Notes under the pieces: generated by a model
Databases searched by the model: none
Told to the model about the DNA's origin: nothing
The model's input: only the letters and a program-made list of their open reading frames with translations
Position numbers and translations under genes: made by a program
Source of the DNA: Patescibacteria group bacterium
Lineage (GTDB): Bacteria; Patescibacteriota; Patescibacteriia; UBA10025; JAHIVO01
Direction of reading: 5' to 3'
Assembly (NCBI GenBank): GCA_022560375.1
Contig: JADFTK010000007.1
Location: 1 to 34,552, forward strand
Length of the DNA stretch: 34,552 nt
Shown here: one piece after another, positions 1 through 34,552 of the stretch
How the letters are laid out: the number at the start of each line of letters is the position of its first letter
Position numbering within the stretch: the stretch's first letter is position 1

Positions 1-186
1 ACTCACAATTTGCTATTTAACGAATTCAAGAAAATCTGCAATGGGTAAAATTCATTATGAGCCAATTAGGACTCCCGCCTGAAATAAAAAGGAGGTAAAT
101 GCAATTAAATAGATAAGGGCTAAAATTCTTAAAAAAAGCCAGCGTACCAAGACAAAGGTAGCTGGTTCTATTTTAGGCCCCCACAA
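1..186 (-). pseudogene. Lipase maturation factor N-terminal remnant
   Basis: Read on the minus strand from a possible TTG at 186, the frame gives a segment rich in W, L and R (core RWLFLRILALIYLIAF) followed by VLIGS. This is the opening of lipase-maturation-factor (LMF) membrane proteins, where the family continues NGILP. Here the two codons expected to encode N-G are TAA and TGA (positions 52-57), after which the same frame resumes ILPIADFLEFVK and then meets TAG. The reading frame is therefore kept across at least three stops, which indicates decay and not a chance match. No ATG is present, and the rest of the gene lies outside the window or is lost. Identification rests on motif recognition only. 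Confidence 0.5.
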
Positions 187-254
187 CAGCCTACTTATGC
201 TTAACGCCAGGGGTCTATGACCCGATACAAGGCTATAAAACTACTCGGCTAAAT

Positions 255-584
255 ATGAAAATCCAGGGAAAAATCTATAGAGCCAAAAAAGCCAGCGTTT
301 TTGTCGCTCCAACTTTCTCCGGAAGTGGGCTGCGAATCAAAATCCCCCACGCACTGGCTGCCGGAATTCCAGTTGTCACTACAAAATTCGGGGTCGAAGG
401 CCTTTTAGAAAAAGAAAAGTCTGGAGTGCTTATAGCCAACGACGAAACGGCGTTTGCTAATGGGGTAATAGAGCTAATACTAAACAGAAAGAAGGCAAAA
501 AAGTTAAGCGAGCAGGGAACTCTTTATATAGAAAAGAACTATTCAGAAAAAGCAGCCCTAAAAGTCTTCAATTCCGTACTGTAA
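255..584 (+). pseudogene. GT4 glycosyltransferase C-terminal fragment
   Basis: The frame is open from about 177 to 584, and residues from the ATG at 255 match the C-terminal Rossmann half of family 4 glycosyltransferases. It has the acidic-site region SGSGLRIKIPHALAAGIPVV, then a G-x-E-G-L segment, and ends in the usual C-terminal helix. Complete enzymes are 350-400 residues, so at least 230 residues of acceptor and donor domain are missing. The codons upstream of 255 do not resemble the family. It converges with the minus-strand gene ending at 568 and overlaps it by 17 bp. A stub left by deletion is the simplest reading; it is unlikely to be active. Confidence 0.6.
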
Positions 585-1344
585 ATCTTTTTTGGTCAAC
601 AAATCCTTGCAAATAAACTCTATCAAATATTTTTATAAGCAAAAAAACTGCAATTTTTCTCAAGGTGTCTACACCTATATCGCTAGTGTACTTTTTATAC
701 TGGTTCGGCCAGTGGCGCACATGGGCTAACCACCTTAATAAATTTACCTCCGATTGGTCTACAAACTCCCCTTTTAATTTCCACTTATCGGTTATCTTAA
801 AAGCAAGCCTTCCACGATAGTAAGCCTTTTTAATAAATCCAGTAAACGTTGATAGTTCTTCGTGGTGAACTACCAACTTCTTTTCGTAGTACCCCCTTAA
901 ACCCTTGGCCTCAAGTTGAAAACTGAAGTCTGTGTCTGACGAATCATAGCCTTCAAGATATATGTTTTTATCAAATAAAAAGTGTCCTTTTTTTAAATCT
1001 TTGGCAATTCTTTTACACACTTGGCGGATTGGGCCCAGATCAGGGTTATTCTGATCGTCTACCGGCGTCGGAACACAAACTATTAGAATATCAGATTTTT
1101 TTACAGAATCATAACTGGTAGTAGCGGTAAATGATTTTTGAGCTACCCACTTTGATAACTGTAAATCATCCTGCATTGGAGATTTTCCATTGTTAATCAA
1201 CTTTACTTTATTTTTTTCTTTTGCTATTCCAAATGTTTTATAGCCTTTAGATCCACATAAACATGCGAGGGGAAGACCAACATACCCAATCCCAATAATA
1301 GTGACCGTCTCATTTTTTGATTTTAATATCTTTTTTATCCTCAT
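568..1344 (-). pseudogene. Chimeric ORF: UDP-sugar dehydrogenase N-terminus fused to GT2 C-terminus
   Basis: The start at 1344 gives a 4-bp ATGA overlap with the upstream epimerase. Residues 1-120 are the NAD-binding half of a UDP-ManNAc/UDP-glucose dehydrogenase (WecC/Ugd type): GIGYVGLPLA at 18-27, an ATT-x-D segment near 74-79, CVPTPVD at 90-96 and NPDL near 100. The catalytic-Cys domain and the UDP-binding domain are absent. From about residue 121 the sequence becomes the tail of a GT2 glycosyltransferase: GYDSSDTDFSFQL like the family's ED-DF-R motif, then GYY-x-VVHH and a K-x-YYRG segment. The join (near position 985) is in frame. A deletion between two neighbouring genes would produce this. 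Neither half should be catalytic alone. Confidence 0.7.
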
Positions 1345-2243
1345 AGGTTTTGTCCAAACCAAAGATACGTCTTGGCTATGCCATCTTTAAATGAAGTAGT
1401 TGGCCGCCAACCAAGCGCTCTCTTGGCCAAGTTATTAGATAGCGCGCTCCTTAACTGCTCTTTTACTCTTTGTCCTTTTTTACTGTTAATGCTAGTGCCA
1501 GATACTTGTTTACAGGTATCATACAGTTTATTTATTGTAACTTCCCTTCCGGTACTGATATTAATAATTTGGTTATGCCCTTTTTTAATAGCTAGCAAAG
1601 ACCCCGTAACAACATCAGCGACATAGATAAAGTCACGAGTTTGGTGACCTGAGTTATTTATATACGCGGGTTTCTTTTTAGCAAAGGCTGAACAAAAAAC
1701 AGCTACCACTCCCCCCTCTCCGCCCGCATCCTGCCGAGGTCCAAACACATTGGGTAAACGGAGAATAGTATATTTCAAACCAGAATGCTCTAAATATTGC
1801 TCTGCTGCGCGTTTAGCAATGCCATATGGAGTTACTGGCATAACTTGATCAGTTTCTTTGCTCAGCGGAAGATGACCTGGATTGTATACTGCTGCAGTTG
1901 AATAAAAAATAAATTTCTTTATCCCGTATTTCTTAGCACCACTAATTAATCTTAAACTGCCTATAATATTTATTTCCGCATCAGCCACAGGATCTAACTT
2001 AGAAACTTGGAGATTTTTTTGGGCGGCTAGGTGATAGACAATTGTAATTTTTCTCTGGCTAAGCACGTTTACTATGGATGGATGCTGTATTTTTTTCCTT
2101 ATAAAATAAGCTTTATTATTAACATATTTTTTTTTACCTTCACTTAAATCATCCACAACGGTCACCGTGTGTTTATTTTTTACCAGGGCATCAACTAAAT
2201 GGGAACCAATAAATCCAGCGCCACCCGTTACTAAGACTTTCAT
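1341..2243 (-). CDS. NAD-dependent epimerase/dehydratase (UDP-glucose 4-epimerase-like)
   Basis: This is a 300-residue extended short-chain dehydrogenase. It starts with the NAD-binding GGAGFIGSH motif (7-15) and has D31-D32 after the second strand. Its catalytic set is S115 with Y140-x3-K144. A C-terminal LGWRP segment is typical of sugar-nucleotide epimerases. It probably interconverts or dehydrates a UDP-hexose for surface polysaccharide synthesis in the cytoplasm; the exact substrate cannot be read from sequence. No SD precedes the ATG. It overlaps the downstream chimeric ORF by 4 bp, so the two were probably co-translated before the downstream gene was damaged. Confidence 0.85.
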   Translation of the reverse strand: MKVLVTGGAGFIGSHLVDALVKNKHTVTVVDDLSEGKKKYVNNKAYFIRKKIQHPSIVNVLSQRKITIVYHLAAQKNLQVSKLDPVADAEINIIGSLRLISGAKKYGIKKFIFYSTAAVYNPGHLPLSKETDQVMPVTPYGIAKRAAEQYLEHSGLKYTILRLPNVFGPRQDAGGEGGVVAVFCSAFAKKKPAYINNSGHQTRDFIYVADVVTGSLLAIKKGHNQIINISTGREVTINKLYDTCKQVSGTSINSKKGQRVKEQLRSALSNNLAKRALGWRPTTSFKDGIAKTYLWFGQNL

Positions 2244-2331
2244 AATACTAAAATTAACGTTTATTTACTGAATATGAACCAACCCGCCCCCCACGCGTTA
2301 CTAAGATTTTACTTATACTTCACCTGTATCG

Positions 2332-3369
2332 TTAATCCTTATCATAATCTTCCAACTTCGGCTGAAGTACATTTTGGTTGGCCTTAACGTACTCTATAGT
2401 TTTACGCAAACCTTCTGCCAGTGAAACTAACGGATACCATCCTAGACGATCTTTAGCTAAGGTTATATCAGGTAGTCCTAACGGGGTCATAAAAACTAAC
2501 GATTTTTTATATTCTATTGGAGACTTTGAATCAACCATCTCCTTAATTTTCTCCGCTATACCGACCATTTTTTCTTCTTCATAATGCCCAAGGTTAATTG
2601 GGCCGGACTCCTTTGATTTCATCATTTTTATCAATCCTTCAATGGCGTCAGATATATAGCATAGTGATGTAGTAAAATGCTCATCACCGTAGATAACCAT
2701 CGGTTTGTTATTAAGTGCCTGTAAGACGAAATCTGGAATCATGTGGGCGTCAAATAGAGTCAACCTAGGTCCATAAATACGGAATAAGCGCACTATCTTG
2801 GCATCTAAATTATATACTTCCTTATAATTTATTGTGGCAGATTCCGCAAAACGCTTCCCCTCATCGTAGCTGCTTCTGGGGCTGGTAACGTCAACATAGC
2901 CTTGATAATCCTCGGAATATAACGGAGCATTGGCAAATCGAGGGCCGTAAATTACAGCCGACGAAGTGAATAAAAACTTCGCCTTATGGTCGCGAGCCAT
3001 GTCTAAACCATTAATAACTCCGAGGCTGTTAGCCCTGAGGGTCTGAATTTTAAAAGTATTAAATTTTTTAGGTGAGGTAGGTGTAGCCAGATAATAGATT
3101 TCCTGAATCCCCTGGAAACGGACCTTAAACTTATCCAGTTCATGAGACTCTGCCAAATTAATAGGCTTACTAATATCGTGCTTAATAAATTCGAAGTTTT
3201 GGTTAGCTAGCAAATGATTTATGTTCTCAACCCGACCCGTAGAAAAATCATCCAGGCAAATTACATTATTCTTCTTTACTAATTCGTCACATAAATGAGA
3301 GCCAATAAAACCAGCCCCTCCGATTACCAGTATATTCTTTTTTGAGTATTGATCGCCAGCAGTTGCCAT
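2332..3369 (-). CDS. NAD-dependent sugar epimerase, UDP-glucuronate decarboxylase-like
   Basis: This is a 345-residue extended SDR. The nucleotide-binding motif GGAGFIGSH is at 17-25, followed by CLDDFSTG. The catalytic tyrosine and lysine lie in SYDEGKRFAE (Y168, K172), and this YDEGKR string together with RIYGPRL is characteristic of UDP-xylose synthase/UDP-glucuronate decarboxylases. It would supply a UDP-pentose or related sugar for the nearby glycosyltransferases. An AGTAGG stretch 9 nt before the ATG is a weak SD. The gene follows the GT2 gene by three bases, so the pair looks co-transcribed. Related dTDP/UDP-sugar epimerases cannot be excluded. Confidence 0.82.
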   Translation of the reverse strand: MATAGDQYSKKNILVIGGAGFIGSHLCDELVKKNNVICLDDFSTGRVENINHLLANQNFEFIKHDISKPINLAESHELDKFKVRFQGIQEIYYLATPTSPKKFNTFKIQTLRANSLGVINGLDMARDHKAKFLFTSSAVIYGPRFANAPLYSEDYQGYVDVTSPRSSYDEGKRFAESATINYKEVYNLDAKIVRLFRIYGPRLTLFDAHMIPDFVLQALNNKPMVIYGDEHFTTSLCYISDAIEGLIKMMKSKESGPINLGHYEEEKMVGIAEKIKEMVDSKSPIEYKKSLVFMTPLGLPDITLAKDRLGWYPLVSLAEGLRKTIEYVKANQNVLQPKLEDYDKD

Positions 3370-3372
3370 AAA

Positions 3373-4083
3373 TTACCTACTTAAAAATCTTATGCGAAAA
3401 AGCGTGTAAAACATTTTGAAGCCATTAATTAGAAAACTCCCCGGTGATCCTAACAGTGCCGAACTGCTTTTATCAATCCAGCGGGTGGGTATTTCAATTA
3501 TCCTATATCCGGCTTTCAGTGAACGATAAAGCAATTCAACATCGAAGGCCATATTGGTTATTTTCATTTTGGGTAAAATTTCCGATATAAGACCTTTTTT
3601 AAAAGCCTTAGCTCCACACTGAGTATCGACAAAGGGCATTTGAAAAAAAATCTTCACGACGGCTCTAAATCCGTAACTTGCTAAATTCCTTAAAAAATTT
3701 CTGTTAACCACTTCCGACCCTGCTTTCCATCGAGAGGCAATAGCAGCATCATAACCATTTAATTTCTTTAATAGCTTATCAAATTCTTCAGGGCTAGTGG
3801 ACCCATCAGCATCTACAAAACTTATTATATCGCCTTTGGCTACACGAAATCCTTCCAACACGGCAGCCCCTTTTCCAATTTTTTCAGAAAAATCAATATA
3901 TTTCACTCGATCGTTGTGCCTGTCAGCGAAATTCTTAACCACCCCGATAGTATCATCTTCGCAACCATTCAAGACGACAACGAATTCTACCTGGCGATCA
4001 GCAAAAAACTCCTCATACTCAAGCAGCATTGCGGAAATCCTCTTTTCTTCATTGTAGGCAGGAATTATTATTGATAAGAGCAT
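3373..4083 (-). CDS. GT2 glycosyltransferase, dolichyl/polyprenyl-phosphate sugar synthase type
   Basis: This is a 236-residue cytoplasmic GT-A enzyme. It opens with LLSIIIPAYNEEKRI. The metal-binding FVDADGST motif lies near residues 90-97 and a conserved DTQCGAKAFK segment near 150-160. The length and the QCGAK motif fit enzymes that load a sugar onto a polyprenyl phosphate (DPG synthase-like), without the extra C-terminal membrane domain. A GtrA-like membrane protein lies just upstream in the same direction. The two are commonly paired, GtrA helping the lipid-linked sugar cross the membrane, so a role in decorating a surface glycan is inferred. Confidence 0.85.
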   Translation of the reverse strand: MLLSIIIPAYNEEKRISAMLLEYEEFFADRQVEFVVVLNGCEDDTIGVVKNFADRHNDRVKYIDFSEKIGKGAAVLEGFRVAKGDIISFVDADGSTSPEEFDKLLKKLNGYDAAIASRWKAGSEVVNRNFLRNLASYGFRAVVKIFFQMPFVDTQCGAKAFKKGLISEILPKMKITNMAFDVELLYRSLKAGYRIIEIPTRWIDKSSSALLGSPGSFLINGFKMFYTLFRIRFLSR

Positions 4084-4158
4084 ATTCAGGCTCTATTATA
4101 GCTAAAATCGTCCATTTCAGCAAGTACTTACCAAAATGGATACACGCTTTAGTTTGAT

Positions 4159-4614
4159 CTATTTACGAAAAGTCCAGTACTTATTGGCAAAAAAATTACT
4201 AAATAAAATGACTACGATGGCTATGACTTTAGCAAAGTAGTCATCATAATTTCCAAAAATGTCATCAGCAGATGTAAATTCAACTATATAATAAGTGATG
4301 CCAAGATTCACTAAATAATTAGCTACACTAACTGTAAAAAATTTACCATATTCTACTTTGGCTATGCCACTCTGGCCTCTCCGAAATGTCCAATGTTTAT
4401 TCAGGAAAAAATTGTTTATGATAGCCAAAAAAACGCTTATCCCAGTAGCATAAACGTAAAACATGCTCAAAGCTCTCGTCAGCAGAGTGTAGATGCCAAA
4501 ATCAATTATGGTACCGCTAACCCCTACTAAAGAAAATTTTACAAACTGAGCCAGAGAAGGATGTTTTTTAAATAAGGCTATATTATTAATTCTTTGCCAG
4601 ATTTGCATCAGCAT
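4159..4614 (-). CDS. GtrA family membrane protein
   Basis: This is a 151-residue protein with four predicted membrane helices. It shows the GtrA hallmarks: FVKFSLVGVSGTIIDFGIY at the start, NNFFLNKHWTF after helix 2, and a final FANKYWTFRK. The family is proposed to flip or guide polyprenyl-phosphate-linked sugars. The gene begins right after the S8 protease stop (one base apart) and precedes the polyprenyl-phosphate GT2. No SD is visible before the ATG. The family assignment is firm, the transported sugar unknown. Confidence 0.9.
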   Translation of the reverse strand: MLMQIWQRINNIALFKKHPSLAQFVKFSLVGVSGTIIDFGIYTLLTRALSMFYVYATGISVFLAIINNFFLNKHWTFRRGQSGIAKVEYGKFFTVSVANYLVNLGITYYIVEFTSADDIFGNYDDYFAKVIAIVVILFSNFFANKYWTFRK

Positions 4615-4615
4615 A

Positions 4616-6346
4616 CTACTTGATTACTGCTACATTTACTCCCCCCCTGAAATTATCTAAATATGCAAAAAATTGGGATCGCACATTGCCCTTTAAGGAA
4701 AAGACGCGTACTTGGGGCCCTCCGCCATTGCCCGCTCCAGTTATGATTTCATAAGCTCCATCACCATACATATCTCCGCTGGCAACTTGTACTCCTCCAC
4801 GGAATGATTCATGATAAGCAAAGAATTGAGCTTTTAGTGCGCCTTTATTGCTGAAAACTCTCACCTGGGGTCCGCCAGTATCACCAGCTCCAGTAATTAT
4901 TTCCATGATTCCATCACCATCTACGTCACCAGCAGCCACATTGACACCGCCTCGGAAGGTATCGGCGTAAGCAAAGAACTGCGACTGGAGATTGCCACCA
5001 TCGTCCAACACTCTTACCTGGGGTCCGCCGCCGTTACCAGTACCAGTTAATATGAATTGTGAAGAAGGCAATAGTAATTGTAAGGCGCTAGACACATTCA
5101 ATCTCCCCGATCCCAGCTGACCAGAAATTGATGAATTTTTTGAATCGATGTTGTCAGCGCCGAGTAATAAATTTTGCATTAATTGCTGACTAGTCAGAGA
5201 TGAATCATAAGCTTTTAGCAGGGCCGCTGCTCCAGCAACCATCGGGCTTGCCAGTGACGTCCCCGACCACCCGCCTAAATAATAATCATCCAAACCATTA
5301 TCAGGGTCATAGACGACCGTACTAAAAAAATCGATTGAGGGGGCGGATATATCAGTACAATTTGACCCGTAATTCGATCCGCCAGTAACCCTATTACCAC
5401 TCTTTAGTACTAAACGCACGTCATTTTTATCTACGCCGGCCACGCCTAATACGTTGTCGCTGCAAACGGGATAACGTGGGTTAGAATTTAAATCCACCCC
5501 TTCATTGCCAGCCGCAGCTATTACCAGTACCCCCGCCTCAGCAGCTGACTGGATAGCCTTAGGAAGTAAACTCCCCTGATTATTACCCACAAAACTTAAA
5601 TTAATAATGTCAGCACCATTGGCCACCGCATAATTAATGCCCTCATAAACATCTCTAGTATCGCCCAAACCCACGCTATCCAGTACGCGAACCGGCATGA
5701 TAGTTACTGACCAGTTAGACCCGGCAATGCCAATATTATTATTTCCCAGCGCACCGACTACACCCGCAATGGCCGTTCCGTGATTGACTCCTGACGATGT
5801 CCAGCCTGCATCATATTTGGGATTCGGATCAGGCACCTCTCCTACAAAATCCCAACCATTATAATCGTCAACATAGCCATTGCCATCGTCGTCAATCCCA
5901 TTGCCAGCTATTTCATCGCTATTTATCCAAATATTACTTGATAAATCCGGATGATCTATATCAATCCCTGTATCCAGTACCGCCACGATTATATTACGGC
6001 TGCCGGTTACAGTATTCCACGCTGCCGGGTTACCCACCTTACTGTGATACCACTGGCTGCCATAATTAGCGTCATTGGGAGTGCGAGTCATTTTAAACGA
6101 ATAATTCGGCTCCACGAAATCCACCTGTGGTTCGTTCCGATAAAAATCCACTAATGAATCGATATTTTCTTCATCACTTAGAACTATCTTGTAAATTTTG
6201 GCGCTCCGATTCAATTTTATGAGTAAACTATCCGCATCTGGCGTGCTAGTGCCAGCCAATGCTTCGATATTGCTGAAAGCCAGAAGTATTAAAAGTGATA
6301 AAACGAAAAGGGCACCGCAATTTTTATTTGTTATATTAATTATCAT
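4616..6346 (-). CDS. Secreted S8 (subtilisin-like) serine protease with C-terminal FG-GAP-like repeats
   Basis: This is a 576-residue protein. Residues 10-31 form a hydrophobic signal peptide. Residues about 38-90 look like an I9-type propeptide ending in QVDFVEPN. The catalytic triad is intact: D125 in VLDTGIDIDHPDL, H189 in NHGTAIAG, S364 in GTSLASPMVAG, with oxyanion N281 in AAAGNEG. An acidic insert (about 144-160) resembles a calcium loop. Residues about 430-576 contain three repeats with cores GGGPQVRV, FFAY and FRGGV, two of them followed by an acidic D-x-D-G-D-like loop, as in FG-GAP/VCBS beta-propeller repeats. It is likely exported and surface-associated. The next gene upstream encodes an HtrA-like protein, suggesting a shared envelope role. 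Confidence 0.9.
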   Translation of the reverse strand: MIINITNKNCGALFVLSLLILLAFSNIEALAGTSTPDADSLLIKLNRSAKIYKIVLSDEENIDSLVDFYRNEPQVDFVEPNYSFKMTRTPNDANYGSQWYHSKVGNPAAWNTVTGSRNIIVAVLDTGIDIDHPDLSSNIWINSDEIAGNGIDDDGNGYVDDYNGWDFVGEVPDPNPKYDAGWTSSGVNHGTAIAGVVGALGNNNIGIAGSNWSVTIMPVRVLDSVGLGDTRDVYEGINYAVANGADIINLSFVGNNQGSLLPKAIQSAAEAGVLVIAAAGNEGVDLNSNPRYPVCSDNVLGVAGVDKNDVRLVLKSGNRVTGGSNYGSNCTDISAPSIDFFSTVVYDPDNGLDDYYLGGWSGTSLASPMVAGAAALLKAYDSSLTSQQLMQNLLLGADNIDSKNSSISGQLGSGRLNVSSALQLLLPSSQFILTGTGNGGGPQVRVLDDGGNLQSQFFAYADTFRGGVNVAAGDVDGDGIMEIITGAGDTGGPQVRVFSNKGALKAQFFAYHESFRGGVQVASGDMYGDGAYEIITGAGNGGGPQVRVFSLKGNVRSQFFAYLDNFRGGVNVAVIK

Positions 6347-6360
6347 TAGATTGATTAATA

Positions 6361-7611
6361 TTATTCTAGCGTTAAATTAATCTCATCACTGGCACCATCA
6401 CGAATATATTTAACGGTGATGGTATCACCGACGCTCTTCTGCAGTATTAATGAAGATAACTCGGTTTGATCATCTACCGAATTTCCACTTATTTCAGTAA
6501 TAACATCCCCACTCAGTAATCCCGCTTTGGCTGCCGGGCTATTCTCAATAATACTTGGCGACGATTCCTCGTCATTAGAATAAATCAACGCCCCGCTTGT
6601 TATGGCACTATCCAGAAAAACTGGCGAGGCATTAATATGAGCCAGGTTTATATACCTTACTCCTAATAATGGCCTAGTAATACCCTGGCCATCAAATACT
6701 TGCTCGAGAATCGGAATAATATAGGTAAAAGGCAAGACTAGGGATTGGCTGCCTCTATTGTCTAGAATGCCAAGGGCTTTCCGATCAAGAGTAAATACGA
6801 TGGTTCTTAGCATACTGGGATCAGTTACCTTACTTAGTAATACAGAGCTAGCATATGATTCAGTAACTCTAACCATATCATCAATATTTCTGTTCGGTTG
6901 AAATCGTGGATTGACCACCTGAATTCTCATGGCAGCTGGCCTATTATTTATACCATGTTGTCGTATGGACAATACATCTTCGCTGCTATAAACGTCTTTT
7001 ATATCAGTGATTCCGACAGTTTCTAGTCCACTAGCTTTTATTTTCAGGAAGGCAAACTTAGTGGCGCTATCCAACACTACACTTTCCACATCATATACTT
7101 CTCCATCATGAGTCATGACAACCAAGGCAGAGTCCGGATTTATAAAATCGATATTAGTTACTAAATACCCATCATTAGTCAATATAAATCCATCACCTAA
7201 TCGATCATCTGACAAATAGAATTGTCCATTAATTTCTGATGGATTTTTTTTCTCAAATACTTGCACAACAGTAGCTGACAATTCATTAGCTAAAGTCTCC
7301 ACCTCGGGTGCTGATAACGCCTGATCCTTCCCTAGCCTAGCTAGTACCAGAGCTGACGAATCCGGAGGCTCAAACAGGTTAAACTTATTGATAACAGGGA
7401 TTTCGGAGCCATATGTTAATAGAACAAATTGACCAATAAAACCTGAAATAAAACTGACCACCATAGCCAGGATCAAAATAACTACGGTGCTAGCTGATCT
7501 ATTTTTTGCTGGCCTTTCAATTGTTTGGAAACTATCATGATATAGGTCATCTATATCATGGTTATTCTTTTTTTTTACCTTAGGTGATGTTGGACTAATT
7601 CTTGGTTTCAT
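6361..7611 (-). CDS. HtrA-like trypsin-fold protein with PDZ domain, catalytic triad lost
   Basis: This is a 416-residue protein. A cytoplasmic tail (1-40) is followed by one membrane helix (42-64). An HtrA/DegP-like domain occupies about 105-305 and a PDZ domain about 318-416 (ENSPAAKAGLLSGDVITEI-type carboxylate-binding region). The fold landmarks remain (GDGFILTNDGYLVTN, FAFLKI), but the catalytic His position after TN is D155, the Asp position is K185, and the GNSGGP serine loop is absent from the 255-285 region. It should therefore bind peptides without cleaving them. It sits between an S8 protease and a membrane protein in the same direction, so it may act as an adaptor or chaperone. 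No SD precedes the ATG. Confidence 0.8.
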   Translation of the reverse strand: MKPRISPTSPKVKKKNNHDIDDLYHDSFQTIERPAKNRSASTVVILILAMVVSFISGFIGQFVLLTYGSEIPVINKFNLFEPPDSSALVLARLGKDQALSAPEVETLANELSATVVQVFEKKNPSEINGQFYLSDDRLGDGFILTNDGYLVTNIDFINPDSALVVMTHDGEVYDVESVVLDSATKFAFLKIKASGLETVGITDIKDVYSSEDVLSIRQHGINNRPAAMRIQVVNPRFQPNRNIDDMVRVTESYASSVLLSKVTDPSMLRTIVFTLDRKALGILDNRGSQSLVLPFTYIIPILEQVFDGQGITRPLLGVRYINLAHINASPVFLDSAITSGALIYSNDEESSPSIIENSPAAKAGLLSGDVITEISGNSVDDQTELSSLILQKSVGDTITVKYIRDGASDEINLTLE

Positions 7612-7614
7612 ATT

Positions 7615-8382
7615 TTATGTCCATTTAGTGGTAGCCACCGCTGTGGTAACTACCACTAAACTTATTAATATATATTTTTTTACATTAGCGGTACTAATAA
7701 TCCCTTTCAGGTGATCCTTTATTATATTCATCATTACATAGTATATGACTATTAAAAGCAGGGCATTAAAAACGTAACTGGTTGGCAGAGAATAAATAAT
7801 ATAGGAGGCTTCTACCAGCACCAATCCTATTATAGCAATAAATAGCTTACTTTTCTGCCAGGGAATCTTGAAGGACCAGAGGGTACGCATAAACAAAAAA
7901 GATGTCAGGAAAAAAATAAGGGGAAGGAAAAACCAAAACGGCCATCCCAAAAGGATGGTGATACCATAGAAGCTAACATAAAACAGATACAGTGATATTA
8001 AATTCACATAACTATAAATATTCTCTAAAGCATAGGGTTGGTACCTTTCAGTTTGATGTAAAAATGAAAAAATATTATAAAGCGTCAAGGCTACCAGAAT
8101 GGCAGTACCAATGATGAATAATTGCCTGATTACCAAGTTATCAATAAGCAAAAAGAAAACAAAACTGCTCACAATATGGAGCAAAGGGGTAGACAGAAAA
8201 TTCCAAAAAGTTTTTCTAAAAATACGTCTTCCAGTAAGCATCCAAATGGAGGAAATAATAATCAAGGCTAACACCGGACCAATATAGTAAGTCAATTCGG
8301 GGCGTATAGACCATATTTCAAAAGTGATCCCCACTAATACGCCACTCAAATACGGTAATATTTTATTGAATATAAATAGCAT
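7615..8382 (-). CDS. Polytopic membrane protein of unknown function
   Basis: A 255-residue, strongly hydrophobic protein with about seven or eight predicted membrane helices and short, lysine/arginine-rich connecting loops. No catalytic or binding motif is recognisable. It lies three bases upstream of the HtrA-like gene and five bases downstream of the PH-domain gene, all in the same direction, so it is probably part of an envelope operon with them. Function is not assigned. Confidence 0.7.
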   Translation of the reverse strand: MLFIFNKILPYLSGVLVGITFEIWSIRPELTYYIGPVLALIIISSIWMLTGRRIFRKTFWNFLSTPLLHIVSSFVFFLLIDNLVIRQLFIIGTAILVALTLYNIFSFLHQTERYQPYALENIYSYVNLISLYLFYVSFYGITILLGWPFWFFLPLIFFLTSFLFMRTLWSFKIPWQKSKLFIAIIGLVLVEASYIIYSLPTSYVFNALLLIVIYYVMMNIIKDHLKGIISTANVKKYILISLVVVTTAVATTKWT

Positions 8383-8387
8383 AAAAA

Positions 8388-8975
8388 TTATTCATCATCT
8401 ATCGCACTCTTTTTTTTGTGAGCTGCATCTTTAACAGCCTCAATGATCTCCGCCACGTCTTTTGAAGTAATGGCATTATGCTGTCCAAATTCTCTTTGAA
8501 TTTCAATAATGCTTTGCTGTATCATTTCCGGATCTTTGACACCATGTAATTCAATATTTGCTTGGGTACCAGCAGTTTGAATAATAACACTACCAAAATG
8601 TAGAGCAGTCTGCATTAAGCCCTTGACTCTGGTGCTAACATCTTGTATTTTATCATAGGTAGTTTCGGAAACTGTCCTGTCAAATAGCCCCTTCTGATCA
8701 ACGTCTATAATTCTCTGCTCGGTAATGATGAAGGTGTTGAATGAATAAACTACTAAAGCTCTGGCGGATAAGAAAAAACCTACTAAAAGGGTTACGAAAA
8801 AAATTATTATACCCAGCGTCCCCATCTGAAAAAGTGGCAATAAAAAGAAAAAGGGTGCTATAATAAATAAGGCACTAAATGTAATTGGCCAGAAAAAAAC
8901 CAAGGGGTACTTTCGGACAATTAACACCACTGATTCCTCAGCTTTCAGCATTTTCCTTAATTTATTTTCAAACAT
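8388..8975 (-). CDS. PH (bPH2/YdbS-like) domain membrane protein
   Basis: This is a 195-residue protein. After a short N-terminal segment there are two membrane helices (about 27-48 and 53-75). These are followed by the bacterial pleckstrin-homology signature: NTFIITEQRIIDVDQKGLF, then a YDKIQDV segment. This arrangement matches the YdbS/YdbT type. The C-terminal 30 residues are charged and probably cytoplasmic. It is first in a minus-strand run with the membrane protein and the HtrA-like gene. Molecular function of the family is poorly known. Confidence 0.8.
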   Translation of the reverse strand: MFENKLRKMLKAEESVVLIVRKYPLVFFWPITFSALFIIAPFFFLLPLFQMGTLGIIIFFVTLLVGFFLSARALVVYSFNTFIITEQRIIDVDQKGLFDRTVSETTYDKIQDVSTRVKGLMQTALHFGSVIIQTAGTQANIELHGVKDPEMIQQSIIEIQREFGQHNAITSKDVAEIIEAVKDAAHKKKSAIDDE

Positions 8976-8989
8976 ATAATGAATAGCTT

Positions 8990-9106
8990 ATGAAAAAGAA
9001 AAAAGTAATTCGATATATTTGGCTGGTCATTGTGATATTTGGTATAATTAGCATGGTATTCTTCTCTGTGTTGCCAGCCCTGACTGGCGGGCGTACAGGC
9101 TTCTAA
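8990..9106 (+). CDS. 38-residue single-pass membrane peptide
   Basis: A short plus-strand ORF whose translation begins MKKKKVIRYIWLVIVIFGII and ends in TGGRTGF: a lysine-rich start, a single hydrophobic helix (about residues 8-31) and a polar tail, the typical layout of bacterial small membrane proteins. A TATAAT hexamer at 8975-8980 ends nine bases before the ATG, so a transcript would be leaderless or nearly so; the -35 region is poor. The gene diverges from the PH-domain gene and its stop overlaps the lepA stop by four bases. I do not recognise the family. Confidence 0.5.
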   Translation: MKKKKVIRYIWLVIVIFGIISMVFFSVLPALTGGRTGF

Positions 9107-10920
9107 CGTTTTAATATGGCCAAGAATGCCTCCTGGGGAATATCAACCTTGCCCATGGATTTCAGGCGCTTTTTTCCTTTTTTTTGCTTAGAAAGAAGCT
9201 TCTTCTTGCGCGTGACATCACCTCCATACAAATTAGCCGTAACGTCTTTGCGCATTGGTGGAATGCGTGAGGCAGCAATGATAGTCCCCCCTACTGCCGC
9301 TTGAATTTTTACCTCGAACTGTTGACGCGGCAATATATCTTTTAGATTATCTACAACCTTCCTGCCGGCTCGGTAGGCCTCGTCTTTATTTACAATACTA
9401 GCTAAAGCCTCGACAATTTCACCGGCCACTATTATATCCAGCTTCTGTATTGAGCAAACTCTATACTCTAAAAAAGTATAATTCATGGAAGCATATCCAG
9501 AGGAAACACTCTTTAGTTTATCATAAAATTCAATTAATATACTAGCTAAGGGAACTTGGTAATGAAGGATAGCTTTGGCACTATCAATATATTCGGTATC
9601 AATATATACCCCTCTTTTTTCCTTAACCAAAGACATGATACTGCCAATATATTCTGCCGGTGTCACAATATCAACTAACATCCAGGGCTCCTGAATAGAC
9701 TCCAAATGGCTGGCGTCAGGTAGCTTCAAAGGGCTGGTCACTATGGCTTGTTTGGCGTTAAAGCTCTTGTCCCTCTTTTGCATGGCCCGAAAACCATTAT
9801 CATTGTAAACAACTCGGTAACCGACGGAAGGTGCAGTTACAACTATTTTTAAATTATGTTCACGGGCTAAACGCTCTTGGAATATATCCAAATGAAGCAA
9901 TCCCAAAAAACCACAGCTAAAACCAAATCCCAGCGCATCTGAGTGATCGGGCTCAAAAGTTAAAGAGGCATCACTTAAGGCAATCTTATTAATCCCCTCC
10001 CTCAGGCGTGCATAGTCATCACCTTCCTTGCAAAAAATACCAGCAAAGACCATGGGTTTTAATTCCTGATACCCGTGCAGAGCCTCCAGGGATGGATTGT
10101 TGGCGACAGTAATGGTATCACCAACTCGTGAATGCTGAACATCTTTTAGTCCGGAAACGATATACCCTATGTCCCCGGCCTTCAACTCGCTTGACGAAAC
10201 TAATTTTGGTTTAAAGTAGCCAACATCCAAGCACTCGGCCTCTTTTTTACTGGCCATTAATAATATCCGATCACCTTTACTGATCTTTCCACTAAATACT
10301 CGGCCATATACTATTACTCCCTTATATTCATCGAATAAAGAATCAAAAATTAAAAACTGAGTAGGATCATCCACGCTACCCTTTGGTACTGGCACTCTAT
10401 CAATAACAGCCTGGAGAATCCCTTCAACCCCATCACCCGTCTTGGCAGAAACGGTAAGCACCTCTTCAGCCTGACATCCGATCAAATTGACAAGGTCCTT
10501 ACGAACACGCTCAATGTCAGCGTTTGGTAAATCAATTTTATTTATTACCGGGATAATAGTTAAATCCTGGTCAATAGCCAAATATAAATTAGCCAGAGTT
10601 TGAGCCTCGATGCCCTGAGTCGCGTCAACTAACAGAATGACTCCCTCCACTGCCGCTAAAGATCGAGACACCTCATAGGTGAAATCTACGTGTCCGGGCG
10701 TATCGATTAGATTTAGAATTTTACCTCTAAACTCCATACGCACTGGTTGTAGCTTGATGGTGATGCCTCGTTCCCGTTCTAGATCCATTTGATCCAACAT
10801 TTGATCTTTCATTTCCCTCTTACTGACAGTGCCCGTAATCTCTAAAAACCTATCGGCCAGTGTGGATTTGCCGTGGTCAATATGGGCTATTATGCAAAAA
10901 TTTCGGATATTATTATTCAT
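9103..10920 (-). CDS. lepA: Elongation factor 4 (LepA GTPase)
   Basis: This is a 605-residue translational GTPase of normal LepA length. The P-loop is AHIDHGKST near residues 12-20, switch II DTPGH near 77-81 and the guanine-specificity motif NKID near 131-134. The LepA-specific C-terminal domain ends in GKKRLKSMGKVDIPQEAFLAIL, with its basic GGDVTRKKKLL segment. It binds ribosomes and remodels stalled or mistranslocated elongation complexes. The gene overlaps the 3' end of murJ by 8 bp, so the two are almost certainly co-transcribed. No SD is present; the upstream sequence is the end of murJ. Confidence 0.97.
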   Translation of the reverse strand: MNNNIRNFCIIAHIDHGKSTLADRFLEITGTVSKREMKDQMLDQMDLERERGITIKLQPVRMEFRGKILNLIDTPGHVDFTYEVSRSLAAVEGVILLVDATQGIEAQTLANLYLAIDQDLTIIPVINKIDLPNADIERVRKDLVNLIGCQAEEVLTVSAKTGDGVEGILQAVIDRVPVPKGSVDDPTQFLIFDSLFDEYKGVIVYGRVFSGKISKGDRILLMASKKEAECLDVGYFKPKLVSSSELKAGDIGYIVSGLKDVQHSRVGDTITVANNPSLEALHGYQELKPMVFAGIFCKEGDDYARLREGINKIALSDASLTFEPDHSDALGFGFSCGFLGLLHLDIFQERLAREHNLKIVVTAPSVGYRVVYNDNGFRAMQKRDKSFNAKQAIVTSPLKLPDASHLESIQEPWMLVDIVTPAEYIGSIMSLVKEKRGVYIDTEYIDSAKAILHYQVPLASILIEFYDKLKSVSSGYASMNYTFLEYRVCSIQKLDIIVAGEIVEALASIVNKDEAYRAGRKVVDNLKDILPRQQFEVKIQAAVGGTIIAASRIPPMRKDVTANLYGGDVTRKKKLLSKQKKGKKRLKSMGKVDIPQEAFLAILKR

Positions 10921-12541
10921 AATTTATATCGCTACCATTTTCCCCGTTAGCAAACTGGCGCTTGGCCTTTCTGTACCAATCTGAAATTATTTTTATCTCA
11001 TCACATTTAAAAATATGAGCCAGGATTAAATAAAAAACAATGCCTATAATCCCCGCCCCCACTCCCTGGATGAAAATACCTACGAAGCTCTGCATATTCA
11101 CTCCCAGGGATAAAACGTATTTGGCAGCAGTGACCACCGCTCCCATCATGGCTGAGATAAGTACTATTTTTACGATGGAGAGGACAATCTTCTTATCATC
11201 AAGGTAGCCTATTTTTCGGCGTAATAGTATCAAAAGTAATAACATATGAATAAATCCCGCGATGGAGAATGCTAAGCCCAGGCCTATTACCCCCATATTC
11301 GGCACCAGTAAAATAGCCCCAATTATATTAATAGCTACCGCCACGATAGCAACCTTGACCGGCGTCTTCGTATCCTGCCAGGCATAAAAAGACCTAGCTA
11401 ATAGAGGAATAACCGCCTGGGCGAACAGAGATAACGAGAAGAAGCCCAGCGTTTGAGCGGTCAATATGGTATCGGTCCAGTCAAAAGCCCCTGCCCCCAA
11501 AACGACTCGGACTATCTGGGCACGTAAAAGAAGGATTAAAACGGATATGGGTATCACTAAAAATAAAATTCTCCTGAAAGTGGTGGAAAAATGCACCACA
11601 AACAATTCCTTATCTTTTTTCGCCGAAGCCTCGCTGATAAATGGGAATGAAGCGATGGCTAAGGAAACGCCAAAAACACTAATCGGGAAATACTGGAGAT
11701 TATTAGCAAAATTAAATACCGCGACTGATCCTACAGCCAGCGTCGAGGCAATAATAACACTAACCAGCTGATCTATTTGGCTTACCGCCAATCCAAACGT
11801 ACGGGGCAGCATCAATCGTCCGATAGTCCGCACCCCACGATGCCGGGGATCAGCAATCAGCTGATAGCGGTAACCAAGTCTCAAAACACCTGGTATTTGT
11901 ATGGCTAAATGCAAAAGTGAACCCAGTACTACACCATAAGCTAGGCCATAAACACCATACACCGGTACTAAAAAAACGATGCCAATAATAATGCCGACAT
12001 TATAAAAAACAGGCGCAAAAGCGAAATTTGCGTACCGTTTAAAAGAATTTAGCACTCCAGTCAATACATTACTAATCCCAAAGAATATTATTGAGGCTAG
12101 CATGATTCTAGTCATACTGACTACCATGGCTTGCTTAGCAGCCTCAAATCCAGGCGCGATCAACGGAACAATCTGAGGGGCAAAAATAAAAAATAAGGCT
12201 CCAAAAATAACTAAACCTATTAAAAGTATATTTAATAAAGAATTAACTAAGTACCAAACGTCTGCCTTCTTCTCAGGATCTTCTCTGGCGCTCTCTATAT
12301 ATTGGACAAAAATGGGAATAAAAGCTGCTGACAATGCCCCCAGTACCAATACATTGAAAACTAAATCGGGAATTCTAAAAGCAGCGTAGTATATATCAAG
12401 CGTATCCCCTGCGCCAAATTTTGTAGCTAGTAGTCTATCTCTAACTAAACCAAGCAGTCGGCTAGTAACAGAAGCAGACGCTACTATAATTGCACCACCA
12501 GCTAAGGTGGTGGTTAACTTGCGCCAAATTTTTGGAATCAT
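10913..12541 (-). CDS. murJ: Lipid II flippase MurJ (MviN family)
   Basis: This is a 542-residue polytopic protein with about 14 predicted membrane helices. The N-terminal MurJ signature is ASVTSRLLGLVRDRLLATKFG, with conserved arginines, and there is a FGAGDTLDIYYAAFRIPD segment. It flips lipid II across the cytoplasmic membrane for peptidoglycan synthesis. A promoter-like pair lies immediately upstream and would leave only about 8 nt of leader. The 3' end overlaps lepA by 8 bp. Confidence 0.93.
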   Translation of the reverse strand: MIPKIWRKLTTTLAGGAIIVASASVTSRLLGLVRDRLLATKFGAGDTLDIYYAAFRIPDLVFNVLVLGALSAAFIPIFVQYIESAREDPEKKADVWYLVNSLLNILLIGLVIFGALFFIFAPQIVPLIAPGFEAAKQAMVVSMTRIMLASIIFFGISNVLTGVLNSFKRYANFAFAPVFYNVGIIIGIVFLVPVYGVYGLAYGVVLGSLLHLAIQIPGVLRLGYRYQLIADPRHRGVRTIGRLMLPRTFGLAVSQIDQLVSVIIASTLAVGSVAVFNFANNLQYFPISVFGVSLAIASFPFISEASAKKDKELFVVHFSTTFRRILFLVIPISVLILLLRAQIVRVVLGAGAFDWTDTILTAQTLGFFSLSLFAQAVIPLLARSFYAWQDTKTPVKVAIVAVAINIIGAILLVPNMGVIGLGLAFSIAGFIHMLLLLILLRRKIGYLDDKKIVLSIVKIVLISAMMGAVVTAAKYVLSLGVNMQSFVGIFIQGVGAGIIGIVFYLILAHIFKCDEIKIISDWYRKAKRQFANGENGSDINYE

Positions 12542-12555
12542 AATAGAATAGTGAG

Positions 12556-12584
12556 ATTATAACAACTTTTTCGCTAAAAAGCAA
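12556..12584 (-). promoter_or_regulatory. murJ promoter with near-leaderless start
   Basis: On the minus strand TTGCTT (12584-12579) and a perfect TATAAT (12561-12556) are separated by 17 bases. The expected start site near 12549 is only about eight bases from the murJ ATG (12541), leaving no room for an SD. A small inverted repeat (CTTTTT-AGCG-AAAAAG) lies within the spacer. Confidence 0.5.
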
Positions 12585-12596
12585 GTGTAATAGAGA

Positions 12597-12762
12597 CCAA
12601 AAAGCTGCCGGCTAGGACGGAAAGTTTAGATTATTGAATAGAAGGTGTTCTAAATAACTTTAGAACATGAGGAGAGAGATTTTTCTATTCAAGTAAATTA
12701 AACTACCGCCACGCAATAGTCGACAGCTTTCTGTAGCTAACCTATAAATAGAATTAGTTAGC
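12597..12762 (-). ncRNA. Candidate structured small RNA upstream of murJ
   Basis: A good minus-strand promoter predicts a start at 12762. The transcript begins with a GCTAAC/GTTAGC hairpin (12736-12762). A 16-position closing helix follows, pairing 12717-12732 with 12599-12614 (AGAAAGCTGTCGACTA with TAGCCGGCAGCTTTTT), with 15 pairs including two G-U. Inside it are a 10-bp helix (TTGAATAGAA/TTCTATTCAA) and a 9-bp apical hairpin (TGTTCTAAA-GTTA-TTTAGAACA). One side bulges a pyrimidine tract containing CTCTCTCCTC, which is SD-complementary. The long rod with internal loops also resembles 6S RNA in outline, but I cannot confirm that. No ORF of note is encoded. The 3' end is uncertain. Confidence 0.45.
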
Positions 12763-12768
12763 AAACTA

Positions 12769-12797
12769 ATCGTAGAAAAACAATATTCATTTGTCAA
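12769..12797 (-). promoter_or_regulatory. Promoter for the RNA candidate upstream of murJ
   Basis: Perfect TTGACA (12797-12792), a 17-base spacer and TACGAT (12774-12769) on the minus strand. This is essentially the same architecture as the rnpB promoter in this window. The predicted start at 12762 coincides with the base of the first hairpin of the downstream RNA. Confidence 0.6.
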
Positions 12798-12810
12798 GAA
12801 ATATAATACT

Positions 12811-12914
12811 CACTTTTGAATTTACTAGACTTGCTAATACATTCAAAAGTGGAGGAGAGAGGCAGAAAGTTTTATCGTCAGATGACAATATTACTATTCA
12901 TTTGCCTCTCTCCT
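12811..12914 (-). terminator. Double inverted repeat at the 3' end of the 150-residue membrane protein gene
   Basis: Reading on the minus strand after the stop at 12932, a 12-bp perfect stem AGGAGAGAGGCA/TGCCTCTCTCCT (12903-12914 with 12853-12864) is followed by CCACTTTTG. The CACTTTTGAAT of that tail itself forms an 11-bp perfect stem with ATTCAAAAGTG (12841-12851 with 12811-12821). An 11-bp direct repeat ATCGTCAGATG (12874-12884, 12928-12938) spans the stop codon. The layout is a terminator-like hairpin whose T-rich tail is the arm of a second hairpin, the same as in the other gaps of this island. Confidence 0.5.
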
Positions 12915-12931
12915 TTGTGAATTGGAGATCG

Positions 12932-13384
12932 TCAGATGCGGTACGGTAAAGAAATCCACCAAATACTTATAAAATAGATAAATGGCATGACAAACACGAC
13001 ATAGAGACCGACCACAAATCCCCCAAGATTTTTGATAAAATGTATTATCCAAACTCCGCCGAGTACCACCATGAAGGCATAAACGAGCAAGTTGACCAGC
13101 AAGTATCCAGCGCGCATACCCCAGTCTGTCCAGTAGTATATCCACCAAGTGAGATAAGTACTCTCAGGGTCAAAAAAACTGAGACCATCACCCACATCCT
13201 GTATTGGCAGAATTGCCCAATGAAAGAACAATAACGCCAAACCGTAGATATATCCGGTTTTTTCAGATTGTCTTTTCCACCACGACTGCACTCTCTGTAA
13301 TCGGCTTAGCATTAATACAAAGCCTACCAGTATACTACCGTTCACGAAAAAAACCATGAACGCCAGTCCTTCTGTGTTAGCCAT
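12932..13384 (-). CDS. Polytopic membrane protein (150 residues), small-gene island
   Basis: The start is set at 13384 because a strong SD (AGAGAGG) lies seven bases upstream; an in-frame ATG 33 bases earlier has none. The protein has four or five predicted membrane helices and is unusually rich in tryptophan and aromatic residues (for example WWKRQ, TWWIYYWTDWG, ISIWWISLPY). There is an acidic loop in the middle (DVGDGLSFFDPEST). No family is recognised. It is the last gene of the island before murJ and is followed by a double hairpin. Codon use is more GC-balanced, with more CTG, GTG and CAG, than in the polysaccharide genes around it. Confidence 0.7.
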   Translation of the reverse strand: MANTEGLAFMVFFVNGSILVGFVLMLSRLQRVQSWWKRQSEKTGYIYGLALLFFHWAILPIQDVGDGLSFFDPESTYLTWWIYYWTDWGMRAGYLLVNLLVYAFMVVLGGVWIIHFIKNLGGFVVGLYVVFVMPFIYFISIWWISLPYRI

Positions 13385-13428
13385 ATGACACCTCTCTTTT
13401 TTTATTTCAATGTTCAATTATTTCCAAC

Positions 13429-13570
13429 CACAGAAATGGAGGTGAGTAGTACACTTTATCTGAGCTAAGCTAAATAGCGTACCGGATACAAACATTCTTA
13501 TCTGGCTCAGTTCGCACCGAGCTAAACGAATGTCAAACGTATCCGCCTCATCTCCCCCCATTTCTGTAAT
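13429..13570 (-). repeat. Large inverted-repeat structure in the leader of the 150-residue membrane protein
   Basis: The outer arms ACAGAAATGGAGG-TGAG (13429-13446) and CTCATCTCCCCCCATTTCTGT (13550-13570, complementary) pair across about 100 bases. Inside, CCGGATACAAACATTC pairs with GAATGTCAAACGTATCCG, and GAGCTAAGC and GAGCTAAACG copies lie near each other. The structure sits between the conserved CTCTTTTTCAGC hairpin and the SD of the gene starting at 13384, so it would be in that gene's 5' leader. A minus-strand reading frame through it has no SD and no recognisable protein. It is likely a structured leader or a gene remnant. Confidence 0.4.
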
Positions 13571-13592
13571 TGCAATGTAATGTACAATTATT

Positions 13593-13709
13593 CTCTTTTT
13601 CAGCAAACTTGAGCCCTATGGGCGATATCCTGAGTCCGGATGGACGAAGGAACTCACATTCGCTGGAAAAGAGGTATGAGACAAGAAATTAAAACTCCAT
13701 GTCTCATAC
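13593..13709 (-). repeat. Island hairpin module, divergent copy
   Basis: Two adjacent stems. GTATGAGACA (13674-13683) with TGTCTCATAC (13700-13709) is a perfect 10-bp hairpin directly downstream of the 51-residue gene. CTCTTTTTCAGC (13593-13604) with GCTGGAAAAGAG (13662-13673) has arms identical to the other two copies but a different, longer loop of 57 bases. Identical arms around unrelated loops suggest selection on the stem. On the minus strand the first hairpin is followed by CTCTTTTCC, like an imperfect terminator tail. Confidence 0.6.
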
Positions 13710-13731
13710 TTATATAATCGCGAAGCTATTA

Positions 13732-13887
13732 TCAATTCTCCTTAACAATAAAGAACTCGTATATTGCAACGGCAAAACCTAAGGCCATATAATCAGTCCA
13801 TCCCGGTTTGCCCAGGATCTCCGAAGCAATGACCTGCGCCACAACCAGTACAACGATGATCAAAAAGCTACGTAACATTTTTTTCAT
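13732..13887 (-). CDS. 51-residue small membrane protein, small-gene island
   Basis: A strong SD (AAAGGAG) lies six bases before the ATG at 13887. The product begins MKKMLRSFLIIVVLVVAQVI and has a hydrophobic N-terminal helix (about 5-22), a short polar turn with GKPGWTDY, and a second hydrophobic segment (about 33-46) ending FFIVKEN. It is therefore a two-pass small membrane protein or a short secreted peptide. The leader contains one of the two identical 59-bp repeats, and the 3' side carries a perfect 10-bp hairpin. No family is recognised. Confidence 0.65.
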   Translation of the reverse strand: MKKMLRSFLIIVVLVVAQVIASEILGKPGWTDYMALGFAVAIYEFFIVKEN

Positions 13888-13929
13888 CACGTACTCCTTT
13901 CAAATAGAATTGTTTACAATGTGCAATTA

Positions 13930-13988
13930 TTTCTCTTTTTCAGCATCTAATGACATTAAGCCGTTAGACGCTGGAAAAGAGGGGCGAG
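13930..13988 (-). repeat. 59-bp direct repeat, copy A (hairpin module)
   Basis: Identical over 59 bases to 14510-14568. Arms CTCTTTTTCAGC (13933-13944) and GCTGGAAAAGAG (13970-13981) extend through ATCTAA/TTAGAC to an 18-position stem with a single mismatch and a 13-base loop. GGCGAG at its edge (13983-13988) pairs with CTCGCC (14007-14012), the hairpin at the 3' end of the lipoprotein gene. It lies about 43 bases upstream of the 51-residue gene's start. Confidence 0.8.
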
Positions 13989-14038
13989 GAATGTTTTGAA
14001 TATTCACTCGCCACTAAATATCTGTGAGTATATCTGAC

Positions 14039-14473
14039 CTAGTTAAAGGCCTTTAAGTCACTGAAAGAGAATTTAACATCCCTTGGTGGATCCCAACCAT
14101 ACAGAATATGTATAATATCCTCGGCCGGATCACCGTCCAGATTGCCACGTAATTCAACTACATACTGATTAAAAGGGCCAAACAACAAATTATAATAGCT
14201 CGCGTTCTTGACTTTAAACGTATAAACACTATCCGTCGGAACATCGAACTTATAGTTGGGAATCGTGTCCAACGCAGCAATCGACCTTGGCATCTTGCCG
14301 TACCAGTCTACATAGACGTGAACCGCAGCGATGACAACTTTTCCCTTCTCAATCGCAGCTTGCTGGATTGACCGTTGTTCGGACATGATATCGTCTGACG
14401 AATCAGCTGAACCGCAGCCAACCATAATACTCAAAGTGCACAACATGCACATCATTAGAATAATCTGCTTCAT
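14039..14473 (-). CDS. Predicted lipoprotein, small-gene island
   Basis: The start at 14473 (144 residues) is chosen because GAGGT lies eight bases upstream and because the product then begins with a lipoprotein signal peptide, MKQIILMMCMLCTLSIMVGC, with Cys20 as the modified residue. A longer frame from 14527 runs through the hairpin repeat and adds 18 residues, MLKKR and following, without an SD. The mature part is acidic at first, then mixed, with NLDGDPAEDIIHILYGWDPP near the end. I recognise no family, though the helix then Y-x-x-W-Y-G-K-x-P pattern near residues 50-65 recalls type II pilin-like secreted proteins. Downstream is the hairpin at 13983-14012. Confidence 0.65.
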   Translation of the reverse strand: MKQIILMMCMLCTLSIMVGCGSADSSDDIMSEQRSIQQAAIEKGKVVIAAVHVYVDWYGKMPRSIAALDTIPNYKFDVPTDSVYTFKVKNASYYNLLFGPFNQYVVELRGNLDGDPAEDIIHILYGWDPPRDVKFSFSDLKAFN

Positions 14474-14509
14474 TTTTGGTACCTCACTTGTAAAGAACGT
14501 TGGCGTTTT

Positions 14510-14568
14510 GTTTCTCTTTTTCAGCATCTAATGACATTAAGCCGTTAGACGCTGGAAAAGAGGGGCGA
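14510..14568 (-). repeat. 59-bp direct repeat, copy B (hairpin module)
   Basis: Exact copy of 13930-13988, 580 bases away. Arms are at 14513-14524 and 14550-14561. Its outer edge GGGCGAGAGATAA (from 14562) pairs with TTATCCCTCGCCC (14591-14603) to form a 13-position stem next to the stop of the 42-residue peptide gene. Beyond the shared 59 bases the second stem differs from copy A yet still pairs, which argues for conserved structure. It lies about 39 bases upstream of the lipoprotein start. Confidence 0.8.
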
Positions 14569-14631
14569 GAGATAAAAGAGTGTTATCATATTATCCCTCG
14601 CCCGTGGCATCCGTTAAATTTACAAGATGCC

Positions 14632-14760
14632 TTAGTTACCCAAGTCTGCAGAAAGTGCTAGCACAATGCTAGCGATCAGTGTGCCAATAACATTATTGGC
14701 TTCCGTTTCAGTTGCAGCAAGTGGTAACTCTTCAGTACTTGGATTAGTGACTTTATTCAC
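14632..14760 (-). CDS. 42-residue peptide with hydrophobic core, small-gene island
   Basis: A GTG start at 14760 with GGAGG ending eight bases before it. The product has a polar, Thr/Glu-rich N-terminal half (NPSTEELPLAATETEANN) and a hydrophobic C-terminal half (VIGTLIASIVLALSA) ending in DLGN. The layout resembles small secreted or membrane-active peptides, but no family is recognised. The stop is followed by a GGCATC/GATGCC hairpin and then the 13-position stem linked to the 59-bp repeat. The preceding ORF's TAA abuts this GTG. Confidence 0.5.
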   Translation of the reverse strand: MNKVTNPSTEELPLAATETEANNVIGTLIASIVLALSADLGN

Positions 14761-14889
14761 TTAATCCTCCTCTGGTTGATACTGGTTATCGTTGTAATGA
14801 ACATTTGGTGCCCCAACTGGCTTTTTACGACCATCACTTCCATGACGATTTTTTTCACGTTGGCTATCCTTGCCACGTTGGCTCCACAT
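14761..14889 (-). CDS. Possible 42-residue hydrophilic peptide
   Basis: An ATG at 14889 opens a 42-codon frame whose product is very hydrophilic and basic then acidic (MWSQRGKDSQREKNR at the start, QYQPEED at the end). Its TAA directly precedes the GTG of the next small gene, whose SD lies inside its last codons, as expected for a translationally coupled pair. The GGAG before the ATG is too close (two bases) to be a good SD. A second frame from a GTG in the same region also stays open (33 codons). Coding is only moderately likely. Confidence 0.3.
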   Translation of the reverse strand: MWSQRGKDSQREKNRHGSDGRKKPVGAPNVHYNDNQYQPEED

Positions 14890-15074
14890 ACTCCATCAGG
14901 AATATGAGCAGAGTTGGGACATATTTTTCAACGAAAGAGAAGGATGCTAGCGACACGCCTTTGGTTGCGAACAACCCAACGTGTCAGATACCAGAGACAG
15001 TGATATGTCAGTCGAAACCAACACCATACTATCTCATAATGATACCCGTTATCTAGCCCTCCTTTTCCTTCATC
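14890..15074. other. Intergenic stretch without a convincing gene
   Basis: Between the possible peptide start and the terminator at 15075 I see no gene I can support. A plus-strand frame (14805-15056) is open but lacks an SD and has an unprotein-like, His/Cys-scattered composition. The segment would be the leader of the minus-strand island transcript if the terminator at 15075-15116 is read through. Confidence 0.4.
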
Positions 15075-15116
15075 AAAAAACGAGCAGTCCTTATTTTTTT
15101 GGAGAGCTCGTTTTTT
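15075..15116 (-). terminator. Bidirectional intrinsic terminator
   Basis: An 11-bp perfect stem AAAAAACGAGC (15075-15085) / GCTCGTTTTTT (15106-15116) encloses a 20-base loop. On the minus strand it ends in six Ts, and on the plus strand it ends in TTTTTTG. It can end the polysaccharide operon whose last stop is at 15383. It also lies about 130 bases downstream of a consensus promoter on the same strand, so it could be an attenuator for the small-gene island. Confidence 0.75.
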
Positions 15117-15251
15117 GTTTGAGTTATTGTTGGTTGCAAATAATACATCTTATAGATATATTATTCCCATCAAAAAGCATCTGCTTTTTTAACGACTCTC
15201 TCCTCAAAGAGTTTTGATATATTGTTTTATAAAACAACAGTTTAACAAGCA
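15117..15251 (-). ncRNA. Possible leader RNA or small RNA between promoter and terminator
   Basis: The interval between the TTGACA/TATGAT promoter and the intrinsic terminator would give a transcript of roughly 130-170 nt. It contains the palindrome near its 5' end, a purine-rich tract matching an SD but with no start codon at the right distance, and a short AAAAAGCA/TGCTTTTT hairpin. An 18-codon ATG frame exists 19 bases after the purine tract, which is too far to be convincing. Either a free small RNA or an attenuated leader fits. Confidence 0.35.
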
Positions 15252-15280
15252 ATCATATACCTACCTGGTTTCCCTGTCAA
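15252..15280 (-). promoter_or_regulatory. Consensus promoter facing the small-gene island
   Basis: Perfect TTGACA (15280-15275), 17-base spacer, TATGAT (15257-15252) on the minus strand, the same hexamers and spacing as the rnpB promoter. A 10-bp palindrome CCACATGTGG (15291-15300) lies just upstream of the -35 box and a 16-bp palindrome TTGTTTTATAAAACAA (15222-15237) just after the predicted start near 15245. Both are plausible operator sites. The transcript reaches the terminator at 15116-15075 after about 130 nt and contains the purine tract TGAGGAGAGAG (15206-15196) but no SD-linked start codon. Confidence 0.55.
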
Positions 15281-15382
15281 GACTAGATATCCACATGTGG
15301 TATAATTTTCTCTTGTCTTAGCCAAAATTAAATACTAAAAAATACCTCTGTAGCTACTATCTTGCCCCAACAGAGTCTAAAA

Positions 15383-17683
15383 CTACTTTAATAATATCCC
15401 GTAAAAAATATCACCAGTTAAATCTGAAATTAATCGAACACCACTATTAGTAACCTCAATGCCGGGCTGAACCCATTGTAAGTCATAGTCTGCAGGTATG
15501 GTTACGCTACTACTAAAAAAATTATTGATACTGCCTGGCTGCTTTTGAATCAACAAACTATAGGTATCAGTTCTGCTAAATAAACCCCCTGTATCCAATT
15601 GGAATGGCAGACGATACTTGATAGTCACCTTCTTAACTTCCCCCGGTTCTACACTAAGCCAATTACCAAACACAGTTTTACCAAATTCAGTAGTCAGGCG
15701 TGTGCCGCTCTGCTCATCTATAATTGAGCCTGCTTCAACCCTAGATAAATCGTCATCAATAACTGCATCAGCATCAGGCAATTGATATCGGAATGAAGGT
15801 ATCCGGGTAAAACCAGTGGCTGCTATCAAGGTACTACCCTGGGGGACATAAAATCTTAAATAAGAAACATTAGCTTGCTGCTCCCATCTATCTAAAGAAC
15901 TGCCAGTATGTGACCTCGTAATAGTGACGGTATTTATTATTGAGCCGTCTGGCTGGATAGCTGCATCGTGCTCTATTAGCTGGTCAATAACGTGATCAGT
16001 CTTGCCGCCAGCAATATTTGTGTTCACCACGTAAAGATAATCCCGAGTGCTAGTTTTGACACTGCCATCCCATCCCAGCTGGGTCACTTTATTTTGGACA
16101 GATTCATCGGAAAAATACATCAAAAATTCCTTTTGACGTAATGACCTGCTGAACACATCTAAAACATTCAACAAATTATCCGCGTCAGTTTGAAATACCT
16201 GATCTAGCAATTTAGGCAGCAGGTCGCCGATAAATTTCTTCGGCTGGTTTTCATCACGGTCATATTCCACCTCCGCCCATAACTGGGCCTGCCGTACAAA
16301 ATTTCCACTATCTACTACTACACCGTAGTCCTCAGTCATATCAATCGATCCAGTGGCATTGAGCAGATCCTCTATCACTGCGGGCGTTAAGGAAATTATT
16401 CCATCAACCGTAGTACCGCCGGTACGCTCATAAAACCAAATGATTTTTCGCGCTGAAGTCGGAAAATCTACGAACCAATTACTATCCTGGATATTCCAGT
16501 GAGGATTGACTAACCAGAGCGGCTTGGGAGATATTATCTTATCTTTTAGCTGACCAGCTACATCATATACTCCTCCACCTGGAACTTCTAAATTCTCTAC
16601 TCTGCCCTGATACATATCAACCAAGGCAATCGAGCCAATGAAACCGCCAGTAGGCCTTAATTCTCTGGTGTTTTGGAAAATAAACAAGAATCTCTGAGGC
16701 TGCTCCTTGCCTAGCATATGTAACATGACCTCCGTCAACGAGGATAAATTATCAAACGAATCTCGTAGCAAAGGAATGCTACTTTTTACTTTCTCAATGG
16801 CAGGCTGGAATTCTTCTGGGACATCACTAATTCTAACCTTATCTAAATCATCAGCCGCGCCCTCAATAACATTTTTTACAGGGAGTAACTCATTATTAAT
16901 CAAATCCAAGAATTCAGTCAGTGACGAGGAGGATTGCTCGAGAGGATTAACGTTGAATGAATCAATGCTGCCAATCAAATTCGTGACGATAGCGCCGGCC
17001 CGGCTTAATTTTTCCCCTGCCGATAATAAATACTGGGCACTTTTTGCCTGCCCCGGAACAATTGAAGCGATATCAAGCACCAGGCCACCCGCATCATTTA
17101 GCTGCTGCTGAGCCATCAAAAAATCCTCACTGGCTTTGCTAAAATTTTGTGCAGCTAAATCGTACTCCGAATTAGCTACTAATGATCCTGCGTCTTGTAA
17201 ACTTGCATAGGCCAAGGAAGATATGCCCAAAACCGAACCCTTGGCAGCGGAGGCTCTTTCATAAAAACTTATCAGATAAACAGGTAATACAATGATGAAG
17301 CAGGCTGAAGCGAATATCAACAGTTTTTTGTACCAACCACCAGATAATTGAAACTGATCGTACTCAATTTTCTCCGACGGATTATCAAGTAACTCTTCTC
17401 TCGGGCTAATCGTCGGTTGGGGTTTTTTTGAAACAACTACCTTCTCCTTCATTTTTCTCACTGGAAAAGGAAAATTAAATGATAGTATCGATTTCGATTT
17501 AATTTTTATTCTAGGCCAATAATTTTTTACGATTGTTGCTTTCCGATTCTCCTTAATTTTATCCCTGTCGTCTTGTATTTTTTTTAGATCAATAATATTG
17601 TCCCTAGGAATGCCAACATTACTAGACTGGATACTAGATGGTGACGAATTCTTTTTTTGACCATTACCTCTGTTAATTCTCAT
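15383..17683 (-). CDS. DUF4012 domain protein in exopolysaccharide locus
   Basis: This is a 766-residue protein. A basic, disordered N-terminal tail (1-115) precedes one membrane helix (119-140). A helical region (about 150-330) rich in Ala, Ser and Gln follows, then the DUF4012 core starting around FLFIFQNTRELRPTGGFIGS, with PGGGVYDVAGQL and NIQDSNWFVDFP segments. The C-terminal part is beta-rich and extracellular by topology. DUF4012 proteins occur at the ends of polysaccharide gene clusters in Patescibacteria and Actinobacteria; their biochemical role is not known, though a LytR-like glycan-attachment role has been suggested by context. A GGAG precedes the ATG by about six bases, one of the few SDs outside the island. 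Confidence 0.85.
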   Translation of the reverse strand: MRINRGNGQKKNSSPSSIQSSNVGIPRDNIIDLKKIQDDRDKIKENRKATIVKNYWPRIKIKSKSILSFNFPFPVRKMKEKVVVSKKPQPTISPREELLDNPSEKIEYDQFQLSGGWYKKLLIFASACFIIVLPVYLISFYERASAAKGSVLGISSLAYASLQDAGSLVANSEYDLAAQNFSKASEDFLMAQQQLNDAGGLVLDIASIVPGQAKSAQYLLSAGEKLSRAGAIVTNLIGSIDSFNVNPLEQSSSSLTEFLDLINNELLPVKNVIEGAADDLDKVRISDVPEEFQPAIEKVKSSIPLLRDSFDNLSSLTEVMLHMLGKEQPQRFLFIFQNTRELRPTGGFIGSIALVDMYQGRVENLEVPGGGVYDVAGQLKDKIISPKPLWLVNPHWNIQDSNWFVDFPTSARKIIWFYERTGGTTVDGIISLTPAVIEDLLNATGSIDMTEDYGVVVDSGNFVRQAQLWAEVEYDRDENQPKKFIGDLLPKLLDQVFQTDADNLLNVLDVFSRSLRQKEFLMYFSDESVQNKVTQLGWDGSVKTSTRDYLYVVNTNIAGGKTDHVIDQLIEHDAAIQPDGSIINTVTITRSHTGSSLDRWEQQANVSYLRFYVPQGSTLIAATGFTRIPSFRYQLPDADAVIDDDLSRVEAGSIIDEQSGTRLTTEFGKTVFGNWLSVEPGEVKKVTIKYRLPFQLDTGGLFSRTDTYSLLIQKQPGSINNFFSSSVTIPADYDLQWVQPGIEVTNSGVRLISDLTGDIFYGILLK

Positions 17684-17722
17684 ATTTTCTCCGATTTTGT
17701 GTAATACTATTATACAACTATT

Positions 17723-18835
17723 CTAGGATTTATAAAGCTTCAATGTCAATTCGGCCATCTTAATCCAGCTAAAGAATCTTACCCGATCATAGCCGTTCTT
17801 GATTAATCTATCTTGTAAACTTTTGTCATCTAATACGCTGACCACCTTATCGTAAATGTCATCTTCCTGATGCGGATCAAAATATACAGCCGCCTTGTCC
17901 AAAATCTCTGGTAAGCTAGAATTGTCGCTGGCCACCACAGGCAATCCGTATGAACACGCCTCTAGTGCGGGTAGGCCAAACCCCTCACAGAATGAGGGGA
18001 AAATGTATAGTTCCGCATGATGGTATAGTGACGGTAAATCAGAATCAGTCACAAAACCAGTAAAAATTACCTCGCGATTCATCTCTTGCCGTCGTACTGT
18101 TTGTTTTAGACGACGGAAAAAATAATCATCCTTACCGACTAGCACTAAATTTAAGTTGGGCTTTATTTTAATGATTCTCTTAAACGCGGCCAGCAAGCCA
18201 TCGATATTTTTATGAGGGTAAGCATTGCCGACATACAGTAGGTAAGGAGATTTAATGGAATATTTTCTTATAATATTTTTATCTTCTGCTACTTTTATGG
18301 GATCATCGACTGCTTCATATGTTACTAATATCTTTTCAGGTGACGTTCTGAAATATTTTAAAATCTCTTTTTTTGTATATTCAGATACAGCAATAATCTT
18401 TTTGGCTCTCCAAATAGCGCTACGTATAATCAACATGTAAGCCGCGTGTTTAATACGATAAAAAAGTGGGCCTAGGGTAGTTGCCCTGGCGGTCGGATAT
18501 TTTATCAAAATCAAATCGTGAATAGTAACCACAAATTTACCAAAATATAAAAAGGGCACGTTGAAATGCGTGAAGTGCATAATATCCACTCGGTGACGCC
18601 AAATAACGATCGGCATAAAAAACTGTTCCACGATTGTATACCAGCGATAATCGGCCAAAACTTTAGTAAAACGACTATTGATTGGCTGGTAGTCCTCCCA
18701 GTTTTCTTTGCGTAAAAAGATTACATACTCATTCTGGTCATCAACCTTCTCTAAATTCTCAATTAGCTTTTGTGTGTAGCGGCCTAGGCCTTTACCATAG
18801 GTCCCATAAAATCTGGCATCAATACCTATTCTCAT
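17723..18835 (-). CDS. GT4 glycosyltransferase (group 1)
   Basis: This is a 370-residue GT-B enzyme. The N-terminal segment RIGIDARFYGTYGKGLGRYTQ holds the glycine-rich acceptor loop. The C-terminal domain has PYLLYVGNAYPHKN, VGKDD, and the donor-site motif FPSFCEGFGLPALEACSYGLPVV with the paired glutamates of E-x7-E. It transfers a nucleotide-activated sugar, probably to the growing lipid-linked glycan on the cytoplasmic face. It lies three bases downstream of a paralogous GT4. No SD precedes the ATG. Substrate unknown. Confidence 0.9.
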   Translation of the reverse strand: MRIGIDARFYGTYGKGLGRYTQKLIENLEKVDDQNEYVIFLRKENWEDYQPINSRFTKVLADYRWYTIVEQFFMPIVIWRHRVDIMHFTHFNVPFLYFGKFVVTIHDLILIKYPTARATTLGPLFYRIKHAAYMLIIRSAIWRAKKIIAVSEYTKKEILKYFRTSPEKILVTYEAVDDPIKVAEDKNIIRKYSIKSPYLLYVGNAYPHKNIDGLLAAFKRIIKIKPNLNLVLVGKDDYFFRRLKQTVRRQEMNREVIFTGFVTDSDLPSLYHHAELYIFPSFCEGFGLPALEACSYGLPVVASDNSSLPEILDKAAVYFDPHQEDDIYDKVVSVLDDKSLQDRLIKNGYDRVRFFSWIKMAELTLKLYKS

Positions 18836-18837
18836 AA

Positions 18838-19956
18838 TTATTCTAATGATTTAAAAAGGTTTAGAGTCTGCTTAGCCGTATTAGCCCAAGTAAATTTCTT
18901 TGAATAATCCTTACCCTTGGTAATCATTTTTTCCCGTAAGGTAACATCATTGAGAACGTTGGCGATAGCCAAGGCCAGCTCCTCGCTATTATAGGGGTCT
19001 ACCAATAAGGCCGCATCACCTGCAATTTCCGACAAGGAGGTCGAAAAACTGGAGATTACTGGTAAGCCTGTCGCCATGGCCTCTAACACCGGCAGGCCAA
19101 AACCTTCAAAATAGGATGGGTATACGAGAACGGTAGCCTTTTGAAAAATGTGTGGCTTAGCATCTTCATCGACGTACCCGATAAACCTGACTGACGGCCA
19201 GCGTCGAGCTAAAGATTGGTCCACTATTCTGCCGGCTATGACCAGCTGATGATCGGTATTATACTTTTTTTGAACTATCTGCCATGCCTCAATCAATCCA
19301 GAAATATTTTTTCTTGATTCGACAGTCCCAAAATATAATACATATTTACCCACAATGCCATATTTATTCAAAGCAGCATCCGACTTCGTCTCATCTATAT
19401 TATTAAAACGATCATGATCAACACCATGATGAATTACCTGAATCCGTTCAGCCGGCACATCATAATGATTTAAAACATCCTGCTTGGTACTGGCCGATAC
19501 AGTAATTATTTTACTGGCTTGCTGTATCAAACGTTGAGGCACAACTACCCGATGCCAGAATTTACCCCTGGCACTGTAAAAAGAATTATATCTGAATGAA
19601 ATGTCATGGATAGTTAGGACTATCGGGCAGTCGGATGATATAGCCACAAAATTAATATTTGGCAAAAAAAACAAATCTACTTGCCCTCCTATTAGGCGGT
19701 CTAGTTTAGGCTGCTGAGCCAGGAATAGAGCAGCATTAAATAATTTATTAGGATAGTGCCACTCTCTTAAATAAACATTATCTTGGCTGGCTAATAATTT
19801 AACACTATCTGGTACTTTTGATGCCAAGTTAATAAAAAGATGATACTCATTTTGAGAATCAGCTTCCAGCAGAGCCCTGGTTATTTGCTTTGTGTATTCA
19901 CTTATACCGGAGGGAAATGGCTCAATCAGAGAACGTATATCAATAGCAATGCGCAT
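18838..19956 (-). CDS. GT4 glycosyltransferase (group 1), paralogue of the downstream gene
   Basis: This is a 372-residue GT-B enzyme with the same opening pattern as its neighbour (RIAIDIRSLIEPFPSGISEYTKQ). It has KYVLYFGTVESRKN and the donor motif YPSYFEGFGLPVLEAMATGLPVI. The similarity of start, length and motifs suggests a duplicated pair that adds consecutive sugars. It is followed by its paralogue (two bases) and preceded by the Wzz-like gene (six bases). No SD precedes the ATG. Confidence 0.9.
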   Translation of the reverse strand: MRIAIDIRSLIEPFPSGISEYTKQITRALLEADSQNEYHLFINLASKVPDSVKLLASQDNVYLREWHYPNKLFNAALFLAQQPKLDRLIGGQVDLFFLPNINFVAISSDCPIVLTIHDISFRYNSFYSARGKFWHRVVVPQRLIQQASKIITVSASTKQDVLNHYDVPAERIQVIHHGVDHDRFNNIDETKSDAALNKYGIVGKYVLYFGTVESRKNISGLIEAWQIVQKKYNTDHQLVIAGRIVDQSLARRWPSVRFIGYVDEDAKPHIFQKATVLVYPSYFEGFGLPVLEAMATGLPVISSFSTSLSEIAGDAALLVDPYNSEELALAIANVLNDVTLREKMITKGKDYSKKFTWANTAKQTLNLFKSLE

Positions 19957-19962
19957 GATTTT

Positions 19963-20589
19963 TTACGCTTCATCATTGCGGCGTGATCCGCTACTCCGCA
20001 AATATTCTATACTGTAGGCTGCTACCGTGCTAAGTACAAAACCAGATATTAATCCAATCAAACCAACCAGCCAAATAACCGGGGTTCGTTTAACAATAAC
20101 TGGCGTGGCCCCTTTGACTTCAAACAGTGATTGTTCATCTATAGTCTGATTGGCCAAGCTCCCCCGATGCTCAATAACCGAAATAATGGCCGTAGCAATC
20201 TTCGTAGCCGTCTCCGAGTCTCTCTCTTTATAGCGAACCACTATGTTTTGAGGAGAGTATTTCCTGGCCTTAAAACGTGAGGTAATTTCTTCAATTGAAG
20301 AAATTTCGGGATCAATACCAGCTTTCTCGTATATTTCTAAAAGTACTGAAGGAGTGAGAAACCAGCTCATTACTGTTTGAGAAAAAAGATCCGCCGCCTG
20401 AATAGCGTAATAACCATCATACTGGTACTCTTCCGTATCCTGGATGATGGTTCTATTAATAGAAAAAGCTATAGAAGTATCATAATATGCCGGTTTCAAA
20501 TAAACAAAAATCAATGATCCCACTAGTCCAGCCAAGGTAACCAAAATAATCAACCATTTAAATTTTACTAGAATACTAGAATTATTCAT
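19963..20589 (-). CDS. Wzz/chain-length-determinant-like membrane protein
   Basis: This is a 208-residue protein with one membrane helix near the N-terminus (about 11-31), an extracytoplasmic domain (about 35-165) and a second helix near the C-terminus (about 170-192). The second helix is preceded by PVIVKRTPVIW, the proline-containing segment typical of Wzz/PCP proteins. It is shorter than enterobacterial Wzz (about 325) but close to Gram-positive CapA/YveK-type regulators. It probably controls glycan chain length or export. No tyrosine-kinase domain is fused. Confidence 0.75.
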   Translation of the reverse strand: MNNSSILVKFKWLIILVTLAGLVGSLIFVYLKPAYYDTSIAFSINRTIIQDTEEYQYDGYYAIQAADLFSQTVMSWFLTPSVLLEIYEKAGIDPEISSIEEITSRFKARKYSPQNIVVRYKERDSETATKIATAIISVIEHRGSLANQTIDEQSLFEVKGATPVIVKRTPVIWLVGLIGLISGFVLSTVAAYSIEYLRSSGSRRNDEA

Positions 20590-20625
20590 ATTGGCAACTG
20601 TTATTTCGTGGATATGCGTATAGTA

Positions 20626-21726
20626 TTACCGATATTTAAAATCTTGCCAAGCATGTTCCACAAATGAATTAATGCGTTTTTTAAACTCCTCTACGTCAAA
20701 TTTCCGGGTATAGGCCTTAATTTCTTCAGGATTAAACTCATCCGACTTAAAATGAATCACTGCATCCGCCAAGGCCTCCCAAGACTGCTCATCAAATAAA
20801 ATACCTGTCTTATTTGGCACCACGGTTTCCAGCGCACCGCCCGCACCATACGCTATGACGGGTCGTCCGGAGGCCATGGATTCTACTGGTGTTATGCCAA
20901 AATCTTCCTCTTGGGGATGTATAAAAGCCTTACATCGAGATAGATATTTTCGCTTTTTCTCTTCGGAAACATACCCTAAAAATTTGATGCCCGGTCCAGC
21001 CATAGCGCGTAGCTTCTCTTTTTCCTCCCCTTCACCAATAACATAAAGGGGCAAGCCGAGCTTGTTGAAAGCCTCAATGGCCACATCAACTTTTTTGTAC
21101 GGCCTCAGCCTGGAAATTATCAGATAATAATCACCAATATCATCACTGATTTTGAAATTATCAGTTTTAACCGGCGGATTAATAACTACGCTGTCCCGAT
21201 GGTAATATTTCTTTATCCGCCTGGCGACAAACTGAGAATTAGCTATAAAGCGATCAACCCGGTCCGCGGCTAGCCTGTCCCAAACTCGTAGATAACTTCG
21301 ATACATCAGCGAGAGACGCCCTACCAGCCAATTACGTTCTAATTTATCAATTATTTCGTTGTGGTCGCTCCACAGGTATCTAGTGGGGGTGTGGCAATAG
21401 CAAACGTGAAGTGTTTTTGGTGGAGTTATAACTCCTTTAGCTAAGCCCGAACTGTCCGAGAGTATTACGTCGTAGCCGGATAAGTCATAGCTCTCAGTGG
21501 CCGGAACCATCATGGGTAGATACCAACGAAATTTTTTCCTGGCCAGCGGAAACTTGGCAATAAACGACTCAATAATTTTATAATCTCTGAATAATTGATG
21601 AGTATTTTTTTCGTCATAAATCAGAGTATATACCGGCGATTCAGGATACATCTCACAAAAAGTTTTTAATACTCTTTCAGCTCCCCCCAGCTGATTCAAA
21701 TGGTCGTGTACTAATCCTACTTTCAT
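20626..21726 (-). CDS. GT4 glycosyltransferase, mannosyltransferase-like
   Basis: This is a 366-residue GT-B enzyme beginning KVGLVHDHLNQLGGAERVL. It carries CYCHTPTRYLWSDH, a segment characteristic of the WbaZ/WbdB-like mannosyltransferase group, and the donor motif HPQEEDFGITPVESMASGRPVIAY. It likely adds an early mannose or related residue to the lipid carrier. It lies five bases downstream of the glycosylphosphotransferase that would make the lipid-linked first sugar, fitting the order of steps. Sugar identity is inferred, not proven. Confidence 0.88.
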   Translation of the reverse strand: MKVGLVHDHLNQLGGAERVLKTFCEMYPESPVYTLIYDEKNTHQLFRDYKIIESFIAKFPLARKKFRWYLPMMVPATESYDLSGYDVILSDSSGLAKGVITPPKTLHVCYCHTPTRYLWSDHNEIIDKLERNWLVGRLSLMYRSYLRVWDRLAADRVDRFIANSQFVARRIKKYYHRDSVVINPPVKTDNFKISDDIGDYYLIISRLRPYKKVDVAIEAFNKLGLPLYVIGEGEEKEKLRAMAGPGIKFLGYVSEEKKRKYLSRCKAFIHPQEEDFGITPVESMASGRPVIAYGAGGALETVVPNKTGILFDEQSWEALADAVIHFKSDEFNPEEIKAYTRKFDVEEFKKRINSFVEHAWQDFKYR

Positions 21727-21731
21727 ATTGT

Positions 21732-23123
21732 TTAGCTGGCAGATTTTCCTGTAATAACCACCCAGGGAGTCTTAATAAAAATTTGTATATCTAGTTTTGG
21801 GGACCAATTTTCTATGTAATAAATATCAAGCTTGGCCTCATCTTCAAAATTCAAATCCGACCGGCCTGATATTTGAGCTAAGCCGGTCATCCCTGGCTTG
21901 ATAGCCAAAAGCTTTTTTTGCCAGCGATTGTATCTCTGAACTTCTTCAGGCTCGTGTGGTCGTGGTCCCACCAGACTCATCTCTCCTCTTATGACATTTA
22001 TGAGCTGAGGTAATTCATCCAAGCTTGTTTTGCGTAAGAATCTTCCTAGGCGAGTAATTCGTGGGTCATTTTTTATTTTAAATAGTGGCCCATCAGTCCG
22101 CTCATTCATTCCCACTAAATCCTGCTTTAGATGTTCTGCATTACGGACCATTGACCTGAATTTATATAGCTTGAAAGAATTTCCCTTAACTCCTACCCTT
22201 TTTAATTTGGCAAAAACTCCTCCTTGTGAATCAATGATAATTAATACAGAAACTAGCAGAAACAATGGCGATAGAACCACCATACCAATCAGAGCAAAAA
22301 CCGTATCGAATAACCGCTTAGCAATTTTTCCCCAACCGTCAAGTTTAGTGCGCTTAACTTCTATAATAGGTATATCAGCTATGGTATTAATTTCTATATG
22401 AGCTGGTTGTATCTCAAAGAGATCAGTAACGTATTTGTAAATAATATGATTATCATTGCAAAAATCTCTAATCGCTAATATCTGCTCCTTGGGCAGACTG
22501 GTGTCAGCCAGAATAATCTCATCGATAGCCGACTCCTTTAGCTTGCCGTTAACTTTTAATTGAGCGTCCTCATCAAAATTACTAATACGCTCGACAATTC
22601 GATATCCCATTTGAGGACGTTTATACATCTGCTTCACGATACTTTCCGCCGTATTATCACTACCAATTATTATTACATTATGCAGACCAATCCCTTTTTT
22701 TAATAAAGCTCGCTGAATTCCTCGCACCAACAACCGCCCGAACATAACCATGGCAATGGCTAAAACCCATCCAGTCAAAACTATGAATCTCGATGAAAAT
22801 AATTCTCTCTGAAAGAAAATAATTATGATAACTACAGCAAAAGCCGCCGTACTAGCTATAAAAACACTTGTCATCTCATCCAGCACCCTTCTGGTATTTC
22901 TGATGGCGTATAGTCCGGCAATAGCAAAGATGATGACGAAAATTGCAGCTACGAAAAAAATTACTTTAATGTACTGCTGAAATACTATTTCATAAAAGAC
23001 GGGGCGGATCTCCGTAAAATAAGAAAAAAATCTTAGATTGTATGCAAAAATACCCGCTAAGAAAACCATAAAATAATCCACGGGTATTAAAATTGCACTA
23101 AATAACAATTCTGATTTTTTCAT
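21732..23123 (-). CDS. Polyprenyl glycosylphosphotransferase (initiating enzyme)
   Basis: This is a 463-residue protein of normal family length. Four N-terminal membrane helices (about 10-130) precede a CoA-binding-like Rossmann domain (about 140-255). A fifth hydrophobic segment (about 272-298) follows, then the catalytic domain with KLYKFRSMV, KTSLDELPQLINV, SLVGPRPHEP and KPGMTGLAQISGRS. It transfers a sugar 1-phosphate from a UDP-sugar to undecaprenyl phosphate, starting the repeat unit. It heads the minus-strand exopolysaccharide operon. No clear SD precedes the ATG. Confidence 0.93.
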   Translation of the reverse strand: MKKSELLFSAILIPVDYFMVFLAGIFAYNLRFFSYFTEIRPVFYEIVFQQYIKVIFFVAAIFVIIFAIAGLYAIRNTRRVLDEMTSVFIASTAAFAVVIIIIFFQRELFSSRFIVLTGWVLAIAMVMFGRLLVRGIQRALLKKGIGLHNVIIIGSDNTAESIVKQMYKRPQMGYRIVERISNFDEDAQLKVNGKLKESAIDEIILADTSLPKEQILAIRDFCNDNHIIYKYVTDLFEIQPAHIEINTIADIPIIEVKRTKLDGWGKIAKRLFDTVFALIGMVVLSPLFLLVSVLIIIDSQGGVFAKLKRVGVKGNSFKLYKFRSMVRNAEHLKQDLVGMNERTDGPLFKIKNDPRITRLGRFLRKTSLDELPQLINVIRGEMSLVGPRPHEPEEVQRYNRWQKKLLAIKPGMTGLAQISGRSDLNFEDEAKLDIYYIENWSPKLDIQIFIKTPWVVITGKSAS

Positions 23124-23165
23124 CTCAAGTTAGAAATTCTTCCAATACGTAATTAGTGATCTAAA

Positions 23166-23603
23166 TGCCTAAATAAACCTATAAGCCGAATCCTGTATCC
23201 GCAAAAAGCGGACGATGATTATCTATCTGGTTCCGACGTTACCATCGAAATCGAGCGACCAACCCTCTCCACTATATTAGCGGAGACTACTTGGTCTTGC
23301 ACCGGATAGGGTTTTTCACATTGATCGATCGCCCGACCAATCTGTGAGCTCTTACCTCACCTCTTTTCACCCTTGCCTGTGGCCGCCTAAGGCGACCCAT
23401 CGGCGGTATTGTCTCTGTGACACTAATCCCGAGGTGACACCCCTTAAAAGACTATAGACCTTTTAAAAGCTGTTCCTGGTCGCATTTCGCGACTATCCAC
23501 TTCCCCTTCACCTTTATACATTTCTAAAACCTACAAAGGTGAAGGGGGGTGTTCGGACTTTCCTCCCCCGCTAGTGGGGGCAATCATCCAGTTTATTCAG
23601 GCA
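23166..23603 (-). ncRNA. rnpB: RNase P RNA, bacterial type A
   Basis: The minus strand carries the universal 5' core GAGGAAAGTCCGAACAC just after a GC hairpin. The mid-molecule landmarks GGTGAGGTAAGAGCTCACAG follow, then the 3' core AGATAGATAATCATC and ATACAGGATTCGGCTTATAGG. The ends pair as helix P1 (GCCTGAATAAAC at the 5' end with GTTTATTTAGGC at the 3' end), which sets the boundaries at about 23603 and 23166. The 3' consensus ACAGAA-CCGGCTTA appears here as ACAGGATTCGGCTTA. It is the RNA subunit that matures tRNA 5' ends. A near-perfect promoter predicts the same 5' end. Confidence 0.95.
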
Positions 23604-23609
23604 GATAAT

Positions 23610-23638
23610 ATCATAGCGAAAACTCCCAACTTTGTCAA
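23610..23638 (-). promoter_or_regulatory. rnpB promoter
   Basis: TTGACA (23638-23633), 17-base spacer, TATGAT (23615-23610) on the minus strand. The predicted start is near 23603, exactly where helix P1 begins. Because this RNA is certain, the site gives the best in-window reference for this organism's sigma-70 type consensus. Confidence 0.8.
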
Positions 23639-23657
23639 TGTATATTACTTACTGTGT

Positions 23658-23663
23658 TATACT
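23658..23663 (+). promoter_or_regulatory. -10 element giving a leaderless glycerophosphodiesterase transcript
   Basis: TATACT at 23658-23663 ends six bases before the ATG at 23670, so the expected start site is the A of the start codon. A TTGTCA at 23632-23637 lies 20 bases upstream, longer than ideal, and overlaps the -35 box of the divergent rnpB promoter. Confidence 0.4.
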
Positions 23664-23669
23664 GGGCAT

Positions 23670-24400
23670 ATGATTGCGCTGACAAAAATTGCCCATCGTG
23701 GAGCTTCTGCTTATGAGCCTGAAAATACCATGGTGTCTTTTCAAAAAGCCATTGATTTACATGCTGACATGATAGAATTGGATGTCCACCTTTGCCAATC
23801 CGGGGAGCTAGTTGTCATTCACGATGAAACAGTGGATCGAACTACCAACGGACAGGGACAAGTAAAATTAAAAACATTTACAGAACTAGATTCCTTAACC
23901 ATTAAGGAAAATGAAAAATCCCGCTACTACAAGAAGTAATTAATCTGACCAAAGGTAAATGTTTGATAAACGTGGAAATAAAAAATCCAGTGGCTGCCCA
24001 AATGGTTATCCAACTATTTAGAAAAAACGAGCTCAAAGAAATAAACATGATTTCGTCAAACTACGTCTCCGTACTAAAAACAATAAAGAAATCAGGCCTG
24101 CCAGTTCAGCGCGCGCTGGTTTACTATGCCACCAAATCTGATTTTCGCCAGAGCTTATTTATTATTATTAGTAAATTGTTTTGGCCAGTTACAAAAAAAA
24201 TAATAATTCATAGAGCAAGTAAGTCCGGGGTACAGTGGATAAATCTGAACAAAGATCTGGCCACAAAAAAATTTATTCGAAGGTTGAAAAAATTAAAATT
24301 TAAGGTTACGGTCTGGGTAGTAAATCAACCGAGGTATATTAAAAAACTCCAGAGTTATGGAGTAGATGCTATTATGAGTGATTATCCCGATCGACTATGA
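23670..24400 (+). pseudogene. Glycerophosphodiester phosphodiesterase, broken by a single-base frameshift
   Basis: The first frame (23670-23939) encodes the GDPD N-terminus: KIAHRGASAYEPENT, ELDVHL and HDETVDRTTNG, with the catalytic HR...E and H residues. After an A5 run at 23914-23918 the correct continuation is in the next frame (KIPLLQEVINLTKGKCLINVEIKN) and runs to 24400 with WVVNQPRYIKKLQSYGVDAIMSDYPDRL, the usual GDPD end. Restoring one A rejoins the two into a full-length protein of about 243 residues. The enzyme would hydrolyse glycerophosphodiesters to glycerol-3-phosphate. The cause may be a homopolymer sequencing error, a recent mutation or slippage. The start at 23670 is leaderless. 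Confidence 0.8.
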
Positions 24401-25276
24401 CTCCTTCAAGTACGTTTTATAGAAATTTAAAACTTTTTCTTCATACTGGTCTTTAGTAATGGTATATATATCTTCGTGCTCGGCGTTGCGAACTAGCCAA
24501 AATTCTTTTAGCCAAGGCGCTTTCCTAAAAAATTCTAGCGCATGTTCAATAGGAATCCGCTTATCATAGGCACTATGAATTATCATTAGTGGCCTGGCTT
24601 TTAGTTTATGGATGTATTTTATCGGGCTGATGGTTGGCAAATAGCAACCGGTGCGATATTTGATCACCCAAAGAGTAAAATAGCCAATTGGGAAAAATGG
24701 TATACCCTTCAAATACCTTTGGAAACTTTGCCATATCACGGTTTTGAAATTAGCATACACCGATGATATTAATATAGCTTTTATTTGGGGCAAATCCCCA
24801 GACTTCATTATGGCTACTGCTCCACCCATAGAAAAGCCGAGTAACCCAATCTTATCCATATTAACCTCCTTCCTACTTTTGAGATAGTCTATGGCACCTG
24901 CTAGATCACGCTGCTCCCGCTGCCCAAATGTAATATACTTACCTTCACTTTCACCCGAGCCACGAAAATCAAACATAAAAATATTATAACCAGCTTTATT
25001 CAAAAACTTAGCCTGTGGCAATAGTTGCTCCTTAGAACGACCGTATCCATGAAGCAATATTATGGTTACTCCGTTAGAACCCTGTATAAAAACTCCAGCC
25101 AGCTTTAATCCGTCAGACGCAGAAAAAGTTATGGCCTGGGGCCAAAGGGCATATTTCTGCCAATCTTCTTTACGAATTTCTCTAGGTTTTATAATTACCT
25201 TTGATGACATGTACCAAGCCAAGCCAAAACCTAGAAAAAGTAGCAGACCTAAGCCGAGTAAAATATTATAAATCAT
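24395..25276 (-). CDS. Alpha/beta hydrolase, membrane-anchored
   Basis: This is a 293-residue protein with an N-terminal membrane helix (about 4-23). The hydrolase domain has the oxyanion HGYGR (76-80), FDFRGSGES, nucleophile elbow GFSMGG with S149, the acid in SAYDKRIP (about 238-240) and the His in RNAEHEDIY (about 263). It resembles the BAAT/S9-like esterase group often called FrsA or YqkD-like. Substrate unknown. It overlaps the 3' end of the glycerophosphodiesterase by six bases, convergently, and lies five bases downstream of the RNase H gene. Confidence 0.85.
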   Translation of the reverse strand: MIYNILLGLGLLLFLGFGLAWYMSSKVIIKPREIRKEDWQKYALWPQAITFSASDGLKLAGVFIQGSNGVTIILLHGYGRSKEQLLPQAKFLNKAGYNIFMFDFRGSGESEGKYITFGQREQRDLAGAIDYLKSRKEVNMDKIGLLGFSMGGAVAIMKSGDLPQIKAILISSVYANFKTVIWQSFQRYLKGIPFFPIGYFTLWVIKYRTGCYLPTISPIKYIHKLKARPLMIIHSAYDKRIPIEHALEFFRKAPWLKEFWLVRNAEHEDIYTITKDQYEEKVLNFYKTYLKES

Positions 25277-25280
25277 AACT

Positions 25281-25688
25281 TTATTTTTTCAAATCAATGG
25301 CCTGATTAACTAGCTTGTCCGCTTCTACATTTTTGTAGCGAGGTATGTGACTAAAATTGACTGACTTGAAACCCACCATTAGATTCCAGGCTTTTACAAA
25401 TAGCGTTCCTAAATTTTCATCTTTTATTTTATACTTCCGACTTAGCTGATTAACCACCAACTCACTATCTAAATAAAAATCTAGCTCTTCGGCTTTTAAC
25501 CTTTTGGCTTGCTCCAGCGCGTAAACAATGGCCTGGTACTCCGCCTGATTATTAGTGGCATGGCCAATAAACTTGGAATAGGTTCCCACTAGCTCATGGC
25601 CCTGCCATATAACCACGCCAATACCGGCTGGTCCGGGATTTCCCCGGGCTCCTCCATCAGTATATATTTCCAGCTTTTGATACTTCAT
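25281..25688 (-). CDS. Ribonuclease HI family protein
   Basis: This is a 135-residue enzyme with the four catalytic acids in place: D11 in YTDGGARGNPGPAG, E50 in NNQAEYQA, D74 in LDSELVV and D124 in NVEADKLVNQA. It lacks the basic protrusion of E. coli RNase HI, as in the archaeal and Gram-positive short type. It cleaves RNA in RNA-DNA hybrids. It is downstream of recJ in the same direction (nine bases), a sensible pairing for removing primers and processing replication intermediates. Confidence 0.9.
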   Translation of the reverse strand: MKYQKLEIYTDGGARGNPGPAGIGVVIWQGHELVGTYSKFIGHATNNQAEYQAIVYALEQAKRLKAEELDFYLDSELVVNQLSRKYKIKDENLGTLFVKAWNLMVGFKSVNFSHIPRYKNVEADKLVNQAIDLKK

Positions 25689-25697
25689 ACAGCTATT

Positions 25698-27401
25698 TTA
25701 GGCACTTAATTTCAAATCAACAAGCTTTAATTGCAGCTCACGACGACCATTCCATTCATTGACCGACACCTCATAGACAGCATCAATCATATCTCCTATT
25801 TTCAGCTGATTGCCCCAGGTTCTACCAAAACCAAAAGCAATAATCTTTTTGGTAGCTTCACCCTGTTTGACCATTAAACGCAAATGCTTTCCGTCGTTAC
25901 CCACTTTTTGTAAATCCTCCACTGCCAGGCCATAGGTCACAAAATAAACCTGACTATTACCCATGCCAAATGGCTCAAAATCATCCAACTGCTTTACTAA
26001 ATCCCAGCCAATATCACTAAGCTTAGCCTCGCCATCAATTGGCAGACGTGGCTGCATATTATCATCCTTTATCAACTGATCGGCTAATCCAGCCATTTTA
26101 TCTTTAAATTGATCGAGTTGACCCGCCTTCACAGTAAATCCACAAGCAGCCGCATGACCTCCATAACGGTTAAGGTATTCACTGGATTTGACAAGTGCCG
26201 CCGTAATATCAAAAGCTGGTATGGAGCGTCCCGAGCCGATAACCTCCCCTTCTCTGACTCCCATGATAAGCACCGGGCGATTATAAAAATCCGATAACCG
26301 GCCAGCCACTAAACCAACCAGGCCAGCTGACCACTCCTCCTTCATGGCAAATAGTATTTTTCGCTCTCCAACCTCACCAATCTGTTTTTTTGACTCATAC
26401 ACCATTTTTTCCGTCATCTTTTGCCTCAGCTTATTATTTTTTTCTAAGCCCTCGGCTGCTTTTTTTGACTCCTCGACACCCTCTACCATGAGCAATTCAT
26501 AGGCGGTGTTAGCATGGTCTACTCTGCCAGCGGCGTTCAATCTGGGTACTATGCCAAAAGCTACGCCATTACTGTCCAATGTTTCCAATTTTAAATGTGT
26601 AGTATTTACCAATTCTCTAATGCCACGTCGGCGTGTTTTGTGTAATACCTTTAATCCATATTTAACTAAAGTCCTATTTTCTCCAGTCAAGGGAACCATA
26701 TCAGCAATGGTGCCAATAGCTACGACATCTAGCAGCCATTTCTCGATTCCCTCCTTCAATTTCTTGCCGCCATCATGCTTGACTATCGCCTGGGCTAGCT
26801 TAAACGCCACACCGGTTCCTGATAATTTTTTAAACGGGTATTTTTCCTCCGACATACTAGGATTAATCAGGGCAATAGCTCTAGGAAGTTTTGGTGGCTC
26901 CTCATGGTGGTCGGTAATAATAACATCTATACCCAACTTGGTTGCTAGCTCAACCTCAGCCTTGTTGCTAATACCACAATCAACAGTAATAATTAATTTC
27001 GTACCTTTGTTGGATAATTCTTCGACGGTATTTTTATTCAATCCATACCCCTCGGACATTCGATGTGGAATGTATACATCCACCTTCATGTCCAAGGCTT
27101 TAAATATTGACACCAGTATGACAGTAGCACTAACTCCGTCAGCATCATAATCCCCGTGGATAGTTATTAATTCCTTATTCTCAATGGCTTTGAATATTCT
27201 GGCCACTGCTTTTTTCATGTCACGAAATAAAAAAGGATCATGGACATCTCGCCCATAATCTGGATTAGTAAATTCGTCAATGGCCTCTTGAGATTTTAAT
27301 CCCCTGTTGTAGAACAGCTGCAAGATAATCGGATTAATTTCCGGAAATTGATGCTTGAATTCCTCCGTAATTTTTTTGGCAACTATCCACTTTCGATCCA
27401 T
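25698..27401 (-). CDS. recJ: Single-stranded-DNA-specific exonuclease RecJ
   Basis: This is a 567-residue protein with the DHH phosphoesterase motifs DYDADGVSA (84-92), VDCGI (140-144) and TDHHEEPP (163-170). The DHHA1 segment GGHAAACGF and a C-terminal OB-like domain follow. The length matches the RecJ core enzyme. It degrades single-stranded DNA 5' to 3' in recombination and repair. The ATG has no SD and is separated from the divergent methyltransferase gene by only 67 bases. Confidence 0.95.
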   Translation of the reverse strand: MDRKWIVAKKITEEFKHQFPEINPIILQLFYNRGLKSQEAIDEFTNPDYGRDVHDPFLFRDMKKAVARIFKAIENKELITIHGDYDADGVSATVILVSIFKALDMKVDVYIPHRMSEGYGLNKNTVEELSNKGTKLIITVDCGISNKAEVELATKLGIDVIITDHHEEPPKLPRAIALINPSMSEEKYPFKKLSGTGVAFKLAQAIVKHDGGKKLKEGIEKWLLDVVAIGTIADMVPLTGENRTLVKYGLKVLHKTRRRGIRELVNTTHLKLETLDSNGVAFGIVPRLNAAGRVDHANTAYELLMVEGVEESKKAAEGLEKNNKLRQKMTEKMVYESKKQIGEVGERKILFAMKEEWSAGLVGLVAGRLSDFYNRPVLIMGVREGEVIGSGRSIPAFDITAALVKSSEYLNRYGGHAAACGFTVKAGQLDQFKDKMAGLADQLIKDDNMQPRLPIDGEAKLSDIGWDLVKQLDDFEPFGMGNSQVYFVTYGLAVEDLQKVGNDGKHLRLMVKQGEATKKIIAFGFGRTWGNQLKIGDMIDAVYEVSVNEWNGRRELQLKLVDLKLSA

Positions 27402-27468
27402 AATGTTGATTTTTTATTATTATATCATATTAGAGTAATAGGCACTAATCTGCTAAGATAATCAAGCC

Positions 27469-28314
27469 ATGAATCAACAGGACAAAGTAGAACAATATTA
27501 CGAACAATCAACAAAATACTTGCTAAAATATTGGTCCGATGAAAAAAGCCTCGGATTCCATTATGGCTTTTGGTACCCAAACACAAAATCGAGATCAGAA
27601 GCATTAGAAAACCAACATAAGGAAATTTTAAAAATCCTCCAGCCACAGCCCAACGACATAATTCTAGATGCCGGATGTGGTATAGGTGGCGTGTCCATGT
27701 GGCTGGCTAAAAAGACAAGCGCTATATATACAGGTATTACTTTGTCGGGCAACCAAGTAAAATTAGCAAAAAAATATGCTCTCAAGCGCCAAGTATCCGA
27801 TCAGGTCACTTTTCATAAAATGAATTTTTTTCATACATCATTCGCAACTAAATCGTTTGATAAAATTTTCGCCATCGAAAGTTTTTGTCACGCTTATCCT
27901 GATTTAAAAAAACTATTCCAAGAAATGTATCGCCTCCTCAAACCAGGAGGCCGGATGGTTATTTCTGATGCTAATTTGTTACGCCAACCAAGAAATAACC
28001 GAGAGCAAAAATGGCTTAATGATTTTAATGATGGTTGGGCAGTAAACGGATTGTGGTCGATAGATGAAATAACCAAGGTGCTTCATGAAGTTATGTTTAA
28101 AAAGGTGGAAATTATTGATAGGGTCAAGATAGTAAAAAAGAATATAACCCAAATTTTTTGGATCGGACTGGTAACTTTACCCTTGCTAAAAATACAACAG
28201 TTTTTTGGCCTGGTATCTGATACAATATTGGGGAATAACAAAGCAGCTTTCGCCCAAAAAAAATTAGTTGATAGTGGAATACTTGGATACTCAACTGTTG
28301 TCGTAGATAAGTAA
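27469..28314 (+). CDS. Class I SAM-dependent methyltransferase
   Basis: This is a 281-residue protein. The N-terminal HYGFWYPNT segment and the SAM-binding motif LDAGCGIGGVS (about 66-76) match the cyclopropane synthase / tocopherol and sterol C-methyltransferase group. Post-motif signatures are ITLSGNQVKLA, AIESFCHAYPD and RLLKPGGRMVISD. It probably methylates a small lipid-like or secondary metabolite substrate, which cannot be specified. It is divergent from recJ. No SD precedes the ATG. Confidence 0.85.
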   Translation: MNQQDKVEQYYEQSTKYLLKYWSDEKSLGFHYGFWYPNTKSRSEALENQHKEILKILQPQPNDIILDAGCGIGGVSMWLAKKTSAIYTGITLSGNQVKLAKKYALKRQVSDQVTFHKMNFFHTSFATKSFDKIFAIESFCHAYPDLKKLFQEMYRLLKPGGRMVISDANLLRQPRNNREQKWLNDFNDGWAVNGLWSIDEITKVLHEVMFKKVEIIDRVKIVKKNITQIFWIGLVTLPLLKIQQFFGLVSDTILGNNKAAFAQKKLVDSGILGYSTVVVDK

Positions 28315-28436
28315 CTAGTAGTAGCTTTACATGTTTTTTTATATATTGTATTATTGATATACATTATTATTAATACCCTTGGGAATCATGGTACCCATGG
28401 AAATCCAGGTATTTATTTAAGAAAGGATTATAATAT

Positions 28437-28811
28437 ATGCTAGGCGATGCCAAAGTAGAGGTTACTATCCCAGTAGTGGATCTAGATCGTGCTAAAAAGT
28501 TTTATGGAGAGACTCTAGGTCTCAAGCCAATGGGTGTCGATATTCCCGAATCAGAACTATACGAAGCAGGATCAGGAACTTTAGTTTATATTTATCTACG
28601 AGGTGCCACCAAGGCAGATCATACAGTAGCTTCTTTCGAAGTACCTGATGTAGAGGAAACTGTCAAAGAGTTAAAAGAAAAAGGTGTAGTCTTTGAGGAA
28701 TATGACAACGAGCAGGTCAAAACTGTAGATGGCGTGGCCACTCTGGGTGATTCTAAAGTTGCCTGGTTCAAGGATACCGAAGGAAACATTCTAGCAGTCG
28801 GCCAAAAATAA
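28437..28811 (+). CDS. VOC (glyoxalase/bleomycin-resistance-like) protein
   Basis: This is a 124-residue protein made of one vicinal-oxygen-chelate unit (beta-alpha-beta-beta-beta, twice). It opens VEVTIPVVDLDRAKKFYGETLGLKP and ends AWFKDTEGNILAVGQK. Candidate metal ligands include the late E in TEGN; the first-strand His of glyoxalase I is replaced, so the activity is unclear. AAAGGA lies nine bases before the ATG. It stands alone between two hairpin-bounded spacers. Confidence 0.85.
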   Translation: MLGDAKVEVTIPVVDLDRAKKFYGETLGLKPMGVDIPESELYEAGSGTLVYIYLRGATKADHTVASFEVPDVEETVKELKEKGVVFEEYDNEQVKTVDGVATLGDSKVAWFKDTEGNILAVGQK

Positions 28812-28877
28812 TTTAATTTTCAACCAATGATGATCTCAAATTCACAAAATTATATAAGATTACAATACTTCACTGTA

Positions 28878-28947
28878 GCCGCTGTGTAACCAGATATTTG
28901 TTACTCGGCGGCATAAATAAAAACAGTCATGTGTGTGACTGTTTTTC
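28878..28947 (+). terminator. Paired hairpins ending the VOC gene
   Basis: A first hairpin (GCCGC/GCGGC with an inner GTAAC/GTTAC pair, 28878-28912) is followed by a perfect 11-bp stem AAAAACAGTCA (28920-28930) / TGACTGTTTTT (28937-28947) with loop TGTGTG. The second is an intrinsic terminator that works on either strand. It lies 20 bases before the FTR1 ATG, so the permease must start from a promoter overlapping it or be controlled by read-through. Confidence 0.75.
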
Positions 28948-28966
28948 TTAAAACTTATAAAAAGGT

Positions 28967-29809
28967 ATGTTCCCTAGTTTTATTATCACATTACGTGAAA
29001 CTTTAGAGGCAGCTCTAATTGTTGGCATCATCTATGGCTATCTTCAGCGAACCCAGCAAACTAAATATCTGAAGACTGTTTGGCTAGGAGTGGCTAGCGG
29101 AGTAAGCCTAAGCCTGTTTGGAGCAATTATTTTTAGCCGTTTTGCTGGGGGATTCAGCGGGAAAGCTGAAGAATTATTTGAGGGAATTGCTATGATAGTT
29201 GGGGCACTGCTAATTACCACCCTTATATTCTGGATGATGCGCCGGCGAGATATTATCAAAAGTCTCGAATCCAGCGTCGCCCAACATGTCGCCGCAACTC
29301 ATGAATTAGGAATATACCTACTGGTACTCGTCGCTATTCTACGTGAGGGAATTGAAACAATTCTATTCCTTCAGGCGGCTAGTTTGGTATCTACTGACCA
29401 AAACCTAATAGGCGCTCTAGTTGGTATTTTCATAGCTCTGATCCTCGGCTACGGCATCTACGTTGGCTCCCTACGGATTAAAATAAAACCTTTTTTTACC
29501 ATCACTGGAATAATTCTGATGTTGTTTGCCGCGGGGTTGTTTGCCCATGGAGTAAATGAACTACAAAATGCGGGTTATATAGCGATATTTATCCCTGAGT
29601 TATGGAATATTAATCCAGCTCTACTGGCTGATGGGAGCTTTCCTCTTCTTCATGAAAATGGATATATTGGCGGTTTCTTTAAAGGGCTACTAGGATATAA
29701 TGGCAATCCTAGCCTGTTAGAATTGCTCACTTATATAACATCTTTAGGTGCCATTATCATCCTCTGGAAAAAAGTAACAAAAACGCCATCATCAGTCAAA
29801 ACAAATTGA
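28967..29809 (+). CDS. FTR1 family iron permease
   Basis: This is a 280-residue membrane protein with seven predicted helices. It carries both iron-binding R-E-x-x-E motifs of the family: RETLE (10-14) in helix 1 and REGIE (126-130) in helix 4. There is no fused cupredoxin or periplasmic domain. It probably imports ferric or ferrous iron across the cytoplasmic membrane. A terminator-like hairpin lies immediately upstream. Partners such as EfeO or EfeB are not nearby. Confidence 0.92.
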   Translation: MFPSFIITLRETLEAALIVGIIYGYLQRTQQTKYLKTVWLGVASGVSLSLFGAIIFSRFAGGFSGKAEELFEGIAMIVGALLITTLIFWMMRRRDIIKSLESSVAQHVAATHELGIYLLVLVAILREGIETILFLQAASLVSTDQNLIGALVGIFIALILGYGIYVGSLRIKIKPFFTITGIILMLFAAGLFAHGVNELQNAGYIAIFIPELWNINPALLADGSFPLLHENGYIGGFFKGLLGYNGNPSLLELLTYITSLGAIIILWKKVTKTPSSVKTN

Positions 29810-29840
29810 CGTCTCCATGTTTCCATGATAGGTTTTTTCC

Positions 29841-30818
29841 ATGGACAAGAATTTTTGGAATAAAATATCTAAGCCAATCATAGCCTTGTCACCCATGGAT
29901 GGGTACACGGACAGTTCTTTTCGGCATATCTGCAAAATTGTAAATCCGGACATAATTGTATTTACCGAATTTACTTCCGCTGACGGCATTCACCATGATG
30001 CCAAAAAAGTAAAAGAGCGATTTAGGTACAATCAGCAAGAACAGCCAATCATTGCCCAAATTTTTGGGAAGGACCCGGAATCATTCGCCACTTCCGCTAA
30101 ATACTGCGAGGAGCAAAGATTTGCCGGAGTAGATATAAATATGGGCTGCCCTTCTAAAAAAGTTGTAAAATCTGAACACGGAGTAGCCCTACGTAAACAC
30201 CATGATTTGGCTTTCCAACTAGTGGAGGCGGTTGTTAAATCTACCAGCCTACCCGTATCAGTAAAAACCCGGCTGGGATGGGATAATGCTGATGATTTAA
30301 TTGATTTTGGTAAAGGTATAGAAAACGCCGGGGCTAATCTCATCACTATACATGGGCGCACATACTCCGAGCCCTATAGCTGCCCAGCTGATTTCGATCC
30401 TATTTATAGGCTCAAAGAGGCCCTAAACATACCAGTCATAGGTAACGGGGGCATTACCTCTCTAGACGATGGTTACCATAAACTAAACAACCTGGACGGT
30501 ATTATGATCGGCCAGGCCGCCATAGGTAATCCTTGGATTTTTAGCGATCAACCGGCTCCAGAATTTACCGATAAAATTCCACTAATTAATAAACACGCAG
30601 AATTACTATTCTCCTCCAAGGGCACTAAAGGTGGCTCTATGGAAATACGTAAACACCTGCTTGCCTACGTAAAAGGTTTACCCAATGCCAAAGAATACCG
30701 CTCTCGCTTGGTGAGAGTTACATCCCTCGATGAAATTAGCGTAGCACTAAGCGAAATTGCCTTAGAAGTAGAAAGGGCAAATATTGATATTAAACTGGAA
30801 CCAACTTATGCTATCTAA
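29841..30818 (+). CDS. dus: tRNA-dihydrouridine synthase
   Basis: This is a 325-residue FMN-dependent TIM-barrel enzyme. It opens with the FMN-loop LSPMDGYTDSSFR. The catalytic Cys is C103 in INMGCPSKKV, and the FMN phosphate region is VIGNGGI. There is a shortened helical C-terminal domain. It reduces specific uridines in tRNA D-loops. It depends on FMN, which links it loosely to the FMN riboswitch and rib genes downstream. It overlaps the Nudix gene by 11 bases. Confidence 0.93.
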   Translation: MDKNFWNKISKPIIALSPMDGYTDSSFRHICKIVNPDIIVFTEFTSADGIHHDAKKVKERFRYNQQEQPIIAQIFGKDPESFATSAKYCEEQRFAGVDINMGCPSKKVVKSEHGVALRKHHDLAFQLVEAVVKSTSLPVSVKTRLGWDNADDLIDFGKGIENAGANLITIHGRTYSEPYSCPADFDPIYRLKEALNIPVIGNGGITSLDDGYHKLNNLDGIMIGQAAIGNPWIFSDQPAPEFTDKIPLINKHAELLFSSKGTKGGSMEIRKHLLAYVKGLPNAKEYRSRLVRVTSLDEISVALSEIALEVERANIDIKLEPTYAI

Positions 30819-31233
30819 ACTTTTTTTTGCCCCTAAAGCATTTATCGTAAAAGATAATAAAGTGCTGGTCATACGCGAATCAGCCACTCATCCCACTAAT
30901 ACTCATGCTGGTGAATATAGCCTCATTGGTGGGCGCATTGGTGACGAGGAGCCGTGGCAAGACGGCTTTGCCCGGGAAGTCAAGGAAGAAATCGGTTCGA
31001 CAGTAAAAATTATTCAGCCCTTATATGTCAGTGAATCATTCAACGAGGTCAGTGATGAAAAATGGCACATCATACGTTGTTTTTTTCTTTGCGAATTAGC
31101 CGATGATCAAGATTATCAAATCGTCTTGAGTACAGAGCACGATCATTTTAAATGGATCGACCCGGCTAATTTCCAAAATGAGGGTATTATATCAAACGAA
31201 TACGGGGCCTTTGAAGCATATCTAAATCCCTAG
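30808..31233 (+). CDS. Nudix hydrolase
   Basis: This is a 141-residue protein when started at 30808 (MLSKLFFAPK), which matches family alignments better than an in-frame ATG eight codons earlier inside dus. The Nudix box is complete: G-x5-E-x7-REVKEEIG, beginning in GGRIGDEE. It hydrolyses a nucleoside diphosphate linked to another moiety; the substrate is not predictable. It is coupled to dus by overlap. Confidence 0.9.
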   Translation: MLSKLFFAPKAFIVKDNKVLVIRESATHPTNTHAGEYSLIGGRIGDEEPWQDGFAREVKEEIGSTVKIIQPLYVSESFNEVSDEKWHIIRCFFLCELADDQDYQIVLSTEHDHFKWIDPANFQNEGIISNEYGAFEAYLNP

Positions 31234-31240
31234 CCACGTC

Positions 31241-31269
31241 TTGACGCTGGTTTAAAATTAGTATAAAAT
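31241..31269 (+). promoter_or_regulatory. tRNA cluster promoter
   Basis: TTGACG (31241-31246), 17-base spacer, TAAAAT (31264-31269). The predicted start near 31276 falls inside the loop of the hairpin at 31270-31289, so transcripts starting here would lack its 5' arm and escape termination. Confidence 0.6.
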
Positions 31270-31289
31270 GAGCAAAAGCTCTTTTTTTT
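31270..31289 (+). terminator. Terminator after the Nudix gene overlapping the tRNA promoter
   Basis: GAGC-AAAA-GCTC followed by eight Ts. The stem is only four base pairs, but the T-run is long. It ends transcription from dus and the Nudix gene just as the tRNA transcript begins. Confidence 0.55.
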
Positions 31290-31299
31290 GCACTACAAA

Positions 31300-31443
31300 G
31301 CGGACATAGCTCTCGCCCGCTAGCGCCTGAGCTTGCTCGACATGCAAGACATGGCAAGCGGGCGCAAGCGATGGCGAGCAGGCAGTTGGCCAGAGCGCCT
31401 TCTTGGTAAGATGGGTGTCACCAGTTCGAGTCTGGTTGTCCGC
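31300..31443 (+). tRNA. tRNA-Thr(GGT) with a 71-nt insertion in the D arm
   Basis: Removing 31313-31383 gives a normal cloverleaf. The acceptor stem is GCGGACA/TGTCCGC, the D stem GCTC/GAGC with loop AGTTGGCCA, and the anticodon loop TTGGTAA (anticodon GGT, A37). The T arm is ACCAG-TTCGAGT-CTGGT and no CCA is encoded. The anticodon stem CCTTC/GATGG has one T-T mismatch. The insert lies right after the 5' strand of the D stem. Without its removal the D arm cannot form normally. Whether the RNA is processed, non-functional or misassembled cannot be told from the sequence. Confidence 0.75.
31313..31383 (+). mobile_element. GC-rich REP-like hairpin inserted in tRNA-Thr
   Basis: A 71-base block, much richer in GC than its surroundings, forms an imperfect hairpin: CTCGCCCGCTAGCGCC... 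pairs with ...GGGCGCAAGCGATGGCGAG around a loop containing GACATGCAAGACATG. It has no ORF and is too small for a group I or II intron. It resembles the short palindromic repeats scattered in Parcubacteria genomes. A second GC-rich palindrome follows the same CATAGCTC string at 31644-31651. Confidence 0.5.
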
Positions 31444-31459
31444 TTTTTAATAAATTATT

Positions 31460-31531
31460 GCACCTGTAGCTCAGTGGTAGAGCGTACGGTTCGGGGCCGT
31501 TAAGTCGGAGGTTCAAATCCTTCCAGGTGCA
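31460..31531 (+). tRNA. tRNA-Pro(CGG)
   Basis: Acceptor GCACCTG/CAGGTGC, D stem GCTC/GAGC with a short loop AGTGGTA, anticodon loop TTCGGGG (anticodon CGG, G37 as in proline tRNAs), T arm GGAGG-TTCAAAT-CCTTC, discriminator A, no encoded CCA. The outermost anticodon-stem pair is T-T. Confidence 0.9.
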
Positions 31532-31542
31532 TTAAAAAAACT

Positions 31543-31616
31543 CGCGGGGTGTAGCAGCCTGGTAGCTAGTCGGGCTCATAACCCGAAAATCGGCGGTTCA
31601 AATCCGTCCCCCGCGA
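31543..31616 (+). tRNA. Initiator-type tRNA-Met(CAT)
   Basis: Acceptor CGCGGGG/CCCCGCG, D arm TAGC-AGCCTGGTA-GCTA with the A11-T24 pair, anticodon stem-loop TCGGG-CTCATAA-CCCGA with the three consecutive G-C pairs that mark initiators, T arm GGCGG-TTCAAAT-CCGTC, discriminator A. Overall it is very close to bacterial fMet tRNA. Position 1-72 is a C-G pair here, whereas bacterial initiators normally have a C-A mismatch. Confidence 0.9.
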
Positions 31617-31638
31617 TTAATTATCAGTACATTACCGA

Positions 31639-31675
31639 GCGCCCATAGCTCCCCGCTTCGCCAAGCTTCGCGGGG
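31639..31675 (+). repeat. Truncated tRNA 5' end followed by a GC-rich palindrome
   Basis: GCGCCCATAGCTC (31639-31651) looks like the acceptor and D-stem 5' strands of a tRNA. It runs directly into CCCCGC...GCGGGG (31651-31656 with 31670-31675), whose interior contains GCTT-CGCC-AAGC. No matching 3' tRNA half (GAGC, then ATGGGCGC) follows. The arrangement copies that of the interrupted tRNA-Thr. Confidence 0.5.
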
Positions 31676-31701
31676 CAGACAATTGATAAACATACACAGC
31701 C

Positions 31702-31773
31702 GGAGCCTTATGTTGGGTAGTATAGTAGCTTTATTGTTGCTATTCAGAGGTTTGACTCCTCTAGGCTCCGCCA
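31702..31773 (+). tRNA. tRNA-like gene with encoded CCA and an irregular anticodon arm
   Basis: Acceptor GGAGCCT/AGGCTCC, discriminator G and an encoded CCA are clear. The T arm AGAGG-TTTGACT-CCTCT has T where the invariant C56 is expected. The central part, TAGTAGC-TTTATTGTT-GCTATT, gives at best a stem with a 9-nt loop, so no anticodon can be assigned. At 69 bases without CCA it is short. It is either a diverged or mobile-element tRNA, or a decaying copy. A strong terminator follows. Confidence 0.4.
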
Positions 31774-31778
31774 ATTAC

Positions 31779-31814
31779 AGGCAACATACTTTATGTGTGT
31801 TGCCTCTTTTTTTT
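31779..31814 (+). terminator. Intrinsic terminator of the tRNA cluster
   Basis: Stem AGGCAACATAC/GTGTGTTGCCT with loop TTTAT (one T-G pair), then TCTTTTTTTT. Strong plus-strand terminator. Confidence 0.85.
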
Positions 31815-31891
31815 ATAAAGCCTGGCGGTAATTACGTTTATATCACCTCTTAAAGGCTTCCAAAAAAGAAGAAAAAAATGTATACTACAAA

Positions 31892-32051
31892 TATTCCTTC
31901 GGGGTTGGGTGCAAGTCCCAATCGGTGGTATAGCCCACGAGTCCTACAGGACACGATTTGGTGATCCGCCTGCCAAACTACCTGCAAGCCGCAGGCAATG
32001 GCTGGTAGAAATTCCAAAGCCGACCGTATAGTCGGGATGAAAGAAGGAAAT
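31892..32051 (+). promoter_or_regulatory. FMN riboswitch (RFN element)
   Basis: All landmarks of the RFN aptamer are present in order: P1 ATTCCTTCGGGG, GTGCAAGTCCCAATCGG, GGTATAGCCCACGAG, a GATTTGGTGA segment, a variable arm, AATTCCAAAGCCGACCGTATAGTCGG, then the closing GAAGGAAAT. FMN binding would favour the terminator that follows and lower rib gene expression. It lies directly upstream of the riboflavin genes. Confidence 0.93.
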
Positions 32052-32080
32052 GACCCATCATTGGTGGAGAGTTTAGGTAC

Positions 32081-32102
32081 CCCGAAGCATCGGGTTTTTT
32101 TT
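32081..32102 (+). terminator. Riboswitch expression-platform terminator
   Basis: CCCGA-AGCA-TCGGG followed by eight Ts, 30 bases after the aptamer. The stem is short, but position and T-run fit transcriptional control by FMN. Confidence 0.7.
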
Positions 32103-32108
32103 GATTCC

Positions 32109-32207
32109 ATGTTTACAGGAATCATTACTCACGCCTGGAAAAAAGCGTTTCATATACTTAGGATTGATCGAATTATCAATCCCGCAGTCGACATTTCAGC
32201 TAAATAA
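32109..32207 (+). pseudogene. Vestige of riboflavin synthase (ribE), internally deleted
   Basis: A 32-codon frame starts MFTGIITH, the invariant start of riboflavin synthase alpha chains, then passes into unrelated-looking residues and ends INPAVDISAK before TAA. That end recalls the NxEVDxxAKY segment near the C-terminus of the enzyme. The normal protein has about 200 residues, so most of both barrels is gone. Its place, just after the FMN-controlled terminator and before ribH, is where ribE is often found. Confidence 0.6.
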
Positions 32208-32228
32208 ATCAAAGCTATAGAAAATTCT

Positions 32229-32672
32229 ATGAAAAAGATTGAAAAAATTAAAATTGCTATCATTAGCAGTTCTTTTCGTAATGAGGTTGCTGACAATCTT
32301 GAAAAACACTGTACCAAAACACTTAAAGAAAAAGGTTTATCAGACAAGCAGATAGAATTTTTTAGGGTTCCAGGATCTTTGGAAATACCTTTAGTGGCTA
32401 AGAGATTAGCCGCCAAAGGAAACTATGACGCTTTGATCACCTTCGGAGCAATACTAAAAGGAGAGACTTATCACTTTGAGCAGATCGCTGATGAATGCAT
32501 AAGGGGTTGTATGGCCGTATCTCGGCAGTACGCCATACCTGTTATTTTCGAAGTGCTGGCAGTTTATGACATACAACATGCCCTAGAGCGAGCAACCCGC
32601 ACCGTGGATAATAAGGGGGTTGAAGCGGCTTTAACAGCCTTAGAAATGATAAAAATAATGTCGAAAATATGA
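32229..32672 (+). CDS. ribH: 6,7-dimethyl-8-ribityllumazine synthase
   Basis: This is a 147-residue protein of usual length. It has the substrate loops SSSFRNEVADNL and VPGSLEIPL, and the catalytic His is H82 in AILKGETYHFEQIADE. RTVDNKGVEAA lies near the C-terminus. It condenses 3,4-dihydroxybutanone phosphate with the pyrimidine diamine; the usual assembly is an icosahedral or pentameric capsid. It is under the FMN riboswitch and overlaps ribB by four bases (ATGA). No SD precedes its ATG. Confidence 0.95.
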   Translation: MKKIEKIKIAIISSSFRNEVADNLEKHCTKTLKEKGLSDKQIEFFRVPGSLEIPLVAKRLAAKGNYDALITFGAILKGETYHFEQIADECIRGCMAVSRQYAIPVIFEVLAVYDIQHALERATRTVDNKGVEAALTALEMIKIMSKI

Positions 32673-33250
32673 ATCCCTTCTGCAGTATAGAAAAAGCTGT
32701 TGCAGAGATCAAAAAAGGCAAACCACTGATTCTGGTTGATAGCCCAAAACGTGAAAATGAGGGGGACCTATACATTCCTACGGACACGGCCACCCCGAAA
32801 ATTATTACCACCATGATTCGTTATGGTGGGGGCTTGGTCTGCTCTGCCATTACCAAACAGCAAGCTAACCGCCTATCCTTGCCACTGATGGTCTCTCCAA
32901 AGAAAAATACGGAAAAAACAAAAGTAAACTTTACCATTTCGGTAAACGCAAAAAAAGGCATTACTACTGGCGTATCGGCTTTTGACCGAGCCAAAACCAT
33001 CAAGGTCCTAGCTAATCCAAAATCAAAACCATCAGACCTTACTAGGCCAGGGCATGTTTTCGGGCTGGTCGCGAAACAAGGAGGCGTCCTAGAAAGAGAG
33101 GGCCATACCGAAACAGCAATTGATCTAGCTAGACTGGCTAATCTCACTCCAGCAGGGGTTTTGTGTGAGATCGTCAGGGATGACGGTAGAATGGCTAAAC
33201 TTAGAAGAGATATGTTTGATTGGTTTGGAGGAAAGAGGCATCAAAAATGA
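32669..33250 (+). CDS. ribB: 3,4-dihydroxy-2-butanone-4-phosphate synthase with a replaced C-terminus
   Basis: This is a 193-residue protein. Catalytic and metal-binding regions are present: KRENEGDL (28-34), TTGVSAFDRAKT (99-110), RPGHVFGL (126-133), REGHTETAIDLA (143-154) and CEIVRDDGRMAKL (166-178). From about residue 179 the family's closing segment (PDLxxFAxxHxLxxxSIxDLIxYR) is missing and RRDMFDWFGGKRHQK appears instead. The change coincides with a switch to AT-rich sequence near 33200. The core may remain active. The stop overlaps the next ATG (ATGA). It makes the four-carbon precursor for RibH; no GTP cyclohydrolase II domain is fused. Confidence 0.85.
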   Translation: MNPFCSIEKAVAEIKKGKPLILVDSPKRENEGDLYIPTDTATPKIITTMIRYGGGLVCSAITKQQANRLSLPLMVSPKKNTEKTKVNFTISVNAKKGITTGVSAFDRAKTIKVLANPKSKPSDLTRPGHVFGLVAKQGGVLEREGHTETAIDLARLANLTPAGVLCEIVRDDGRMAKLRRDMFDWFGGKRHQK

Positions 33251-33666
33251 AAACAATTTATTTAATAGGCAGTTTAAGAAATCCTAAAGTACCTAGTATA
33301 GGAAAAAGACTTAGAAGATTAGGGTTTTATGTTTTTGATGATTGGTTTGCAGCAGGGCCTGTTGCAGATGATTCATGGCAACAATATGAAAAACAAAAAG
33401 GACATACATATCCAGAAGGACTTAATGGATTAGCAGCAGAACATGTATATGAGTTTGATCGTAAACACATTAATAATGCAAATATTGGTATATTATATCT
33501 TCCAGCAGGCAAGTCAGGGCATCTAGAATTAGGTTATATGATTGGCCAGGGTAAGAAATGTTATATCTTATTTGATGAAGAACCAGATAGATGGGATGTG
33601 ATGTACAAATTTACAGATGGAGTGTTCTTTAATTTTGAAGATTTAGCAAAGGAGTTGGAGAAATGA
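33247..33666 (+). CDS. Nucleoside 2-deoxyribosyltransferase-like protein (phage type)
   Basis: This is a 139-residue protein from the ATG at 33247, chosen because AAGAGG lies about eight bases upstream. It begins KTIYLIGSLRN, has FDDW (30-33) and a GKSGHLELGYM segment (89-98) with the candidate nucleophile E94, matching the NDT family fold. Family members swap bases on 2'-deoxyribose. The gene is AT-rich, uses AGA/AGG arginine codons heavily and overlaps QueE by four bases, unlike host genes. A role in making a modified deoxynucleoside together with QueE is an inference. Confidence 0.75.
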   Translation: MKTIYLIGSLRNPKVPSIGKRLRRLGFYVFDDWFAAGPVADDSWQQYEKQKGHTYPEGLNGLAAEHVYEFDRKHINNANIGILYLPAGKSGHLELGYMIGQGKKCYILFDEEPDRWDVMYKFTDGVFFNFEDLAKELEK

Positions 33667-34412
33667 GAATTAGCGAAGACTTTTATAGTATACAAGGAGA
33701 AGGATTCAGTCAAGGAGTACCAGCTTACTTTATAAGGTTACAGGGATGTAATTTAATGTGTGGAGGGGTAGGTGGAGAAAAAGTTAAATCAGGAGAAGCA
33801 ACATGGTGGTGTGATACTGAAGCCGTTTGGAAACAAGGTAAACGGGTAAGTAATGAAGAATTAGTCGATAGAATTCAAGAAGCCGGGCAATTAGAACAAG
33901 TTTTAGATGGAGTAACTCATATGGTTTGGACTGGTGGAGAACCAACATTACCTTTACATGTGTCTGCAATAACTGGTTTTGTAAATTACATGAGAAATAC
34001 ATATGACGGTAATAGTATGTTTAATGAGATTGAAACAAACGCAACTGTGCATGTTAAACCTTATTTCTATCAAGGAATTATTCAACAAGTAAATTCTTCT
34101 CCTAAATTATCTAATAGTGGAGTACCAGATAATATGCGTATTAATCCAAGAGCACTTAAACAAGTAGCTGATCATTATAATGGTTGGTTTAAATTCGTAG
34201 TAACACACCGAGAAGATGTATTTGAAATAAAAAGAGATTTTATTAGACCTTATAATTTACCTCAATCTCAAGTTATTCTTATGCCAGGAGTGGATAACTT
34301 AAAAGAACTTCCAGAGAAGACAAAATTAGTTTATGAACTGGCTAAAGAATTTGGATATAGGGCTACGACAAGAGGTCAAATATTGGCTTGGGATAAGACA
34401 ACAGGCGTATAA
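33663..34412 (+). CDS. queE: 7-carboxy-7-deazaguanine synthase QueE, phage-like
   Basis: This is a 249-residue radical-SAM enzyme. It opens FYSIQGEGFSQGVPAYFIRLQGCN, with the iron-sulfur cysteines C29, C33 and C50. The spacing C-x3-C-x16-C has an insert compared with the chromosomal C-x3-C-x2-C form. MVWTGGEPTLP is the SAM-binding GGE motif, and SPKLS appears near residue 146. It converts carboxytetrahydropterin to CDG, the first 7-deazaguanine base. GGAG precedes the ATG. Inserted cysteine spacing and context suggest a phage origin. Confidence 0.88.
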   Translation: MRISEDFYSIQGEGFSQGVPAYFIRLQGCNLMCGGVGGEKVKSGEATWWCDTEAVWKQGKRVSNEELVDRIQEAGQLEQVLDGVTHMVWTGGEPTLPLHVSAITGFVNYMRNTYDGNSMFNEIETNATVHVKPYFYQGIIQQVNSSPKLSNSGVPDNMRINPRALKQVADHYNGWFKFVVTHREDVFEIKRDFIRPYNLPQSQVILMPGVDNLKELPEKTKLVYELAKEFGYRATTRGQILAWDKTTGV

Positions 34413-34413
34413 A

Positions 34414-34552
34414 ATGAAAATTATATTAAAGAAACGAGTAGGAGAACTGTGTAATATATTTAAATATGTTAGAGATATTAATGATGAGACAATTATAACA
34501 ATAAATAATAAGGGCATGTTTATACGATTTATTGATAACACAAGTGTTATGT
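34414..34552 (+). CDS. Start of a PCNA-like sliding clamp (partial)
   Basis: Forty-six residues are visible before the window ends, starting MKIILKKRVGELCNIFKYVR. The pattern of a helix, then an acidic turn (DINDE), then strands with NNKGMFIRFIDNTSV matches the first subdomain of PCNA-type clamps in archaea and phages (helix, E/D, beta, G-x-x-I/M-x-x-D-x-x-x-V). It starts one base after the QueE stop. The partial length keeps this tentative. Confidence 0.45.
   Translation, partial: MKIILKKRVGELCNIFKYVRDINDETIITINNKGMFIRFIDNTSVM

Follow-up and report, generated by a model that had tools for sequence, protein, structure and literature searches.

The window considered here, a 34,552-nucleotide stretch of Patescibacteria DNA, carries beside murJ a short minus-strand element that an earlier note, made from the sequence alone, had taken for an undescribed structured RNA, and it raises the question of what kind of RNA this could be and with what it might interact. 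This element, which we call RNA1, is preceded by the claimed sigma-70-type promoter TTGACA-17-TACGAT (12769..12797, minus strand), a 10/12 match to the consensus with TTGACA at 12797-12792, a 17-nt spacer and TACGAT at 12774-12769. The whole feature extends over approximately 12764-12597 on the same strand, and no reading frame is open across its full length. Both the MFE and the centroid fold contain the proposed 5’ hairpin (12736..12762), after which a closing helix, AGAAAGCTGTCG / CGGCAGCTTTTTG, and inner stems form a rod (12598..12733). The ends joined by the closing helix lie about 136 nt apart and not 100 as first stated, and what had been read as two nested stems is one continuous rod. 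The one large bulge, of about 15 nt, had been described correctly: it carries CTCTCTCCTC (12678-12669), which is ~99% unpaired in the ensemble and forms the core of a nearly invariant unpaired strand, AAATCTCTCTCCTC (12669..12682), that we propose as a seed, with an apical hairpin (12646..12667) on its 3’ side in the window. Folded as the minus strand (181 nt), RNA1 has an MFE of -57.1, compared with -30.6 +/- 3.5 for dinucleotide shuffles (z = -7.65), and 0/200 shuffles were equally stable; the plus strand of the locus is also stable (z = -5.0), as expected because the rod is palindromic.

RNA1 is almost certainly a conserved RNA family that has not been described before. A gathering scan of the window against Rfam assigned it to no family, a permissive scan (E<=10) returned only chance matches to unrelated microRNA and lncRNA models, and in both types of scan the window and 11 homologous loci yielded microRNA-type chance matches and one sub-threshold isrK, on which basis membership in a known Rfam family was rejected. 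Identity with bacterial SRP RNA was rejected as well: RNA1 shows no SRP motif by eye, and the small bacterial SRP RNA (RF00169), like 6S RNA (RF00013), was not found in its own genome (G000, 97% complete). The open-access literature, with preprints outside the scope of the search, held no description of such an RNA. A DNA search of 95 related genomes recovered diverged copies that have the bulge, the closing helix and the promoter in common, and in total about 50 homologues were found in Patescibacteria (CPR), in which a rod of 25-63 enclosing pairs surrounds an unpaired AAAUCUCUCUCCUC (~50 loci, recognized by the 14-mer or the core).

Covariation is strong. In a 17-sequence alignment built from sequence alone, 92.4% of the cells of a 31-pair structure hold standard pairs, compared with 36-39% after a shift of the partner by 1-3 columns; 16/31 pairs change on both sides, and 0/500 shuffles attained the observed score. 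Double changes occur in 31/31 pairs of a 36-sequence structure-fitted alignment, which is biased towards the structure by construction. The RNA1 alignment contains 117 G-U but only 21 A-C cells, and this excess fixes the transcribed strand. With no Rfam match, many homologues and covariation, the undescribed structured RNA of the earlier note is borne out.

The 14-mer AAATCTCTCTCCTC occurs as a single copy in each of 52/380 genomes of a class that we place near GTDB ABY1/Patescibacteriia, against a chance expectation of ~3 occurrences and 1 match to the reversed pattern, with 5 of the 52 looking spurious on folding. Outside this class, RNA1 was detected in 4 genomes of other classes in the phylum (G400, G401, G470, G521). 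A longer RNA1 pattern matched 90 stretches across ~85,000 species, compared with ~58 expected by chance as estimated from base counts, and fold and motif occurred together almost only in CPR records (Ca. Uhrbacteria, the Parcubacteria group and other Patescibacteria). We discounted the matches outside CPR, whose number approximates the chance expectation and most of which lack the fold; three loci from other phyla (L209, L202, L248) with similar pair counts but GC-rich sequence were taken as chance, and viral contigs, with three motif matches and the fold in none, were rejected as carriers. Scanning whole genomes with a covariance model matched 2/286 and missed known members, so that the result was uninformative. 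In 14/50 homologues, the 150 nt upstream contain a promoter of at least 10/12; the corresponding figure is 7.6% for random noncoding positions and 3/48 for the opposite strand. A terminator at the closing helix was considered and dropped, 3’ T-runs being found in 17/50 cases and in 15/50 on the opposite strand, which is not a significant difference.

The position of the seed within the rod differs between lineages, the apical hairpin lying 5’ of it in ~40 members and 3’ of it in ~10, the window included. The seed sequence is unchanged whichever rod strand carries the bulge, and the exposed sequence is therefore the conserved part of the molecule; if it is indeed a seed, the bulge of such a rod can display it on either strand.

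A candidate partner of RNA1 is encoded on the same strand, a few kilobases further upstream. RNA2, a noncoding RNA delimited by sequence and fold (15075..15245, minus strand), follows a TTGACA-17-TATGAT promoter (15252..15280; 11/12 by sequence) and ends in a terminator hairpin with a T-run (15116-15075), and its hairpin ACTCTTT-GAGG-AGAGAGT (15195..15212) presents TGAGGAGAGAG, the exact 11-nt complement of CTCTCTCCTCA in RNA1. RNA2 thus presents GAGGAGAGAG, the exact complement of the RNA1 seed, and the same arrangement recurs in five further genomes (G001-G005). The RNA2 terminator, as well as the partner RNAs of G003 (L358/L359), holds CTCTCC...GGAC in an internal loop, so that RNA2 could also pair with itself (GGAGAG with CUCUCC). 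In the interval from RNA2 to RNA1, small ORFs, one of them lipoprotein-like, are separated by a hairpin with arms CTCTTTTCCAGC / GCTGAAAAAGAG that occurs three times (~14503-14571, 13930-13985 and 13615-13680, minus strand).

Sites of this kind accompany RNA1 well beyond the window. GAGGAGAGAG precedes RNA1 on its own strand in 5/5 genomes first examined, and GAGGAGAGAGT is present in 38/50 RNA1-positive genomes compared with 19/59 members of the class that lack the exact RNA1 motif (motif-negative genomes; Fisher p = 7e-6, kinship ignored); an exact GAGGAGAGAGT site was not found in a few RNA1-positive genomes (e.g. G061, G097, G126). Just upstream of noncoding GAGGAGAGAGT sites, a promoter of at least 10/12 occurs in 17/45 cases, compared with 169/2724 random noncoding positions and with 1/45 on the opposite strand. 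When a partner site lies within 6 kb of RNA1, it is upstream and on the same strand in 13/16 cases (p = 4e-6 against one quarter), or in 9/12 when counted by family (p = 4e-4), amounting to 13 genomes and 9 families, where the counts were gathered by hand from loci of unequal flank length and the p-values are indicative.

Two genomes without an exact RNA1 motif extend this association. In G003, which belongs to the window’s family, RNA1 precedes murJ and retains an intact core (AAACTCTCTCCTC); it is itself preceded by three GAGGAGAGAG sites, of which two belong to units complete from promoter to terminator. In G019, from another family, two partner sites 200 nt apart led us to predict an RNA1 with a different flank, and an RNA1 rod of 48 enclosing pairs carrying TTTCTCTCTCCTC was indeed located 2.7 kb downstream of them on the same strand.

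The earlier note had read the bulge as complementary to SD sequences. The near invariance of the bulge within RNA1 supports, in general terms, a mode of action by pairing with purine-rich sequence, but the conserved partner found is a second noncoding RNA and not the SDs of a conserved mRNA set: among the RNA1-positive genomes, 6/62 GAGGAGAGAGT sites precede an ORF start as an SD by a simple start-codon rule. No recurring target was found among these six ORFs, which look unrelated when their N-termini are compared by eye, and about half of the GAGGAGAGAGT sites fall in open frames or are unexplained.

Partner RNAs are built in markedly different ways around one constant sequence. Copies in other genomes hold 2-6 seed-complementary sites. 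One noncoding transcript of ~560 nt in G093 (contig C13, locus L289, reverse strand 1075-1680), running from a promoter to a strong terminator, contains four exact GAGGAGAGAGU sites and two near ones (one GAAGAGAGAGU, one GAGGAGAGAGG). Four Ca. Uhrbacteria loci (L315, L317, L321, L326) carry structured modules of ~190 nt, tandem in the first three, each with a GAGGAGAGAG site, a conserved GATCAC..GTGATC helix and a TGACTaGG..CTTACTCA internal loop; these modules are possibly an RNA family of their own. At L311 and L322, the partner site lies in the bulge of a rod, as a mirror image of RNA1. A MAFFT alignment of RNA2, from which a fifth row representing a wrong stretch was left out, shows low identity outside the site, and no single fold is common to all families, which suggests that the sites may have arisen more than once. 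We found no case of seed and site changing together, in searches that largely required the core sequence. Such variety of design around a constant sequence gives RNA2 the look of a decoy or sponge.

With a conserved structure, an open seed, exact complementarity, own promoters and same-strand linkage established computationally, we consider it moderately probable (roughly 60%) that RNA1 acts as a small RNA by base pairing and has RNA2 as its dedicated antagonist. RNA1 would act in trans, its rod keeping a pyrimidine strand of 10-15 nt, AAAAUCUCUCUCCUC, permanently single-stranded as a seed, and it probably acts by pairing with GAGGAGAGAG-bearing RNAs; the exact match of its ten-letter exposed sequence to RNA2 makes pairing and mutual control probable. 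RNA2, as the main conserved partner, would be a noncoding RNA transcribed on its own, its one to six sites displayed in a hairpin loop, a bulge or a tandem module, and would most likely serve as a sponge or antagonist, titrating RNA1 and so keeping it from purine-rich ribosome-binding sites, the target mRNAs presumably being those that bear such sites. We infer from the sequences that both RNAs are transcribed and pair in cells, and that regulation runs in this direction. The 11-bp duplex between them has a computed energy of -18.8 kcal/mol, and the computed cost of opening is ~7 kcal/mol for the RNA2 hairpin and almost nothing for the RNA1 seed. First contact would be made by CCUC of RNA1 with the GAGG that is single-stranded in the RNA2 loop; this bulge-loop contact would be a pseudoknot and is therefore not scorable by co-folding, which excludes pseudoknots and gave 0 for the pair.

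The arrangement appears to have its nearest working analogue, with no sign of common descent, in RoxS and RosA. RoxS of B. subtilis is an sRNA with C-rich regions, and RosA is a stand-alone sponge with three complementary G-rich regions (PMC8216469). The likeness, drawn for RNA1 and RNA2 from sequence and predicted fold, is that a stand-alone RNA exposes a pyrimidine seed and that complementary purine regions occur in another RNA, which has a promoter of its own. The differences are that the RNA1 seed, CUCUCUCCUC, sits in the bulge of a long rod instead of belonging to a C-rich region in a short sRNA, that the host belongs to CPR, with upstream same-strand linkage of the partner in 9 families, and that no Rfam sRNA model matches RNA1. 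The staphylococcal C-rich-loop sRNAs and RsaI likewise expose a pyrimidine-rich seed able to pair with SD-like purines, as RNA1 would, but differ from it in seed, fold and phylum, and no conserved mRNA target set was found for RNA1. RsaI itself has been discussed as a possible sponge (PMC8216469).

CPR, made up of ultra-small candidate-phyla bacteria, represents a large share of bacterial diversity in which RNA regulation is almost uncharted. If our reading is correct, RNA1 would be a regulator of lineage-wide reach, nearly invariant in its seed, maintained as a single copy in reduced genomes and accompanied by a complementary RNA over many families. We see an even chance that this two-RNA system, a rod-shaped seed RNA with a linked multi-site complement, predates the split of several Patescibacteria classes and has been kept in genomes of ~1 Mb, possibly as a global translation switch.

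The roles could also be reversed, with RNA2 as the effector, either a scaffold or an SD-bearing transcript that otherwise binds ribosomes, and RNA1 as its controller. The partner RNAs of Ca. Uhrbacteria and G019 are elaborate tandem modules with conserved structure of their own, beyond what a simple sponge would need, but both structure and copy number are better conserved in RNA1, and the fold and site number of RNA2 vary as they do in decoys, making such a reversal unlikely.

The composition of the seed invites another explanation, in which the unpaired YC-rich strand of RNA1 is a decoy for a protein (Rho, a cold-shock protein or an S1-like protein) and the purine-rich RNAs only prevent or relieve the binding. 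The seed is a run of UC dinucleotides, and such runs suit the primary site of Rho; moreover, the AAAA flank of the seed is kept in most members even though RNA2 has no match there. Binding of a protein would not by itself predict promoter-driven RNAs with an exact complement linked to RNA1, and other YC sequences would be tolerated by the protein, yet the 10-nt core is kept. We accordingly regard a protein decoy as rather improbable.

The earlier note had compared the rod to 6S RNA, and RNA1 could in principle be a 6S RNA peculiar to this lineage, sequestering RNA polymerase by mimicry of an open promoter. It shares with 6S RNA a rod shape, a size of ~170 nt, a single copy and a promoter of its own, and the role is vacant, as RF00013 detects no 6S RNA in 77 genomes of the class (0/77 at E<=0.1, controls positive). 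The model also gave no match at E<=10 in the window region or the own genome (gathering score 46.4 bits, controls positive), and this search together with the anatomy rules out membership in the 6S family. RNA1 lacks the central two-sided bubble between two helical arms and has instead, by the apical hairpin, a one-sided bulge of ~15 nt that is found on the 5’ strand in some lineages and on the 3’ strand in others, a change that a mimic of DNA should not tolerate; its conserved part is a nearly invariant UC-rich run complementary to another RNA. The 6S comparison is therefore not supported, and a polymerase-sequestering role is very unlikely.

The murJ gene (10913..12541, minus strand; Pfam PF03023, E 4e-96) is indeed the downstream neighbour in the window, but this part of the earlier description is not general: murJ follows RNA1 in the window’s order and several other families, rpoB in Ca. 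Uhrbacteria, and elsewhere ftsK, ftsW or a CCA/poly(A)-polymerase-type (CCA-transferase) gene. That RNA1 acts in cis, as a leader or attenuator of the downstream gene, is hardly credible, for although in many loci it precedes a neighbour of the same orientation, with only 56 nt before the start of murJ in the window, the neighbour differs by family and is on the opposite strand in loci such as L183 and L033, which argues for an independent gene, and the copies of the window, G002, G003 and G038 have promoters of their own.

Between the upstream gene and RNA1, the window also contains two adjacent strong hairpins (12811-12927) with outer arms AGGAGAGAGGCA/TGCCTCTCTCCT. We had considered CCTCTCTCC (12850-12920) as a part of the system and rejected it, as it is a hairpin after the upstream gene of which homologues keep the hairpin and not the sequence. 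In G001 and G002, hairpins with other sequences stand at the same place, so that the pair are probably terminators, and the resemblance of their sequence to the RNA1 seed is likely a coincidence.

Elsewhere in the window, ARAGORN called a tRNA-Asn with the unusual anticodon ATT at 31702-31773, which Rfam did not report and which is probably a false call. Above the Rfam thresholds, the window contains a class A RNase P RNA (23166-23599, minus strand) and an FMN riboswitch (31891-32052, plus strand).

Follow-up and report, generated by a model that had tools for sequence, protein, structure and literature searches.

A fixed chromosomal locus in Patescibacteria with conserved RNA elements and changing orphan genes

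A 34,552-nt stretch of a Patescibacteria group bacterium (contig JADFTK010000007.1; the whole stretch is called the window here) carries a 2.8-kb island of small genes and paired hairpins. What kind of system is it? An original prediction, made from the letters of the DNA, described a modular cassette array with RNA-level control. The locus is fixed and defined by its RNA elements, and its cargo turns over. These elements are conserved, include covarying structures and are placed almost exclusively in such islands.

Locus and cargo

The island lies between a DUF4012 gene and murJ, with its genes on the minus strand (Table 1). The same chromosomal site is used across six genera, comprising the window and five relatives in the order. 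Throughout this order-wide locus the RNA elements are conserved, and the cargo between them consists largely of non-homologous orphans. The chassis is made of a promoter and leader hairpin (A), a terminator hairpin (B), a three-way-junction RNA (C/D), junctions composed of stem1, stem2 and a boxA-like motif, and a 3′ hairpin RNA (E). Perfect inverted repeats of at least 9 bp number 6 in the island (shuffles, 0.7) and 20 in the remaining 31.7 kb. Rfam covariance models gave no convincing match for C/D, E, the leader or tRNA-like elements in the window, the order's islands and ten class loci.

Table 1. Elements and genes of the island in the window
Feature	Position	Strand	Basis
Leader promoter, TTGACA-17-TATGAT	15252–15280	-	11/12 consensus
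A, leader hairpin ACTCTTT-GAGG-AGAGAGT bearing GAGGAGAGAG	15195–15212	-	Conserved in leaders
B, terminator/attenuator hairpin AAAAAACGAGC..GCTCGTTTTTT	15074–15117	-	Loop CTCTCC complementary to leader
C, first three-way-junction RNA copy	14929–15077	-	Model R2, E 2.1e-6 genome-wide; fold z -5.7
Small gene 1, 42 aa	14761–14889	-	ORF; weak SD; putative coding
Small gene 2, 42 aa, GTG start, SD AGGAGG	14632–14760	-	ORF
Junction 1 stem1	14563–14603	-	14 pairs
Junction 1 stem2	14514–14562	-	Exact arms; R1 E 1.4e-9
BoxA-like motif CGTTCTTTACAA	14488–14499	-	Motif enriched after stem2
Gene 3, predicted lipoprotein, 144 aa, SD GAGGT	14039–14473	-	ORF
Junction 2 stem1	13982–14014	-	Stem prediction
Junction 2 stem2, identical to junction 1 stem2	13933–13981	-	Arms, R1 model
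Gene 4, hydrophobic peptide, 51 aa, SD AAGGAG	13732–13887	-	ORF
Junction 3 stem1	13674–13709	-	Inverted repeat
Junction 3 stem2, long loop	13593–13673	-	Arms, R1 model
D, second three-way-junction RNA copy	13425–13573	-	Fold z, covariance model, covariation
Gene 5, multi-span membrane protein, 150 aa, SD GAGGTG	12932–13384	-	ORF
Junction 4 stem1, AGGAGAGAGGCA..TGCCTCTCTCCT	12853–12914	-	Inverted repeat
Junction 4 stem2	12811–12851	-	Inverted repeat
Separate promoter of RNA E, TTGACA-17-TACGAT	12769–12797	-	Consensus match
E, hairpin RNA exposing CTCTCTCCTC (12669–12678), U-run at end	12597–12729	-	Fold, conservation

The five predicted co-oriented small genes were confirmed. As also predicted, SDs are common in the island (5/5, one weak) and mostly absent from host genes (6/27). 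Small gene 1 and the orphan gene 3 have no match in Pfam or PHROG. Protein homology between islands of the order is nearly nil; gene 5 shows weak similarity (E 7e-4) to the gene that closes the G002 island. By eye, gene 4 is like a 61-aa gene in G003, a likeness that BLAST did not find. Most cargo products appear to be small proteins of secreted, membrane or lipoprotein-like type, encoded by genes that have strong SDs.

There is good support for a modular array controlled at the RNA level, as different genera and families have kept the regulatory RNAs and the genes between them differ. The original prediction named two outcomes that would refute it, arms occurring as ordinary terminators throughout the genome and a lack of variation between strains; both checks spoke against refutation, with the cargo differing among the genomes compared, which belong to related genera. 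The original observation is largely right, and its "cassette array" is part of something larger: the promoter, leader and attenuator (15280–15074), both three-way-junction RNAs and the terminal RNA were absent from its description.

Junctions between genes

A stem pair had been described after each gene; pairs follow four of the five, and genes 1 and 2 abut. At all four junctions the 5′ arm of stem2 is the pyrimidine tail of stem1, in agreement with the proposed sharing of a T-rich tail. The arms CTCTTTTTCAGC/GCTGGAAAAGAG were said to be identical in three copies with differing loops. The arms are exact three times, the loop differs in one copy only, and the entire 49-nt stem2 is identical in the other two (98% over 62 nt). 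Stems called perfect or near-perfect include these identical arms, which carry one C.A mismatch on the coding strand. A search of the 1.1-Mb genome found the arms exactly three times and nowhere else, so they are not genome-wide terminators.

Compensatory changes occur at 6/12 stem2 pairs, and the outer arms conserve pairing rather than sequence. With the R1 model, stem2 is nearly island-specific. Its use as an order-specific mark was disproved by a like stem2 in G058, from another family. A search of named genomes gave only two convincing cases, WY2.bin33 (G004) and Parcubacteria group GW2011_GWA2_48_9 (G005); the remaining matches lie within open frames or lack the arrangement. Rfam microRNA-type matches to stem2 fell below gathering scores and were taken as chance. 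G004, G005 and G058 also contain tRNA-like cloverleafs with a T-arm, acceptor and encoded CCA recognised by eye, and neither ARAGORN nor Rfam RF00005 made a call at those positions.

A boxA-like motif follows stem2 in 14/35 junctions versus 1.67 ± 1.23 expected (reversed motif, 2/35); the label rests on a strict pattern, which 21/35 junctions fail. The 35 junctions are a hand-picked list, because an automated junction finder produced numerous false positives within coding sequence.

The island resembles integron cassette arrays in its promoterless, co-oriented orphan genes, the hairpins between them and the common upstream promoter. An integron-like array, in which stem2 would be a folded site for recombination resembling attC and each gene a mobile cassette, would fit conserved arms with variable loops, nearly complete cargo turnover and the near-identical 62-nt junctions of the window. 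It is nevertheless very unlikely. Unlike integrons, the island lacks an integrase, and its junctions carry a terminator-like stem1 and a boxA-like motif. Reading by eye recognised neither attI/attC core sites nor the R/L core-site arrangement of attC, the arms vary between genera and track the stem1 tails, and other C/D loci lack stem2. One PF00589 tyrosine recombinase each is present in G002, G004 and G005, most likely Xer, and none is near the island. Membership among integrons or CALINs fails, since a PF00589 search of the order found no dedicated integrase and just one Xer-like recombinase per complete genome; modular cassettes in the mobile, integron sense are accordingly unsupported. Compared by eye with the attC core RYYYAAC/GTTRRRY, one loop (GTCTAAC) resembles it, probably by chance, and other stem2 copies do not.

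Leader, terminal RNA and three-way-junction RNA

Relatives have a strong promoter at the position equivalent to the leader promoter. GAGGAGAGAG is present in the leaders of 6/6 order members and also in leaders of genomes from other families, and equivalents of B were found in other leaders. Whole-genome matches to GAGGAGAGAG or its complement number three in G000, all within the island, and two in G003, in the leader and E. In the G079 leader variant (GAGGAGAAAG) the hairpin is preserved through compensating changes; a matching change in E was looked for in the stretches examined and not found.

The E promoter was also recognised by eye in G001, G002 and G003 and is clear in four genomes altogether. 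In the predicted fold, E exposes CUCUCUCCUC, an exact complement to the leader, in a single-stranded bulge. CTCTCTCCTC is the invariant block within an otherwise divergent E, and in 6/6 folds it is mostly unpaired (0.79–1.00). The leader and E also occur together in G095 and G046, from two further families, with a spacing of ~10 kb in G046. Neither partner of the leader:E pairing varies in sequence, so the pairing brings no covariation support of its own.

Antisense RNAs control attenuators in pIP501 (RNAIII), pT181 (RNAI) and P4 (CI RNA). Like these, E is a small RNA, and the stretch it exposes is complementary to a leader hairpin that precedes a terminator. Unlike them, it is chromosomal and lies at the far 3′ end, 2.5–10 kb off, with no cis-antisense overlap. 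Phage early operons similarly pair an antisense RNA with a leader attenuator, and they too have boxA-like motifs as well as orphan genes that look foreign and are led by an SD. A domesticated phage or satellite remnant, with E as a P4/P1-style antisense immunity RNA and the cargo as morons, is unlikely all the same: phage genes are absent (best PHROG match E about 0.04), BLAST of phage records gave no match, and the chromosomal site is shared by six genera. Viral contigs held no true match to the stem2 or C/D patterns; stem2 matches had no hairpin context and were read as coding sequence, and C/D matches did not fit the C/D model.

C/D is a well-supported RNA family without an Rfam match. Model R2 was built from D copies only, finds C independently and, among the order's genomes, matches only in islands. 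The RNA was found in 24/380 genomes of the class. Across 29 copies, compensatory changes occur at 29/37 pairs (227 compensatory cells), with covariation of 0.55 versus 0.19 shuffled and ≤0.10 slid. The structure was re-predicted without being imposed, and fold z ranges from -4.0 to -9.6. A promoter of at least 10/12 lies within 160 nt upstream of 13/29 copies (random, 1.8 ± 1.3), mostly at a distance of 50–80 nt and in some cases with a boxA in between. An SD-led ORF is downstream of 18/29 copies, and some, such as L131 and L139, have no obvious downstream gene. A GGTTTCGAC element was considered as tmRNA and rejected; the true tmRNA is elsewhere in 4/4 family genomes, and the element is a C/D arm. 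RNA-only or RNA-led antiterminators include HK022 put (PMC9378689), EAR and LoaP elements. Like them, C/D is a structured leader RNA before an array with internal terminator-like stems, and it differs from them in forming a three-way junction whose GGU..ACU hairpin is invariant and in matching no Rfam family at the scanned loci.

Proposed control of transcription

Processive antitermination of the rrn and lambda type uses boxB-boxA-boxC or nut sites and NusB-S10 (PMC10250234, PMC4807359). The island is similar in having a strong promoter, a hairpin followed by a boxA-like motif (e.g. GGTTCTTTAACAA) and a putative long transcript with internal terminator-like stems. It is unlike these systems in its protein-coding orphan cargo, the repetition of the motif after junctions and the extra three-way-junction RNA. 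Candidate boxA motifs stand by hairpins, as in rrn, at junctions and in the promoter-C/D interval of several loci. The succession of promoter, boxA, RNA, SD and gene is suggestive of processive antitermination, in which E would repress the leader. The whole island may form a single long transcription unit under RNA control, having a conserved chassis with replaceable orphan cargo, repression by E and antitermination; we consider this about evenly balanced.

From sequence we infer small-RNA repression, attenuation, antitermination and a boxB-like or protective role of stem2, as follows. Transcription would begin at the strong leader promoter and meet the leader hairpin with GAGGAGAGAG, then B, whose loop could pair with the leader. 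A separate promoter at the far end would produce RNA E, which would most likely bind the leader through CUCUCUCCUC, shift the balance at B and so repress the array. Polymerase that passes B would transcribe C, D and the boxA-like motifs behind stem2, which most likely recruit NusB/S10-type factors. Polymerase loaded with these factors would resist the terminator-like stem1 at gene ends, allowing a many-gene array to be read from a single promoter. The CUCUCC of B sits in the terminator loop and not in an arm, so attenuation would be no clean either/or switch.

The pyrimidine tail of stem1 frequently contains few U residues, TCCCTCCTTC in G003 being an example; many copies may therefore be weak terminators, making antitermination unnecessary. 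The island could be an ordinary operon with intercistronic processing and stability hairpins, in which C/D would act as leader stabilisers or translation enhancers and antitermination would play no part. There, stem1 would shield the preceding message at its 3′ end, and stem2 would shield the following one at its 5′ end. Such an operon would agree with the exact abutment of stem1 and stem2, the conservation of pairing over sequence in the outer stem2 arms and the SD of each gene, and the tRNA-like cloverleafs of G004, G005 and G058 could serve as processing signals. We find it doubtful, as it leaves unexplained the conserved promoter-boxA-C/D spacing, the boxA-like enrichment and the leader/E complementarity, and does not account for the confinement of such junctions to islands.

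Beyond the single transcription unit with antitermination, the locus could represent a genetic platform of Patescibacteria not described before, in which a fixed RNA chassis expresses freely exchangeable orphan secreted and membrane genes and C/D forms a novel RNA class with an antitermination or sensing role. This is proposed tentatively, with somewhat less than even confidence. The chassis would comprise an attenuator leader, paired three-way-junction RNA, terminator-hairpin-boxA junctions, tRNA-like spacers and a terminal antisense RNA.

To our knowledge, gene regulation in this phylum is almost unstudied. The locus appears to be an RNA-based gene-control system common to a large group of uncultured bacteria, with no earlier report in open-licence PMC papers. 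RNA families with comparable covariation support yet no Rfam match are rare finds. The leader, the C/D model and the terminal RNA provide handles to locate such islands and their orphan genes. If antitermination is true, these reduced-genome bacteria would rely on a mechanism akin to that of rRNA operons, with a small RNA as its gate, to express fast-changing surface-type proteins that could serve in host attachment or defence.

Island setting and cargo turnover

The window corresponds to contig C9 in a 97%-complete genome (G000) of 1.1 Mb, a Patescibacteria/CPR genome given that Parcubacteria group bacterium GW2011_GWA2_48_9 belongs to the same order. The island lies between a DUF4012 gene and murJ, with everything on the minus strand; murJ and lepA are presumed identities, assigned from knowledge of the sequence rather than by family search. 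The five predicted co-oriented small genes are present, and all carry SD motifs (one weak) versus 6 of 27 host genes, in line with the scarcity noted outside the island. Stem pairs had been noted after each gene; four junctions carry successive hairpins stem1 and stem2, but the first two genes abut with none between them. The exact stem2 arm pair occurs in three copies as originally noted, all inside the island. Loops were said to differ, which holds at junction 3, but junctions 1 and 2 are identical including the loop. Perfect inverted repeats of at least 9 bp number 6 in the island versus 0.7 in shuffles. Two 62-nt junctions are near-identical, and recombination between them could, judging from sequence, delete the intervening lipoprotein gene.

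Coordinates of features in the window and in other genomes
Feature	Source	Position	Strand	Remark
DUF4012 gene	window	15383-17683	minus	one island flank
murJ	window	10913-12541	minus	other island flank
62-nt junctions	window	13927-13988; 14508-14569
Own promoter of RNA E	window			predicted, TTGACA-17-TACGAT
RNase P RNA	window	23166-23599		ordinary
FMN riboswitch	window	31891-32052		ordinary
Second island (L102)	G004	C1:118.7-125.3 kb		locus C1:113000-127000
tRNA-like structure (L035)	G004	~378870-379000
tRNA-like structure (L036)	G005	~40675-40855
tRNA-like structure (L140)		6795-6922
tRNA-like structure (L134)		~4874-4985
C/D RNA locus (L131)	G185	7850-8300		adjoining fusA

DNA searches of the family matched short conserved patches rather than genes. 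The DUF4012-island-murJ order recurs in five other genera (G001-G005, same interval, one genome per species; divided between two contigs in G001). Genes inside the six islands are strikingly different, and comparing every cargo protein with all the others revealed almost no homology (best match, the last membrane proteins of G000 and G002, E 7e-4). Pfam recognized one cargo protein, with pentapeptide repeats, and PHROGs returned nothing convincing. Positive support for a phage remnant ends at a resemblance of style. An integron is unlikely, because G002, G004, and G005 each encode a single Xer-like recombinase. RNA, rather than genes, is the conserved component of the island.

Leader, terminator, and terminal RNA

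A strong promoter followed by GAGGAGAGAG is found in 8/8 leaders examined from the order, most with GAGG in the loop of the leader hairpin. An intrinsic terminator hairpin (B) comes next, and its loop includes a CUCUCC-like segment that complements the leader. Among 380 class genomes, 5 contain the exact 15-mer CTTTGAGGAGAGAGT, all within this order. A conserved GCACATTACA-like box lies slightly upstream of GAGGAGAGAG in leaders of G004, G005, G046, G079, G095, G107, and G026.

RNA E, at the island's far end, is a long hairpin with a terminal U-run. CTCTCTCCTC is invariant in E although the remaining sequence diverges, and is mostly single-stranded in 6/6 predicted folds (unpaired probability 0.79–1.00). 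G000 has three genome-wide matches to CTCTCTCCTC or its complement, all in the island, and G003 has exactly two, in the leader and E. The leader/E pair also appears in two other families (G095 and G046; about 10 kb separates leader and E in G046). The G079 leader variant, GAGGAGAAAG, maintains hairpin pairing via compensating changes; no matching E was found in the G079 sequence examined. On visual inspection, the three remaining family members likewise have a promoter for E. E would act as a repressor at the leader and terminator B. In G001, stand-alone genes of lipoprotein or secreted type (L057, C16:13788; L073, C39:18619) also have GAGGAGAGAG at or just before the SD and could be additional targets of E.

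Three-way-junction RNA

Orthologues of D, the second of two junction RNAs, share one fold in six genera (z -6.0 to -8.3), with 22/37 compensated pairs. A model built from D copies alone detects C, ahead of the first gene (E 2.1e-6 genome-wide in G000). Matches in the order's six genomes are confined to islands. Within a class sample of 380 genomes, 24 match at E <= 0.01, 18 of them from eight further families; several loci sit on short contigs. Rfam had no match in the loci scanned. In a 29-copy alignment, 87% of cells are paired versus 66% in shuffles, compensatory cells number 227 versus 73, and covariation scores 0.55 versus 0.19 shuffled and <=0.10 when slid; fitting to the model somewhat inflates these counts and leaves its E-values unaffected. 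RNAalifold predicts the same junction again from this alignment. Promoters scoring at least 10/12 lie within 160 nt upstream of 13/29 copies (1.8 at random), mostly at 50–80 nt, and SD-led ORFs follow 18/29. In L131, a further structured region and a terminator come after the RNA and no gene is obvious; this is possibly a stand-alone non-coding RNA.

Junction motifs and interpretation

Stem2 has double changes at 6/12 pairs and a frequent C.A position. In the order, its model matches the islands, two sites in a second G004 island, and two weak sites (E 0.3–0.5). This second island is RNA-organized, with repeated CTCTCTCC/GGAGAGAG elements and cargo unlike the first (by eye, exonuclease-like, Csx3-like, P-loop, and radical-SAM-like genes). 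In G058, which belongs to another family, stem2 is present as two identical copies whose GGCTAATGTC loop is shared with G004. G004 and G005 contain tRNA-like cloverleafs that have a good T-arm and an encoded CCA end, and those of G001, G046, and G058 are less clear; ARAGORN and Rfam did not call them as tRNAs. The tabulated structures have a T-arm, encoded CCA in some, and no recognizable anticodon arm, and are positioned like a non-coding cassette.

A boxA-like motif lies between stem2 and the SD. G[N]TCTT[TC] occurs within 45 nt in 14/35 junctions, where the motif was first spotted (so the count is not blind), versus 1.67 ± 1.23 for random placement (at most 7 in 3000). The reversed motif (2/35) and independent occurrences between promoter and C/D in several copies argue that the enrichment is real. 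In rrn leaders, too, a hairpin comes before boxA, the order being boxB, boxA, boxC (PMC10250234); NusB/NusE associate with boxA (PMC4807359).

Elements, conservation, covariation, location, and cargo turnover were observed, and the best-supported reading is a conserved RNA chassis in which a single promoter drives an exchangeable set of orphan genes. In the manner of rrn/nut sites, and with HK022 put (PMC9378689) as a comparison, C/D and boxA would help polymerase read past the stem1 elements, which resemble terminators; plain processing or stability hairpins are a possible alternative. The proposed mechanisms of the chassis parts resemble known ones; what is new is an RNA family without a match and the chassis/cargo arrangement.
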